In this document: positions 1 to 61,152 of the stretch, piece after piece
Layout of the letters: each line of letters starts with the position of its first letter
Numbering within the stretch: position 1 is the stretch's first letter
Assembly (NCBI RefSeq): GCF_016744025.1
Contig: NZ_JADGFC010000004.1
Span: 1 to 61,152, forward strand
DNA: 61,152 nt
Direction of reading: 5' to 3'
From: Sulfurimonas sp.
GTDB taxonomy: Bacteria > Campylobacterota > Campylobacteria > Campylobacterales > Sulfurimonadaceae
The notes under the pieces: generated by a model
Database searches by the model: none
The model's input: only the letters and a program-made list of their open reading frames with translations
Told to the model about the DNA's origin: nothing
Program-made: the position numbers and the translations under genes

Positions 1-88
1 GCGGATTAAGTAAAAGTTTGAAGCTAAACTTAGTAGATTATTATCTTGTGAATTATAAGAAAAAGTAGAAAATTATGCACCCGTTTTT

Positions 89-394
89 TTAATTAAGTCC
101 CATTTGTAGTTTGTTATTAATATTTGTAGAGTCTAACATTTCAACTCTTTCAAAAGCTGCAAGTGCGGCTTCATAATTACCAGTTTCAAATGCTGAACGA
201 CCAAAGTAAAAGTTTAGATTTACATCTGAGAGTTTTGATAAATATATTTTTGAAAATATTTCATAACTATTTTTAAAATCTTTTTCTTTATAAGATTTCA
301 CTGCTTCTTTATATTGTAAATCGACATTAATACTGCCATCATTAGAGAATAAATATAAAGGAAACATAAGAATTAAAAACAGAAAAGTTTTCAT
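89..394 (-). CDS. Short secreted TPR-like protein, probably truncated
   Basis: A 101-residue protein with an N-terminal signal peptide (hydrophobic stretch at residues 3-16, then SNDG). Two TPR-like helical pairs follow at about residues 25-90, including the phrase FYFGRSAFETGNYEAALAAF. The start is supported by AAGGGTGA just upstream and by a TATAAT box at 427-422. The protein stops right after NKLQMGLN, in the middle of what looks like the next TPR unit. Secreted TPR proteins of this kind are normally several hundred residues long, so this is probably the 5' remnant of a larger gene. None of the other minus-strand frames down to position 1 clearly continues the repeat. The function is unknown; a periplasmic protein-protein interaction role is the most that can be inferred. 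Confidence 0.5.
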   Translation of the reverse strand: MKTFLFLILMFPLYLFSNDGSINVDLQYKEAVKSYKEKDFKNSYEIFSKIYLSKLSDVNLNFYFGRSAFETGNYEAALAAFERVEMLDSTNINNKLQMGLN

Positions 395-421
395 TTATTC
401 ACCCTTTTTTTAATTTAAAGC

Positions 422-427
422 ATTATA
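422..427 (-). promoter_or_regulatory. Putative -10 box for the TPR-like gene
   Basis: The minus strand reads TATAAT followed by GC, 28 bases upstream of the ATG at 394. No clear -35 is visible, which is usual for sigma-70 promoters in Campylobacterota. Confidence 0.4.
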
Positions 428-550
428 ATTTAATATAATACTATATTTTGATGTTTTATTTTTTGAATATATATTAAAGATAGAAGATGAAAGAAATATT
501 AAAGGAAGTGAGAAAATATTTTGATGATAGAGGAGAGTTAGATTAAAAGA

Positions 551-570
551 GTCTCACTAAAAAGTGAGAC
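551..570 (-). terminator. Rho-independent terminator after the GNAT gene
   Basis: GTCTCAC and GTGAGAC form a perfect 7-bp stem around a 6-base loop. On the minus strand the hairpin is followed by TCTTTTAATC, a T-rich tail. It lies 35 bases past the stop of the acetyltransferase gene at 605. Confidence 0.6.
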
Positions 571-604
571 AAAAATAGTGTTTATATTCTAGTAAGAGTA
601 ATTA

Positions 605-1228
605 TTAAAACTCAAATGACAAAAGTATTAAACCTGGTCTGCCAAATTTTTCTTTATAAAGTCCAGACTCTATTTGTCTAACTTCTTTAAAGCCGAGTTT
701 TTTATAGTAAAGTAGCGTCTCTAGTGAGCCTATTTCTACCATTGCCTGAGCTATGCGATAACCTTTAAGTCTGGCAGTTAAAAGACTTTTTTGCATCAAT
801 GCTTTTAAAACTCCAACATTCATATGACCTTCTAGTTCTTCCATAAAATCAAATATGAGGGTACTTTTATTAAGTCCAAAATTACAAGTATCTAATATCT
901 CAAAAAACTCTTCTGTATGGGAATCACTTCCTATCTCTTTTAAAGAATTCAAGAAAGTCTCTCTTGTTGCTATTCTTGGTTCATAACTACAAAGGGATCC
1001 AACACTTTTACCATCTATTTCAGCAATTAAAAAATTACTATAATGACATTGGTTCTTTCCTACTGTAGTTGTTAGTTTCTCTATATTTTTTAAAGTGGCA
1101 TCATCTTCTTTTGATTCAAATATCAAATCAAAAATTCCAATTTTCTTATCTGCACGAGAACTTTGTAAAATCATTTTTGCCAAAAACTCAGCATCTGTAT
1201 TTAAAGCTTTTCTTATTTTTATGTTCAT
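605..1228 (-). CDS. GNAT-family N-acetyltransferase
   Basis: A 207-residue protein of the GNAT superfamily, which transfers an acetyl group from acetyl-CoA to an amine; the substrate is unknown. The fold is recognisable from the N-terminal IRKALNTDAEFLAKM, the central FLIAEIDGKSVGSLCSYEP (beta strands carrying the acetyl-CoA site), and the C-terminal ETLLYYKKLGFKEVRQ, typical of the last GNAT helix and strand. An upstream in-frame TTG at 1240 would add four residues. I prefer the ATG at 1228 because GGAAAGAG lies six bases before it and would otherwise be coding. The gene stands alone between argS and the TPR remnant and has its own terminator. Confidence 0.75.
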   Translation of the reverse strand: MNIKIRKALNTDAEFLAKMILQSSRADKKIGIFDLIFESKEDDATLKNIEKLTTTVGKNQCHYSNFLIAEIDGKSVGSLCSYEPRIATRETFLNSLKEIGSDSHTEEFFEILDTCNFGLNKSTLIFDFMEELEGHMNVGVLKALMQKSLLTARLKGYRIAQAMVEIGSLETLLYYKKLGFKEVRQIESGLYKEKFGRPGLILLSFEF

Positions 1229-1395
1229 AACTCTTTCCAAAAATCAATTAAATTCATATATTTAGTAATAGTACCATATATTATGATGAATACATTCTTA
1301 ATCTTTATTTTTTTACAAAATTCATTGTACTTATCAAAGAAAATTATAATGCTAATTAGTAGTGATTTTGATTATTAAAAAGGTGATTGATGACT

Positions 1396-1416
1396 AGATG
1401 GGAGTAAATCCCATCT
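1396..1416. terminator. Weak hairpin downstream of argS
   Basis: AGATGGGA and TCCCATCT form an 8-bp stem around GTAAA, 18 bases past the argS stop at 1435. The stem is good but the T-run on the minus strand is missing, so termination is uncertain. Confidence 0.3.
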
Positions 1417-1434
1417 TTAAGATTACTAGTAGTT

Positions 1435-3030
1435 TTACTCTTCTTCTTTAGCCATTCTGTCTTTAGCTTCTATCCCTAAAAGAGAAAGACCAGTTTTAAG
1501 AGAAAGTGCAACTACAAAAAGTAGCTTTAAAAGTTTTGCTTCATCATCAGTTCCGATAATTCTACAATCATAGTAGAACTTATGAAGTGAAGCTGCAAGT
1601 GATTTTAAATAATCTGGAAGCTTTTGAACTTGACGAGAACTGAAGGCATCTTCAATAATCTCAGGAAGTAAAAGAGCATCAAAAAGAAGACTATCTGCAT
1701 TTTCATTAAGACCTTTTAGTGACGATGCCATAATATCTTCTTTTGAGAAATTACTTTTACTGAGAATAGTTTGTATTCTAGCATGTGCATATTGGATATA
1801 AAAAATAGGGTTTGAGCTATCTTGCTTTTTAAATTCTGATAAATCAAATTCTAAAGCAGTATCACTCTTTTTAGATGCAAAGATAAATCTAAGCGCATCT
1901 GAGCCTATTTCTTCAACAATATCACTCATAAGTATTACATTACCAGCACGTTTACTCATTTTATAAGGTTCGCCATCTTTAAGAAGACTTACCATTTGAG
2001 AAAGTAAAGTTTCAAGTTTTTTACTATTATAACCTAAGTACTCAACAGCAGCATTAACTCTTGGGATATAACCATGATGGTCAGCACCCCAGATATTGAT
2101 GTAGTGATCATATCCACGCTCAAATTTTTGATTGTGATAAACTATATCTCCAGCTAGATAAGTTGGACGACCATCTTCACGTACAACAACTCTATCATTA
2201 TCATCGCCTTTAGCCTCAGATGCTATCCAAATCTTCTCTTCTTTCTTATAGATACCATCAGCCATCTTCTGCATAACTCTATCCCAGTCGCTATAAAGAG
2301 ATGACTCATTAACAAAAGTATCAAAATGAATATTAGTGTCAGCCAAAGATGCTACAACTAGATCCATAACACCGTCTTTAGCCCAAAGAGCTAGTTCTTT
2401 ATAGCGAGATTCATCATTGAATATCTCTTTACCAAACTTCTCTAATGCACCATTTGCAAGACCTTCTAAGTACTCACCACGGTAATAACTCTCAGGATAC
2501 TCAACACTTTCATTAAGTATATTTTCACGAGCATAAAGAGCAATAGAAAGACCCAGTAAATCTATTTGATTTCCTGCATCATTTACATAATACTCAGCTG
2601 TAATATCATAACCTAAATGTTTTGCTAATCTGTAAAGTGTGTCACCGTAAACAGCACCACGAGCATGACCAATATGAAGCGGACCAGTAGGATTTGCACT
2701 AACAAACTCTAAAAGTATCTTACTTTTTTTGTCTTGTTTGCCAAATTCACTTTGATTTTGAAGTGCCCAATCACCATACTCACTTAAAAAGTTTTCACTA
2801 AGGCGAAAATTCAAGTAACCTTTAACTGATTCAACACTGGAAAAAATTTCTGATTCATTAAATGAAGAAGCTAAATCCTCAGCTATAACCATAGGAGACT
2901 TCCTAAGTTCTTTAGCTAGAGAAAAAGCAATTGGTGTAGAGAAATGACCAAATGCTCTGTCTTTTGGTTTTTCTAAAACAACTTCACGACCAAACTTTTC
3001 GCGCAAAAGCGCCGATACACGTTGTTTCAA
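1435..3030 (-). CDS. argS: Arginyl-tRNA synthetase
   Basis: A 531-residue class I aminoacyl-tRNA synthetase that charges tRNA-Arg with arginine in the cytoplasm. The N-terminal Add1-type domain covers about residues 1-95. The HIGH motif is at 119-122 in NPTGPLHIGHARGAVYGD. The KMSKS loop is intact as YKMSKRAGN around residue 350. The C-terminal DALR anticodon-binding domain begins near FYIQYAHARIQTIL. Length is normal for the family. The gene is four bases downstream of tatA and is probably the last gene of an operon that also carries gmk, the acidic protein and fliR. The same neighbour order (argS, tatA, gmk, acidic protein, fliR) is known in Campylobacter. Confidence 0.97.
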   Translation of the reverse strand: MKQRVSALLREKFGREVVLEKPKDRAFGHFSTPIAFSLAKELRKSPMVIAEDLASSFNESEIFSSVESVKGYLNFRLSENFLSEYGDWALQNQSEFGKQDKKSKILLEFVSANPTGPLHIGHARGAVYGDTLYRLAKHLGYDITAEYYVNDAGNQIDLLGLSIALYARENILNESVEYPESYYRGEYLEGLANGALEKFGKEIFNDESRYKELALWAKDGVMDLVVASLADTNIHFDTFVNESSLYSDWDRVMQKMADGIYKKEEKIWIASEAKGDDNDRVVVREDGRPTYLAGDIVYHNQKFERGYDHYINIWGADHHGYIPRVNAAVEYLGYNSKKLETLLSQMVSLLKDGEPYKMSKRAGNVILMSDIVEEIGSDALRFIFASKKSDTALEFDLSEFKKQDSSNPIFYIQYAHARIQTILSKSNFSKEDIMASSLKGLNENADSLLFDALLLPEIIEDAFSSRQVQKLPDYLKSLAASLHKFYYDCRIIGTDDEAKLLKLLFVVALSLKTGLSLLGIEAKDRMAKEEE

Positions 3031-3033
3031 TTA

Positions 3034-3270
3034 TTATGCTTGTGTTGTAGTTTTTGGAGCTTCTGTAGATGCAACTTCTTCGTTGTTCTCTACTTTTTTA
3101 GGAGCTTCAGTAGATGCTGTTTCAACTTCATCTGTTTCTTTCATTTCACTTTTGAAGTTTTTGATTCCCTTACCAAGACCTTTTGCTAAGTCAGGTATCT
3201 TTTTAGCACCAAATAAAAGTACGATAATTCCAAATATTATTAATAGTTCTGTTCCACCAGGCATGCCCAT
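3034..3270 (-). CDS. tatA: Sec-independent protein translocase subunit TatA
   Basis: A 78-residue TatA/E protein that forms the pore-like oligomers of the twin-arginine export pathway for folded proteins. It has one membrane helix (about residues 8-22, [17 protein letters not shown]), the [21 protein letters not shown] hinge and amphipathic helix at about 20-40, and a polar tail rich in E, K and T. The tail contains two imperfect copies of [10 protein letters not shown]-like sequence. Length and order of elements are typical. It lies between gmk and argS. Confidence 0.95.
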
Positions 3271-3331
3271 GATATTCCTTTTTTTTATAAAATTAATTCG
3301 AGAGTATATCTACACTTTGCTGTAACTACTC

Positions 3332-3955
3332 TTATTGCTCTATATCTTCCCAATTTTGCACAAATTCATTCACTTCGTTCATTGAAGTTTTCATTCTAGC
3401 AGTTATTGCAATTTGTCTCAGTATACCAGCAGCTCTTTGTAAATCATCGTTAATAATCAAGAAATCATATTCACTAACTCTTTGAATTTCTCTTTTAGCC
3501 ATCTTTAGGCGAGCGTCCATAACTTCTTGTGAATCAGTAGAACGACCAGCAAGTCTACTCTTTAGTTCAGATAGTGTTGGAGGTGTTATAAATACTGAAG
3601 TTGTTATATCTCCAAGTCTATTATTAACAGCTGTATTACCTTGTACATCTATATCAAAAAGAATTAACTTACCTTCACTTAAAGCTTTACGAACAGGTTT
3701 AACTGATGTCCCATAATAATTTCCATGAACAAATGCATATTCTAAAAAATGATTATCTTCAATATCTTGCTTGAATTCTTCTTGGCTTACAAAATGATAA
3801 TCTACACCATCTTTCTCAGTGCCTCTAAGTGGGCGAGTTGTTGTAGATATAGAGAAGTAACACTCTCCTATATCATTTATGATTTCATTTAATAAAGAAC
3901 TTTTTCCTGCACCACTTGGGCCTGAAAGAACTAAGACTGCTCCACTTTTATTCAC
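3332..3955 (-). CDS. gmk: Guanylate kinase
   Basis: A 207-residue guanylate kinase that phosphorylates GMP to GDP with ATP. The P-loop is SGPSGAGKSS at residues 11-20. The GMP-binding region includes STTTRPLRGTEKDGVDYHFVS, and the lid region is typical (RLAGRSTDSQEV). The start codon is GTG and overlaps the upstream stop by one base (TAGTG); GGTGA eight bases upstream is a plausible ribosome site. This tight junction suggests translational coupling to the acidic protein gene. A 61-bp gap follows before tatA. Confidence 0.96.
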   Translation of the reverse strand: MNKSGAVLVLSGPSGAGKSSLLNEIINDIGECYFSISTTTRPLRGTEKDGVDYHFVSQEEFKQDIEDNHFLEYAFVHGNYYGTSVKPVRKALSEGKLILFDIDVQGNTAVNNRLGDITTSVFITPPTLSELKSRLAGRSTDSQEVMDARLKMAKREIQRVSEYDFLIINDDLQRAAGILRQIAITARMKTSMNEVNEFVQNWEDIEQ

Positions 3956-5679
3956 TACTTGTCACCTAATGTTATATTGATATTTATTTTCATACCTTTC
4001 ATAGAAGCGGCTACATCTTCGTTTGAAAGAGCTATTAATAATTTTTTAAGAGCTTCTACACCTTCGTTATCCGGTGTAATTTCAGTGTTTATTTCTTCTG
4101 AAATTTCTAAATCTTCAGTACTAAACTCTTCAAGTTCATCAAGGTCACTAACAGAATCACTTTCATCTGAGATGCTAGTGTCCACTTCTTCAGAAACTTC
4201 TTCACCGATTGCAAGCTTTATATCTCTTGTATTTAATGACTCAAGTCCATCTATATCATTTACTGCAATATCTAAAAGCGAATCTGCATCTAACTCACTC
4301 TCAAGATCTTCATCACTAAGTTCAAGAACAGCATTTTCAATTTCACTCTCTAAGTCTTCATCTTTAATATCATCAATGTTTAGTTCGTCTTCTAGGTTCG
4401 TCTCTTCGAGACTTTCTAGTTCATCGAGGTTTTCAACATTCTCGTTTTCGTTTAAATCGCTAGTGTTCACTTCACTTTCTTCAGCTATGTCAAACTCTTC
4501 AGTATTGACTTCTTCAAGTTCTAAATCATCTGAGTCTAAATCTCCTAAATCTAAAGTTTCATCCTCGTCACTAATTTTATCTAGAGATAAATCATCAGTT
4601 TCTAATTCATCAAGACTGTCCACTTCATCATTATCATCTTTTAAATCTAATTCTAGTTCTGAATCATCTGAGTCAAAGTCTAAATCTCCTAAATTTAAGT
4701 CAGATTCATCTAAAGTATCTTCTTTGCCTAACTCATCTGCTTCTAGGGCTTCAGGACTTTCAACTTCATCACTATCTTCTTCTAATTCTAGGTCTCTTTC
4801 TAAGTCTCCTAAGTCCATCTCTTCGAGATTTTCGACTTTTTCACTTTTTTCAACCTCATCTAAATCCAAATCTCCTAAGTCCATATCATCTAAAATATCT
4901 ACTTCATCACTTGGTTTTGCTTCTTCACTTTTAGCTTCTGTTTTTACTTCTAAATCATCGTCAAAATCTAAGTCTTCAAGTTCTATATCCATGCCATCTA
5001 AATCATCAATGGATTCTTCTGTTTCAACTTCTTCTGTTTCTTCTAAAAGCTCTTGAACTTCTTGAAGTTCATCTTTATCTAAAACACTTTCACTTACATC
5101 AACATCATCTAAAGAAATATCATCTTCTAGATTCATATCATCTAAATCTAGTTCGTCATCGTCTGATAGGTCTAAGTCATGGCTAAGTTCAGAATCTTCA
5201 AGTTCATCTAAGTCATCCAAGCCAACAAGGTTGTCTAAATCACCAAGATCATCAGCATCTAGTTCCAAAAGTTCACTATCATCTATTATCTCTTCTTTGG
5301 AATCAGTTAAATCTAATTCTTCCATATCATCTTCATCTTCAGAACCTAAATCAACCACACTTGCTTCTTTGCCCAAAGTAGAAAAAAGTTCAACTAAATC
5401 AGTTGGTAGGAATGGTTTTCTTAAGATAGATGTAAAACCCTCAATCTCCACCGCATCACGTGAACAAATATATAGTGATTTACTAAACTCAACTTTATCT
5501 TTAAGCTCAGCTAGTAACTCTTCACTATACAGAGTATCATCCAATACAAATAAGTCATAAGTTCCAGCTTCTATCTCTTCAACACTAGCAACGATATCTA
5601 GTTTGTCAAAAGTCTTTTGTGCACTAAGAGTTACTAATTTTGTAACTACTGGATTATCATTTAAAAGTAATATATTCAC
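3955..5679 (-). CDS. Highly acidic protein with N-terminal receiver-like domain
   Basis: A 574-residue protein. Residues 1-105 resemble a degenerate response-regulator receiver: MNILLLNDNP (acidic pair N7-D8), DLFVLDDTLY (D47/D48 where the phospho-Asp would sit) and LRKPFLPTDL (the conserved Lys-Pro at 88-89). From about residue 110 to 520 it is almost entirely Asp, Glu, Leu and Ser in short degenerate repeats such as LDLGDLD and ELEEDS. A short ordered C-terminus (about 530-574) reads EGVEALKKLLIALSNEDV then MKININITLGDK. It sits between gmk and fliR, as does the 'highly acidic protein' of Campylobacter jejuni. Its function is unknown; a flagellar or scaffold role is inferred from position only. 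Confidence 0.85.
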   Translation of the reverse strand: MNILLLNDNPVVTKLVTLSAQKTFDKLDIVASVEEIEAGTYDLFVLDDTLYSEELLAELKDKVEFSKSLYICSRDAVEIEGFTSILRKPFLPTDLVELFSTLGKEASVVDLGSEDEDDMEELDLTDSKEEIIDDSELLELDADDLGDLDNLVGLDDLDELEDSELSHDLDLSDDDELDLDDMNLEDDISLDDVDVSESVLDKDELQEVQELLEETEEVETEESIDDLDGMDIELEDLDFDDDLEVKTEAKSEEAKPSDEVDILDDMDLGDLDLDEVEKSEKVENLEEMDLGDLERDLELEEDSDEVESPEALEADELGKEDTLDESDLNLGDLDFDSDDSELELDLKDDNDEVDSLDELETDDLSLDKISDEDETLDLGDLDSDDLELEEVNTEEFDIAEESEVNTSDLNENENVENLDELESLEETNLEDELNIDDIKDEDLESEIENAVLELSDEDLESELDADSLLDIAVNDIDGLESLNTRDIKLAIGEEVSEEVDTSISDESDSVSDLDELEEFSTEDLEISEEINTEITPDNEGVEALKKLLIALSNEDVAASMKGMKININITLGDK

Positions 5680-5725
5680 GTCTATTCCTTTGGGGCATAA
5701 GTTTTATCAATTGTAGCAAAAAAAA

Positions 5726-6493
5726 CTAAAAAAGAATCTCTAAATAATTAAAAGCTTCTTGCATTTGCATTTTTAAAATCAACATGGTAGCACTAAAAGT
5801 CGCTATGAGAACGGTAAATGCAACCATAATCTTAATAGGAAAACCAATAACAAGAAGATTAAACTGAGGCATTGTTTTCATTAGCATTCCAAATATAATA
5901 TCAGCAAGCCAGGATAGTGCAATGGTTGGAAAAGCAATCATAAAACCAACTATAAACATATTTGATGCAGCTTTAATTATATAGTTAAAAAGGTCTTCAC
6001 TCATAAGAAAACCACCAAGCGGTATAGCACTTAAAGAGCCGTCAATAAAAAGAAGTAACCAGTGATGAAGGTCAATTGCAAGTAAAACCATCAAGCCCAT
6101 AAGAGATAAAAATTGAGAAATAATAGGCATCGATACACCGGTTTGAGGGTCAATTGCACTTGCCATTGAAAAACCCATCATAAAAGATATCATTCCTCCG
6201 GCAAAGGTTATTACATTATACGCTAGGAGTAAGATAACACCTATTGCTAAACCAAAGAATAGCTCACTAAGTATTGCAAGAAATATGGTAGGCATATTTA
6301 TGGCTATTAAAAGAGGTGGCATTGATGAGTAAAAAACTATTGTAAAGAAAAAGGCCATTGAAGTTTTTATGGTCATTGGAATATTTTTATGTGAGAAAAT
6401 TGGTGCTGCCATAAATAGTGCTGCAAAACGAAAAAATAGAAGTATAAAACCAACTATATATGTATCGCTAAAAACATCTGTCCATGATAACAT
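5726..6493 (-). CDS. fliR: Flagellar biosynthetic protein FliR
   Basis: A 255-residue integral membrane protein of the flagellar type III export gate (FliPQR). It has about six hydrophobic helices, starting FILLFFRFAALFMAAPIFSHKNIP, which is the family N-terminal signature. It also has LLLAYNVITFAGGMISFMMGFSMASAIDPQTG and the C-terminal NLLVIGFPIKIMVAF. The last is the conserved FliR/EscT region. Length is normal. The gene is 11 bases downstream of the ABC ATPase gene. With PflA elsewhere in the window it shows the organism is flagellated. Confidence 0.95.
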   Translation of the reverse strand: MLSWTDVFSDTYIVGFILLFFRFAALFMAAPIFSHKNIPMTIKTSMAFFFTIVFYSSMPPLLIAINMPTIFLAILSELFFGLAIGVILLLAYNVITFAGGMISFMMGFSMASAIDPQTGVSMPIISQFLSLMGLMVLLAIDLHHWLLLFIDGSLSAIPLGGFLMSEDLFNYIIKAASNMFIVGFMIAFPTIALSWLADIIFGMLMKTMPQFNLLVIGFPIKIMVAFTVLIATFSATMLILKMQMQEAFNYLEILF

Positions 6494-6503
6494 TAGATTC
6501 GAC

Positions 6504-7148
6504 TCACTTAACTACGAGTAGTTTCTTATTTTCGAGTCTATAGACTTTTTTACACTTAAAAGCCAACTCTTCATCGTGAGTTACAAGAACCATTGCAGCA
6601 CTCTTATTCTCAAGATACTCAAAAAATATATCCATAACTTCGTTTGCAGTTGATTTATCCAAGTTTCCAGTTGGCTCATCAACAAATAAGATGCGAGGCT
6701 GCTTAGTCAAAACTCTAGCAATAGAAACTCTTTGCTGTTGTCCACCAGAGAGCTCTGTTACTTTTTGATTTATTGCCTCATAAATATTTAATCTCTTTAA
6801 TAATTCATCATTGATATCTTGTTCTGATAACATTGCAGCAACTTCAAGATTTTCTAAAGCGCTAAACCCTTTAAAAAGGTAGTGAGATTGAAAAACAAGT
6901 CCTAGTGAATCTCTTTTAATTTGAGCTAATCTTTTCTTATTCATTTTTGCAATCTCTTCACCAAAGAGACTAACACTTCCATAATCCGATATTAATAGAG
7001 TTGATAATATATGAAGTAATGTAGACTTACCACTACCACTAACACCGATAATAGCTACGGAATCTTTTTCATTTAAATCCAAGGATATATCGCTAAATAG
7101 TTCATATTCAAAAGTGTGTGATAAGTTTTTTGCTGATAATAAATTCAT
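6504..7148 (-). CDS. ABC transporter ATP-binding protein, LolD-like
   Basis: A 214-residue ATPase subunit of the LolD/MacB class. Walker A is GVSGSGKST at residues 35-43, the Q-loop is LGLVFQSHYLFKGFSALENLEVA, the signature is LSGGQQQR, and Walker B with D-loop is ILFVDEPTGNLD. The Q-loop/ALENL pattern is typical of LolD and FtsE-type proteins. No permease gene is adjacent. In C. jejuni an ABC ATPase gene also sits next to fliR. The gene starts a minus-strand operon and is divergent from nuoA, with a 134-bp shared upstream region. Confidence 0.85.
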   Translation of the reverse strand: MNLLSAKNLSHTFEYELFSDISLDLNEKDSVAIIGVSGSGKSTLLHILSTLLISDYGSVSLFGEEIAKMNKKRLAQIKRDSLGLVFQSHYLFKGFSALENLEVAAMLSEQDINDELLKRLNIYEAINQKVTELSGGQQQRVSIARVLTKQPRILFVDEPTGNLDKSTANEVMDIFFEYLENKSAAMVLVTHDEELAFKCKKVYRLENKKLLVVK

Positions 7149-7282
7149 AAATTATTATATCCTACCTAAGCAAAAAAAGGTTTTATAAAAATACAAAATA
7201 TTTAACATATATTCTATACTCTTTACTTTACTTTTAAGCAATCTTAGATATTATCTGACATATATAATAAAAAGGAATATTA

Positions 7283-7645
7283 ATGTCGCTTGAATTAGTA
7301 CTTGCTTCTTCTATTGTTTTTCTTTTAGCTGTGGTTATACCGACCCTTTTTATTTTGTCTAAAAAGCTTGGACCAAACACTCAAGGAAATAGAGAAAAGA
7401 ACCTTCCTTACGAAAGTGGGATAACAAATCCTGTAGGTGGTTGTGATAGTCGTTTTAGCATTAAGTTTTACCTAGTAGCTATCCTCTTTGTTCTTTTTGA
7501 TGTAGAGATTATGCTTATGTTTCCATGGGCTGTAAATGTTAGAGAACTTGGTTTTTTTGGGATAATGGAAATGTTTACTTTTATGGCGCTTCTTTTAGCC
7601 GGTCTTATATATGTATATCGAATAGGAGCTCTTAAATGGCAGTAG
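7283..7645 (+). CDS. nuoA: NADH-quinone oxidoreductase subunit A (cluster A)
   Basis: A 120-residue membrane subunit of complex I with three transmembrane helices. The conserved loop is [21 protein letters not shown], and helix 2 carries [24 protein letters not shown] lies eight bases before the ATG. The gene heads the plus-strand half of cluster A, and its stop overlaps nuoB by 10 bases. AT-rich sequence upstream (7199-7270) contains several TATAAT-like matches, but I cannot choose one -10 box. Confidence 0.96.
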
Positions 7646-8157
7646 GTGCAGAAGCAATTTTCGGAGATAGTGTTATCACAACAAAACTTGATAGTGCTAT
7701 AGGTTGGGCTAGAGAATCATCAATGTGGCCATATATATTCGGTACAGCATGTTGTGCTATTGAGTTTATGAGCGTGGCATCTAGTAAGTTTGATATTTCA
7801 AGGTTTGGGGCAGAAGTTGTTCGTTTCTCACCTAGGCAAGCTGACTTAATGATAGTAGCTGGAACAATAAGTTACAAACAAGCTCCAGTATTAAAAAGAA
7901 TTTATGATCAGATGACAGAACCAAAATGGGTTATCAGCATGGGTGCATGTGCTTGTAGTGGTGGTTTTTATGACAACTACACAACTGTTCAAGGGATTGA
8001 CTCAATAATACCTGTTGATGTTTATGTAGCAGGATGTCCACCTAGACCAGAAGCACTTTTAAATGCCTTAGCAGAGATACAAAAACAACAACTCAAAGAA
8101 GAAAGCATACTAAAAGATAGAGTAAACACTGAGTTTAAAGGTGAACTTGATGCATGA
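7636..8157 (+). CDS. nuoB: NADH-quinone oxidoreductase subunit B (cluster A)
   Basis: A 173-residue subunit that carries cluster N2, the last Fe-S centre before quinone. The N2 cysteines are visible: C39-C40 in [10 protein letters not shown]105 in [10 protein letters not shown] and C134 in [21 protein letters not shown] and [14 protein letters not shown] are the usual family blocks. AGGAG seven bases before the ATG supports the start, which overlaps the end of nuoA. The C-terminus overlaps the start of the fused nuoCD gene by eight bases. Confidence 0.96.
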
Positions 8158-9823
8158 GAATTTTCAAGAAAAGTTTAAAGACCTTTATACAAAAGATAGT
8201 GATGGCATCTACGTACTAGATAAAGATGATCTACACTCAGCTATTAAATGTCTTAAAGATGAAGATGAGTTTCACTTTTTAGTAGATGTTACAGCAGTTG
8301 ATTATTCTAAATATTTATACCCTAAAGCATCTAGATTTTGTGTAGTTTATCTTCTAAGAAATAAAGATTTTAAAGAGATAATAACTATAAAATCATTTCT
8401 TGATGATCAAACTTTAGAAATACAAAGTATCACGGATTTATTTCAATCTTCAAATTGGGCAGAGAGAGAAGTTTGGGATCAATACGGTATAAAGTTTTTA
8501 GACCATCCAAATCTAAAAAGAGTTCTAAATCACCAAGGTTTTGAGGGTCATCCACTAAGAAAAGATTATCCAATTATAAAAGGACAAATTTGTAACGAGA
8601 CAGATGACCTTATGGATGAAATGATTCCAAGGTTAGCTAAAAAAGGTTACACAAAACATGATGATTTGATGTTTTTAAATTTAGGTCCTGCACATCCTGC
8701 GAGTCATGGAACTATTAGAACTTTTGTAGCACTTGAGGGTGAAACTATTGTTAGTGCTGTAACTGAGATAGGTTATTTACATAGAGGATTTGAGAAATCT
8801 TGTGAAAACCATACATATAACCAAATCATTCCATATACAGATCGATTAAACTACTGTTCTGCCATTTTAAACAATATAGCCTTTGCTCATACAGTTGAGG
8901 GAATGCTTGGACTTACACTTCCAGATAGAGCTCAATTTATAAGAGTTATAGTGGGAGAGCTATCTCGTATAATAGATCACCTTGTATGTTTAGCAGCAAA
9001 CCTTGTAGATATGGGTGCTTTAACAAATTATTGGTATTTGTATAACCCAAGAGAAACTGTTTATACACTTTTCTCAAAACTAACAGGAGCAAGACTTACT
9101 AACTCTTATATGCGTATCGGAGGGGTTGCTCATGACCTTTATGATGGTTTTGAAGAAGATTTGAATCACTGTATTAAAGATATAGAAAAAGGTATGAGTG
9201 ATGCTCTCTCACTTGTCGAAAAAAATCGTATCTTTCATGATAGAACACAAAATATTGGTGTAGTAAGTGCAGCAGAAGCTATAAACAAAGGGTTTAGTGG
9301 ACCTAATCTTAGAGCTTCTGGAGTAGCATACGATATGAGAAAAACTGCTCCTTATAACTTTTATGAGAGTTTTGATTTTGACATAGCAGTTGGTAGTGTT
9401 GGAGATGTTTATGACAGACTAATGGTTAGGTTTGAAGAGATAAGACAAAGCATTAGCATAATAAAACAAGCTATGAATAAATTGCCTAGTGGAGATATAA
9501 TTGTAAACGACAGAGCTGTATCTCTTCCTGCAAAAAATGATGTTTATAACTCTATAGAAGGTGTAATGAACCACTTTAAAATTATAACTGATGGCGTAAA
9601 AGTTCCAACTAAAGAGTACTATCGCGCTATTGAAGGTGCTAACGGTGAACTTGGATTTTACATAGTTAGTGATGGAACTGGAACACCTTATAAGGTAAAA
9701 GTTAGACCTCCATGTTTTGCTCCTATGTCAGCTCTTCCTGAGATGCTAGAAGGTGGGATGATTGCTGATAGTGTAATAAGCTTAGGAAGTCTAAATATAA
9801 TTGCTGGGGAGTTAGATAGATGA
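8150..9823 (+). CDS. nuoCD: Fused NADH-quinone oxidoreductase subunits C and D (cluster A)
   Basis: A 557-residue NuoC-NuoD fusion. NuoC covers about residues 1-165, with [14 protein letters not shown] at 101-114 and HPLRKDYP at 134-141. NuoD covers about 170-557, starting [14 protein letters not shown] at 177-190, with [10 protein letters not shown] and the C-terminal GELDR. Residues of the quinone pocket come from NuoD and NuoB. A GTG at 8141 would add three residues. The ATG at 8150 is preferred because AAGGTGA lies five bases upstream. The fusion contrasts with cluster B, where nuoC and nuoD are separate genes. The stop overlaps nuoE (ATGA). Confidence 0.94.
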
Positions 9824-10302
9824 GTGAGTTTAAATTTAGTCAAGAAAACGAAGATAAGTTTAATGAACTTTTAAAAAGATACCCTGAAAAAGCCTCTTTA
9901 TCTCTGCCCTCTCTATGGATGATTCAGTATCAAATTGGATGGATAAGTCCTGAGTCAATGGTATTTTTAGCTAAAAGACTAGACACTTCTCCTATTGATA
10001 TACAAAGCATTGCTTCTTTTTATACTATGTTTAATCTAAAGCCTATAGGAACATACCATATACAAGTTTGTAAAACTCTATCTTGTAATCTTCGTGGAAG
10101 TAAAATAATAACCCAACATGTGCAAAATAGACTTGGAATCAAAGTAGGCGAGACTACTAAGGATATGAAGTTCACACTTAGTGAGGTTGAGTGTTTAGGT
10201 TCATGTGGAACTGCACCAATGATCTCCTTTAATCATGACTATGAAGAAAACTTAACAATTGAAAAAGTTGATAAACTTATAGACGAGGCACAAAATGCAT
10301 AA
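9820..10302 (+). CDS. nuoE: NADH-quinone oxidoreductase subunit E (cluster A)
   Basis: A 160-residue peripheral subunit with a thioredoxin-like fold that holds the [2Fe-2S] cluster N1a. The four ligands are visible as C84-x4-C89 (VCKTLSC) and C125-x3-C129 (CLGSCG), spaced as in the family. The N-terminal helical domain includes SLWMIQYQIGWISPESM. It pairs with NuoF in the NADH-oxidising module. There is no counterpart in cluster B. It starts inside the last codons of nuoCD and ends inside the first codons of nuoF. Confidence 0.95.
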   Translation: MSEFKFSQENEDKFNELLKRYPEKASLSLPSLWMIQYQIGWISPESMVFLAKRLDTSPIDIQSIASFYTMFNLKPIGTYHIQVCKTLSCNLRGSKIITQHVQNRLGIKVGETTKDMKFTLSEVECLGSCGTAPMISFNHDYEENLTIEKVDKLIDEAQNA

Positions 10303-11554
10303 TGATATGACAGTAAAAATCGTAAGTAAAAACTTTGATATAAAAGACTCTCATAAACTTGAGGTTGCATTAAAACACGGTAGATATTCTTCACTTAAAA
10401 AGCAGTTTTCAATGTCTCCCCAAGAAGTTACTGAAGAAGTATATGAAAGTGGACTTAGAGGAAAAGGTGGTGGAGGTGCTAATACTGGTTCTAAATGGCG
10501 CTTAATGCCTCGTGAACATGAAAAACCAGCTTATTTAGTAGTAAATGCAGATGAAAGTGAACCGGGAACTTTTAAAGATAGGCAAATTTTAGAATATGAT
10601 CCGCATTTATTGATAGAGGGAATGATAAACTCATCATATGCCATAGGTGCAAACCATGCTTACATATATATCAGAGGTGAGTATGTATTTTGGGCAAAAA
10701 GAATGCAAGAAGCAATAGATGAAGCTTATGAAGCAGGTTACTTAGGTGAAAAAGTTGCTGGTTATGACTATACTTTAGATATCACTCTTCATAGAGGTGC
10801 TGGTGCATATATATGTGGAGAAAAAACTGCTCTTTTAGAATCTCTTGAGGGTAAACGTGGGCATCCGAGACTAAAACCTAAACAGCAAGAAACTGAGTGG
10901 TTTTTCGGTGGTCCAACAGTTGTAAATAATGTAGAGACTATAGCAAGTGTACCTTTTATTATAAAAGAGGGTTTTACTGCTTATAGAAAATATGGAACGC
11001 ATTGTAGTCCTGGAACTATGCTATTTGGACTTAGTGGTCACATTCAAAATCCAGGTGTTTATGAGCTTCCTTTTGGATGCAGTATGAAAGAAGTTATAGA
11101 AAAAGTTGGTGGGGGTATCTTAAATGGAAAAAAACTAAAAGCCCTTATACCAGGAGGTTCTTCTTGTGCTATTTTAAGAGCAGATGAAATAGACAACATA
11201 ACACTTGATTACGAATCAGTTGCTAAAAATGGCTCTAGTTTAGGTACTGGTGGAATGATTTTTCTTGATGAAGATACGTCTATACCAGATGCTATGAAAA
11301 ATCTTTTTGAGTTTTATCACCATGAATCATGCGGACAGTGTACTCCTTGTAGAGAAGGAACTGGCTGGGTAGATAAAATTATGGGCAAAATTTTAAGTGG
11401 TGATGGCACAATGGCTGATTATGACAAAATCTTAGATGCTTGTAAGATGCTAAATGGAAAAACAATTTGTGTATTTGCTCCATCGGTTGCTTATATAGCA
11501 GAGAGTTATATTTCAAAATTTAAAGATGAATTTTACGCTCTTTTAAAAGACTAA
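10295..11554 (+). CDS. nuoF: NADH-quinone oxidoreductase subunit F (cluster A)
   Basis: A 419-residue flavoprotein that binds NADH, FMN and cluster N3. The FMN/NADH site shows ESGLRGKGGGGANTGSKW at 51-68 and VNADESEPGTFKDR at 83-96. A second conserved stretch is RGAGAYICGEKTALLESLEG. The N3 ligands are C346, C349 and C352 (ESCGQCTPCREG) plus C392 (KTICVFAP). All key residues are present, so cluster A should use NADH. It is the last gene of the plus-strand unit and ends at the terminator shared with nuoN. Confidence 0.96.
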   Translation: MHNDMTVKIVSKNFDIKDSHKLEVALKHGRYSSLKKQFSMSPQEVTEEVYESGLRGKGGGGANTGSKWRLMPREHEKPAYLVVNADESEPGTFKDRQILEYDPHLLIEGMINSSYAIGANHAYIYIRGEYVFWAKRMQEAIDEAYEAGYLGEKVAGYDYTLDITLHRGAGAYICGEKTALLESLEGKRGHPRLKPKQQETEWFFGGPTVVNNVETIASVPFIIKEGFTAYRKYGTHCSPGTMLFGLSGHIQNPGVYELPFGCSMKEVIEKVGGGILNGKKLKALIPGGSSCAILRADEIDNITLDYESVAKNGSSLGTGGMIFLDEDTSIPDAMKNLFEFYHHESCGQCTPCREGTGWVDKIMGKILSGDGTMADYDKILDACKMLNGKTICVFAPSVAYIAESYISKFKDEFYALLKD

Positions 11555-11577
11555 AAAAGGCTTTAAAAGCCTTTTTT
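11553..11577. terminator. Bidirectional terminator between convergent nuoF and nuoN
   Basis: A near-perfect palindrome: AAAAAAGGCT, a short loop, AGCCTTTTTT. It has a run of six T on each strand. It overlaps the last base of the nuoF stop region and ends one base before the nuoN stop at 11579, so it can end transcription of both halves of cluster A. Confidence 0.85.
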
Positions 11578-11578
11578 A

Positions 11579-13087
11579 CTATCTAATAAATAGAGACTCA
11601 TAAGATAGTCTCGCCATATCTATAAGGAAATCGACCCCAGGGAAATATGATATAAGTGTATTTCCTATACCTCCCCAAACAATAAGAATAGTTATTAAAC
11701 CAATTGTAATAGAACCTACCCCACTAAAAGGTACATCCTCAACTATCTTAGGGCTTGGATAGAAGTACATTATAGCTATGAGTTTAAAATAGTAATATAC
11801 AGATATAAATGTAGCTATTATTCCAATAACTGCTAAGATTGTATACCCTGCTTCAATCGCAGCAGTAAAAATATAGAACTTACCAATAAATCCAATCGTA
11901 GATGGAATACCTGCAAGAGAGAGCATAAATATACTAAGCATTGCAGCACGATATGGATAGACGTGAGCAAAACCTTTAAAGTCATCATAAGTGATTCTTA
12001 ATCTTTCATCTGAGGATATAAAAGAAACAATTCCAAATGCTCCAATAGCAGATAAGAAATAAGCTACTAGATAAAATATAATAGAAGAAGCTGCACTCTC
12101 TCCAATAATACCAATAGAGATAAATGCTATAAGAAGATAACCTGTATGAACTATACTAGATGCAACTAACATTCTTTTTATGGATGTTTGAATTATTGCC
12201 AAGAAACTACCATAAGCTAATGTTGCAATCGTTATTACAAAAAGCATATCATCCCAAAAATCTCTAATAGAATCAAAATCTACCAAAACAAGGCGAAGGA
12301 CAAAACCAAAGATTGCTATTTTAAAGGTAGCTGCCATAAATGCAGTAACAGGAAGTGGAGCGCCATCATAAACATCTAAAACCCAGTTTTGAAATGGAAA
12401 AGCTGCAATCTTAAAAAGAAAAGTAATTAGTATCATAGTTCCACCTATGATAAGCAGAGGCATATCTGTACCAACATAATTTTGAGCGAACTCTCCAATC
12501 TCACCAATGGTAGTAGTTTGTGTAACTGCATATATAAACGAAGTTCCTAAAAGAAAAAATATACCAGCTAAAGAACCAAGCACTAAGTATCTGTAACTTG
12601 CTTCTACTCTCTTGTCTAGAACTTTTTGAAAACCTATCATTACATACATAGATAAAGAAGCAATTTCGAGTGCAATAAACCCAGTAATTAGTTCATTTAC
12701 ATGCACTAAAAGCATCATCCCAAGGACTGAAAAAAGAAATAGTGAGAAAAATTCAACTGTAAATTCTTTATGTTTTTCTAAATATTGCAAACCTATTAGA
12801 AGAGTTAATATTGCACCAAAAAGTAATATAGAACTAAAATATCCCGAATATGTATCTACAATAATCATCTTTTTAAAGATACCAATATATGGATAACTAG
12901 AGTAAATTTCAGAAGAACTATTTAAATTATATAAGTTTGATATTAAAGCTACAAATAAAAACATTAGACTGTAATAAGCACCTTTTTTAATACTCACACT
13001 TGAGAATGTACTTAAGAGCATCATCGTTATTGCGCCTATCATAACTACAAGTAATGGTAAAAGATATACTATGTCATTTGATTCCAT
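11579..13087 (-). CDS. nuoN: NADH-quinone oxidoreductase subunit N (cluster A)
   Basis: A 502-residue antiporter-like membrane subunit that takes part in proton pumping. It has about 14 hydrophobic helices. The proton-channel blocks are ELITGFIALEIASLSMYVMIGF and FKIAAFPFQNWVLDVYDGAPLPVTAFMA. Conserved Glu (TGFIALE) and Lys (LFKIAAFPF) are visible. It is the last gene of the minus-strand half and its start overlaps the nuoM stop by one base. Confidence 0.95.
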   Translation of the reverse strand: MESNDIVYLLPLLVVMIGAITMMLLSTFSSVSIKKGAYYSLMFLFVALISNLYNLNSSSEIYSSYPYIGIFKKMIIVDTYSGYFSSILLFGAILTLLIGLQYLEKHKEFTVEFFSLFLFSVLGMMLLVHVNELITGFIALEIASLSMYVMIGFQKVLDKRVEASYRYLVLGSLAGIFFLLGTSFIYAVTQTTTIGEIGEFAQNYVGTDMPLLIIGGTMILITFLFKIAAFPFQNWVLDVYDGAPLPVTAFMAATFKIAIFGFVLRLVLVDFDSIRDFWDDMLFVITIATLAYGSFLAIIQTSIKRMLVASSIVHTGYLLIAFISIGIIGESAASSIIFYLVAYFLSAIGAFGIVSFISSDERLRITYDDFKGFAHVYPYRAAMLSIFMLSLAGIPSTIGFIGKFYIFTAAIEAGYTILAVIGIIATFISVYYYFKLIAIMYFYPSPKIVEDVPFSGVGSITIGLITILIVWGGIGNTLISYFPGVDFLIDMARLSYESLFIR

Positions 13088-14565
13088 TAGCTTGCCTTTA
13101 TTTGTAAAATATCTACTAAGTAGTGTTGTATAGTCGGTTCTATCTTAAATAAAAACCAATCAGGATATACACCCATAGCTATAATTAAAAAAGCAATAGG
13201 AGCAAGTCCAATAATCTCTTTTAAATCTAAATCTTTCATATTTGATGTGTCATTATCTGTATCTTGTAAAATTGCTCTTTGAAACATCCAAAACATAAAA
13301 CTAGCTGCAACTAAAACAGTAAGTGCAGATACTATACCTGCACTTGCTTGCATTCCAAAAGCACCTAGTATAATTAAAAACTCACTTACAAAACCATTTG
13401 TTCCTGGAAGTCCAACTATACATAAAAGCATTATCATAAAAAACAGAGTAAAGATTGGCGCTTGTTTTGCAATACCACCCAAATCAGAGATATTTTTACT
13501 CTTTAGGTTGTACTCCATTTTACCAACAAGTAAAAAAAGTGCTCCTGTTGCCATAGCGTGAGCTATGATAAGAAAGAGTGCTCCTGTCATACCATAAGCA
13601 TTTAAAGAAAAAATACCCGTCACAATAAAGCCTAAGTGAGATGCAGATGAGTAAGCAAACATTTTTTTAATATCTGTTTGCATTAGGGCAGCTATACCAA
13701 AATAGATAAGACCAAAAATACCTAACCAAACAAAATAAGGTGCAAACTCTATATATAGATCAGGAAATAATGGCATTACAAATCTAACTATCCCATAAAC
13801 ACCAAGCTTAGCCATAATACTTGATAGTAAAAAAACTCCACCAGTTGGAGAATTAGAGTATGTTTGAATCAACCAAGTATGGAAGGGAAAAAGCGGTATT
13901 TTAATTGCGAAGGCTATCATAAAACCAAAAAATAGCCATATCTCTTCACTTCTAGTAAAGCTAGATATTTTAACAACGTCTTGAAGAGCAAAACTCCAAA
14001 CACCAAACTCTTCAAAGAAGGATACTCCAATGTAAAGAATACATATAAACATAAACAAAGAACCCATTATCGTATATACAGTTACTTTAATAGTTGAAAA
14101 AACTCTATTACCAGTTCCAAACATCCCTATAATCATAAAGACTGGAAGCAGCATAGCTTCCCAAAAGAAATAAAATAAAATTAAATCTTGGGCGAAAAGA
14201 GTTCCTGTAATACCAGACTGAATCAACAACATATTTACCCAGTAAGCTTTTGTTCTACCATTCCAAAGGAGTAAAAATGCACATGGGATAAGAGTGGCAA
14301 TTAGCATCAATATGATAAGAGAAAAACCATCAATTCCTAAACTATAATAAATACCATAACTAGTTATCCATTCATGATGTTCTATAAATTGCATATATCC
14401 ACTAAACTCAAAGTTTAGATAGACAGTCATTGCCAGAATAAATATCATTATAGAAGTGACAAATGCCGCGTTCCTAGATCCTTTAGCTCCTACCGGAAGA
14501 GCAAGAAGAACAAAAACAACAAAAATTGGTAAAAATATTATTACTGATAATATTGAAAAATCCAT
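13087..14565 (-). CDS. nuoM: NADH-quinone oxidoreductase subunit M (cluster A)
   Basis: A 492-residue antiporter-like membrane subunit of complex I. The NuoM signatures are YSLGIDGFSLIILMLIATLIP, LILFYFFWEAMLLPVFMIIGMFG and IKIPLFPFHTWLIQTYSNSP. The Glu of FFWEAML and the Lys of AIKIPLFP are the conserved proton-path residues. Length is normal. It is one base from nuoN and three bases from nuoL. Confidence 0.96.
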   Translation of the reverse strand: MDFSILSVIIFLPIFVVFVLLALPVGAKGSRNAAFVTSIMIFILAMTVYLNFEFSGYMQFIEHHEWITSYGIYYSLGIDGFSLIILMLIATLIPCAFLLLWNGRTKAYWVNMLLIQSGITGTLFAQDLILFYFFWEAMLLPVFMIIGMFGTGNRVFSTIKVTVYTIMGSLFMFICILYIGVSFFEEFGVWSFALQDVVKISSFTRSEEIWLFFGFMIAFAIKIPLFPFHTWLIQTYSNSPTGGVFLLSSIMAKLGVYGIVRFVMPLFPDLYIEFAPYFVWLGIFGLIYFGIAALMQTDIKKMFAYSSASHLGFIVTGIFSLNAYGMTGALFLIIAHAMATGALFLLVGKMEYNLKSKNISDLGGIAKQAPIFTLFFMIMLLCIVGLPGTNGFVSEFLIILGAFGMQASAGIVSALTVLVAASFMFWMFQRAILQDTDNDTSNMKDLDLKEIIGLAPIAFLIIAMGVYPDWFLFKIEPTIQHYLVDILQIKAS

Positions 14566-14568
14566 AAT

Positions 14569-16455
14569 CTACCTTAATTCTATAATTAAATATATTGATA
14601 TTAAACTAATGCCACAAAGCATCACAAATGCATAAAATCTTGTATTAGCATTTTGAACTCTTGCAACAAGATGACCAATGCTAATAAACTTAGAAGAGAG
14701 TCCCATAAGAAGCGAATCAATTATTTTAATATCTATTTCCATCGCTATAAAGCTACTTAAGCGTTTAATACTTCTAACAAATAAAACATCATAAATTTCA
14801 TCTATGTAAAATTTATTCCATATCATGCCACTGAATTTTGGCACCTTAGTCATGTCATATTTATAAAACTTTTTATATGCTATAAAGATCCCTACAAGTG
14901 CAGCCAATACATTTATAAGCATTAAAACTGACTCTGTTGTGTGGTCAATATGTAAAGAAGTGTTTTTCCACTCAGATAACCATTGGCTTGCTAAGTTTGT
15001 TCCACCTAAAAGTTCAGGTACACCCAAGAAACCTGTAAGAATAGAACCTACAGCTAAAATAACTAAAGGAATCAATATGGATTTTGGAAGCTCTACAATA
15101 TGTCTATCTTCAGAACTATTTTTTCCAAAGAAAACAACAAAAAAGAGTCTAAACATATAATAAGCTGTCATTATTGCTGTAAGAACACCTATACCCCAAA
15201 GAAGATACTCTCCTGATGCAAAGGCACTAAGAAGTATTTCATCTTTAGAAAAGAAACCTGAAAATGGTGGGATACCTGCGATAGAAAGAGTTGCTATAAG
15301 CATAGTAAAAAAGACTACCGGAGTATGCTTTTTCATTCCACCCATTTTAAATATATTTTGTTCATGGTGCAGTGCAACTATAACTGCACCTGCTCCCATG
15401 AAAAGTAGTGCTTTGAAAAATGCATGAGTAAATACATGAAAGATTCCTACACTATAGCTTCCAAGCCCAACAGCTATAAACATATAGCCTAGTTGCGACA
15501 TAGTAGAGTATGCTAATATCTTTTTGATATCTGTTTGTTTGGTAGCAATAGTCGCTGCAAAAAGAGCTGAAAATGCTCCTATGTAAGCTATAACGAGTCC
15601 TACATTTGGAATAAGCTCATATACAAAATGAAACCTTGCGACCATGTAAACACCAGCTGTTACCATTGTTGCAGCGTGAATCAAAGCTGAAACAGGAGTT
15701 GGACCAGCCATGGCATCTGGAAGCCATACATAAAGAGGTATCTGAGCTGATTTTCCAACTGCACCTATAAAAAGAGCTATACCTATATAAGTTACAATTT
15801 CTATAGGAACATTGCCAATTGAATTTTGTAGACTCACATAATCAAATCCATTTGCACCTGCATAATAAAACATCGTTATCATTGCAACTATAAAACCAAA
15901 ATCACCAACACGATTAGCTATAAAAGCCTTATTTCCCGCTAGTACATTTTCACTATCTTTATAATAGTAACTGATTAAAAGGTAAGAACAAAGACCAACA
16001 CCTTCCCAACCGATAAACATAATGATTGGGCTATCTGCTAGAACTAAAAGTAGCATAGATGCTAAGAAGAAATTAAAGTAAAAGAAAAACTTTCCATAGC
16101 CTTCATCATCTTTCATATATCCAGATGCATATACATGAATAAGACCACCAACAAAGGTAACAAATAAAATCATAAATATAGATAGATTATCTGCCATAAA
16201 ACCCATAGAAACATTGTACGAACCTACACCAAGCCACTTATATGCTTCATAGTGAATAGTCTTACCATCTTGTAGCATCTGTATAAAAAATAGTCCTGCA
16301 ATTGCAAAACTAATGAAAGGAGATGTTAGTCCAAAAATAGCAAAGACTTTGTTTGATAATTTTTTGATTTTTATAGAATAGAGATATAAAAGTCCTAAAA
16401 TAATTGCACTTAAAAGTGGAACTAGGACTATCCATGATAATAAAAAACTACTCAT
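14569..16455 (-). CDS. nuoL: NADH-quinone oxidoreductase subunit L (cluster A)
   Basis: A 628-residue subunit and the most distal antiporter-like pump module. Recognised blocks are MFIGWEGVGLCSYLLISYYY, NKAFIANRVGDFGFI, SAQIPLYVWLPDAMAGPTPVSALIHAATMVTAGVY (given in part) and MSQLGYMFIAVGLG. The C-terminal region (about 520-628) contains the lateral amphipathic helix and last membrane helix. Its start overlaps the nuoK stop by four bases. Confidence 0.96.
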   Translation of the reverse strand: MSSFLLSWIVLVPLLSAIILGLLYLYSIKIKKLSNKVFAIFGLTSPFISFAIAGLFFIQMLQDGKTIHYEAYKWLGVGSYNVSMGFMADNLSIFMILFVTFVGGLIHVYASGYMKDDEGYGKFFFYFNFFLASMLLLVLADSPIIMFIGWEGVGLCSYLLISYYYKDSENVLAGNKAFIANRVGDFGFIVAMITMFYYAGANGFDYVSLQNSIGNVPIEIVTYIGIALFIGAVGKSAQIPLYVWLPDAMAGPTPVSALIHAATMVTAGVYMVARFHFVYELIPNVGLVIAYIGAFSALFAATIATKQTDIKKILAYSTMSQLGYMFIAVGLGSYSVGIFHVFTHAFFKALLFMGAGAVIVALHHEQNIFKMGGMKKHTPVVFFTMLIATLSIAGIPPFSGFFSKDEILLSAFASGEYLLWGIGVLTAIMTAYYMFRLFFVVFFGKNSSEDRHIVELPKSILIPLVILAVGSILTGFLGVPELLGGTNLASQWLSEWKNTSLHIDHTTESVLMLINVLAALVGIFIAYKKFYKYDMTKVPKFSGMIWNKFYIDEIYDVLFVRSIKRLSSFIAMEIDIKIIDSLLMGLSSKFISIGHLVARVQNANTRFYAFVMLCGISLISIYLIIELR

Positions 16456-16769
16456 GACGCACTCTTTTGACTTAAAATATTAAATATATCAGAATCAAGA
16501 GATCTTTTTCTTCTATATAAAACTACGATTAGAGATAAAAATACTGCTGCCTCAGCTGCCGCAACTGCAATAATAAGTATAGATATAACCTGAGGTTCCA
16601 TAGATTCATAGTATCTACCCAAACTAATAAAAATAAGATTTACAGCATTTAGCATAAGTTCAATTGACATATAAACTATAAAAATATTTTTCCTACTAAT
16701 AACCCCTAATAACCCAATAGAAAATAAAATCATTGCTAATGATATATATGAAAGAAGTGAATCAGCCAT
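16452..16769 (-). CDS. nuoK: NADH-quinone oxidoreductase subunit K (cluster A)
   Basis: A 105-residue MrpC-like membrane subunit with three helices. The key Glu residues are in YMSIELMLNAVNLIFISLG and IIAVAAAEAAVFLSLIV, both fully conserved in the family. Length is normal. The gene follows nuoJ directly and overlaps nuoL by four bases. Confidence 0.95.
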   Translation of the reverse strand: MADSLLSYISLAMILFSIGLLGVISRKNIFIVYMSIELMLNAVNLIFISLGRYYESMEPQVISILIIAVAAAEAAVFLSLIVVLYRRKRSLDSDIFNILSQKSAS

Positions 16770-17282
16770 CTATTTCTCCTCACTTTTATTTTCTTTTCTA
16801 GCATATACTACTGCACCAACAAGAGCAGCCAAAAGTAGAAGTGAAATCATCTCAAATGGCACAAGCCAATTTTCAAATAACTCTGTACCAAAAATTTTAA
16901 TCGAACCAAACCCATTACTCAAAATATGCATAGGTTTATCTTCCATTGCGGCAAATGATTTTAAGATTAAATAATTAAATGGGATAAGTAAAACTCCACC
17001 GATAACAATTGTACTTATCTTATTTGGTTCTTCTGGCAAGTTATCATCTTTAATATTTAAAAACATTATGATAAAAAGAAGTAGAGTTATTATAGCTCCT
17101 GCATAAATGATTATTTGAACCATAAATAAAAATGGTGCACTCAAAAGAGCGAAAATACCACCTAAAGCAATAATACAAACTATAAGACTAAGCGCTGAGT
17201 ATATTGGCTGAGCAAATATTATCATACCAAATCCACCAGCTATAGCGATAAGAGATAAAATTAGAAATATAATATCAATCAT
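16770..17282 (-). CDS. nuoJ: NADH-quinone oxidoreductase subunit J (cluster A)
   Basis: A 170-residue membrane subunit with about five helices. Conserved stretches are YSALSLIVCIIALGGIFALL, MVQIIIYAGAIITLLLFIIMFLN and FEMISLLLLAALVGAVV. The region around IYAGAI is the pi-bulge helix that moves during turnover in characterised complex I. Its start overlaps the nuoI stop by four bases. Confidence 0.95.
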   Translation of the reverse strand: MIDIIFLILSLIAIAGGFGMIIFAQPIYSALSLIVCIIALGGIFALLSAPFLFMVQIIIYAGAIITLLLFIIMFLNIKDDNLPEEPNKISTIVIGGVLLIPFNYLILKSFAAMEDKPMHILSNGFGSIKIFGTELFENWLVPFEMISLLLLAALVGAVVYARKENKSEEK

Positions 17283-17782
17283 GACTTATCACCTTTAAAC
17301 TCTTTATACGAAAGTAAAGTGTCAATATCCACAACAAAATCCTCTCTTTTTTTCTTTACAAAGCTAAATATACCTGTATCCATTCGTATTGCATCTTTTG
17401 GACAAGCTTCAACACATGAACCACAAAATACACACTCTAGAAGGTCTATACTAAACTTACTTGGCATCTTCTCTTCAACACCGTCTTCTCTATCTACCGC
17501 TTCTATAAAAATACACTCAGCAGGACAAGCTGTGGCACATAAAAAACAAGCTACACAACTGATAGTATTATCTTCTCTTTTTGTAAGTCTATGAACACCT
17601 CGATATCTACTTGTAATATCTGAGGGTTGTTGTTCTGGATAAGAGAGAGTTTTTATTTTTGATGTATCTTTTAAATTTTGGAAAAAATGCGAAAAAGTAA
17701 CCTTTAAGCCACCTGCTATTGTTGGTAAGTAGAGTTTTTCAACAAAAGTACTACCATGTCTTGGAACAACTTTAATACCCAT
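17279..17782 (-). CDS. nuoI: NADH-quinone oxidoreductase subunit I (cluster A)
   Basis: A 167-residue subunit with two [4Fe-4S] clusters (N6a, N6b). The ligands are C76-x2-C79-x2-C82-x3-C86 and C117-x2-C120-x2-C123-x3-C127. The open frame runs 26 codons further upstream, but those codons overlap nuoH. GGAGG, five bases before the ATG at 17782 and spanning the nuoH stop, fixes the start at MGIKVVPRHG. The N-terminal amphipathic part (YLPTIAGGLKVTFSHFF) attaches it to the membrane arm. Confidence 0.93.
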   Translation of the reverse strand: MGIKVVPRHGSTFVEKLYLPTIAGGLKVTFSHFFQNLKDTSKIKTLSYPEQQPSDITSRYRGVHRLTKREDNTISCVACFLCATACPAECIFIEAVDREDGVEEKMPSKFSIDLLECVFCGSCVEACPKDAIRMDTGIFSFVKKKREDFVVDIDTLLSYKEFKGDKS

Positions 17783-17784
17783 GA

Positions 17785-19068
17785 CTAACCTCCAAAGGCA
17801 ACTACAAATATAGCTGTTACGAATATATTTGCGATAGAGATAGGAAGAAGTATTTTCCATCCAAGGTCTTGAACTTGGTCATATCTAAATCTGACAAGAG
17901 TCCATCTTACTAAAATGAAAAAGAAATTCATTACAATTAACTTAGCAACAAAAGTTATAAACTGAATTAGAGCGACTGAAATATTTACTCCATTTGAGCT
18001 AATACCAAAAGCTAAAATCAAGGCTAGAGACAAAACAATTAAAACGTTTATAAATATCAAGACTTTTAATAATCTTCCTGTTTCTTTCGCTCTAGGATCA
18101 TCTTTTACAGGCCAGACATTATTTCTTTTTATCCATCTTGCAAAGAAAAAACTTATTATTGGCATAATCACAATGGTAGAAATTAATACAGTTTGAATAT
18201 TGTCTTTAAGAGCTTCAGTATTTAACCAAGGAATTTGATAACCACCAAAAAATAGAGTTACTATCAGAGCACTTGCAGCACTCATTGCTACATATTCACC
18301 AACAAAGAACAGACCAAATCTCATCGCACTGTACTCAGTGTGAAAACCACCTACTATCTCACTCTCGCCCTCAGCAATATCAAAAGGAGCACGATTTGTC
18401 TCGGCAAATGCAGTAATTATAAATAAAATAGCCGAAACTGGTTGAAGTATAACACCCCAAGCAGGGATAAATCCCCACAGCAATTCACCTTGAAACCTAA
18501 CCATATCTCCAAGATTTACAGAACCGTAAACTATAAGGATAGATATAATAGATAAACCCATAGTTGCTTCATAACTAATAACCTGAGCAGCTGCTCTAAC
18601 ACCACCTAAAAGGCTATATTTGTTATTACTTGCCCAACCGCCTAATATGATTCCATATACACTTAATCCTGCAAAAGCTAAAATCCAAAGTATCCCCAAA
18701 TCTATTGGTAGTGCCTGCATCATATAAGTTTTTGCTCCAATAGTTAAATCATCAGAAAAAGGAATTACCATAAATGTCAAAAATGAAGTTGCAAATACAA
18801 TAGCCGGGGAAAGAGTAAAAAGTAATTTTTCTTTTATAGAGTCAGGTCTATAATCTTCTTTAAATACGAGCTTTAGCATATCTGCAAATGACTGAACTAA
18901 ACCTCCAAGTCTCATACCACCAATATGGCATCTATTAGGGCCTAGTCTATCTTGAATAAATCCAGCAACACGTCTCTCCATCCATACTAAGATAGGAACA
19001 AATGCCAAAGATAAAATAATGGCAATTACAATGTTAATAATAACAATACTTACAGTAGCTATATCCAT
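17785..19068 (-). CDS. nuoH: NADH-quinone oxidoreductase subunit H (cluster A), extended form
   Basis: A 427-residue membrane subunit that forms the quinone tunnel with NuoB and NuoD. Conserved blocks are WMERRVAGFIQDRLGPNR, GGLVQSFADMLKLVFKEDY, FAETNRAPFDIAEGESEIVGGFHTEYS and the Glu-rich loop that follows. It is about 100 residues longer than the cluster B NuoH (328). The extra length lies near the C-terminus: after WIKRNNVWPVKDDPRAKETGR there are two added hydrophobic segments before the final RWTLVRFRYDQVQDLGWKILLP. Confidence 0.94.
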   Translation of the reverse strand: MDIATVSIVIINIVIAIILSLAFVPILVWMERRVAGFIQDRLGPNRCHIGGMRLGGLVQSFADMLKLVFKEDYRPDSIKEKLLFTLSPAIVFATSFLTFMVIPFSDDLTIGAKTYMMQALPIDLGILWILAFAGLSVYGIILGGWASNNKYSLLGGVRAAAQVISYEATMGLSIISILIVYGSVNLGDMVRFQGELLWGFIPAWGVILQPVSAILFIITAFAETNRAPFDIAEGESEIVGGFHTEYSAMRFGLFFVGEYVAMSAASALIVTLFFGGYQIPWLNTEALKDNIQTVLISTIVIMPIISFFFARWIKRNNVWPVKDDPRAKETGRLLKVLIFINVLIVLSLALILAFGISSNGVNISVALIQFITFVAKLIVMNFFFILVRWTLVRFRYDQVQDLGWKILLPISIANIFVTAIFVVAFGG

Positions 19069-19075
19069 AATAAAC

Positions 19076-20590
19076 TCATATACTACTCAATTTTCTTGAT
19101 TGTATTTTTATTTCATTAAAAGTTATATTATCTACCATTTTACTCAACTCATCTTTGTATATTTGTTCACAGCTCAGAACTTTTTCATCTAAAAGCTCAG
19201 ATGCTACTTCTATAAGATTTTTTGTATCATTTTGGCTTAGTACTTTTGCTTTGCTAAATTGAAGGTATCCATCTATATTTATGTATGAGCCTTCTTTACT
19301 TGTATGTGTTAAGACTGGAAGATAAATATTATAACTCTGTGGATTTTTTGGTGTACTAGAACTTATACAGATTTGACTTTGAATATTTTTATAATTATCT
19401 AAAATCTCTATATCATCTCTGCCAATAAAAACTACTATCTCTGACCCGGAGAGTGCTTCTTTTAAAATATTTTCATTTTCGTCTATATTTAAAAGATTTA
19501 GTCCTCTTCTATTTGTTGATAAATCATTACACTTTAAATAATCATCTCCAAAATCTTTATCATACTCATTTACATCGTAACCACTTATTTGTGCATCATA
19601 AAATTTTTCTAGTTTCTTTATCATTAGCATCTCTTCTAAAGATAGTGAGGGAGATATAAGAAAAAGTATTTTAGATTTATGTTTGGCTAAAAGTGATTTT
19701 AACTCTTTGCTAGTTTCATCGTAGTTATTTTGTTCATTATTTATAAGAGCGACAGAGAGTCTATTTTCATTTTCTATTTTGTAACTTAGTCTTCCAACAT
19801 CACAGATAAAGTATCCATTAACCTTAGGGTTAAATCTAGGTCTATATCTGAAAATTGCATCAGCTTCATACTTTGCTTTGTGATGATCTACATATATGCT
19901 ACAGGCTTTAGCACATCTATTACATATTGATTCTTCTGGTTCTAAAAACCAAACTCTTTTATTAAAACGAAAGTCCTTACTTGTTAATGCACCTACAGGA
20001 CATAAATCAACTACATTCATAGCGTATGGATCTGTTAAAGGTTGATCTTCAAAAGTTGCTATTACAGAGTGGTCAGTTCTATTTAAAATACCCAATTCTC
20101 TTGTTTTTGTAATCTCTTTTGTAAATCTAACACAGCGAGTACATAAGACACAGCGTTCTTGATCAAGAACTACATTTGCCCCTAGATCTACTTTTTTTCT
20201 AGAATGTACTTTTGTAGTGCTTAGTCTACTTTCATAAAGACCAACATCCATATAATAGTTTTGAAGTGAGCACTCTCCAGATTGATCACAAACTGAACAG
20301 TCAACAGGATGGTTAATTAGTTCGAGTTCTAAGATAGAACGTTTAACCTCTTGTATAGAGTCACTTTTCGTGCTTATAACCATGCCATCTTTTATAGGTG
20401 TATCACAGGCAATCTGAGGCCTCTTTTGACCTTTAATCTCAACCATACACATTCTACAGTTACCATCTTTACCAAGTGCAGGATGATAACAGAAATGGGG
20501 TATACTAATACTATTTGCTAACAGCTCCTCTATGAGCATCACATCATCTTTTACTTTTAACTCTTTGCCATCAACGGTTATAGTTACCAT
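19076..20590 (-). CDS. nuoG: NADH-quinone oxidoreductase subunit G (cluster A), short form
   Basis: A 504-residue Fe-S subunit. All ligand sets are visible: N1b (C34, C45, C48, C62), N5 (H94, C98, C101, C107), N4 (C147, C150, C153, C197) and an N7-type set (C223, C226, C230, C263). After residue 270 only about 230 residues remain, so most of the molybdopterin-oxidoreductase-like region found in 750-900 residue NuoG proteins is missing. The frame is clean and the operon continues normally, so this looks like a natural short form. GAAAGGG lies upstream of the ATG. It is the first gene of the minus-strand half. Confidence 0.93.
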   Translation of the reverse strand: MVTITVDGKELKVKDDVMLIEELLANSISIPHFCYHPALGKDGNCRMCMVEIKGQKRPQIACDTPIKDGMVISTKSDSIQEVKRSILELELINHPVDCSVCDQSGECSLQNYYMDVGLYESRLSTTKVHSRKKVDLGANVVLDQERCVLCTRCVRFTKEITKTRELGILNRTDHSVIATFEDQPLTDPYAMNVVDLCPVGALTSKDFRFNKRVWFLEPEESICNRCAKACSIYVDHHKAKYEADAIFRYRPRFNPKVNGYFICDVGRLSYKIENENRLSVALINNEQNNYDETSKELKSLLAKHKSKILFLISPSLSLEEMLMIKKLEKFYDAQISGYDVNEYDKDFGDDYLKCNDLSTNRRGLNLLNIDENENILKEALSGSEIVVFIGRDDIEILDNYKNIQSQICISSSTPKNPQSYNIYLPVLTHTSKEGSYINIDGYLQFSKAKVLSQNDTKNLIEVASELLDEKVLSCEQIYKDELSKMVDNITFNEIKIQSRKLSSI

Positions 20591-20628
20591 AAATAAGAAC
20601 CCTTTCGAGGAAATTATATTATTCTACT

Positions 20629-20634
20629 ATTATA
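20629..20634 (-). promoter_or_regulatory. Putative -10 box for the nuoGHIJKLMN unit
   Basis: The minus strand reads TATAAT here, about 40 bases upstream of the nuoG ATG at 20590. This leaves room for a short leader with the GAAAGGG ribosome site. A second TATAAT at 20618-20613 is an alternative. No strong -35 is seen. Confidence 0.45.
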
Positions 20635-20735
20635 TTTCTTTATATTTGCATAAAATCAGGTATTAAATTAATGTGATAAAAATAAGAAAAATGAATATTG
20701 AGGTATGAGATTTATTAATAATGAAGAGGGAAGGT

Positions 20736-20772
20736 AAAAAAAAAGGGGTTAAAGCTAAAAAGCTTCAACCCC
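20736..20772 (-). terminator. Rho-independent terminator after tsf
   Basis: GGGGTT-AAAGCT and AGCTTC-AACCCC (20745-20772) form a 12-bp stem with one mismatch around a four-base loop. On the minus strand it is followed by a run of nine T (20744-20736). It lies about 30 bases past the tsf stop and shields nuoG from rpsB-tsf transcription. Confidence 0.9.
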
Positions 20773-20804
20773 TAAGCATATTTTAGAGTTTTTTAATGAA
20801 CTCT

Positions 20805-21857
20805 TTATGCCATTTGAGAAGCAACTTCTGCAGCGAAGTCCTCTTCTTTTTTCTCGATTCCTTCACCAACTTCAAGGCGAATGAACTCTGTAATTTCAGC
20901 AGTTCCACCAAGTGCTTTAGCAGCTTCATCAATAGCTTGTGCAACTGTTAATTTGTCATTTAAAACATAAGTTTGATCTAGTAGAGCTTGTTCTTTATCT
21001 AGAGTCGTATTATCATCAATAAAACGAGCTAATTGACCAGGAACAATTTTATTCCAGATTTTTTCAGGTTTGTTTTGAGCTTTTAACTCTGCTTTGATAT
21101 TATCTTCAGCAGCAGCTAGAACCTCAGGAGTTAATTGACTCATAGAAATGTATAAAGGTACATTTTTAAGAGGTTTTTTAAGACGAGATAGTTCTACATT
21201 ATCTTTTTTGATAACTTCGATTCTACCCTTAGTCTCAGTTTCAACATACTCAGCATCAAAATCTTTGTAGCTTAAAGTAGTTGGTTTCATTGCAGATGCA
21301 TGCATTGCAACTTGCTTAAGTGTATCTCTCAAACCTTGAGCAGTTTTTTCACTATCACAGTTTGCAGTAATTACTACACCAATACGGTTGTTAGAGTGAA
21401 TATAACCATTAAGAGCAGTTGTTGCGTCAGCTGTAAGTGTACCAAAACGACGAACTTCAATTTTCTCACCAATTTTAGTAACAATAGCTTTAAAAGAAGT
21501 TCCAAAGTCACTATTCATTAGAGCATCTACATCAGCAGGTTGAGTATTGTAAATCTCAGAAGCTGTATCTTTTACAAGATTTTGGAAACCTTCATTTTGA
21601 GCAACGAAGTCAGTTTCAGAGTTGATTTCAACTACAGTAGCTTTAGAGAAGTCATCAGCGATTTTGAAACCAGCAAGACCTTCTGCAGCAACTCTATCAG
21701 CTTTTTTAGCTGCTTTAGCAATACCACGTTCTTTTAAAAGTTCAGTTGCTTTAGCCATGTCTCCATCAGCTTCTACTAAAACTTTTTTACAATCCATCAT
21801 AGGTGCGTCAGTTGCCTGACGCAGTTCCTTAACCATTCCCGCCGTTATAGCTGCCAT
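20805..21857 (-). CDS. tsf: Translation elongation factor Ts
   Basis: A 350-residue EF-Ts, the guanine nucleotide exchange factor for EF-Tu. The N-terminal UBA-like domain is typical: [20 protein letters not shown]. The core carries [18 protein letters not shown], the EF-Tu contact motif (TDFVA). The dimerisation core follows, with a long insertion typical of Campylobacterota, so it exceeds the roughly 283 residues of the E. coli protein. It is three bases from rpsB, forming the standard rpsB-tsf operon, and ends at a strong terminator. Confidence 0.97.
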
Positions 21858-21859
21858 AA

Positions 21860-22636
21860 TTATGCTTCCTCTTTTGCTACTGCTGGTGCTTCAGGTGCCT
21901 CAACAGTTTCTTCAGTTGCTACTTCTTCTTCAACTACTTCTTCTTCAGCAGGTGCATCTCTAAGAGCTTTACCTTCGTTGATTGCAGCTGTCATTTCACG
22001 ACAGAAAAGTTGAATTGAACGAATTGCATCATCATTACCAGGAATTGGGTAAGTGATTAAATCTGGGTCACAGTTAGTATCTAGTGGAGCAACAACTGGA
22101 ATACCAAGACATCTTGCTTCTAAAACAGCAATGTGCTCTTTTACTGCATCTACAACAAAAAGCATATCTGGAAGTTTCTTCATGTTACGGATACCACCGA
22201 AGTATGCAGAAAGTTTTTCTTTTTTACGAGCAAGCATTAAAGCTTCTTTTTTCGTAAGAAGATCAATTTGACCATTTTCTTGCATTTCAGTAATAACGTC
22301 AAGTTTACGAATAGACTTTTGAATAGTTGGGAAGTTAGTAAGCATACCACCTAACCATCTGTTATCAACGTATGGCATACCACAAGCGATAGCAGCATCT
22401 CTTACAGAGTTACGAGCTTGTTTTTTAGTACCAACAAATAATACAGTTTGCCCTTCAGCAGCTGCGTCCATAACGATTGTATACGTGTTACGGAAATAAC
22501 GAAGAGTCTTTTGTAAGTCAATAATATAAATATTCTTACGAACACCGAAGATATATTTTTTCATTTTCGGGTTCCAACGACGAGTTTGGTGTCCAAAGTG
22601 TACACCACATTCTAAAAGGTCTTTCATAGTTACCAT
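21860..22636 (-). CDS. rpsB: 30S ribosomal protein S2
   Basis: A 258-residue ribosomal protein S2. Family blocks are [61 protein letters not shown] and [26 protein letters not shown]. The C-terminus is an acidic tail rich in E, A and V (about residues 230-258), which is variable in the family. AAGGA eight bases before the ATG supports MVTMKD as the start. It has a leader of about 150 bases upstream. Confidence 0.98.
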
Positions 22637-22837
22637 AGGTAATCCTTAAAGGCTATTGTTTCAAGCCAGAGTTTTGTTAGTTAGCTTTGGTAATGTCGGA
22701 CAATACTATCCTAAAGAGGAAGTTGCACTAACTTTTGACACATACCTGTTAATATTTTCTTGTAAATTTATAGAAGAAAAATCCGCGAATTATACTCAAA
22801 ATATATTTAAATATAGCTTTTTGTATTTATGAAATAT
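22637..22837 (-). promoter_or_regulatory. rpsB promoter and long leader
   Basis: The minus strand carries a consensus TATAAT at 22794-22789, about 150 bases before rpsB. If used, it gives a leader of roughly 145 bases. Close to the start there is GGCTT ... AGCC, a possible short hairpin. Long rpsB leaders are autoregulated by S2 in some bacteria; here that is only a possibility. Confidence 0.5.
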
Positions 22838-23203
22838 TTAATGGCTAGAACAAGTTCCTTCGCCACTACTCTTTTCTAACTTATTTGCTATAAACATATC
22901 AAGTGAATCTTTTACAGTCTTACTCTTTGAATCGAAGAAAAGATCAAGCCCAGCTTTCTTAAAACCTTGGGCAGGTGAACCACCTATTCCACTTACGATT
23001 AAAGCAGAAGGGTTGAGACTCATTATATTACTTACAGCATTTGTACAAGCTCCAGAAGTATGACCTTGATTAACTTCAACATCTACCTTCACTATTTCAT
23101 TATCTTCTAGGGTTATAATTGTGTAAAATTTCGCTTTACCAAAGTGAGCACCTCTTTTACTTAAATAACCCATATCTTCATCAGTTGGAAAAATTATTCT
23201 CAT
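22838..23203 (-). CDS. NifX/NafY-type dinitrogenase iron-molybdenum cofactor-binding domain protein
   Basis: A 121-residue stand-alone protein of the NifX/NafY/NifB-C-terminal fold, which binds Fe-S or FeMo-type cofactors. It starts MRIIFPTDEDMGYLSKRGAHFGKAKFY, matching the family's opening strand and the HFG-A-F motif. ALIVSGIGGSPAQGFKKAGLDLFF is the second conserved block. The C-terminal tail GEGTCSSH could bind metal. No nitrogenase genes are in the window. Related stand-alone proteins often have unknown roles in Fe-S or molybdenum handling. The gene is single, between rpsB and a divergent acetyltransferase. Confidence 0.8.
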   Translation of the reverse strand: MRIIFPTDEDMGYLSKRGAHFGKAKFYTIITLEDNEIVKVDVEVNQGHTSGACTNAVSNIMSLNPSALIVSGIGGSPAQGFKKAGLDLFFDSKSKTVKDSLDMFIANKLEKSSGEGTCSSH

Positions 23204-23307
23204 TTCTTGTCCTTAATTTATTATTTATATATACGTCTTAATTATATTTAATATAAGTTTATATAAAGATTATTATTTATTGCATATAGAATAAAATTCG
23301 CTAAAAT

Positions 23308-23820
23308 ATGCCCATGATAATATTACAATCAGATAGATTAATACTTAGAACGTCGAAGATAGAAGATGCTAATACTTTGCATCGTGAAATATTTAGCAAT
23401 AAAAATGTAGTTAAAAATACTTTTGGAAAAGAACTTTTTAACTTGCAAGAAACAAAAGCGTTTATAAAAAATAGTTGTTATTTAGACTCTAAACTTGGGC
23501 TTAATACACTTGTTGAAAAAGAGAGTGGCGAGATTATTGGGCTTGCTGGTGTTTTAAAATGCAGTTATTTAGGTCAAGTTGATTATGAATTTGGATTTAT
23601 TTTAGCTGAAACATATTGGGGAAAAGGATACGCTTCTGAAATAGGAAAAGCTCAAATTGATTTTGTAAAAAATGAGTTGAAAGAAAAAAGAGTTTTGGCT
23701 TTAGTACACAAAGAGAATGTATCTTCTCTTAAATGTATACAAAGACTAAACTTGCACTTTATCAAAACGGTAAGTACAAAAGATAGAGGAGATAGAGAGG
23801 TTTATATTAAAGAGCTCTAA
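23308..23820 (+). CDS. GNAT-family N-acetyltransferase (RimJ/RimL-like)
   Basis: A 170-residue acetyltransferase of the RimJ/RimL type. It starts with the family pattern LQSDRLILRTSKIEDANTLHRE. The acetyl-CoA site includes FGFILAETYWGKGYASEIGKAQIDF. It ends with ALVHKENVSSLKCIQRLNLHFI, the usual last helix and strand. The substrate is unknown. Two starts are possible (ATG 23308 or 23314); neither has a ribosome site and a -10-like TAAAAT lies at 23291-23296, so the mRNA may be almost leaderless. The 3' end overlaps the convergent bcp gene by 14 bases. Confidence 0.8.
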   Translation: MPMIILQSDRLILRTSKIEDANTLHREIFSNKNVVKNTFGKELFNLQETKAFIKNSCYLDSKLGLNTLVEKESGEIIGLAGVLKCSYLGQVDYEFGFILAETYWGKGYASEIGKAQIDFVKNELKEKRVLALVHKENVSSLKCIQRLNLHFIKTVSTKDRGDREVYIKEL

Positions 23821-24277
23821 GTTCTTCAAGCTTTTGCTTAACTTTTAAAACATGATCTTTAACTCTTACTTTTTCAAATAGAGCTTTTATAACGCCCTCT
23901 GGGTTTATAATCAAAGTTGTACGAACAATTCCCATATACTCTTTGCCGTAATTTTTCTTTAACTGCCAAACACCATACTCTTGCATCATTGATGTATCTT
24001 CGTCACTTAAAAGTGTAATACCCAACTCTTTTTTTTCTATAAAATTACGGTGTTTTTTAGTAGAATCTGCACTTACACCTATAATTATTGCATCTAATTC
24101 TGAAAAGTCTGGAGCAGCCTCGGTAAACTCACAAGCTTCAGTAGTACATCCAGGAGTGTTATCTCTTGGATAAAAATATAGAACTATCCACTTACCCTTT
24201 AAATCTCTTAAACATATTTCAATATCATCTTGGTTTGGTAAGCAAAATCCAGGTGCTTGTGTTTCTAATTCAATCAT
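23807..24277 (-). CDS. bcp: Thioredoxin-dependent thiol peroxidase (Bcp/PrxQ)
   Basis: A 156-residue peroxiredoxin that reduces peroxides using thioredoxin. The active site is PRDNTPGCTTEACEF, with the peroxidatic Cys and a resolving Cys five residues later, as in the BCP/PrxQ class. IIGVSADSTKKH and TTLIINPEGVIKALFEKVRVKDH are also family blocks. AAAGGAAAT lies before the ATG. The protein is cytoplasmic. The gene is 61 bases downstream of the DUF420 gene and its stop is inside the convergent acetyltransferase gene. Confidence 0.95.
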   Translation of the reverse strand: MIELETQAPGFCLPNQDDIEICLRDLKGKWIVLYFYPRDNTPGCTTEACEFTEAAPDFSELDAIIIGVSADSTKKHRNFIEKKELGITLLSDEDTSMMQEYGVWQLKKNYGKEYMGIVRTTLIINPEGVIKALFEKVRVKDHVLKVKQKLEELRAL

Positions 24278-24338
24278 TTATTTCCTTTAGAATTTATAAT
24301 TTTTTAAAATTTCTTTATTAGTCTCAGAGGACTATAAA

Positions 24339-24803
24339 CTAGTAGACAAACATCAAAAAGTAAACCCAGATGCCAGTTAGTGAAGTCATTACAACTCCAG
24401 TAAATGTCATAAGTCCAGCTTTTTTATGTTTATTTAATTGTAGTTGCTTCTTTGCCATAAAAATATTTACACTCCAAACTGTTAATGTAATTACTGATAT
24501 AGCTATATGAGAAACAAGAACGATTAGAGCATAGTTATGTGAAACTCCACTCTCTTGCATAAAAAAACTAAAGCCTCCAACCATTCTAACCCCTGTCTCA
24601 AAATATCCAAGGACAATAACAGAAAAAGCAAATATAGCTATCTGTGCATAAGCATGCGCTTTATATCTTTTAGTTATAGCCAAATAGATAGCACTCGCTA
24701 CTAACAAAGGTAACAATGCAACTATTAAAGTCACTACATCCATAAATATGGGTGCTCTTGTTCCAAAAAAACCTGCCCCAAACATAAAATCTGAACTATT
24801 CAC
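24339..24803 (-). CDS. DUF420 family membrane protein
   Basis: A 154-residue membrane protein with about four helices. The spaced histidines (KAHAYAQIAIFAF, HNYALIVLVSHIAISV, KHKKAGLMTF) fit the DUF420 family, some members of which (CtaM) assist haem-copper oxidase assembly. The start is GTG, inside the end of the DedA gene (eight-base overlap), with GGAG eight bases upstream. The gene is translationally coupled to dedA. No oxidase genes are nearby, so a role here is inferred from the family only. Confidence 0.7.
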   Translation of the reverse strand: MNSSDFMFGAGFFGTRAPIFMDVVTLIVALLPLLVASAIYLAITKRYKAHAYAQIAIFAFSVIVLGYFETGVRMVGGFSFFMQESGVSHNYALIVLVSHIAISVITLTVWSVNIFMAKKQLQLNKHKKAGLMTFTGVVMTSLTGIWVYFLMFVY

Positions 24804-25407
24804 TTTTTACTCCTCTACTTCTCTGATAATAAACATACCAAGACCCTAATAAGATTAACACAATTAAAACACCTATAGTAATTTGTTTTAAATATGTATC
24901 AATCAACTCTTGATTTTCTCCGATAGAATAACCTAACATTGTTAATATAAACGCCCAGATACCAGCACCTAGTGCTGTATAAGTTGAAAACACAACTAAA
25001 TTCATACGAGCAATCCCAGCTGGAATAGATATCAACTGTCTTATTCCTGGAATTAATCTTCCTGTAAAAGTAGATATATGTCCATGTTTTTCAAAGAATG
25101 TATCCATCTTATCTAAAGCACTCTCTTTTATAAAAAAGTATTTTCCATATTTTTTAAGAATTTTTCTGCCAAGAGTAAGAGCTAGATAGTAGTTGATGAA
25201 AGCACCAACCATAGAACCACCCAAACCACTAAACATTATCATGCCTAAACTCATATCTCCCTTAGATGCTAAGTATCCTGCTGGTATTAGAATAATTTCA
25301 CTAGGAAAAGGGATAAACGAACTTTCTACTGCCATAAGACAAAAGATGCCAACATATCCCCAGTCAAATATCAAATCTACTAAATCTTGCGCTAACTCTC
25401 TTATCAT
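24796..25407 (-). CDS. DedA family membrane protein
   Basis: A 203-residue DedA/SNARE-associated family protein, a class now linked to lipid scrambling and proton-dependent membrane homeostasis. Conserved features are ESSFIPFPSEIILIPAGYLA (re-entrant loop), GRKILKKYGKYFF and FTGRLIPGIRQLISIPAGIARM (the key Arg-Pro-Arg pattern). It has four to five hydrophobic segments. Its ATG overlaps by one base the stop of a 38-codon remnant upstream (TAATG), so dedA was once translated as part of a longer operon. Confidence 0.9.
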   Translation of the reverse strand: MIRELAQDLVDLIFDWGYVGIFCLMAVESSFIPFPSEIILIPAGYLASKGDMSLGMIMFSGLGGSMVGAFINYYLALTLGRKILKKYGKYFFIKESALDKMDTFFEKHGHISTFTGRLIPGIRQLISIPAGIARMNLVVFSTYTALGAGIWAFILTMLGYSIGENQELIDTYLKQITIGVLIVLILLGSWYVYYQRSRGVKSE

Positions 25408-25523
25408 TAATTCTTTTCCTTTAACAATGCTGTTATTTCTTTTGGCATCTTATCTTCTGAATAAAAATACTCTTCCAGTGGTTTAATTTTACTCAACTTT
25501 CGCACATAGATTCCAATAAACAC
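25407..25523 (-). pseudogene. 3' remnant of an unidentified gene upstream of dedA
   Basis: A 38-codon frame that would have to start at GTG. It reads coherently (for example IGIYVRKLSKIKPLEEYF and MPKEITALLKEKN) and ends by overlapping the dedA start (TAATG), as genuine operon neighbours do here. A stop (TAA) lies just two codons before the GTG and no ribosome site is visible. It looks like the C-terminal end of a larger protein whose front was lost, perhaps when the restriction-modification genes arrived. I do not recognise the family. Confidence 0.35.
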
Positions 25524-25565
25524 ATCAACTTAAATTGAGAATTAAAGCCAATAAACAGGCACTTT

Positions 25566-26318
25566 TTAGTCTGAAGTAGTTAATTTTTTAATAACATCCC
25601 AATTTTCTTTATAGTGAGGGATGTCTATTAATTTAATCTTTTGACAATCTTCAAAACTTAATAAATCAGCCCAAGACATTGGAACTATGTAACATATTCC
25701 TACTTGCTTATCTACAGCTACATAAATATCGCAATCCTCAGATGTAATTCTTTGTCCTATATTTCTTTCATGAGTATAGTCTATACCTTGACCCCCTCTG
25801 TCCCTATCTTTAAAGCTTATATTACTTCCTGTACTTATACCTTTAATCTGCACTCTTAAAAGCTTATTATTGTAGTCAATAATTGCGTCATATCTACTAC
25901 TACGTACATCGACACTACTACAATTAAACCCAGCTAATATCGCACGTGCTACAAATATAAATTCTGCACTATCACCGGCATTTGCCGTCATAACACCACT
26001 TTCTATATCATTTATATTTACAGGAAATCCATTAGTCATTGCAATATATAGTGACTTTTCAATAATATGTTTTAGTTCAGTTTTAATAAACTTAAATTTT
26101 TGTTGTTTTTCATCAGGTACTTTTGATGCAATGTCTTCAATATTTAAGTTTGCTAGCTCTTGTAAGTTTAAATCTTCTGCAATTTCTGAAAAGAACTTCA
26201 TACTGTAAAATTTTTTTAATTGAGCTTCTGTTAATCCATGTGAAAGAGCAATTTCTTTTACTTTACTTTTTACATAATTTTTATTTATTAGTTCCTGTAC
26301 TAATTCACTTTCATCCAT
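25566..26318 (-). CDS. PD-(D/E)XK-type restriction endonuclease (putative)
   Basis: A 250-residue protein. The C-terminal half has a nuclease-like core: SAEFIFVARAILAG (E119), RYDAIIDYNNKLLRVQIKG (D144, Q157, K159) and ICYIVPMSW. This resembles the PD-(D/E)XK fold of intron-encoded or restriction nucleases, with Gln in place of the usual acidic residue. The N-terminal 90 residues are helical, with ALSHGLTEAQLKKFY, possibly DNA-contacting. The open frame extends 34 codons upstream, but the ATG at 26318 is preferred since it overlaps the methyltransferase stop (ATGGATGA). Pairing with a methyltransferase makes it a likely type II restriction enzyme; specificity is unknown. Confidence 0.65.
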   Translation of the reverse strand: MDESELVQELINKNYVKSKVKEIALSHGLTEAQLKKFYSMKFFSEIAEDLNLQELANLNIEDIASKVPDEKQQKFKFIKTELKHIIEKSLYIAMTNGFPVNINDIESGVMTANAGDSAEFIFVARAILAGFNCSSVDVRSSRYDAIIDYNNKLLRVQIKGISTGSNISFKDRDRGGQGIDYTHERNIGQRITSEDCDIYVAVDKQVGICYIVPMSWADLLSFEDCQKIKLIDIPHYKENWDVIKKLTTSD

Positions 26319-27351
26319 ATTTAAGAGCTTCCTTGATTTTTTTTGCAATTTCAACAATAACAGGGACTGTAACAGAGTTGCCAATTTGTTTATATATATG
26401 TGAATTTGCAAGTTTATCACTTAAAATAAAAGTGTCATCATAGCCTTGAAATCTTGCACACTCTCTTGGTGTTAATTTTCTAATATCTTTTTTATCAATT
26501 ATTAAGGGAACATTATGACCACCAGTACCCATATTCGCAGTTAAAGTTGGACATAATTTACTTTTATTTTCTCTTACGTACACTCTTCTCCATTGATAAA
26601 TAGTATCTCTATTTTTCATTTCTTCTTTTAGTTGCTTGTAATATCTACTGTTTGTATAATAAAATTTTTCTTCTGCTTCATTATCTATCAAATCTTCTAT
26701 TTTCTTAGTTAATTTTTTTGGTTTAGGAAATTCAAAATTATTAAATATATTTTCGTCTTTAAAGCCAACAATATATATTCTTTCCCTATTCTGTGGCGTA
26801 TTTCCATATTCAGAGCTATTTAATACTTTACTTTTAACATGAAAGCCTCTATCCTTTAGTTCATTCAATATTCTTTTAAAGGTATTACCTTTATCATGTC
26901 CTTGCAAGTTTTTTACATTCTCTAAAAATATAATTTTTGGTTCTAAGTCATCAATAAATCTTAATATCTCAAAAAATAAATTTCCTCTATCATCTTCAAA
27001 CCCTTTTCTCTGACCAGCAATAGAAAATGCTTGACATGGAAATCCGCCTGTTAATATATCAATTTTTTCAACTTCACTTGTCTTTAAATCTTTTAAATCT
27101 TTTTCAAATAGTTTGTGTTTGTGGTTTGCTCTATAAGTTATCGCAGCATTTTTATCTATTTCATTAGCCCAAGAAATATCAAAGCCAACTTTTTTAAATC
27201 CCAATTCAATTCCACCAATACCTGCAAATAAACCACCTAAGGTTAGTTTTTTAACTTCTTTTTTTCTAATATCTGAATAAATTATTTTTGTCATATTTTT
27301 ATTTTCAGCACCAAAATCGAATAACATTTGTGAATTTATCATCTCTGTCAT
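26311..27351 (-). CDS. DNA (cytosine-5-)-methyltransferase
   Basis: A 346-residue C5 methyltransferase that uses SAM to methylate cytosine. Motif I is LFAGIGGIELGF (41-52), motif IV is GGFPCQAFSIAGQRKG with catalytic C106, motif VI is FLENVKN (142-148), and motif VIII is PQNRERIYIVGF. The target-recognition region carries QWRRVYVRENKSKLCPTLTA. Motifs IX-X are RKLTPRECARFQGY and YKQIGNSVTVPV. All catalytic parts are intact. There is an N-terminal extension of about 35 residues. AAAAGG eight bases upstream supports the start. It forms a two-gene operon with the nuclease; the recognition sequence cannot be read from this. Confidence 0.93.
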   Translation of the reverse strand: MTEMINSQMLFDFGAENKNMTKIIYSDIRKKEVKKLTLGGLFAGIGGIELGFKKVGFDISWANEIDKNAAITYRANHKHKLFEKDLKDLKTSEVEKIDILTGGFPCQAFSIAGQRKGFEDDRGNLFFEILRFIDDLEPKIIFLENVKNLQGHDKGNTFKRILNELKDRGFHVKSKVLNSSEYGNTPQNRERIYIVGFKDENIFNNFEFPKPKKLTKKIEDLIDNEAEEKFYYTNSRYYKQLKEEMKNRDTIYQWRRVYVRENKSKLCPTLTANMGTGGHNVPLIIDKKDIRKLTPRECARFQGYDDTFILSDKLANSHIYKQIGNSVTVPVIVEIAKKIKEALKYG

Positions 27352-27657
27352 ATATCAACCTTTTTATGCTTACTATATCCTTAGTTTTGATATCTTATAA
27401 TAAATTTGACAATTTGCAATATTTATTTTATTTACTTATTTTATCTTTTTTTTCTTGAACAGTCTGTTAAAAAGATTCTTTAAAGTATAAGGTCACTTTT
27501 TCCAGTAATCTATCTTATCATCATTAAGTATAAGTTTTTCTATAACATATAAATATATTTCAATCAAATCATGTGATATTTTATTTGCTTATTATCATAT
27601 GAAAAAATAGCACTAACTTTATTTGGCATAGAGATTTTTTTCCTTTTTCTTGTATAT
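27352..27657 (-). promoter_or_regulatory. Region between murG and the methyltransferase: promoter and gene remnant
   Basis: The minus strand has TTGCAA, 14 bases, then TATAAG (about 27399-27394), a plausible promoter for the restriction-modification pair. AAATTTGACAATTT at about 27403-27416 overlaps this promoter and is a weak inverted repeat. The part at 27493-27629 reads as a broken small gene, listed separately. Nothing else is seen. Confidence 0.35.
27493..27629 (-). pseudogene. Possible frameshifted small gene
   Basis: Starting at ATG 27629 the frame reads MPNKVSAIFSYDNKQIKYH then hits a stop. One frame over, it continues as HDLIEIYLYVIEKLILNDDK and on to a TGA at 27493. Together this would be a protein of about 45 residues. 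An AAGGA lies about 11 bases before the ATG. I do not recognise it, and with such AT-rich DNA the reading could be chance. Confidence 0.25.
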
Positions 27658-28677
27658 CTAAATTATGAATTTAGCCACGTCTTCTATCATTTTATCTGCA
27701 ACATTACTACTTGCATATTTTATAAGTTTTTTACTTTTTTCTTCAAGAGGCTCATCTAAAATACTAAGCAACTTAGATTTTAAATCTTCACTCTCTCTCT
27801 CGCACCACCCAAGTTCATTCTCAACTATAAATCTTGCATTATGAAACTGATGATCACCTGCTGCATGTGGATAAGGAACATAAAAAGCAGGAAGTCCATT
27901 TGTAGTAGCTTCCCAAAGAGTACTAGCTCCCGCGCGACTAACAGCTAAGTCTGCTTTTACTATAAGAGTCGCTAAATCTTTTGTAAAAGCATAAAGTTCT
28001 ACTTCTACGCCTAAGTCAGCATACTCTTCTTTTACTCTCTCAAAATCATTCTCACCTGCTTGATGAATAATTTTTATACCTCTATCTTTAAGTTCAGTCG
28101 CTAAACTCAGGGCTAAATCATTTATAGATTTTGCACCATGAGAACCACCTAAAAATATAATACTTTCTAAACTTGTACGAACTCTTGCAGATTTACTAAA
28201 AATCTCTTTTACAGGGTAACCCTTAATTATAGAGTTTTCATCATATGCTGAGATAAACCTTTTTGCAAAGGGTTTTAAAAGTGAATTTAGTCTTCCCTCA
28301 ACTGCATTTTGCTCATGTATAAAAAGTGGTATTGTTTTACTAACAGATGCAAAAGATGCAGGAGCAGCTGAAAAACCACCAACACTATATGTTGCTTGAA
28401 TTTTATGTTTTTTAAGTATTGCTCTTGATTTTAACAAGGCACGAAACACTTTGTATAAAGCTTTAAACTTACCAAGACCTTTTTGGTTTACAACACCTGT
28501 AGTTTCTAAAAAATACACATGAGAAAAAGAGCTTCTATCTTCAAAGTACTTTCTATCTTGTCCACTCATAGAACCTATAAAGATAGCTTCATGTCCTTGT
28601 TTTACTGCAGCTTCAACAAGAGCCTGTGCTATCATCAAGTGTCCACCAGTTCCACCGCCAGTTATACATATCTTCAA
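27658..28677 (-). CDS. murG: UDP-GlcNAc:lipid II N-acetylglucosaminyltransferase MurG
   Basis: A 339-residue glycosyltransferase that converts lipid I to lipid II on the inner face of the membrane. The N-terminal G-loop is ITGGGTGGHLMIA, the second G-loop is SVGGFSAAPA, and the donor site includes FLGGSHGAKSIND and VSRAGASTLWEATTNGLPAFYVPYPHAAGDHQFHNA (in part). The start codon is TTG with GGTGAG three bases before it. It follows ftsW by 12 bases, giving a cell-wall and division operon. Confidence 0.95.
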   Translation of the reverse strand: MKICITGGGTGGHLMIAQALVEAAVKQGHEAIFIGSMSGQDRKYFEDRSSFSHVYFLETTGVVNQKGLGKFKALYKVFRALLKSRAILKKHKIQATYSVGGFSAAPASFASVSKTIPLFIHEQNAVEGRLNSLLKPFAKRFISAYDENSIIKGYPVKEIFSKSARVRTSLESIIFLGGSHGAKSINDLALSLATELKDRGIKIIHQAGENDFERVKEEYADLGVEVELYAFTKDLATLIVKADLAVSRAGASTLWEATTNGLPAFYVPYPHAAGDHQFHNARFIVENELGWCERESEDLKSKLLSILDEPLEEKSKKLIKYASSNVADKMIEDVAKFII

Positions 28678-28689
28678 ATTCTCACCATC

Positions 28690-29859
28690 TTATATTTGCT
28701 CCATTTTTGCTTTTCTTGAAGCCATTAGGACCATTCCAACAGCAATAGATTCTGCAATAATAGCAGAACCACCATAACTTAAAAATGGAACTGAAATACC
28801 TTTAATAGGAGTGATTCCACTTATACCATAGGCATTTACCAAAAAGGCAAAGGATAGTAATAGACCAACTCCTAAAGAGAAAAGATACATACTTCTATCT
28901 CTTGAACGATTTGCTACTTTAAATATTCTTTGCAATATCCATAAAAAAAGTATTACAACAAACAAAACACCAAAGAAGCCAAACTCTTCTGCTAATCCTG
29001 CTAAAACAAAGTCTGTATGAACTTCACTTAGAAATCCAAGTTTAAAAGTACCGCCAGCTAATCCTGTTCCAAATATTCCACCATTATGAATCGCATTTAA
29101 AGAGTGTCCTATTTGGTATGGTTCTATTTCAGTTGGCACTCTTAACTTCTCAGCTATAGATGCAGGGAAAAGCTCTAGGACACTATTTTGAGCTAATGCC
29201 CACCATGATTTTATACGTATTATTCTATGTTCTGCTGTCATTATAAAAAATAGAAAAAACACTAATGCAATTGAAAGTAGTGAGAGGAAAAATCTAAAAC
29301 TACTTCCTGCAAACATAAGCATAAAAAGTAGAGTCATTCCTAGAACGACAACCTGACCTAAGTCATTTTGAATAAATGCAATCATAAACATAGCACCAAC
29401 AAATACAAGCGCATATGGGATAAAACGCTTAAACTCCGCACCAATGCCCATACCATCATGGTGCCCTAGTTTTCTTGAAAAACTCCATGACAAAAAGTAT
29501 ACGAATCCAACTTTAAAAAACTCAACTGGAGCAAGAGAAAAACCAAATAACTTTATCCATCTTTTTGCTCCACCAACGGCTGAAACCAAAAACTCTGGTA
29601 GAAATGGCATAGCAACCATCAAAACAGTAGAGCCAATAAAAAGAGTAAAACCTATTGGACTTAACCATTTATCTGGGTCTAACTGAGCTAATGACCACAT
29701 AATTATAATACCTACAAATCCAAAAAGTGTCTGTCTTATAGCAAAATGAAACTCATTTACTCCAAAAAGAAGAGTTGTATATGCAGATAAAGAATATGTT
29801 AGAACTATACTTATAAATATCAATATAGAGACTAATGTAAAGAGTTTTCTATCCGCCAC
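28690..29859 (-). CDS. ftsW: FtsW/RodA/SpoVE (SEDS) family peptidoglycan glycosyltransferase, FtsW-type
   Basis: A 389-residue membrane protein with about ten helices. SEDS features seen are GGAKRWIKLFGFSLAPVEFFKVGF, FIQNDLGQVVVLG (catalytic Asp region), QIGHSLNAIHNGGIFGTGLAGG and GISGITPIKGISVPFLSYGGSA. These match FtsW, the septal polymerase that uses lipid II. Assignment over RodA rests on the neighbour murG. The start is GTG with AGGA seven bases upstream. It lies eight bases from the coiled-coil gene. Confidence 0.9.
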   Translation of the reverse strand: MADRKLFTLVSILIFISIVLTYSLSAYTTLLFGVNEFHFAIRQTLFGFVGIIIMWSLAQLDPDKWLSPIGFTLFIGSTVLMVAMPFLPEFLVSAVGGAKRWIKLFGFSLAPVEFFKVGFVYFLSWSFSRKLGHHDGMGIGAEFKRFIPYALVFVGAMFMIAFIQNDLGQVVVLGMTLLFMLMFAGSSFRFFLSLLSIALVFFLFFIMTAEHRIIRIKSWWALAQNSVLELFPASIAEKLRVPTEIEPYQIGHSLNAIHNGGIFGTGLAGGTFKLGFLSEVHTDFVLAGLAEEFGFFGVLFVVILFLWILQRIFKVANRSRDRSMYLFSLGVGLLLSFAFLVNAYGISGITPIKGISVPFLSYGGSAIIAESIAVGMVLMASRKAKMEQI

Positions 29860-29867
29860 ATTAGTTC

Positions 29868-30389
29868 CTATTTGATTTTATTTATTTTAAGAACAAACTC
29901 AACTTCTGCTTTTGAGATATGTAATTCTTTAGAAATAGTATCTAGTGAAACACCTTGTTTAAACAACGAAATAATTTTTTGGTCATCATTTCCATGAACT
30001 GAAGTAGGAATTGATATTTGTTTAACTCCATTCTCTAGAGATGATATTCTTAGGTTCATCTGCTCATCTATAGTAACAAGTGTATCTTCTAGTCTTTGTA
30101 CTCCAACAGAGAGAGGTTTAACCATATCATATACTGATCTCTCAACCTCTTCATATATCTCTTCATCACTCATACGGCTAGTATTACTTTTAATATTTTT
30201 TTGAGTATCTGTAAGCTCTTTTTTGAGATAAAAAATCTCTCTATTTAAATCTTCAACCACAGATGCAACAGAGCGAATGTTTTTATGATATTCTGAATCT
30301 TTTGTAAATACATAATAAAGAAGATAAAGAATTATAGCGGCCATTGCAACTAGAATATGCTCAATATTTATCATTTGTGCATATTTCAT
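29868..30389 (-). CDS. Membrane-anchored coiled-coil protein with C-terminal HTH
   Basis: A 173-residue protein I cannot name. It has one N-terminal membrane helix (about 10-28, HILVAMAAIILYLLYYVF), a coiled-coil region (about 35-125), and a C-terminal helix-turn-helix-like end (KIISLFKQGVSLDTISKELHISKAEVEFVLK). This layout resembles DUF6115/DUF2802-type proteins. It overlaps the upstream gene by four bases and precedes ftsW by eight bases. The setting suggests an envelope or motility role, by inference only. Confidence 0.7.
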   Translation of the reverse strand: MKYAQMINIEHILVAMAAIILYLLYYVFTKDSEYHKNIRSVASVVEDLNREIFYLKKELTDTQKNIKSNTSRMSDEEIYEEVERSVYDMVKPLSVGVQRLEDTLVTIDEQMNLRISSLENGVKQISIPTSVHGNDDQKIISLFKQGVSLDTISKELHISKAEVEFVLKINKIK

Positions 30390-30901
30390 TTAGCTTTTGC
30401 CTCACGAATTAAGACTCTCTCTCTTGCTGTCAAATATACACCCCATTCTTTTTCATCACGTTCATGCATTTTTACTATCTCACACAGTGATTCATCAATA
30501 GCTTTAAAAAAGATAGGAACATCTCTTTTTGGATGAACTGGCATTTCAACACGTCCATAGTACTCTTTTCCAACTTCTAAATCATTAGACTCTATTTTAA
30601 AGTGTTCAAAACCAATAGACTCTATCTTTATCTTATTTGTCATAGATATTCTTTTTGGAGTTTCATCTTTTAAAAACATCTCTAGAGCATCTACTTTTCT
30701 ATGAAGTTCTACTACAAGGTTTAGTAAAACTGGGTCAGTCTCAGAAGTTTCACCTCTACCTTTTGCAAGTTTCAACCATTGACTGATTGGATCATCATCA
30801 CTCTCACTTAACTCTGAATATTCCCTAAGGTATGCCTCTTTATCTAAACTCGCTTCGTCATAAACTAAACTAATAGGAGCTGATACTAGGCGAATACTCA
30901 T
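30386..30901 (-). CDS. Conserved protein, possibly PilZ-like
   Basis: A 171-residue soluble protein. The N-terminal half is helical and charged; the C-terminal half (about 85-165) is predicted beta-rich (KIKIESIGFEHFKIES, KEYYGRVEMPVHP, VPIFFKAIDESLCEIVKM), which recalls an atypical PilZ domain. The classical c-di-GMP motifs RxxxR and (D/N)xSxxG are not evident, so binding is doubtful. It is linked by four-base overlaps to mqnP upstream and the coiled-coil gene downstream. Function unknown. Confidence 0.6.
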   Translation of the reverse strand: MSIRLVSAPISLVYDEASLDKEAYLREYSELSESDDDPISQWLKLAKGRGETSETDPVLLNLVVELHRKVDALEMFLKDETPKRISMTNKIKIESIGFEHFKIESNDLEVGKEYYGRVEMPVHPKRDVPIFFKAIDESLCEIVKMHERDEKEWGVYLTARERVLIREAKAK

Positions 30902-31758
30902 GCTGCGACCTTATCTAATACGATTAAAACAAAAAATGCAATACCTAGATAACCATTAACGGTAAAAAAAGCACGATCAATTTGAGTAAAATCTTTTCTA
31001 ACTAACTTATGCTCATATCCAAGCATAACAGCACTAAGAATAACTGCTAGATAAGCAAAGATTCCAAGTCCTGCAACCCAAACAAAAAGAGCCCAAAATA
31101 TTACACTTAACATGTGAAACAGTGATGAGATAAAAAGCGTAGCATCTGCACCATAACGAGAAGGGATAGAGTATAAATTATTTTGTTTATCAAAATCTAT
31201 ATCTTGTAAAGAGTATAACAAATCAAAGCCTGCAACCCAAAAAATTACACCAAGACTAAGAATAACAGACCAAGCAGGAATACTGGCTTGAACTGCTACA
31301 ACACCAGCAATAGGAGCAAGACCAAGAGAGATACCAAGAACTATATGTGCTAAGTGTGAGAATCTTTTAAAGTATGAATAAGATCCAAGAACAAAAAGGA
31401 TTGGAACACTCATATATAGTGCTAAGTCATTTATCATATATGCTATTACGATAAATACAAAAGCATTCACAAGAATAAAAATCATAATACTTGTTGCATC
31501 TAATCTTCCATCAACATTTGGACGAGACTCTGTTCTAGGGTTAGCTGCATCTATGTCTCTATCAGCATATCTATTTAAACCCATAGCAAAATTTCTCGCA
31601 CTAACTGCTGCTAATGCTCCCATAAATAGGAGCCAAAAGCCAAACCAGCCATCTGCTGCAACTATCATCGCTATAAATATAAATGGTAGTGAGAAAATAG
31701 AGTGTTCGAACATAACTAGTTCGTTAAAGTCTTTTATTTTATTAATATATCTTTGCAA
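30898..31758 (-). CDS. mqnP: UbiA-family prenyltransferase, MqnP-like
   Basis: A 286-residue membrane prenyltransferase with about eight helices. The first Asp-rich motif is NRYADRDIDAANPRTESRP and the second is LYSLQDIDFDKQNNLYSIPSRYG. Campylobacterota make menaquinone by the futalosine pathway, where MqnP attaches the polyprenyl chain, so that name is preferred over UbiA. Its product would be the quinone reduced by both complex I sets in this window. The start is TTG with AAGG upstream. It is the first gene of the mqnP-...-ftsW-murG operon. Confidence 0.85.
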   Translation of the reverse strand: MQRYINKIKDFNELVMFEHSIFSLPFIFIAMIVAADGWFGFWLLFMGALAAVSARNFAMGLNRYADRDIDAANPRTESRPNVDGRLDATSIMIFILVNAFVFIVIAYMINDLALYMSVPILFVLGSYSYFKRFSHLAHIVLGISLGLAPIAGVVAVQASIPAWSVILSLGVIFWVAGFDLLYSLQDIDFDKQNNLYSIPSRYGADATLFISSLFHMLSVIFWALFVWVAGLGIFAYLAVILSAVMLGYEHKLVRKDFTQIDRAFFTVNGYLGIAFFVLIVLDKVAA

Positions 31759-31812
31759 CTATTTACCTTAGAATATTTTTGTTCTATTTTACCCAAACTT
31801 GATTTAAAATGA

Positions 31813-31818
31813 TATAAT
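31813..31818 (+). promoter_or_regulatory. -10 box for miaA, predicting a leaderless mRNA
   Basis: Consensus TATAAT ends six bases before the miaA ATG at 31825. A start site at the usual distance falls on the ATG itself. No Shine-Dalgarno sequence is present between them. Confidence 0.45.
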
Positions 31819-31824
31819 TTTGCC

Positions 31825-32718
31825 ATGAATAAACCTATAAAACAACTTGCAATCATAGGACCAACAGCATCAGGGAAGAGTGATTTAGCAATAAAAATCG
31901 CTCAAAAAATAGATGCGTACATACTCTCTATCGACTCACTTAGCATCTATAAAGAGATTGATATTGTCTCCGCTAAACCTTCAAAAGAAGAACTTTCACA
32001 GGTTAAACATTTTGGTATAAATGTACTAAATCCTGATGATTATTTTAGTGTTGATGTCTTTATAGATATCTATAAAGATGTTAAAGATTTATGTGAAAAA
32101 GAAGGTAAAAATCTTATCATTGTTGGTGGTACTTCTTTTTATCTAAAATCACTTTTACATGGCTTATCTAATCTACCAATCATAGATGCCAAGATACAAG
32201 CAAAAGTAAAAAAAGATCTTGAAGATCTTCAATCTTGTTATGACTTACTTGTAAGTATAGACTCTGTTTATATGAAAAACATAAGCCAAAATGATTCTTA
32301 TAGAATAGAAAAAGCACTGCTTATATATGAAGCTTCTTCCCTATCACCAACTGAGTGGTTTAAACAAAATCCACCAAAACCAATTATAGAGAAATTAGAC
32401 ATTTACAATATAGATGTAGATAGAGATATTCTAAGAGATAGAATATCAAAAAGAAGTCATAAGATGCTAAGTATGGGACTAATAGACGAGGTTTCCTACC
32501 TAGAACAAAAGTATACAAGACTGCCTAACTCTATGGGCTCTATCGGAATTGTAGAAGTTCTTGATTATCTAGATGGAAAAATAACACAGGATGAGATGTT
32601 AGAACTAATTTCAATTCACACCGCTCAACTTGCAAAAAGACAACAAACTTTTAACCGTACACAGTTTGAGAATATAACATCTGCAAAACTTGAAGAACTA
32701 GAAAGATTGCTAACATGA
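31825..32718 (+). CDS. miaA: tRNA dimethylallyltransferase MiaA
   Basis: A 297-residue enzyme that adds a dimethylallyl group to A37 of tRNAs reading UNN codons. The P-loop is IGPTASGKSDLA at 11-22. DSLSIYKEIDIVSAKPS and FGINVLNPDDYFSVDVF follow the usual pattern. IIVGGTSFYLKSLLHGLS and the C-terminal HTAQLAKRQQTFNRTQF are strong signatures. It is the first gene of a two-gene plus-strand unit and overlaps the nuclease gene by four bases. Confidence 0.95.
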   Translation: MNKPIKQLAIIGPTASGKSDLAIKIAQKIDAYILSIDSLSIYKEIDIVSAKPSKEELSQVKHFGINVLNPDDYFSVDVFIDIYKDVKDLCEKEGKNLIIVGGTSFYLKSLLHGLSNLPIIDAKIQAKVKKDLEDLQSCYDLLVSIDSVYMKNISQNDSYRIEKALLIYEASSLSPTEWFKQNPPKPIIEKLDIYNIDVDRDILRDRISKRSHKMLSMGLIDEVSYLEQKYTRLPNSMGSIGIVEVLDYLDGKITQDEMLELISIHTAQLAKRQQTFNRTQFENITSAKLEELERLLT

Positions 32719-33149
32719 AACTATTTTTAATACTACTAATCAGCATAAGTCTATATGCCGAAAATTCTCTTTATTTTTTTCCCCAAGATGCTAAAAAAGC
32801 TAAAAGTGATATTGAAAAACTTATAAAAACTTCTAAGTATAGTATTGATATAGCTATGTATAATTTTGCAGATAAAAAACTTGCAAAGTTGTTAGATAAA
32901 GCTCAAAAAAGAGGTGTTGGAGTAAAAGTTTTTTATGATAAAAAAGATGTTGAGTTTAAAAGTGTCAAAGCAAAACAAGTTGATAAAAAGCTTCACACTA
33001 AAATAGCAATATTTGATAAAAAAACTGTTGCTTTTGGAAGTCCTAATTGGACTAAAAAAAGTTTTAAAGATAATTACGAAGTTTTATATATTACAGATGA
33101 TAAAAAACTTCTCTCGAAGTTCAATAAGTTTTTTAAAGACTTAGATTAG
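32715..33149 (+). CDS. Secreted phospholipase D-like nuclease (NucT-like)
   Basis: A 144-residue protein with a signal peptide (about 1-15, LFLILLISISLYA) and one PLD domain. The HKD motif is intact as LHTKIAIFDKKTVAFGSPNW (H-x-K-x4-D). The upstream part, SIDIAMYNFADKKLAKLLDKAQKRGV, is typical of the Nuc/NucT group. H. pylori NucT is a surface-bound nuclease for DNA uptake or purine salvage. This one is shorter; one HKD per chain implies it works as a dimer. The stop overlaps the convergent pflA stop by four bases. Confidence 0.82.
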   Translation: MKLFLILLISISLYAENSLYFFPQDAKKAKSDIEKLIKTSKYSIDIAMYNFADKKLAKLLDKAQKRGVGVKVFYDKKDVEFKSVKAKQVDKKLHTKIAIFDKKTVAFGSPNWTKKSFKDNYEVLYITDDKKLLSKFNKFFKDLD

Positions 33150-35518
33150 TCTTCTTTCACACCCTTGGCAAGTTTCGCCCATGCAGATTCTGGGTCTGCA
33201 TCTATGGACTCCTGATAAGCCACTTGTGCTTCTTCACCTCTCCATAATCTCTCATATATAGATCCTAAGAGATACTTTTGTCTTGATCTATTTGCCTTGT
33301 TTAACTCTACTGTATCTAGTGACTTTATTACTTCTAGAGCCTTATTAAAATCATCTTTGCTGATATAAGCTTGATAGAGAGCAAACTCAACAAATGGGCT
33401 TTGAGTATAAGAGTCTGAAGCTTTTTGTATACTCATTACTTCATTACCATACTTAAGTACTAAATTATTATCATTTCTATCACTTCCGATTGCCATTACT
33501 GAGATGTACCTCTCAATATCTTTGTAACTAATGCCAAACACCTTTTGAACATCTACTATTGACTCTATCATCTTATTAGCATTTTCAAGTCGATCGTAGG
33601 TATCAAAAAGAACTCTATACACATCTTTGTACTTTGACTCTTTATCATCATCTATAAGTGTTATTAGTTCTTGAGACGCTTTAACAACATCACTATAGTT
33701 TCCAGTTGCAAAATCAACTTTAATATGACGATATAACCATTTTTTTCTCATCTGCATATTTTCAGATTTCAAATTTTTACTTGCAATATTTTTAGCAAGT
33801 GAAAAATCTGCACCTTTCATAGCACAAGCATATAATCCATCATCCCATTTATCTGAAAGTTTAATAGAATATTCACTAGATATTTTTAAAACACTATAAC
33901 ATTCTTTATTCTTTAGAGCTATTTCCATAACCCCTAGAGCAGCATTATCAACAATCTTCTGAGTATCAGGATACAATGTGGTATCTAAAGCCAAAAGTTC
34001 ATCTTTAAACTCTAAAACATCACTAAACATTTTATTTTTATTCATTAGTTTTGCTTTTTCGTATATAGCTCTCTTACCTATACTATCATCTACATATGTA
34101 TTTATCAAGTTATTATAATCAGCAATTTTAGTACTTACATTTGCATCACTTACATCAAAAAATAGTGAATCTTTTGCAACTTGTACTTCTTCTTCATAAA
34201 GTCCATCTTGAAATTTTTTAAAGTAGTTATTTAAAGCTGCTAAAGCTTTTTCTTTTTCAGGTGTTTTTGCAAGCCAAATACCTATGTTTTTTAACAATGA
34301 TTCGTACTCATCATACTCAGTATTAGTTTCATTTACAATTGCTATTGCAATAGATGCAGCAGCTTCATAATCACCCTCTTCAGCAAAGCTTTCCATCATA
34401 TTTAAACTTTTTGAGTACTCAGTTACAAAAAAACTAGGTTTAGCTTTAATAATTTTCATTATATACTTACTTGCTTCTATCTTATTACCATTATTGGTTT
34501 TATTAAGTGCTAGTGCAAATGCAGCTGTAGCAGCAATATCAATATCAGCAGTTTCAATTAAAGCTTTTTTATAATATTCAAGTGCCTTAGATGAAGCTCC
34601 AGACTCTTCGAGCATATTTCCCTTATATATATAACCCCATTTTGCATATGGAGAGTCTCTATGTTCGCTAAATAACCTATCAAAAAAGTAATCTGCCTGT
34701 GCATTCATATTTGATAGAGAGTTAGCTCTAGCAGTAAGAGAAAGGACTTCGGCAACATTATCATCAGATGAATATTCTCTAAGATACACTTTTGAGAGGG
34801 CAATCACTTCATCACTATTTCCTGTAATCTTAGAGTTGACTCTTATTTTATAATATAATAATTCAGCATTGAAAAGTGAAGAAGGATATTCAAGCATAAC
34901 TTCATTAATAAGAATCAAACACTTCTCATACTTTTTTTCCTTATATAATCGCTTTATAGTTAGATAATCACTTACATCTTGAATCTCTTGTATATGTACA
35001 GGATTACCTTTCATATCTAAACTTCCAACATATGGTAGTTTGTCTTTTTCAAGATAAAATGGAAAGTTTATTGCAACCTCTGAAGGTTCTTGTGTATTAA
35101 TAAATGGAATCTCTTTGTTGTAACCAACAAGCATCCAATGAAGAGAAAGTTTTGCATTAGTTTTATATACACTATCATCTTCACTTAGGTTAAAAATAAC
35201 AGGAAATAATTTCATCTTTTTATATGGTGTGATTATTAAAAAGAATGTTTTTTTCTTTATTTGAGTTTCTATCTTAAAAAAATCATTTTGCAATGTCTTT
35301 AGTTTTTGAGAGGGAGCTTTAGAAAATGCACAAACTATTTTTGTCACTACATCAAAATCATCTGTCATCTCTTGGCATAAAAATTTATTTTTATCTTTTA
35401 TATGAAGTGTTGAGTAGTTTTCAAAGTTCTCTTTAGCACCTTGAAGAGATATATCAAGGGCGCTAAGAGATGTAGAGATAGCACTTAGAAGGAAAACCGA
35501 GAGTATCCATTTAAACAA
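33146..35518 (-). CDS. pflA: Periplasmic TPR protein PflA (flagellar motor disk component)
   Basis: A 790-residue secreted protein with a signal peptide (about 1-20, ending SLSA). The N-terminal beta-rich region (20-180) is followed by many TPR-like helical repeats to the C-terminus, such as AKWGYIYKGNMLEESGASSKALEYYKKAL. PflA in C. jejuni is 788 residues, is needed for motility, and is encoded directly after nuoN. Here too it follows nuoN, by 39 bases. Length, architecture and position agree, so PflA is a strong call; identity should still be checked by alignment. Confidence 0.85.
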   Translation of the reverse strand: MFKWILSVFLLSAISTSLSALDISLQGAKENFENYSTLHIKDKNKFLCQEMTDDFDVVTKIVCAFSKAPSQKLKTLQNDFFKIETQIKKKTFFLIITPYKKMKLFPVIFNLSEDDSVYKTNAKLSLHWMLVGYNKEIPFINTQEPSEVAINFPFYLEKDKLPYVGSLDMKGNPVHIQEIQDVSDYLTIKRLYKEKKYEKCLILINEVMLEYPSSLFNAELLYYKIRVNSKITGNSDEVIALSKVYLREYSSDDNVAEVLSLTARANSLSNMNAQADYFFDRLFSEHRDSPYAKWGYIYKGNMLEESGASSKALEYYKKALIETADIDIAATAAFALALNKTNNGNKIEASKYIMKIIKAKPSFFVTEYSKSLNMMESFAEEGDYEAAASIAIAIVNETNTEYDEYESLLKNIGIWLAKTPEKEKALAALNNYFKKFQDGLYEEEVQVAKDSLFFDVSDANVSTKIADYNNLINTYVDDSIGKRAIYEKAKLMNKNKMFSDVLEFKDELLALDTTLYPDTQKIVDNAALGVMEIALKNKECYSVLKISSEYSIKLSDKWDDGLYACAMKGADFSLAKNIASKNLKSENMQMRKKWLYRHIKVDFATGNYSDVVKASQELITLIDDDKESKYKDVYRVLFDTYDRLENANKMIESIVDVQKVFGISYKDIERYISVMAIGSDRNDNNLVLKYGNEVMSIQKASDSYTQSPFVEFALYQAYISKDDFNKALEVIKSLDTVELNKANRSRQKYLLGSIYERLWRGEEAQVAYQESIDADPESAWAKLAKGVKED

Positions 35519-35557
35519 ATTCTCTTCCTTTCTTCTGAGTAAATTTATAAAGTAGTA

Positions 35558-37066
35558 TTAGTATCCACTTTTATATACAAGAGCTGTAATAAACTCTAAT
35601 ACTGGGTTTACAGCAAGAAAAGCAAAAATAGTTCCCACTGCTGCAAATCCAATGATTGTTTTCAATGGAGTAGTTGCATTTGCCACAAATACATGTCCAT
35701 CTTTATTAATTACTGGCTCTTTCATAAACATATAAACGACTAGTTTTAGATAGTAATAAGCCCCTACTGCAGAGTTTAATGCCATTATAAAAGCTAGTAC
35801 AGTATAACCACCTGTAACAGCAGATGAGATTAAATATATTTTACCCCAAAATAGTGCAAATGGAGGAATACCAGCTAAACTAAGCATGAAAACTCCCATG
35901 ATAGTTGCAGCAACTGGTGATGTTTGAATCATACCCGCAAATTTCTCAAAACTATGATCAGTATATTGATGATAAGGAAGATGTTTCTGACGTGAAATCC
36001 ATAACATACTAAATGCACCTAAGTTAATGAAACTAAATAGTATCCAGTACAAGAACAGTGCACTATTTGATTGCGTTGTACCTATCAAAATAGCAGCCAT
36101 AACAAAACCAGCATGAGTAATTGAGCTATATGCAAGCATTCTCTTTACATCAGTTTGAACTAATGCCCACATATTTGCCATTGTCATTGTAACAACTACA
36201 ACTATATAAAGAATAACCTCTAACCAAACTACACCACTATGAATTAAGAACTCAAACATTCTCATAGCAACAATAAATACTGCTATTTTTGGAACAATTG
36301 ACATAAATCCAGCTAGAGATGCAGATGAGCCTTCATAAACATCTGGAGCCCATGTATGAAATGGAACAAGTGAGAGTTTAAATCCTAGTGCAGCTAAAAC
36401 AAATACAACACCTACAAGAACAAAGCCCATATCAGCAAAACCATTAGCTCCTAAAACTGCAGCTATTTGGTTAATCTCTATAGAACCTGTTAAAGCATAA
36501 AATACCATTGAACCAAAACTGAAAAAACCTGCAGATAATGCGCCCATAGTAAAGTACTTAATTGCTGCTTCAAAAGATTTGTCACGGTTATGCATAGCAA
36601 TTAAAGTATAAAGTGCTAATGATGCTGTTTCTAATCCAACGAAAATTAAAATTAAATTGTCCGTTGCAACCATAAACTGGAAACCACCAAGCATAAATAA
36701 GAATAGCGCAAAAAATTCTGGATAAGCGAATTCATGGAAGTGCTTATGTGTTAGTGCTAATGGAATAAATAGCAGAGATGCAACAACAATAATAAGTTGA
36801 GCAAGAATTGCTAAACCATCAATAAGCATTACATCAAAAACACCCATCATAGTGCCATTTTCAGTAAATATACCTGCTGTTTCTACAATAGCTCCTAAGT
36901 CTATAAGTAAGAAAAGAATACTTATCATTACAAATAGAGACTTATCTAAACCACTCTTAAATATATCAATAACTAAGATTAATAACGCACCGATGATAGG
37001 AATTAACATTGGGGCAAGAGTCATTAAGTTTAATGACTCTAGTGAAACATTTACTGGCTCTAACAT
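35558..37066 (-). CDS. nuoN: NADH-quinone oxidoreductase subunit N (cluster B)
   Basis: A 502-residue antiporter-like membrane subunit with about 14 helices. The key blocks are [29 protein letters not shown] and [28 protein letters not shown] (given in part), with the conserved Glu and Lys. Same length as the cluster A NuoN (502) but clearly a distinct sequence. It is the last complex I gene of cluster B; pflA follows. Its start overlaps the nuoM stop by one base. Confidence 0.96.
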
Positions 37067-38619
37067 TATTGTGCCTCCGTATCTGTAGTTTTAGTAATCT
37101 CAATACCTTCAATAAGGTTAGGGATTCTAGCTTTAGCTTCTTCTGTTATAGCTTTATCGTGCATTAACTGTACAACAGACTCAACTGAATTATTTATAGG
37201 ACCCAATAATGGTTTAGGATAAATACCTAACCAAACTGTAATTATTACTAAAGGAACTAATGCAATAAGTTCTCTCTTGTTTACATCTGGAAGATTTCTA
37301 TTTTTTTCATTTGTTACTTCACCAAAAAACATCTTTTTGTAAGCTGCTAACATATAAATAGCTCCAACAATAATAGCAATACCGGCTAATAGAGTTAAGA
37401 TGTGTGATTGCTGATAGAATCCAAGAAGACTTAAAAACTCACCAACGAAGTTGATAGTTAGTGGAAGACCAACTGAAGCCATCATCATAATTCCAAAGAT
37501 AGTTGCGAATCTAGGCATAACAGATGCTAAACCACCAAACTCACTCATCATCTTAGTATGACGTCTATCATATATAACACCTACAAGTAAGAACAGAGCA
37601 CCGGAAACTACACCATGAGCAATCATTAAAAAGATTGAACCTGTAATACCTTCAACATTAAGAGCAAATGTACCAAGAATGATAACACCCATATGTGAAA
37701 CTGAAGAGTAAGCAACTACTTGTTTAACATCTTCTTGTGCGTATGCAACCATAGCTGTGTAAACAATCATAATAATAGCAATAATTGCTATTGGGAACAT
37801 AAAAAATACTGCTGCATCTGGAAACATTGGGAGTGAAAAACGGATAAATGCATATGTACCCATTTTAAGTAAAATTGCCGCTAGTATTACAGAACCGATA
37901 GTAGGTGCTTGACCGTGAGCATATGGCAACCATGTATGGAATGGGAACATTGGAACCTTAATCGCAAAACCAAAGAAAAATGCTGCAAATAACCAAAGTT
38001 GGAATGTCTCAGGTAATATTAGACGATACCAATCTAGTATTGCGAAACTCCATACACCAGTTGCTTGAAAGTAAAAATATGCCATAAAAAGCATACCAAC
38101 AAGCATTACTAATGAACCTGTAAATGTATATAAAAAGAACTTTACTGAAGCGTAAATTCTAAGAGGTCCACCCCATGCACCGATTAGATATAACATCGGA
38201 ACAAGAGATAGTTCCCAAAATACATAAAATACAATAGCATCTAAAGCAACAAATACACCTACCATAGTCATCTGTAAAAACAGAAGTGTGATAATCATAT
38301 TTTTTACATCTTTAGTATCTGAAAGAGATGCTATACCAATCATAGTAAAGAATGCTGCCAAAATTACAATAAATAGTGAAATACCATCTACACCTAATAT
38401 ATAGTTAATTCCAAATGCAGGAACTAAAGGAAGTTGTTCCATAAATTGCATTCCAGATACATTTGAATCAAATGAGAACCAAAGCATTAAAGCAAGAGTA
38501 AACTCTATAAATGAAACTGATACACCATAAGCACGCATACTATCTTTATGAACAGCAAAGCCAAATATAGCTGCTAATGCTGGAAAGAAAATTAAAATTG
38601 ATAAAATATTGTCTAACAT
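37066..38619 (-). CDS. nuoM: NADH-quinone oxidoreductase subunit M (cluster B)
   Basis: A 517-residue antiporter-like subunit. Family features are [43 protein letters not shown] and [21 protein letters not shown], with the conserved Glu (FWELSL) and Lys (AIKVPM). The C-terminal extension ends in a polar tail, [14 protein letters not shown]. Longer by 25 residues than its cluster A relative. Confidence 0.96.
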
Positions 38620-38622
38620 CTA

Positions 38623-40545
38623 TTAAACTCCTAAACCTGATAAAATTGTCTTAATTTCATCAGAATGTCTTACTGCTAATCCAAAAACAACAGCTAGTGA
38701 TAACAGGACAACAGTACCTGCTACCATCCATTTAAGCATTGTAGATAAATTACCACTTTGCATCGTTCTTGTATTTTTGCCTGTTTTATAGAATATATTT
38801 GCAATACCATCTACAGAGGCATCAATAATTTTTTGGTCAACTTGTTTCCAAAAAATTGTAGAAAGTGCTCTATATGATTTTACTAAATACTCATTATAAA
38901 AATGTGGAATATAGTACTGGTTGATTAATAATTTATATTTAAAACTATTCTCCATAGCACTAGTTCCATCTGGTACTTTAATATCTTTACACATATATTT
39001 TTTATAAGCAAATGCAATTGAGAGGATAACAAATAGTTGAGTACCTATTGTCATAATCCAATATGTTGCAGCGGAATGTACGTGATACTCTGTACCTGGA
39101 AGTAGCATTGTTACATACTCAAAGTATGTGCTTTTAAATGAACCTGCGATAATTGCTAAGATTAACAATGGTGTCATTGCTATTAACATAAACTTATAAG
39201 CTTCATGAGGATGAAAACCTAAAGATGTATGACGATCTTCACCATGGAAGATTAGAGCAATAATTCTAAATGAATAAAATGCTGTTAAACCAGCAGTAAG
39301 TAAAAGAACACCATAGATGATAAAGTGATGATCAACAAAAGCAACTTCTAAGATAAGATCTTTTGAGAAAAAACCTGCAAGAGGAAAGATTCCAGCAAGA
39401 GCAACAGATGCAAGAGTCATAAGAATCATTGTACCTTTCATTGTCTTACCAAGACCACCCATCTTAAAGGGATCAAGTTCACTGTTCATTGCATGCATAA
39501 CATTACCACCACCAAGGAATAGAAGCGCTTTAAAGAATGCGTGAGCCATTAAGTGAAAAAGTGCAACCCAGTAAGCCCCAAGACCAGCAGCTGCGAACAT
39601 ATAACCTAACTGAGATAGTGTTGAGTAAGCGATAACTCTTTTAATATCACGGTTTACAAGTGCCATACTAGCTGCAAAAATTGCAACAAAAGCACCTAAA
39701 GAAGCGATAAATAGACCAACATTTGGAATTAGAGTGTATAACTCGTTTGAACGTACAACTAAGTAAACACCAGCTGTTACCATTGTTGCTGCGTGAATAA
39801 GTGCCGATACAGGAGTAGGACCTTCCATCGCATCTGCAAGCCAAGTATGTAATGGAAACTGAGCTGATTTACCCATAGCACCAATAAACAAGAAAATTCC
39901 CATCCAAGTAAGAGTAGCGTTATCTAAGTCTGGCATTACTGCGAAAGCTTCGTGGTATTGTAGTGTTCCAGTATTCCAGTAAACAAGAAAGATACCGATA
40001 AGCATACCAAGGTCAGCAATACGGTTCATAATGAATGCTTCATTTGCTGCCCATGTAGCGCTCTCTTTGTGATACCAAAAACCAATTAGACCCCAAGAAC
40101 AAAGACCAACACCTTCCCAACCGATGAAAAGACCAGCAAAGTTATCACTCATAACTAGAATCATCATTGAGAAAACAAATGCAGATAACCAAGAGAAAAA
40201 TCTATTAAAACCCTTATCGTGATCCATGTAACCGATAGCATAAACGTGAACAACAGTTGAAACCAAAGTAACAACCATCATCATAGTAACACTTATCTGA
40301 TCAACAATAAAACCAAAAGGAATATAAAGATCACCAGTAGCCATCCATGTCATCAATTCAACTTGGACAAATTGACCAGTTGTAATTACATGAACTAAAA
40401 GTATTGTACTTGCTATTAATGATACTCCAAGAAGAGCACTTGTAACAATACCAGTTATAAGTGTCTTAGGAGATGCACCAAAAAGTGCAGCAAACAAAGA
40501 TCCTACTAATGGGGAAAAAAGTGCTGTATATAGTAATATTTCCAT
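38623..40545 (-). CDS. nuoL: NADH-quinone oxidoreductase subunit L (cluster B)
   Basis: A 640-residue distal pump subunit. Conserved blocks are LFIGWEGVGLCSWGLIGFWYHKE, NEAFIMNRIADLGMLIG, GKSAQFPLHTWLADAMEGPTPV and YSTLSQLGYMFAAAGLG. The C-terminal quarter holds the lateral helix (KYKLLINQYYIPHFYNEYLV onward) and final membrane helix. It lies three bases from nuoM and four from nuoK. Confidence 0.96.
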   Translation of the reverse strand: MEILLYTALFSPLVGSLFAALFGASPKTLITGIVTSALLGVSLIASTILLVHVITTGQFVQVELMTWMATGDLYIPFGFIVDQISVTMMMVVTLVSTVVHVYAIGYMDHDKGFNRFFSWLSAFVFSMMILVMSDNFAGLFIGWEGVGLCSWGLIGFWYHKESATWAANEAFIMNRIADLGMLIGIFLVYWNTGTLQYHEAFAVMPDLDNATLTWMGIFLFIGAMGKSAQFPLHTWLADAMEGPTPVSALIHAATMVTAGVYLVVRSNELYTLIPNVGLFIASLGAFVAIFAASMALVNRDIKRVIAYSTLSQLGYMFAAAGLGAYWVALFHLMAHAFFKALLFLGGGNVMHAMNSELDPFKMGGLGKTMKGTMILMTLASVALAGIFPLAGFFSKDLILEVAFVDHHFIIYGVLLLTAGLTAFYSFRIIALIFHGEDRHTSLGFHPHEAYKFMLIAMTPLLILAIIAGSFKSTYFEYVTMLLPGTEYHVHSAATYWIMTIGTQLFVILSIAFAYKKYMCKDIKVPDGTSAMENSFKYKLLINQYYIPHFYNEYLVKSYRALSTIFWKQVDQKIIDASVDGIANIFYKTGKNTRTMQSGNLSTMLKWMVAGTVVLLSLAVVFGLAVRHSDEIKTILSGLGV

Positions 40546-40549
40546 ATTT

Positions 40550-40858
40550 CTATCCTTTCATCGTTGACATTAAATCTAAGTCAATTGCATTATGTCGTTT
40601 GTGCCAAACAACTAATAGACCAAGTCCTACAGCAACTTCTGAAGCAGCGATTGCAATTACAAAAAATGCAAACATCTGACCAGTAAGATCACCGTAATAG
40701 TGTGAAATCGCAGCAAAAGCAATATTTACAGAGTTTAGTAATATTTCAGTTGCGAAAAATAACATTAAAAGATTCTTTCTTCTCATTACACCTACTAAAC
40801 CAATAGAGAATAAAATAGTAGAAAGTACTAGATAGTGATTAAGTCCTATTTCCATCAT
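40550..40858 (-). CDS. nuoK: NADH-quinone oxidoreductase subunit K (cluster B)
   Basis: A 102-residue three-helix membrane subunit. The two conserved acidic residues are in FFATEILLNSVNIAFAAIS and FFVIAIAASEVAVGLGLLVV. Its start overlaps the nuoJ stop by four bases. Confidence 0.95.
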   Translation of the reverse strand: MMEIGLNHYLVLSTILFSIGLVGVMRRKNLLMLFFATEILLNSVNIAFAAISHYYGDLTGQMFAFFVIAIAASEVAVGLGLLVVWHKRHNAIDLDLMSTMKG

Positions 40859-41436
40859 GAAAGTACCTTTTTCTTTTTTTCTTTTTTCATGTCTCTTATC
40901 TCAGCGTCACTCATAAGAGTAAGAGATAAATCCATTTTCTTACCAGCTAAAACAATACCTGAAACCATTGCAACAAGTAACATAACAGCAGCAAGTTCAA
41001 AAGGAACTAAGTACTTAGTAAAAAGAACTATACCTATCTCTTGAGTATTACCAGCACCTTCCGTCATAGGATAAAGAGCTGTAATATTATCTCCAACAAT
41101 TGGAGCAGCAAAAATTACAACAATTAAAACTGCAGCAACAGTTGCTAACCCAGTAACAAGAAGTTTATTACCATTTTTCTCTTTTAGTTCTCTTGTTGTA
41201 TCAAAGAACATCATTCCAAAAGCATAAAGAGCCATAACAGCACCAGAATAAACTACTATTTGTACTGCACCTAAGAAGTCAGCACCTAGAATAAAGAAAA
41301 AGGCTGATATAAAAATCATTCCTGCGGCTAATGCTGTTAAAGCATATAGCGCTTGTGATGTTGTTACAGTAATGTAAAACATCGCTATTGTTAAAAAAGC
41401 AAACAAATAAAAAGCAATCGCTTCAAACATACCCAA
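40855..41436 (-). CDS. nuoJ: NADH-quinone oxidoreductase subunit J (cluster B)
   Basis: A 193-residue membrane subunit with about five helices. Conserved blocks are FLGAVQIVVYSGAVMALYAFGMMFF and PFELAAVMLLVAMVSGIVLAGK. The basic tail EIRDMKKEKKKKVLS is unusual and would lie in the cytoplasm. It is five bases downstream of nuoI. Confidence 0.95.
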   Translation of the reverse strand: MGMFEAIAFYLFAFLTIAMFYITVTTSQALYALTALAAGMIFISAFFFILGADFLGAVQIVVYSGAVMALYAFGMMFFDTTRELKEKNGNKLLVTGLATVAAVLIVVIFAAPIVGDNITALYPMTEGAGNTQEIGIVLFTKYLVPFELAAVMLLVAMVSGIVLAGKKMDLSLTLMSDAEIRDMKKEKKKKVLS

Positions 41437-41441
41437 ACTCC

Positions 41442-42059
41442 TTAGTATGAGAGAGGTGTTTTTTTAACACTCTCATCTTCATGTGGTGTAATAGCACCAA
41501 AGCCTTCAAACTCTTGTTGAGCTCCAGCCTTCATTTTATCTAGTGGTGTAAGCATTGCTGCATAATCCACAAAATGTTCTCTTTGCTCAGATGCATTCTC
41601 ATACTCACCACCGTGAGTAATAGCTAACTCTGGACAAACTTCTGCACAATAACCACAAAAGATACAACGCCCAAGGTTAATTGTATATTCACTAACCTCT
41701 TTACGAGAGTTTTCATCTACCTTAGTTTCCATTCTAATACAATTTGATATACAAATCTTCTCACAAAGTCCACAACCGATACATCTCTCAGCATCTGATT
41801 CCCATAATCTTTTCATCTCATGAACAGCACGGTATCTTGGACCTATTGGCATCTTTTCTTCAGGATAACTAACAGTATGAATATCAAATCGAATCATCTC
41901 TCTCATAACAACCCAAAGTCCAACAAATAGTTCAATTCTAAATGTTCTTTTTAGAGTTCTTTTAAACTTATCCCATGGTTCAGTTGGATAATCTTGGATA
42001 TCTACCATAAAGTATTCGTTAGAGACATCTCTATTATTAAATTGTTCATTTTTCATCAT
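41442..42059 (-). CDS. nuoI: NADH-quinone oxidoreductase subunit I (cluster B)
   Basis: A 205-residue ferredoxin-like subunit with clusters N6a and N6b. The ligand sets are C93-x2-C96-x2-C99-x3-C103 and C132-x2-C135-x2-C138-x3-C142. It is longer than the cluster A form (167), mainly through an N-terminal extension of about 30 residues and a polar C-terminus. It lies between nuoH and nuoJ with short gaps. Confidence 0.95.
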   Translation of the reverse strand: MMKNEQFNNRDVSNEYFMVDIQDYPTEPWDKFKRTLKRTFRIELFVGLWVVMREMIRFDIHTVSYPEEKMPIGPRYRAVHEMKRLWESDAERCIGCGLCEKICISNCIRMETKVDENSRKEVSEYTINLGRCIFCGYCAEVCPELAITHGGEYENASEQREHFVDYAAMLTPLDKMKAGAQQEFEGFGAITPHEDESVKKTPLSY

Positions 42060-42066
42060 TACCCCC

Positions 42067-43053
42067 TTACATCAATACTATTGCAGTAATTAATATGTTT
42101 AAAACTGCGATTGGCATTAATACTTTCCAACATAACCACATTAACTGATCTGGTCTTACATCTGGCCAAGCAGCTCTTGTCCATAAGAAAAAGAAAAAGA
42201 AAAATGCCATTTTTCCAAGTAGTCCTAGTGCACCAAGGAAACTTCCATCACCATATCCACCTAAGAAAAGTAAAGGAATCACAAATGATATAAAGAACAT
42301 ATTTGCATACTCACCAATGAAGAAAAGTCCCCATCTCATACCAGAGTACTCAGTACCAAAACCATCAACAATCTCGTGATCATTGGCAATAAGGTGAAAT
42401 GGAGTACGACCAGTTTCAGCAAATGCTGCTATCCAAAAAAGAATAAATGCAACAGGTTGACTCCATACTATCCAATCAGTAAATCCACCTGATTGATATT
42501 CATTGAAATCAATCAGAGATAAAGAACCAACCATCATAATCGGAGCTAAGATTGACAAACCTGTAACTACCTCATATGAAATAAATACAGCAGCACCACG
42601 AGCGGCAGAAAGCAGTGCAAATTTATTCGCTGATGCCATACCACCAAGAAGTGGACCATAAAGACCTACTCCCATCATTCCAAGAATATATAATATACCA
42701 ATATTTATATCAGCAATAATTGGATGTACTTCATATCCAAAAATCGTGAACGATGGTAAAAATGGAATTGCAGCTGCAGCTAAAAAAGCTGTCGCAGCAG
42801 TAATAACTGGTGCTATCTTAAAGATAGGAGCCACTACATTACTTGGAATAATATCCTCTTTTGTAAACAACTTAATCGCATCTGCACCAAATTGTAATAG
42901 TCCGTAAGGACCAACATTCATTGGCCCAAGACGACGTTGCATAAATGCAAGAATCTTACGCTCAAAATAAGTTCCAATTCCTGCCAGCATAGAAAAGACA
43001 AGTAAAACTACAACGATTTTTATAACCGTTTCAATTAAATATGCTACTTCCAT
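42067..43053 (-). CDS. nuoH: NADH-quinone oxidoreductase subunit H (cluster B)
   Basis: A 328-residue subunit with about eight helices, normal length. Family blocks are GTYFERKILAFMQRRLGPMNVGPYGLLQFGADAIKLFTKED (in part), AETGRTPFHLIANDHEIVDGFGTEYSGMRWG and RAAWPDVRPDQLMWLCWKVLMP. It lacks the added membrane segments of the cluster A NuoH. It follows the longer NuoG gene by three bases. Confidence 0.96.
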   Translation of the reverse strand: MEVAYLIETVIKIVVVLLVFSMLAGIGTYFERKILAFMQRRLGPMNVGPYGLLQFGADAIKLFTKEDIIPSNVVAPIFKIAPVITAATAFLAAAAIPFLPSFTIFGYEVHPIIADINIGILYILGMMGVGLYGPLLGGMASANKFALLSAARGAAVFISYEVVTGLSILAPIMMVGSLSLIDFNEYQSGGFTDWIVWSQPVAFILFWIAAFAETGRTPFHLIANDHEIVDGFGTEYSGMRWGLFFIGEYANMFFISFVIPLLFLGGYGDGSFLGALGLLGKMAFFFFFFLWTRAAWPDVRPDQLMWLCWKVLMPIAVLNILITAIVLM

Positions 43054-43056
43054 ATG

Positions 43057-45543
43057 TTATTCCTTTTCAATCGAAGCTGTTGCAAAACGGTAACCGTCAA
43101 ACAGAGCCTCTGAATTTATTTTAGAATCAAATGTTGGTAAAACTGCTATATTGCCAGCGATTTTATTATCACTTACAATATTAACAACTATCTCTCCACG
43201 ATTACTCTTCACTCTCACACTATCACCTTCATTTAGTTCTGAAGCACTCAAGAATTCTTCACTCATATATAAACCAGCAATTTCATCAAGATTAGTTGCT
43301 TTATTTGTGAAATCAGTAAATTGTCTTACAGGGTTTGCAAGATAAATCAGAGTACCTTCTAATTTATCTTCACTAAATGCTTCTACATCTTGGTTAACAC
43401 TTATCTCAACTTCTACATTATCTAGTAAATATCCTCTAACTTCACTGCCATCATTTTCATAATGGTTTGGCAAGTTATCAAATGCTTGGGCTTTAAATCC
43501 TACTTTTGTTGGAAGAGAAATTGTATAATCAATTACATTCTGAGCATCCATTCCAAGCTCATTAGCAATGTCATTTAACTCATAACCTTTATACTCTAAT
43601 GCAGCATTAGTAGGGTTAACTCTTTTATTTACAGAAGTTAGAGTACCTTCTTGTTGATTGATTGCAGGCATATCTAGATCACCATCACCAAGAGCAGATA
43701 GAGTAAAATCTCCTTTTGTGTTGTAACCTACACTATATTCTCCAGCTTCTTCATCAAGTTCACAAATAAGAGCTACACCCAAAGAGTTAGTAAGTGTTGG
43801 AATCATAGTAAGCTCAATATCACTACATTTTTCAACTAGAGCAACTAGTCTAGCAATATTTTTAGAATTTGGATGATTATAAAGATCAGGTCCTACCATC
43901 ATAGTAAAACTATCTTTTTTCTTTAAGTTCTTTTCTAAAGTTTCCATGAAATTATCATCAGCACCTACGATGCTTAAAAGAGCATTATCATCTACAACAA
44001 CTTCTTTAGAAATTTTCTTAGGAACCATTTTAGATTTTTCTACTTCTACTTCTTCCTCTTCGCCTGTCTCAACATTCACTTTCATCTCTTTAACGATTTC
44101 AACTACTTTTTCTTTAATAGTCTCTTCAACTGTAATAGTCTTCTCAGAGTGAAAAGTTGCTAAGTAATCAGAAACTTTTGCAGGTAGTTTTTCTTTATCT
44201 GCAAATAGATCTAAAATTAGGTAAAGAGCTGCCTCTTCTTGAAGTGGTGCATGTTTCACACTCATAATGCTTTTACCAAGACCTTCAATGATTGGATCTT
44301 GTAAAGGGTGGAAATAAAGACCAGCCCCTTTGTTTACAGTCATTGAGTTATTTAATGAATATCTAGCATTTGGATTGTCACTTTTTAGTGCTGTTCCTAA
44401 AGAGATTACAAAGTTAGAGTTCATAGTAGTTTTTAAGTCACTGCCATAAAGCGTTGTTCCACTTATCTCACTATAGTCTTTTAAAAATGTTTGAAAAGAT
44501 TTAGCTTCATTATTGATAAGTTTAAATCCATGTTTTTCTTTTAAAGTTTGAAGAAGATAAGCTTCTTCGTTTGTAATTGTAGAAGTAAATTCAATTGTAT
44601 CAGCTTTTTTGAAAGCCTCTATTGCAGATGCAAAGGCAACTGCATCTTTAGACTCAACCTTGTTCTCATAATCAAATCCATATCTACCCGCTCCACAAAG
44701 TGAAACATAATTCCACTCATTCATAACACGATAGATTTTATCACTTGGATCAGAGATACTTGTTTGTTTAACATCATAAGAAATTTGACATCCAGCAGAA
44801 CAGTGACCACAAGTTGCAGGAACTTGGCTAAGCTCCCAAGCATTAGATTTATAAATAAAGTGAGTATCAACTAAGGCCCCAACTGGACAAACAGAAGCAC
44901 ACTCTCCACATGATGTACAATCAAGAGTATCAGTACCATTAGTTAAACCAATTACTGATTTGTTAAGTTTATTCCACATTGCGTATGCATCTTTTGGCAT
45001 AGTCTCTTTAAACTCAGCTTCTAGTGCATCTGCTCCACGAGGGATAGTCTTAAGAGAGTTATCACCAATCATATCTTTACATGTAGTCACACATCTCTCA
45101 CAAACTATACATAAACCTGAATTGTAGTGAATATGTCCCCAGTCATGAGAACTTCTATCTACATCTTTAACTGAATAGCTTTGTGTATCTACGCCCATCT
45201 CTAATGTATAGTTTTGTAGTTCACACTCACCAGATTGATCACAAACACCACATTGAAGAGGATGATTTACATCATAAACTTCCATGATTGCACGGCGCTC
45301 TTTTTCAATATTTTCAGTCTTTGTTGTAATAACCATACCATCTTTGCTTTTTGCATTACAAGAATAGACCTGTTTACCATCAGCCTCAACTAAACACACA
45401 CGACAAGCAAGTGTCGGGCTACATCTTGTTAAGTAACATATAGCTGGGATAAATATATCATTTGCACGCGCGGCATTAAGGATAAACTCTCCCTCTTGGG
45501 TTTGGACTTCTTTACCATCAATATTTATAGTAATCTTACTCAT
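43057..45543 (-). CDS. nuoG: NADH-quinone oxidoreductase subunit G (cluster B, long form)
   Basis: An 828-residue multi-cluster subunit. N1b: C36, C47, C50, C62. N5: H94, C98, C101, C107. A two-cluster ferredoxin-like region follows (C145, C148, C151, C155 and C209, C212, C215, C219), then an N7-type set beginning C245, C248, C252. The molybdopterin-type domain runs to the end. A charged insert near residue 490-520 is rich in K, E and V (VEVEKSKMVPKK). It is the second of two NuoG-like genes in tandem and overlaps the first by four bases. Confidence 0.93.
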   Translation of the reverse strand: MSKITINIDGKEVQTQEGEFILNAARANDIFIPAICYLTRCSPTLACRVCLVEADGKQVYSCNAKSKDGMVITTKTENIEKERRAIMEVYDVNHPLQCGVCDQSGECELQNYTLEMGVDTQSYSVKDVDRSSHDWGHIHYNSGLCIVCERCVTTCKDMIGDNSLKTIPRGADALEAEFKETMPKDAYAMWNKLNKSVIGLTNGTDTLDCTSCGECASVCPVGALVDTHFIYKSNAWELSQVPATCGHCSAGCQISYDVKQTSISDPSDKIYRVMNEWNYVSLCGAGRYGFDYENKVESKDAVAFASAIEAFKKADTIEFTSTITNEEAYLLQTLKEKHGFKLINNEAKSFQTFLKDYSEISGTTLYGSDLKTTMNSNFVISLGTALKSDNPNARYSLNNSMTVNKGAGLYFHPLQDPIIEGLGKSIMSVKHAPLQEEAALYLILDLFADKEKLPAKVSDYLATFHSEKTITVEETIKEKVVEIVKEMKVNVETGEEEEVEVEKSKMVPKKISKEVVVDDNALLSIVGADDNFMETLEKNLKKKDSFTMMVGPDLYNHPNSKNIARLVALVEKCSDIELTMIPTLTNSLGVALICELDEEAGEYSVGYNTKGDFTLSALGDGDLDMPAINQQEGTLTSVNKRVNPTNAALEYKGYELNDIANELGMDAQNVIDYTISLPTKVGFKAQAFDNLPNHYENDGSEVRGYLLDNVEVEISVNQDVEAFSEDKLEGTLIYLANPVRQFTDFTNKATNLDEIAGLYMSEEFLSASELNEGDSVRVKSNRGEIVVNIVSDNKIAGNIAVLPTFDSKINSEALFDGYRFATASIEKE

Positions 45544-47786
45544 TCTACTACTCTTTTTATTTTGGATTTTTCAAATCTATATCTACCAGCGTCAATCACG
45601 TCATCAAATGTAGGATTAAGTGCTATCGTACCCTTTAACTCACTATCTAATTTAAATTCTCTTATTAAAGCCTTAGCTCCGAAATTAATCTCAACTCTAT
45701 CTCCGTCTGAAATTCTAGCAGCAGCTGCAAATTGAGCTGAACCTCTAAGAGTTGTGTCACTTTCTAGTTGCTCTGCTTGATTTGTTTGAGCATTAAATTG
45801 TAACACTGGATTCACATTGTAGATAATTGTACCATTAAACTCAGGTAAATCATCTAGCTCTTCAAGTTCTCCATCGGCTTTACATGACACTTCATCAAGA
45901 AGGTAACCTCTTACATCATCACCATTTGCAGATAAGAAGTTTTCTAAATCATCAAACTCTACTTCTTTGAATCCAGAACTTTTCTTTAACTCTTTTGTAT
46001 AAGCAACTGTATTTGTTGCACTTATACCAAGAGTAGATGCTACATCATTTAATGTGTAACCATCAAACTTAACTGCAACATTAGTTGGAAGGACTCTATT
46101 ATCTATATTTACAAAAGTACCTTCTTGCTGATTTAAAGATGCAACTGCCAGATTTGCAAGAGATAAAAAAGATATTATAAAGTCACCCTTTGCGTTATAA
46201 CCGACAACATCACTTATATCTTCATCTTTATCCAAATCACAAATCAAAGATGAACCAAGAGTATTAACTTCTTTTGGAACAACTACTAAAGAAAAGTCAC
46301 TATATTTCTCTATCAAAGCAGCAAGTTTTGCAATATTGCTTGAGCGAGAATGAGCCATTAAATCATTTCCAATTATTAACACACGGTTTTTTGTTCTTGA
46401 GAAAGATTCCATCATTTCATCTATCTCTTCATCACCAATGTTACTCTCAGCATCAAGATAACCTAAATCTAAATCATCAAAGAATGCTCTTTCACTATCA
46501 GACAAGTCAGCTTTTTGCAAAATTGCATTAGCAAGAAGTGCTATAACACCCTCTTCTGTTCCAACTTCGTACTTCATAAACTGAGTAACAGTGTTTTGCA
46601 TTAAAAGATCTTCCATAGGGTGAGCATAAACTATTTTTGCTCCATTATGTTTAGATGCAGTTGTTAGTGCATATCTAACTGCTGGATTATCAGTAGATAT
46701 TCTACTTCCAATGACAATCGCTGCATCTGATTGCTTGATTGCATCTAAAGAACCACTATGATGAAGCTTTCCGCTAATAGTGCTATAAGCTCTCATAAAC
46801 TCTTGAAACTTTCTTGCATCTTCGTTAAAAAGCTTAATATTTAACTTCTCTTTTAAAAGTTGTAATATATGAGCTTCCTCATTAGTTATCATAGATGAAA
46901 AACGAATAGCTTTAGCTTCTTTTAAAGCTTGGATAGCTTTATTAAATGATGTTTCATCACCAGCATCTTTATTATCAAAATCAAAGCCAAAACGACCTGC
47001 ACCACATAGGGATGTGTACTCAAAATTATTTTTTACTCTATAGATAGAATCATCTCCGTTTATTCCTGAATTTTTGCTCTCATATTCTAGAGGACAACCT
47101 GCAGAACAGTGTGCACAAGTTGCTGGTATACGATTAAGTTCCCAAACATTTGCGCTATATTTAAAGTTAGAACTTACTAGAGCTCCAACCGGACAAACCG
47201 CTATACATTCTCCACAGAAAGTACAATCTAAAACATCTGAATTTTTTGGAATGATTGTTGAAGCATATCCGCCAAATATTACCTCAATAGCATCGTCTCC
47301 GATTACTTCGTTACAGATGTGAACACATTTTTCACATAGTATACATAGAGCTGGGTCAAAACTTATCAAACCCCAATCTTTAATCTCACGAGATAAATCA
47401 CGAGTTGAAAAGTTTTGTCTCTCTATATTAAATTCCAAAGTCTTATTTTGTAAATCACATTCACCTGATTTATCACAAACCCCGCATTCTAAAGGGTGAT
47501 TTACATCATAAAGCTTCATTATATTTATTCTCTGAGTATTTAACTCACTAGAGTTCGTTGTAATCTCTATGCCTTGAGTTGGAGTAGTGTTACATGAAAG
47601 TACAAAACCATCAACTCCCTTAGCTTCAACCACACACATACGACAAGATGCACACGGTGTAGTCTTTGAAATGTAACACATTGTAGGAATGTAGATGTCA
47701 TTTTTGCGAGCTACATTTAAAATAGTCTCACCTTTTTGTGCTTCTACTGAAATACCATCAATTTTAAAATTAATCAAATTACTCAT
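45540..47786 (-). CDS. Second NuoG-like Fe-S subunit (cluster B)
   Basis: A 748-residue paralogue of the adjacent NuoG. It has the same order of ligands: C37, C48, C51, C65 for N1b; H97, C101, C104, C110 for N5; C148, C151, C154, C158 and C188, C191, C194, C198 for the ferredoxin-like pair; and C224, C227, C231 for the N7-type set. A molybdopterin-type domain follows. Open frame extends upstream to 47825, but AAGGA before the ATG at 47786 and the end of the previous gene at 47795 fix the start. Two NuoG-like subunits in one cluster imply a longer or branched electron wire. Confidence 0.88.
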   Translation of the reverse strand: MSNLINFKIDGISVEAQKGETILNVARKNDIYIPTMCYISKTTPCASCRMCVVEAKGVDGFVLSCNTTPTQGIEITTNSSELNTQRINIMKLYDVNHPLECGVCDKSGECDLQNKTLEFNIERQNFSTRDLSREIKDWGLISFDPALCILCEKCVHICNEVIGDDAIEVIFGGYASTIIPKNSDVLDCTFCGECIAVCPVGALVSSNFKYSANVWELNRIPATCAHCSAGCPLEYESKNSGINGDDSIYRVKNNFEYTSLCGAGRFGFDFDNKDAGDETSFNKAIQALKEAKAIRFSSMITNEEAHILQLLKEKLNIKLFNEDARKFQEFMRAYSTISGKLHHSGSLDAIKQSDAAIVIGSRISTDNPAVRYALTTASKHNGAKIVYAHPMEDLLMQNTVTQFMKYEVGTEEGVIALLANAILQKADLSDSERAFFDDLDLGYLDAESNIGDEEIDEMMESFSRTKNRVLIIGNDLMAHSRSSNIAKLAALIEKYSDFSLVVVPKEVNTLGSSLICDLDKDEDISDVVGYNAKGDFIISFLSLANLAVASLNQQEGTFVNIDNRVLPTNVAVKFDGYTLNDVASTLGISATNTVAYTKELKKSSGFKEVEFDDLENFLSANGDDVRGYLLDEVSCKADGELEELDDLPEFNGTIIYNVNPVLQFNAQTNQAEQLESDTTLRGSAQFAAAARISDGDRVEINFGAKALIREFKLDSELKGTIALNPTFDDVIDAGRYRFEKSKIKRVVE

Positions 47787-47794
47787 ATTCCTTC

Positions 47795-49789
47795 CTACAC
47801 CGTTACCATTGCAATATAGTAACAACGCATACAGCGGTCAGCTTCATTCATTGCTTCTTCTTGTGTAAAACCTAAGTTGACTTCTTTGTCATTATCTTTA
47901 CGAACATCAACACTTAGTTTTTCACTCTCTTGTCTTGGCAAACCTGGAAGCCAACCTTTAACTTTTTCTTTTTTATCATAAACTTTTAAATTACGTAAGT
48001 GATCTTCCATTATTTCATCATCACTTAGAGATATCTCTGCATTTTGCATATATCTAGACATTACAGATGCAGCACGTTTAGCTTGACCAACTGCATTGAC
48101 AATTGTCATTGGACCATATTCACAATCTCCAGATGCAAAAACTCCTCTGCGAGATGTCATATAGTCTTTACCATTTGTCTTGATAGTTCCCCAAGATGTC
48201 ATTTGCATATCCCATTCTTTTGGGATTAGCTCAAGATCAGCAGACTGAGAAACTGCTGGAATTAGGAAATCTGTCTCTATAGTATAAGACTCACCCTCAA
48301 TTTTATTTAATTGTGCTCGACCACCATCAGGGTCTGGAACTAATTCAAACTTATCAATTAAAAGAGATTTTAAAACATCATTTTCATCACTCATACTATT
48401 AACAGCTGAGTAAAAAAGAAATTCAACGCCCTCTTCTACCGCTTCATGATACTCATCATAAGTCGTATTTCTAATTATAGTCTTTTCATCACGACGATAA
48501 ACCATGTAAACTTTTTTAGCGTTTGCTCTAATTGCACAGCGAACAACATCCATAGATGTAAATCCGCCACCAACACAAACAACTGTCTTATCAGTTAAAT
48601 CAACGGCTTTACCAATTTCATACTTATCCCAAAGATTAATTTGGTCTAGCATCTCAATTGCAGACCAGTAACCTTCAACTTCTGGTCTCTCGTTATTACA
48701 GCGAATTTTCTTAGAAATACGAGTACCTGTTGCAAGCATAGTTGAGTCATACTCTGTTTCAAATCTTCTCATATCATCGGCATTAATACGAGCATTAGTT
48801 ATAAAATTAACGCCCATATCTTTTACGCATTCTATGTCTTGGTTGTATTTATCAATAGGCATTCTGTACTCAGGAACTCCAACTGCAACTTCACCACCTA
48901 AAACAGGAAGCTCTTCATAAACATCTACTTGAGTTCCCTCAGCTGCAAGGTAGTAAGCAGTAGTTAGTCCAGCAGGGCCAGCACCGATAACTGCAACTTT
49001 TTTACCATTACTTTCTTTCTTTTGCATTGGATGAGTAAAACCAAAACTGTGGTCAGTTTCATAATCTGCACCAAGACGTTTTAGTTCCATAATTGAAATA
49101 GGTTCATCAAGATTTGTTCTTCTACAGGCATCTTCGCAAGGATGTGGACAAACACGACCACAAACATGAGCAAGAGGCATTGTTTGACGAGTAGCTTGCA
49201 AAGAATCATCAAATCTCAAATCTCTTACACCTTCAATATATGCTGGTATATCTACATGTGCTGGACACATATCAGTACAAGGTGCTGTTATTTTTGCAAT
49301 ATATCCAATTTCATCTTTATAGTGTTTTGATGGCTTTTGATTGTTTATACAATCCATAAACTCATCTTCAAAATGAGTCATTAAATCAAGAATAGGATTT
49401 GGCACTGTTTTACCAATCTCACATTTTGAAGTAATTTGCATACTAGCACCAATTTCTCTCAAATGATTCATATCAGCTATAGAACCTTCCCCTCGAGCTA
49501 TCTTATCTAATTGGTCATATAAAATCTGTCCACCCCATCTTCCAGGTGCACATCTTCCACAAGCTTCAGAATATACTTGATACTGCGCAGCATATTCCAT
49601 TGCTAAGCGAATCACATCAACATCTTCATGGAAGAGAGAAACACCATCCCAACCTATAAAGGCCTTTGAATCACGATGGTCATCATAAGTTGCTGGTAAA
49701 TTATAAGCTGATTCTTCCCACTCTTCTTGAGGTTTACTGACATTGTTTACCAGTTCCCCATTCCAAGTAGAAAAATATACTTTACTCAA
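47795..49789 (-). CDS. NuoF-like Fe-S domain fused to a GltD-like FAD/NAD(P)H oxidoreductase (cluster B)
   Basis: A 664-residue chimera. Residues 70-150 match the C-terminal N3 domain of NuoF (SEACGRCAPGRWGG, then SKCEIGKT) with Cys at 77, 80 and 123, but Gly at 83 where NuoF has the third ligand. Residues 165-225 carry GltD-type cysteines C171, C175, C210, C214, C218, C222. FAD binding is at 264-292 (VAVIGAGPAGLTTAYYLA) and NAD(P)H binding near VVCVGGGFTSMDVV. The C-terminus has a CMRC pair (653, 656). The FMN/NADH Rossmann part of NuoF is absent. Start is TTG with AGGA eight bases upstream. It occupies the nuoF position in the operon. Confidence 0.88.
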   Translation of the reverse strand: MSKVYFSTWNGELVNNVSKPQEEWEESAYNLPATYDDHRDSKAFIGWDGVSLFHEDVDVIRLAMEYAAQYQVYSEACGRCAPGRWGGQILYDQLDKIARGEGSIADMNHLREIGASMQITSKCEIGKTVPNPILDLMTHFEDEFMDCINNQKPSKHYKDEIGYIAKITAPCTDMCPAHVDIPAYIEGVRDLRFDDSLQATRQTMPLAHVCGRVCPHPCEDACRRTNLDEPISIMELKRLGADYETDHSFGFTHPMQKKESNGKKVAVIGAGPAGLTTAYYLAAEGTQVDVYEELPVLGGEVAVGVPEYRMPIDKYNQDIECVKDMGVNFITNARINADDMRRFETEYDSTMLATGTRISKKIRCNNERPEVEGYWSAIEMLDQINLWDKYEIGKAVDLTDKTVVCVGGGFTSMDVVRCAIRANAKKVYMVYRRDEKTIIRNTTYDEYHEAVEEGVEFLFYSAVNSMSDENDVLKSLLIDKFELVPDPDGGRAQLNKIEGESYTIETDFLIPAVSQSADLELIPKEWDMQMTSWGTIKTNGKDYMTSRRGVFASGDCEYGPMTIVNAVGQAKRAASVMSRYMQNAEISLSDDEIMEDHLRNLKVYDKKEKVKGWLPGLPRQESEKLSVDVRKDNDKEVNLGFTQEEAMNEADRCMRCYYIAMVTV

Positions 49790-49798
49790 AATCGATTC

Positions 49799-50023
49799 CT
49801 AAGCTTTTTTTGCCACGATAGTCCAATCGACTTCGTTAAACTTTAAAGAGTTCATCAACTCATATCCACACTCTTTTACTAAATCTGCAGATTTTTGTAT
49901 AGGAGTAAAATCACCAATTTCAAATAAAAAAATTGCTACTTCGCCTGCACTGTGAGTTGCTAAAAGCTCTTTCATTCTAGGTTCGAACTCAGTTTTTAAA
50001 TGTCTTAAATCATATCTTTTCAT
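49799..50023 (-). CDS. Small NuoE-position subunit of cluster B (Cj1575c/HP1264-like)
   Basis: A 74-residue protein with no cysteine ligand set except one Cys (KECGYEL), so it cannot hold the N1a cluster. It contains MKELLATHSAGEVAIFLFEIGDF and SLKFNEVDWTIV. It sits exactly where nuoE would be, between nuoD and the chimera. Campylobacter and Helicobacter also have a small protein of this size at this place, and this is probably its relative. Likely a peripheral adaptor for the non-NADH input module. Confidence 0.8.
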   Translation of the reverse strand: MKRYDLRHLKTEFEPRMKELLATHSAGEVAIFLFEIGDFTPIQKSADLVKECGYELMNSLKFNEVDWTIVAKKA

Positions 50024-51264
50024 TAGCGGTCTACCTCCCCAAAAACTATATTTGTTGTTCCTATAATTGAAACAACATCTGGAATGTAATGTCCAGGAAG
50101 TAAGTCAGTTAAAATACCTGTATGCCAAAAAGATGGAGTACGAAGCTTCAGTCTATATGGATATGGTCCTCCTTGAGAGTTAATGAAAAAACCTAACTCA
50201 CCTTTTGGTGACTCAGTTGCTACATATACTTCTCCAACAGGAGGTCTCATACCTTGTGTTACTAAAACAAAGTGTTGCATCAATGAGTAGTTTTGAGTCA
50301 TGATATCAAGCTTTGGAGCTGACACATATTTAGGAGCATGAGCCATCAGCTTTGTATCTCCATTTTTAACACACTCTTGGTACATATCAATTGTTTGATA
50401 AAGAATCTTTGCTGATTCTCTCATCTCTTGCATATAAAGACGGTAACGAGCAAAATTATCACCCTTATCAGACCAAGGAACATTAAATTCTACTTCGTCA
50501 TATAACTCATAAGGTTCTTCTTTACGAATATCCCACTGTACTCCAGATGCACGAAGCATAGGACCAGTACAACCCCATGAAAGAGCCATTTCTTTTGATA
50601 CAATTCCAACTTCTTCCATTCTCATTAACCAGATACGGTTAGTGTCTAGAAGATCTTCATAATCTTTAATGTTAGCAGGTAACTTATCTAAGAAATCTTT
50701 TAACTGAGATATAAAACTATCTTGGATATCTAGTGGCACACCACCGATACGAATAGCAGCATGTGTAAGTCTAGCTCCACAATAACCCTCGATGATATCC
50801 ATCAAGTATTCTCTCTCACGAAATGCATATAAGAAAACTGTCATTGCACCAATATCTAGAGCTGTAGTAGCTAACCAGAAAAGATGACTCATTAAACGGT
50901 TAATCTCTAAAAGCATCATACGAATAACTTTCGCACGACGTGGAACTTCTAAACCGATAAGTTTTTCAACTGATAAAGCAAAGCCATAGTTATTTGAAGA
51001 TGAAGCAATATAATCCATACGGTCAGTAGTAGGCATGAACTCATTGTAAATCATGTTTTCAGCCATCTTTTCCATACCACGATGTAAATAACCAATATCC
51101 GGATGAGCTTTTACAATCTGCTCTTGTTGAAGGTGAAGCATTAAACGTAACTGTCCGTGTGAAGATGGATGCTGAGGACCGAAGTTTAATATAAGTTCAT
51201 TGTCATCTCTATCAAAAGTGATATTTTCAAAAAACGGTGTTAATCTATTTTTTATTTGTGCCAT
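50023..51264 (-). CDS. nuoD: NADH-quinone oxidoreductase subunit D (cluster B)
   Basis: A 413-residue quinone-site subunit. It has [46 protein letters not shown] and the terminal FGEVDR, all family signatures. Unlike in cluster A it is not fused to NuoC. It follows nuoC by eight bases and touches the 74-aa gene. Confidence 0.96.
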
Positions 51265-51272
51265 ATTTCTAC

Positions 51273-52079
51273 CTATCTTTGAGGGTCATCAATAATTACT
51301 GATGACTCTTTATCAAATTTCTTAATTAAGAACACACCACCGTCTTCTTGGTAAGATTGTTCATTTGCTGGCTCGTTTCCTGTAATCTCTGTTCCCTTAG
51401 GTACTTCATGTCCTAAACGAGAAAATCTATCAGAATCATAACGGTCAACTCTTGCAGTATCACGAATTTCTGGTCCAATCTCTTCTCTAGCTTCTTTTCC
51501 ATAGATCTTATCTACTTCATACAAAGCAGCAAACTCATCACCTTGAAGTGGGTAAGTTTTAAGAAGAGGATTTCCTTGCCAGTCATAAGGCATAAGGATT
51601 CTTTTCATAAATGGATGTCCATTAGCTTCGATACCGAACATATCAAACATCTCTCTCTCAGACCAATCTGCAGAACGAAAAAGTTTCTCAACAGAGTTAA
51701 CAGCTTGTCCATCTTCTATAAATAGTTTGATACGAATACGCTTACGCTTGTTCATACTTAGCATCTGATAGAAAACTTCAAAACCACCTCTATCAGCTAA
51801 CCAGTCAATAGCACTCATCTCTGAAAGTTGAGTGTATTCTAGTTCATCTTTAAGAAGTTCTAAAACGCCATAGTTGTCTTTAGCATTAATATAAACTACT
51901 AATTGTTCAACTTGAATAAAAGCATCTAAAACATCAAATTTAGCTTTTATAGCTTCTAAATCAGCATTAAATACTTCATCACTCTGGGGTGCAAATTTCG
52001 CAACTTGAGGAGACTTATAGAATCTGTCAGTGTAATAAGGCTTAGCTTGTACATTGTCTTTAGGTGTATATGCTCTCAT
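51273..52079 (-). CDS. nuoC: NADH-quinone oxidoreductase subunit C (cluster B)
   Basis: A 268-residue subunit. The conserved core is [50 protein letters not shown] (in part). A tail of about 75 residues with [17 protein letters not shown] follows, longer than in minimal NuoC proteins and not found in the NuoC part of the cluster A fusion. It touches nuoB by one base. Confidence 0.95.
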
Positions 52080-52588
52080 TACATTAACCTTTTTGCTTTT
52101 TGCGCTTTAGATGCATGGTTCGCACGAATCTTTTTCTGTAGTAACATAACACCATATTGAAGTGTCTCTGGACGAGGTGCACAGCCTGGTAAGTATAAGT
52201 CTACAGGGATGATTCTATCAACACCTTGAACTGTTGCATATGTGTTAAACATACCACCAGTATTTGCACATGAGCCCATTGAAATAACCCACCTAGGTTC
52301 AGTCATTTGATCATAAAGTCTTTTGATAAATTCAGCATGCTTTTTAGTAAGTGTTCCAGCAACAATCATAACATCTGCTTGACGAGGAGATGCTCTAAAG
52401 ATTGTTCCAAAACGGTCAAAGTCATATCTAGATGCACCAGATGCCATCATCTCAATACCACAACAAGCAAGACCATAAGTAAGTGCCCAAAGTGAGTTTG
52501 AACGACCCCAGTTAACGATTTTATCAACACTAGTAAGTGCTATCGGTAATCCACCATTTTGTGTATAATTTACTTTATGTTGTGCCAT
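52079..52588 (-). CDS. nuoB: NADH-quinone oxidoreductase subunit B (cluster B)
   Basis: A 169-residue subunit carrying N2. Ligands are C42-C43 ([10 protein letters not shown]), C107 ([10 protein letters not shown]) and C136 (LPGCAPRPE). GGAG seven bases upstream supports the ATG, which overlaps nuoA by 19 bases. Basic C-terminal tail ([11 protein letters not shown]). Confidence 0.96.
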
Positions 52589-52959
52589 TCAAGGGCTCCT
52601 TTTTTCCATGCATATACGAATCCAATAGTTAATAATAATATAAACATTAACATCTCAGCGAAACCAAACCAGCCAAGTAGTTTAAAGTCTACTGCCCATG
52701 GAAACATAAAAATAATCTCTACATCAAAGAGTAAAAAAAGTAACGCGAATAGATAAAACTGTGGTGATATTCTATTTGGTTGTCTTGTAACCTCTGGTCC
52801 ACATTCGTAAATAGAGAGCTTAATCTTTTCGCTATCTTTTGCCGCTAAAGCGCGACTCACTAAACGAGCGAGAATAGTCGTAGCTGTGAACGCACCAAAT
52901 GTTACAACAAACAGTACGAATACCCCAAAATACGGATTTGCAGTGCTAATATGCTCCAT
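52570..52959 (-). CDS. nuoA: NADH-quinone oxidoreductase subunit A (cluster B)
   Basis: A 129-residue three-helix membrane subunit. [43 protein letters not shown] (in part) is the conserved loop and helix. AAAGGTAGG upstream supports the start. First gene of the 14-gene minus-strand operon ending with nuoN, followed by pflA. Confidence 0.96.
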
Positions 52960-52998
52960 ATAACCTACCTTTAAATAATTTTTTCATTCTTTTCAAGC

Positions 52999-53004
52999 AT
53001 TATC
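52999..53004 (-). promoter_or_regulatory. Candidate -10 for the cluster B nuo operon
   Basis: The minus strand reads GATAAT here, 40 bases before the nuoA start, after a T-rich stretch. This is a tentative choice; no -35 is obvious. The rest of 53005-53218 is AT-rich and holds no gene that I can see. Confidence 0.3.
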
Positions 53005-53218
53005 CTAGAAAAAATAGTTAATGCACTATATCAAAAAGAGTATTAAATATAAGAAACTATAAAGAGAAGAATTTTAAATCATTACCAAAAGTAACGTTAT
53101 TTTTGCACTTAGTAACACATGTCCGAAATTGTAACATATTGATTTATTGGGATTGAAAAAAACTAAAATTTTACTTAATATTTAAATTAGTTTGTATATG
53201 AATTATTATAAGAGTGGG

Positions 53219-53248
53219 AAATAACTCTACGTTATTGTAGAGTTATTT
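53219..53248. terminator. Hairpin overlapping the end of the AAA ATPase gene
   Basis: AAATAACTCTAC and GTAGAGTTATTT form a perfect 12-bp stem around GTTATT. It contains the stop codon of the ATPase gene (53243-53245). T-rich flanks are short on both strands, so it may work as a terminator or as a 3' end stabiliser. Confidence 0.6.
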
Positions 53249-54979
53249 ATTTAAAAATCCCATAGATTTTTCGCTATCGAAGTTTGCATCTTTTTCTCTT
53301 TTTATCTCACTTATGAAATCATCTACTTTAAAGATTGGCTTTTCTATTACAGCTACTTTATATGCTGTATTTTTTACGATTAAGTTGATTTGCCCACCAG
53401 TTAGTGAATATGTAGCTAACTCTTTAAGATCAAAGTTTTCTTCATATGGAGCATTTAGAGGAAGCATCATTTTCCAAAGCTGAGCTCTTTGTGCTTCATC
53501 TGGTTTTTTAAACTCTATCTTGTAGTTAAAACGTCTTGAAAAAGCTTTATCAATGTTCTCAAGAAGATTAGTCGTAGCTATAAGCATACCTTTGAAGTTT
53601 TCTATCTGTTCTAAAAAGATATTTTGCATCTGATTATGCATTTGATCAGAACCGCTATTAACTCCACTTGAACGTGCACCTAAGAATTGATCAGCTTCAT
53701 TGAGTAATAGTATCGGCTCAGATTTTGTTTTTTCACAAAGATCATAAAAAGTATCAAAGATTTTACGAACATTTTTTTCACTCTCTCCAACATACATAGA
53801 AAGGATTTTAGAACAGTCAAATGCAAGTACCTGCCTCTTTAGTGACTTTGCAAGTGAGTAAGCTGTCATTGTCTTACCTGTTCCTGCATGTCCATAAAAG
53901 ATTATCCTTGCATCTATACCACTCTTTTTGTCTTTTACTCCCCACTCTACCAAACGACCTATAACTTCTTTATCTACTTGACGCATCAAATTTTCCAGAG
54001 TTATTTTAGTCTCTTTTGCAAGAACCACATCTTCTAAAGAAGTCTCAGGTTCTATAAGTTCAAAAATATCTTGCTCTTGTATAAGTGCATTTAGTTTTAA
54101 GCGGCGAACTTTTTTATTTTTTTGCGGATGAATAATACTTTGAAGTATTTCATCTACAATGTAAAATGCTCTAGAGATGCCACCAAATGGATTTAGCATC
54201 TCTTCATAGTCAATTATCCCTTGATTAAGAAGGTTAGAGCCATCTTCTAAAAGTGAACGATTTTTAATACGGTCATATTCATCTAAAGAGATTAAGTCTA
54301 TTAGAGTATTCATCTCTCTTAAAGATGCGTCTGTTGCACTATATTCTTCACGTAAAAGCGCCAAAAAGATAACTTCTTCTTTAATCTCAAACTTTTTTTG
54401 TTTAAAAAATTTATCTAAAACAAGTTTTTCCGCAGTCTGCTCAACTCTTAGAGCAATTCTTTGTTCTAAGAGTTTTAGTTTATGCTGAACTCTATCAATG
54501 CCAAGAGAGTGTTCATGAACATTTTGACGGATAGTACTCATCTTTTGATAAAGCTCTATTCTAAAAAACTGATCTTGGAGATATTCTAAATGGTCAGTGT
54601 ATGGTTTTATATCTGGTAGTTCTACTTCAGAAGCACCATCTTGTAATAGTTTTAAAAAAGATGGAGTAAGCCCTACAGCAGTATTTAAAAGCTCTAGTGG
54701 AGTAACCTCAGATATTTTAACAGGAGTAAAACTTTGCTGATGTAACCATCCGAGTTCAAGAAGTATTTTAACTTCTTGAAGATGGGAGAGATGCTCAAAT
54801 TCAGCATCATCATACAGTTCACCCAAAAGTTCTAAGACCAAGACATCATCTTGACCTTGCATATACTTTTTTGCTAGATTTTGAAGTATTAAAGCCTCGT
54901 TTACACTACACTTAAGTTGTGTAAAAATTTGAGACTCTTCTATGTTTTTGTTTTGTAAAAAATCAACTAATATTTTCAA
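53243..54979 (-). CDS. AAA+ family ATPase
   Basis: A 578-residue ATPase. The N-terminal 330 residues are helical with no recognisable motif. The C-terminal AAA+ module has Walker A GHAGTGKT, Walker B ILLLNEADQF, sensor 1 TTNLLENID, and an Arg-finger region SRRFNYKIEFKKPD. The second AAA domain (LTGGQINLIVKNTAY) follows. It resembles ATPases of the spastin/FtsH-like clade that remodel protein complexes; similar proteins occur in Campylobacter. Start is TTG with AAGGA upstream. It is eight bases after the frameshifted porin gene, so they are co-transcribed. Confidence 0.82.
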   Translation of the reverse strand: MKILVDFLQNKNIEESQIFTQLKCSVNEALILQNLAKKYMQGQDDVLVLELLGELYDDAEFEHLSHLQEVKILLELGWLHQQSFTPVKISEVTPLELLNTAVGLTPSFLKLLQDGASEVELPDIKPYTDHLEYLQDQFFRIELYQKMSTIRQNVHEHSLGIDRVQHKLKLLEQRIALRVEQTAEKLVLDKFFKQKKFEIKEEVIFLALLREEYSATDASLREMNTLIDLISLDEYDRIKNRSLLEDGSNLLNQGIIDYEEMLNPFGGISRAFYIVDEILQSIIHPQKNKKVRRLKLNALIQEQDIFELIEPETSLEDVVLAKETKITLENLMRQVDKEVIGRLVEWGVKDKKSGIDARIIFYGHAGTGKTMTAYSLAKSLKRQVLAFDCSKILSMYVGESEKNVRKIFDTFYDLCEKTKSEPILLLNEADQFLGARSSGVNSGSDQMHNQMQNIFLEQIENFKGMLIATTNLLENIDKAFSRRFNYKIEFKKPDEAQRAQLWKMMLPLNAPYEENFDLKELATYSLTGGQINLIVKNTAYKVAVIEKPIFKVDDFISEIKREKDANFDSEKSMGFLNK

Positions 54980-54987
54980 TTTTTTCC

Positions 54988-56122
54988 TTAAAATTTGTAA
55001 CCTACACCAGCAGAAACCATAAGTACATTACCACCTGAGAATTCACCTGTACCATCGGCACTATCTCTGCTCTCTCTCATAGAGTATAGAGCTGCTAAAC
55101 CAAGATCAACTTGCTTATTGATGTTGTAACGGCCACCAATAGATAATCCTAGAGAATTTGAATCAGGAAGTTCATAAGCTATAGTATCATCAGGAACTGG
55201 AGATTCATCATAAACTATACCAGCCATTAAAGTCATAGTATCTAACTCTTTAGTAAGACCTAAACGGAATGTATTTGTATCATTCCAATTTTTCTCTACT
55301 GGATTTCCATAAGCTGATTCTACAGTAGAATTTGAATATTCAAAATCTATTGCTTTATAAGCTGACCACATTGTTCTCTCATAAACAAACTCAACTGTTG
55401 TTTTTGCAGGAAGAGTATATGCTACGGCAAAAGAAGCTACTGCCGGAAGAGGTACAGTTAAACTAACATCATATGTTCCACCAGCAGTAAGTTCTGATGT
55501 TCCTTCTTCTGTAAGGTTTATTTGTGAACGGTAAGTCATAGCCATTTCTAAATCTGTTGTTGCTTTATATGAAAGAGCAAGATTATAACCATAATCAATA
55601 GAATCACCTGTCATCTTGTAATAAGCAGTTTCTACAACACCCTCTGATTTTACTATTCTAAAACCAAATGCAAGTGAAAGTTTGTCGTTAACAGGGATAG
55701 CAACACTTGGATTTATCTCTATAACAGAAAGTGTAAACTCAGTTGCACTAGTTGATGCAGGTGCGTTTAGTTAAACCACCTGGAACACAGATACTAAGAC
55801 CTATTCTTGTTTCGCCTGCTTTTCCTGATACATAATGGATAGAAGGAATTATAAATGTTTCAGATTCCGATTCTATATCTGAAGAAGCACTCTTATACTC
55901 AATAGCATCTAGCCCAATATATGTTGCATCAACTTCTACATAGTTTGAATCTTCCATAAACACCATATTCGCAGGGTTATAGTAAGCCGCATCTGCACTT
56001 TTATTATGTGCAACATTTGCAGCACTTAATGCTACAGCATTCGTTGAAGTCTCTGGGATTTTATATCCCCCCGCCATTAATATAGAACTAGCTACGAAAG
56101 ATAGTAAAACAATTTTCTTCAT
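54988..56122 (-). pseudogene. Outer membrane transport protein of the FadL/OmpP1/TodX family, frameshifted
   Basis: Two adjacent frames together make one porin. The first (from ATG 56122) has a signal peptide, then ALSAANVAHNKSADAAYYNPANM, the FadL family N-terminal signature, and runs to VPGGLTKRTCIN and a stop at 55748. The second frame continues as APASTSATEFTLSVIEINPS and runs to the usual C-terminal aromatic end (SAGVGYKF) at 54988. The break is near 55765-55772, just after GGLTKR, a conserved place. The intact protein would be about 377 residues. Role: uptake of hydrophobic compounds across the outer membrane. Either a real inactivating indel or a sequencing error. Confidence 0.85.
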
Positions 56123-56169
56123 ATGTTATTTCCCTTTTTTATTTCGACACCATGTTACATAATGTTTCC

Positions 56170-57030
56170 TTAAGACTCCAAAGAATAGAGAAGTTCTATC
56201 TCATCTTTCCAAATAGTATCATCTATAGTCTCAAGAATTAACGGAATATCATTCATCCTTTCATCATTCATAATAAATCCAAACGCATCTAAACCAATCT
56301 CCCCTTTTCCAAGAGAATGGTGTCTATCTTTTTTTGAACCTAATGGTGGTTTAGAGTCGTTTATATGCATTCCCATAAGATATTTAAAGCCTACAATATT
56401 TGCAAAATCATCCCATGTTTTATCGTAAGTTTGTCTTGTTCTTATGTCATAACCAGAGACAAACATATGGCAAGTATCTATACAGATACCAACTCTACTT
56501 TTGTCTTCTACCTTATCTATAATTTGTGCTAATTGCTCAAATGTATATCCTAGGTTTGTTCCTTGTCCTGCTGTGTTTTCTATAACAGCTTTGACTACAC
56601 TAGTCTTATCTAAAGCAATATTAATAGACTCAGAAACTATCGCTAAGCTCTCATCTTCACTAATAAGCTTTAGATGACTTCCTGGGTGAAAATTTAGTCT
56701 ATCTAGTCCAAGTTGATTACATCTATTAAGTTCATCAATAAATGCTTCTCTAGATTTTTCTAACTTTTCAGTCTCAGGATGTCCAAGATTAATAAGATAA
56801 GAATCATGAGGCAAAACATGTTTTGGCAGTATCCCACTATCATCAAGTGCACGTTTGAACTTATCAATTGTGTCTGCATCTAAATCTTTTGCAACCCATT
56901 GTCTTTGGTTTTTTGTAAATAGTGCAAAAGCTTTTGCCCCAATTTTTTGTGCATTTGTTACAGCATTAAAAACTCCACCGCTTGCTGAACAGTGTGCTCC
57001 TACAAATTTATTACTTTGTTTTTTGTTCAT
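56170..57030 (-). CDS. nfo: Endonuclease IV
   Basis: A 286-residue AP endonuclease (TIM barrel, three zinc ions) acting in base excision repair. The conserved motifs are [42 protein letters not shown] and [27 protein letters not shown] (in part). All metal ligands appear present. Its ATG overlaps the stop of the lipoprotein gene by one base (TAATG). Confidence 0.96.
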
Positions 57031-57497
57031 TAGTTTGTATCCTTGATTTTAAATATTATTTTATTTTTTGTATCTTTAAAATATATTAGATTTGAACTTA
57101 CTCTATACCTTATATTTACATCTTTATCTTCTATCTTTTGCTCAAAACCATCTTTTGTATAGACTCTATTTTTTTCATCATATATAGGAGTGCCTAAAAG
57201 TATATTTTGCAGTATGTCTGATGGATAAGAAGCATTTAGGAATTCTTGGTTAAAAGCACTTTTTGTCATACAACCTGCACTTGTGCATATAAGATGGTTT
57301 ATACTTATTTTTTCTATTGATTTACCTGCAGTAAAGAGTTCAAGTTCTATAGATTTTTGAGAGTTTCTTAAGTAAGCGACATCTCCAAACTTGATTTTTG
57401 GTGACTTAATTATGATAATTTTTGTTTGAGTTATTTCATAGTTTTTTATACTACAAGCAGTAAATAAAAGAGCAAATGCAATGAGTAAATATTTCAT
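57030..57497 (-). CDS. Putative lipoprotein
   Basis: A 155-residue protein with a lipobox (LFTAC, Cys at residue 15), so probably anchored to a membrane. It contains two further cysteines ([10 protein letters not shown]) that may form a disulfide in the periplasm. I do not recognise the family. The gene is directly after the 52-aa Cys protein and overlaps nfo by one base. Confidence 0.75.
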
Positions 57498-57656
57498 TTA
57501 GTTTTGAAGAAATTTACCACATTTTTTAACTTCTGAGCCATTCAACTCATGAATCTCACGAGAAGTACCATTTTTTACTATAGTCTGTCTTTTACACTCA
57601 TCTTTAGCTATACACTTCTCATTTACACAGCCGATATCTTCTGGAACTCTTGCCAT
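57498..57656 (-). CDS. 52-residue cysteine-containing small protein
   Basis: A short gene just ahead of the lipoprotein gene (stop next to its ATG). The protein has four cysteines: C10, C15, C21 and C46 (DIGCVNEKC, DECKRQ, KKCGKF), spaced as for a metal site. An AAGGAAT ribosome site lies nine bases before the ATG. It has a divergent promoter with the polymerase gene. Family unknown; likely a zinc- or Fe-S-binding small protein. Confidence 0.65.
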   Translation of the reverse strand: MARVPEDIGCVNEKCIAKDECKRQTIVKNGTSREIHELNGSEVKKCGKFLQN

Positions 57657-57691
57657 TTAAATATTCCTTATATTAATTATTATTTATACGA

Positions 57692-57744
57692 ATTATATCC
57701 ATAGTTTGACAATTTGTCATATATCAAAAATTAACTACTATAAT
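57692..57744. promoter_or_regulatory. Divergent promoters with shared palindrome
   Basis: Plus strand: TTGTCA (57714-57719), 19 bases, TATAAT (57739-57744), for the polymerase gene. Minus strand: ATGACA (57720-57715), 17 bases, TATAAT (57697-57692), for the small Cys protein. The 13-base palindrome TGACAATTTGTCA (57707-57719) covers both -35 elements, so one protein bound there could control both. Confidence 0.55.
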
Positions 57745-57760
57745 TTGTTAAGATAAAATT

Positions 57761-59032
57761 ATGAAAATACATATTGATATAGACTGCTTTTTTGTAAGTG
57801 CTGCTCGTATAAAAGATTCTTCACTTAAACAAAAGCCTGTTGCAATTGGCGGAAGAAGTGATACAAAGATTTTTAACCAAGATGCCAAGCAACAGACTGT
57901 AAGTTTTGAAAACTCAGGTTCTTTCGTACCTACTTTTTACAAGGCTTATGAAGATAAGGATGATGACCTAGATGCCTTTAAAGATGCAGATGGAAGAGTT
58001 AGAGGAATCTTAACAACCTCTTCATACGAAGCTAGAGCTTTTGGTGTTAAAACTGCTATGAGTATAAAAGAAGCCCTTGGACTTTGTCCAAACTTAATCA
58101 TAAAAGCGCCAAATATGTCACTTTATCAAAAACTTTCTCATGAACTTCATGAATTTTTACAATCAAAAATTCCACTTATAGAACAAGCAAGTATAGATGA
58201 GTTTTATGGTGACTTGTCAGGTTGGGTAGAAGATGATGAGATTGAACAGTTCATAGACAATCTCAGACACGAGATAAAAAGAGTTATAAAACTTCCTGTA
58301 TCAATTGGAGCAGCAAAGACTCGCTACATTGCTAAACTAGCTACAACATCTGCTAAACCATTTGGATGCAAGACTATATATCCACACCAACTAGATGAGT
58401 TTATAGAGCATATTCCCGTAGGTGAGTTTGCCGGTATTGGTAAAAGCATGAAAAGTAGATTTTTATCTGCGCAAATACACACTCTTGGTGATTTAAAAAA
58501 GAGACGTGGAACAGTTGAGTCTTGGAGTCCTTATGCAAAAGAGTTATACAAAAGAGTAAGTGGTCTCACAGATGCACCCATAGAGACAACGCACAGAAGA
58601 AAGTCAATCGGTATCTCAAGAACATTTGATCCTCTTCATGAGAGAGCTGAACTTAGACGAAGAGTACATGTTTTAACTAGACACTTGAGTTTTGCCATTT
58701 TAAAATTAAAGGTTATTCCAACTGTTTTCAGTCTTAGCATCTCTTATGAAATGAATCAAAGTTCTCATAAAAATTTATCTCTTGCTGAGATTTTTACAGA
58801 AAAAAAATTTGACTCACTTTGTCTTAACCTTTTTAACGAAGCAGACAATCAAAGAAGACTTCATGTAATTCGGCTGAGTATAAACTGTTCTAGCTTTACA
58901 AGAGACTCTAAAAAAGAGCTCTCCCTTATTGGTTTTAATGATGAGCAAAAGATGAAAAACTTAACGGATAAAACACAGATATTGAGGGAAAAATACGGGA
59001 TAGACGCATTAAAATGGGGTAGTGAACTATAA
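57761..59032 (+). CDS. Y-family DNA polymerase (DinB/UmuC-like)
   Basis: A 423-residue translesion polymerase. Catalytic acids are D6, D8 (HIDIDCFFVSAA) and D146-E147 (ASIDEFYGD). The steric and finger region reads TTSSYEARAFGVKTAMSI (85-102). Between GGR (32) and GILTT (82) there is an insert of about 45 residues rich in D, K and Q, not found in typical DinB proteins. SIGAAKTRYIAKLATTSAKPFG is the palm/thumb block. KELSLIGF near the C-terminus sits where the beta-clamp motif (QLSLF-type) is found. No ribosome site; the leader is about 10 bases. Confidence 0.88.
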   Translation: MKIHIDIDCFFVSAARIKDSSLKQKPVAIGGRSDTKIFNQDAKQQTVSFENSGSFVPTFYKAYEDKDDDLDAFKDADGRVRGILTTSSYEARAFGVKTAMSIKEALGLCPNLIIKAPNMSLYQKLSHELHEFLQSKIPLIEQASIDEFYGDLSGWVEDDEIEQFIDNLRHEIKRVIKLPVSIGAAKTRYIAKLATTSAKPFGCKTIYPHQLDEFIEHIPVGEFAGIGKSMKSRFLSAQIHTLGDLKKRRGTVESWSPYAKELYKRVSGLTDAPIETTHRRKSIGISRTFDPLHERAELRRRVHVLTRHLSFAILKLKVIPTVFSLSISYEMNQSSHKNLSLAEIFTEKKFDSLCLNLFNEADNQRRLHVIRLSINCSSFTRDSKKELSLIGFNDEQKMKNLTDKTQILREKYGIDALKWGSEL

Positions 59033-59061
59033 ATACATGACTTTTTATACTTTCTTTTGCA

Positions 59062-59081
59062 TAATTAGGGTTTAATTAGGG
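59062..59081 (+). repeat. Direct repeat upstream of the oxidoreductase gene
   Basis: TAATTAGGG occurs at 59062-59070 and again at 59073-59081, 11 bases apart (one helical turn). It lies 21 bases upstream of the ATG at 59103. A tandem site on one face of the helix is typical of AraC or two-component regulator binding. Confidence 0.4.
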
Positions 59082-59102
59082 GAAATTTATAAGAGAGTTG
59101 AT

Positions 59103-60131
59103 ATGACAACAATTTATGATCTAGTTATTATTGGTGGAGGTCCTGGTGGAATTGGAACAGCTATTGAAGCTTCAGTTCACGGCTTAGAAAAGATTTTACT
59201 TATTGACAAAGCAGACAATCACTCAAGTACTATTAGAAAATTTTATAAAGATAATAAAAGAGTAGATAAGGACTGGAAAGGTCAAAATATAGAGATAGAG
59301 GGAAACATCCCTTTTATGGATGGAACTAAAGAGTCAACTCTAGACTTTTTTGATCGTCTTTTAGATGAAGAAAAAATTGATACTGCTTTTAACTCAGAGG
59401 TTGAGAGTGTAGTTAAAAATGAAGAAGAAGATAGATTTTTAATTACTACATCAACTCAAAGTTTTGTAGCAAGAGGTGTTGTAATAACGATAGGAAAGAT
59501 GGGTAAACCAAATAAACCTTCGTACAAAGTTCCACCCTCATTAAAAGAATATATAAACTATAATCTTGATAAATGTTCATCAGGAGAAAAAATTCTTGTT
59601 GTTGGAGGAGGAAACTCAGCATCTGAGTATGCTTACGAGCTAGCAGATGAAGACAATGAGATAACACTTGTATATAGAAAAGAAGAGTTTAGCCGTTTAA
59701 ACCCTGAAAATGAAGAGATTTTAAAGGTTTATAACGGTCAAGAGAAATTACGTCTTCGTATGAACACAGATATACAAAGTCTTGAAAATTGCTCAGGAAG
59801 AATAAAAGTAAATTTCAACGATGGTTACCATACTATATATGACAGAATTATTTATGCTATTGGAGGAACAACTCCTGTAGATTTTCTAAAAAAATGTGGA
59901 ATCGAAGTTGATGAAAACAATACTCCTATACATGATGAGCACTATAGAACAAATGTTTCATGTATGTACGTAGCAGGAGATATTGCTTTTAACTCAGGTG
60001 GTTCAATTGCAACTGCACTAAACCATGGTTACCACATCATCAACTCATTTATGAGAAGAACTGGTAAAATTTATTCACGTACTGAGAAAGTAGAAGATTT
60101 TTTCGCTAAAAATCCACAATTTAAACAATAA
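59103..60131 (+). CDS. FAD-dependent NAD(P)-binding oxidoreductase
   Basis: A 342-residue flavoprotein of the thioredoxin reductase-like fold. FAD motif GGGPGGIGTA is at 11-20. The second dinucleotide motif is VVGGGNSASEYAYELA. It ends with MYVAGDIAFNSGGSIATALN, typical of the FAD-binding C-terminal helix. No CxxC redox-active pair is present, so it is not a thioredoxin reductase; YpdA/CzcO-like or ferredoxin-NADP reductase-like roles are possible. GAGAG lies before the ATG. It is convergent with the araC-type gene downstream. Confidence 0.82.
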   Translation: MTTIYDLVIIGGGPGGIGTAIEASVHGLEKILLIDKADNHSSTIRKFYKDNKRVDKDWKGQNIEIEGNIPFMDGTKESTLDFFDRLLDEEKIDTAFNSEVESVVKNEEEDRFLITTSTQSFVARGVVITIGKMGKPNKPSYKVPPSLKEYINYNLDKCSSGEKILVVGGGNSASEYAYELADEDNEITLVYRKEEFSRLNPENEEILKVYNGQEKLRLRMNTDIQSLENCSGRIKVNFNDGYHTIYDRIIYAIGGTTPVDFLKKCGIEVDENNTPIHDEHYRTNVSCMYVAGDIAFNSGGSIATALNHGYHIINSFMRRTGKIYSRTEKVEDFFAKNPQFKQ

Positions 60132-60137
60132 CTAGTT

Positions 60138-61031
60138 CTATGAGTGCTTAAGAGCATGGTACTCTTTGAGAGAAGGTTTAACTTCTTTTGGAGAGTATCC
60201 AAAATAATTTTTAAAATCTCTACTAAACTGTGAAGCACTATCATAACCCATTTCATCTGCTGCATCTACTACTTGATAATGATGTTTGGCTATTAAATCT
60301 TTAGCTTTGCTCAATCTAATTTTTTTTATGTATTGTAAAGGAGTATGAGAAGTTATATTTTTAAAATGCGTATGAAAAGAAGACACACTCATATCTTCTT
60401 GTCTTGCCAAATTAGGAATATCTAAGTTTGTTTCGCACTCAGTATGAATAATTTTTAAAGCTCTTGCTATTTTTGCTTCGTTATTGGAATGCAAAAACAT
60501 TTTATGTAAAAAATCTGAGTTTTCTCCGACTGCTATTCTATAAAACAACTCTCTTAAAATAGAAGTTCCTAAGATTTTAGACTCTTCTTTTGATTCTAGC
60601 ATCTTTAATAATCTTAATGTAAGTTCTTCAATATTATTATTCACACTATCTGAAAATACTCCTAAGGAATTTTTTTTTGATTCTGTAGTATTTTTCATTG
60701 AAAGACTGTCTATTATTTCATACATAACTTTTTTATCTATTGAAATAATTAATCCAATAAAAGGTTCATCTCGTGAAGCGTAAGTTTCACATTCTAATGG
60801 CAAAGTTGTAGGAACAACCAAATAATTTTTTGAATCATATACCAAAGTGTTTTCCGATAAATGAGCAATTTTCTTACCTTGTAGAACTAAAATAAGGCAT
60901 ACATCATAAATAAAAGGGCTAAGCGGATCATATTTTGAAGTTTTATATACTTTTATATCATTCAAAAATGTATCGTGTATCCCATCATTTTTGAAAGACT
61001 TATTTACTTGTGTTAAAATTTTTTTATTCAT
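60138..61031 (-). CDS. AraC-family transcriptional regulator
   Basis: A 297-residue regulator. The N-terminal half (about 15-170) fits the AraC_N (cupin-like) sensor domain, with LVLQGKKIAHLSENTLVYDSKNYLVV (in part). The C-terminal half has two helix-turn-helix motifs: IPNLARQEDMSVSSFHTHFKN and QVVDAADEMGYDSASQFSRDF, ending FGYSPKEV. AGGG six bases before the ATG supports the start. It faces the oxidoreductase gene and may control it; the direct repeat at 59062-59081 is a candidate site. Confidence 0.9.
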   Translation of the reverse strand: MNKKILTQVNKSFKNDGIHDTFLNDIKVYKTSKYDPLSPFIYDVCLILVLQGKKIAHLSENTLVYDSKNYLVVPTTLPLECETYASRDEPFIGLIISIDKKVMYEIIDSLSMKNTTESKKNSLGVFSDSVNNNIEELTLRLLKMLESKEESKILGTSILRELFYRIAVGENSDFLHKMFLHSNNEAKIARALKIIHTECETNLDIPNLARQEDMSVSSFHTHFKNITSHTPLQYIKKIRLSKAKDLIAKHHYQVVDAADEMGYDSASQFSRDFKNYFGYSPKEVKPSLKEYHALKHS

Positions 61032-61152
61032 TAGAACCCTGAATTTTCTTTTTAATACGCCAATTCTAAAATCAAGTGCAATTTTTTGAAAGTAAGTTGA
61101 AAGATAGGATTAATCGATAATCTGCTAATCTTATTCGACCAAAAACAAAGAA
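61032..61152. other. Upstream region of the AraC-type gene
   Basis: AT-rich end of the window. It contains TTAATCGATAATC-like half sites at about 61110-61130 but nothing clear. No gene is seen. Confidence 0.3.

Follow-up and report, generated by a model that had tools for sequence, protein, structure and literature searches.

A palindromic site at recA and further genes for DNA repair and DNA exchange of Sulfurimonas and its relatives very likely binds a LexA-like protein

A palindromic site in the promoter of a Y-family DNA polymerase gene of Sulfurimonas is, judging from comparisons between genomes, a control element that stands before recA and numerous other genes for DNA repair and DNA exchange, both in Sulfurimonas and in bacteria related to it. 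It very likely binds a LexA-like protein, and Sulfurimonas and its relatives probably have an undescribed DNA-damage switch of their own. The most far-reaching reading, to which we give a probability of roughly 0.4, is that an S24-family (LexA/CI-type) autoprotease acts as a dual regulator across Campylobacterota. From a site fixed at -48 it would activate recA, radA, comM and the genes for the Y-family polymerase, integron integrases and DNA methyltransferases, but it would repress its own gene. Leaving the sign of regulation aside, it is quite probable that the S24 protein regulates this repair regulon.

The site lies in a window of 61,152 nucleotides (the whole stretch of DNA analysed). Positions 57707-57719 form a perfect 13-base palindrome, TGACAATTTGTCA, around one central base, at the place where a previous, sequence-only reading had located it. 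This palindrome forms the centre of a longer, 17-bp site, TATGNCAANTTGNCATA, annotated here as the operator TTTGACAATTTGTCATA (57705..57721, no strand assigned). Downstream lies the polymerase gene (57761..59032, + strand), a predicted regulon member that encodes an IMS domain (Pfam IMS, 1.2e-41) and has orthologues genus-wide. Across the 2.93-Mb genome, TGACAANTTGTCA is found at just two places and TGNCAANTTGNCA at six. Scored with a PWM built from other promoters, the polymerase-promoter site ranks first in the window at 21.8 bits; the best score among 20 shuffled windows is 17.1, and one other window site scores near 21.8. Lack of conservation in relatives had been named as a ground for refutation, and the palindrome is kept at the polymerase beyond shuffled controls: with a PWM trained on 51 S24 promoters only, sites above the 99th percentile of dinucleotide shuffles occur in 61/68 polymerase promoters and 30/30 recA promoters of Sulfurimonas, where the counts within a class come from related sequences and so are not independent events, while the unrelated gene classes are independent. 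In most orthologous polymerase genes TKNCAATTTGNCATA lies ~50 nt before the start, despite a widely varying upstream neighbour. The pattern TGNCAANTTGNCATA is present in 105/120 genus genomes, and its reversed control yields 8 matches over all 120.

At 70 fetched loci, the genes flanking the sites were read blind to function. The targets that recur are recA, radA, recN, comM/YifB, S24 and the genes for the Y-polymerase, the integron integrase and C5 methyltransferases. Found singly are, among others, a comEA-like gene, recG, dam and the gene of a DNA-repair radical SAM protein. Family scans scored above cut-off for intI, YifB, RadA, Dcm, radical SAM and RecA, and returned fragments or scores below cut-off for RecN, RecG, RecQ and RmuC; gene names at site-bearing loci without a family scan are readings of N-terminal sequence. 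At three loci (L171, L179, L159), recN and a 243-aa gene sit 110-190 nt from the site; the DNA after the site is nearly identical in L159 and L171 and also resembles integrase promoters. A genome search for the palindrome near repair genes had also been suggested earlier. In the window's own genome recA carries a site (19.6 bits). Of the six TGNCAANTTGNCA sites in this genome, one stands immediately before an S24-family gene, and others precede radA and the gene for a large protein. The latter resembles a type I restriction-modification or N6-methylase protein, with no Pfam match in the 478 residues scanned. Two further candidates in this genome (C80 and C138) resemble chance and were rejected as regulon sites. 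The window itself holds a second operator, TTTGACAATTTGCAATA (27405..27421, no strand assigned; 20.5 bits), 53-54 nt upstream of the start of a gene for a 346-aa C5-cytosine DNA methyltransferase-like protein (26311..27351, - strand), which is named by sequence motifs and is a predicted regulon member. Its -10, TATAGT (27372..27377, - strand), stands at offset 27 from the operator. Methyltransferases of C5-cytosine type recur as targets in relatives, according to both site-neighbour reading and family scans. As in an SOS regulon, the operator precedes recA, the gene of the candidate regulator and additional genes of DNA repair. The earlier proposal of an operator tied to DNA repair is supported.

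Outside the genus, we refer to families by automatic labels (f4, f7, f10, f16, f18). In f7, which we guess from its placement to be Sulfurovum-like, ATTTCA-W-TTGAAAT sites precede S24, the polymerase, recA, recQ, rmuC, an integrase, methyltransferases, radical SAM and toxin genes. In f4, f16 and f18, few target sites were found beyond S24 and the polymerase, and recA there has no obvious site. A wide regulon in f16 and f18 defined by TTAACAANTTGTTAA was rejected: matches fall mostly at S24/polymerase or in coding sequence, and control matches are about as many in f16.

At the window's polymerase gene, the -10 element TAAGAT (57749..57754, + strand) starts 27 nt after the operator and lies 6 nt before the ATG, and TANNNT is found at the same offset in 38/42 polymerase promoters of relatives. 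With this spacing the site spans roughly -56 to -40, upstream of where any -35 could lie, and the short distance to the ATG makes the polymerase mRNA probably leaderless. Start codons 6-7 nt after the -10 are seen at polymerase, radical SAM, recQ and rmuC genes (window 57749-57761; L192, L222, L230, L240), whose mRNAs are probably leaderless. In Sulfurimonas recA, TANNNT starts 27 nt after the 17-bp site in 30/30 promoters, and all sites assigned to named non-S24 targets (38/38) have this spacing. When gene sides were taken blind to gene name, 45/67 had it against 4.6 expected, and most of the sides that lack it are either S24 or the partner side in a divergent pair. The same spacing occurs outside Sulfurimonas, at 11/11 recA sites and 4/5 polymerase sites, and at 23/36 targets in f7 and f10.

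The regulator's own gene is arranged differently. Sulfurimonas S24 promoters have TANNNT 29 nt after the site in 48/53 cases, with the site upstream of a clear -35; the own site falls between -35 and -10 in Arcobacter, and after the -10 in Sulfurospirillum and f7. A simple repressor usually has its operators at differing positions, and S24's own site does differ in this way. At the targets, the operator is not free to move relative to the -10, while at the regulator's own gene it varies between clades. The fixed target spacing suggests contact with RNA polymerase, perhaps activation, and its combination with free geometry at the own gene is the pattern expected of a dual regulator. Fixed spacing could also fit a contact-dependent repressor. 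Lambda CI at PRM, other fixed-site activators and PafBC-type promoters likewise combine a defined site with a constant distance to the -10. The present case shares this fixed distance, together with apparent repression of S24's own gene in several clades, but its site is centred near -48 rather than about -42, and activation is here a proposal.

The S24 candidate is encoded in the same genome at contig C182:3128-3784. Work on C. jejuni described the epsilonproteobacteria as lacking LexA, and no SOS response was seen (PMC2390758). The sequence-only reading had LexA generally missing from many Campylobacterota, and its absence is supported: 0/149 genomes of the order have a LexA above the TIGR00498 cut-off. 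The S24 protein itself scores 22.3 bits against a cut-off of 110.95, and a Pfam search with E up to 1 found no LexA DNA-binding family, so that a LexA-type winged helix was not detected. Instead, it carries a CI-type helix-turn-helix (Phage_CI_repr, PF07022, residues 26-72) and an S24 peptidase domain (PF00717, 1.2e-18). The Ala-Gly cleavage site (A97-G98), S139 and K176 are invariant in 27 and 31 aligned proteins, as in S24 autoproteases. An AlphaFold model (pLDDT 80.7) matches the C-terminal domains of LexA and CI with Z ~14 and rmsd 2.4-2.9 over ~120 aligned residues, indicating a LexA/CI-like fold, and its best Foldseek match is a lambda-186 hybrid repressor. A phmmer search of the PDB with the single protein gave no match, and an S24 profile search matched LexA/UmuD weakly. 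The sequence-only reading had expected a regulator of unknown kind, which agrees with an undescribed S24 regulator as the likely binder.

S24 matches were found in 84/90 genus genomes, a few of them weak or partial; the remaining 6/90 gave no match, though some carry sites. One genome rated 99% complete (G066, L371) has the polymerase operator, and searches found neither recA nor the S24 gene in it. As recA is missing too, assembly gaps play a part in the missing S24 genes, and in this genome a gap is the probable cause. S24 relatives appear in Sulfurimonas, Arcobacter, Aliarcobacter, Sulfurospirillum, Sulfurovum, Nitratifractor, Sulfuricurvum and Hydrogenimonas records, and phage-borne relatives in Campylobacter and Helicobacter have 31-37% identity. 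Further paralogues in the window's own genome (C135:747-1379 and C160:19717-20334; L369, L370) lie beside DNA methylase-like fragments and resemble prophage or island repressors.

We propose that the palindrome is the operator of the S24-family DNA-binding autoprotease from C182:3128-3784, a dimer of which would bind the 17-bp palindrome. Its regulon would consist of DNA repair and exchange genes, namely recA, radA, recN, comM, the Y-family polymerase, integron integrases and DNA methyltransferases. At S24's own gene, the site in several families is placed where binding would repress. At target promoters the site is held at about -48 and the -10 follows exactly 27 nt further on, which implies a stereospecific contact with RNA polymerase. 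RecA-stimulated self-cleavage of the S24 protein is the probable DNA-damage input. We infer the binder, the sign of regulation and damage induction from what is observed, namely motif, targets, spacing, gene linkage, catalytic residues and predicted fold. For the sign, we hold lambda-CI-like activation from the target site to be an even bet, slightly likelier than LexA-like repression from the same place. Activation by a regulator that is cleaved upon damage would turn repair genes off on damage, which is odd and counts against either activation or the cleavage input.

Alternatively, the S24 protein may be a plain LexA-type SOS repressor of all targets, with RecA filaments triggering its self-cleavage and DNA damage inducing the regulon, a serious contender that nonetheless stays short of even odds. 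The SOS-like regulon content, the invariant catalytic dyad and Ala-Gly site, and the place of the own operator, which in Arcobacter, Sulfurospirillum and f7 either separates the -35 from the -10 or closely follows the -10, all suit it, as do the precedents of HdiR, UmuDAb, the Bacteroidetes LexA-like proteins and FddR (PMC8565304, PMC13148647). Such a repressor does not readily account for target sites that hold to a single spacing at unrelated promoters and in different families and that lie upstream of the core promoter.

Whichever sign applies, the proposed system shares with LexA/SOS an S24 C-terminal domain, the Ala-Gly site and Ser-Lys dyad, a site at its own gene, and a regulon with recA, recN, the Y-family polymerase and the integron integrase; it differs in its CI-type N-terminal domain (PF07022), its operator sequence and the locking of targets at one spacing. 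S24 proteins that take the place of LexA are known from Streptococcaceae, Moraxellaceae and Bacteroidetes (PMC8565304) and from Francisella (PMC13148647). HdiR (Streptococcaceae), UmuDAb (Acinetobacter) and FddR (Francisella) are likewise non-LexA S24 regulators that replace LexA and are tied to error-prone polymerases, and FddR is divergent from its target genes, like S24 and the polymerase in several Campylobacterota families. Their regulons, however, are reported to be small, whereas recA, radA, comM, recQ, RmuC, integrases and methyltransferases are found here, and the FddR site, GTG-N11-CAC, differs from the Campylobacterota operator. The non-canonical LexA of Bacteroidetes is also a phylum-wide S24 regulator with a large repair regulon and clade-specific operators, but these are CTAA-N5-TTAG and GGA-N5-TCC, the phylum is another, and the consulted parts of that source (PMC8565304) note no position-locked layout. 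A term search for Campylobacter in PMC13148647 and PMC8565304 found no mention, and no earlier description of the S24 regulon turned up in the literature searched, most subscription papers being outside its reach. The Campylobacterota case would thus extend a known kind of S24 arrangement to another phylum, its operator being new, its regulon large and its promoter layout unusual. If correct, a regulon that puts recA under a LexA-like protein, with operator and promoter layout both defined, would revise the view of no LexA and no SOS for many Campylobacterota genera, and would explain how error-prone repair, integron integrases and the genes for transformation are controlled there. The fixed spacing would show the S24 regulator acting beyond simple blocking and, under dual regulation, the phylum's repair and DNA-exchange programme would be wired opposite to classical SOS. 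The question can be reduced to one protein and one DNA site.

Since recA, radA and S24 carry the site equally, a different regulator might bind the palindrome with S24 merely one of its targets. We regard this as unlikely in view of sites at the S24 gene in most clades examined, of gene linkage and of co-variation. The S24 gene is adjacent and divergent to the polymerase in 17 genomes, of other families or on second contigs (in G143 and G108 as a second copy), usually with a palindrome between them. These palindromes, TTAACAATTTGTTAA in f16 and f18, TTTCAATTTGAAAT in f7 and f10 and GAAATTGATAT in f4, mostly share a CAANTTG-like core. The recognition helix ISQMNFATMK goes with operator TGNCAANTTGNCA, the helices INHLTFATMK and VHQMTLATMK go with ATTTCAANTTGAAAT, and TPExxSxLK, found in both f16 and f18, goes with TTAACAANTTGTTAA. 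Judged by eye, operator and recognition helix change together, which, like the linkage, also speaks for S24 as the regulator of the regulon.

The sequence-only reading had the palindrome covering both -35 boxes of a divergent promoter pair and serving both sides. On the nfo side the overlap stands: the -35 ATGACA (57720-57715) lies inside the operator, 17 nt before the -10 TATAAT (57692..57697, - strand) of a promoter for a 52-aa Cys-containing protein (57498..57656), a lipoprotein distantly like the HP0838 family and below its curated cut-off (57030..57497), and nfo, deoxyribonuclease IV (56170..57030; NCBIfam equivalog above cut-off), all on the - strand. These genes are neighbours, the first probably not a regulon member. 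On the polymerase side it fails, the site being upstream of any -35 position; TTGACA or TTGTCA as -35 there would stand 27 and 19 nt away from the TATAAT at 57739, and was rejected given the relatives' -10 at offset 27. An operator shared by, or kept for, the polymerase and the nfo operon is decidedly unlikely. Among 30 lipoprotein/nfo loci scored for a site within 420 nt, copies linked to the polymerase keep it (8/9), but unlinked operons mostly lack it (2/21 with a site), the site stays with the polymerase when the neighbour changes, and the 27-nt spacing here is on the polymerase side only. The site thus belongs to the polymerase, and at linked loci any effect on the nfo-side promoter may be incidental.

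That the palindrome arose by chance and has no function is of negligible probability. Short palindromes are common in AT-rich DNA, two-mismatch matches in the window are at chance level, and an exact-pattern count in the window alone was uninformative, but conservation beyond shuffled controls, the pattern in 105 genomes, the PWM rank and the spacing excess show that the palindrome is real.

Some polymerase genes depart from the common arrangement. A subset (L017, L020, L025, L027, L033, L061) carries GTGTATAAAAAAGTGTATAATA-like repeats close to the start, which in most of these genes is TTG or ATT, and in two genomes with such repeats (G031 and G004) the usual palindrome lies ~140 nt upstream of the polymerase. 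In another genome (G067, L009), an ORF like the Cas9 N-terminus adjoins the polymerase, ~400-1090 nt upstream on the minus strand.
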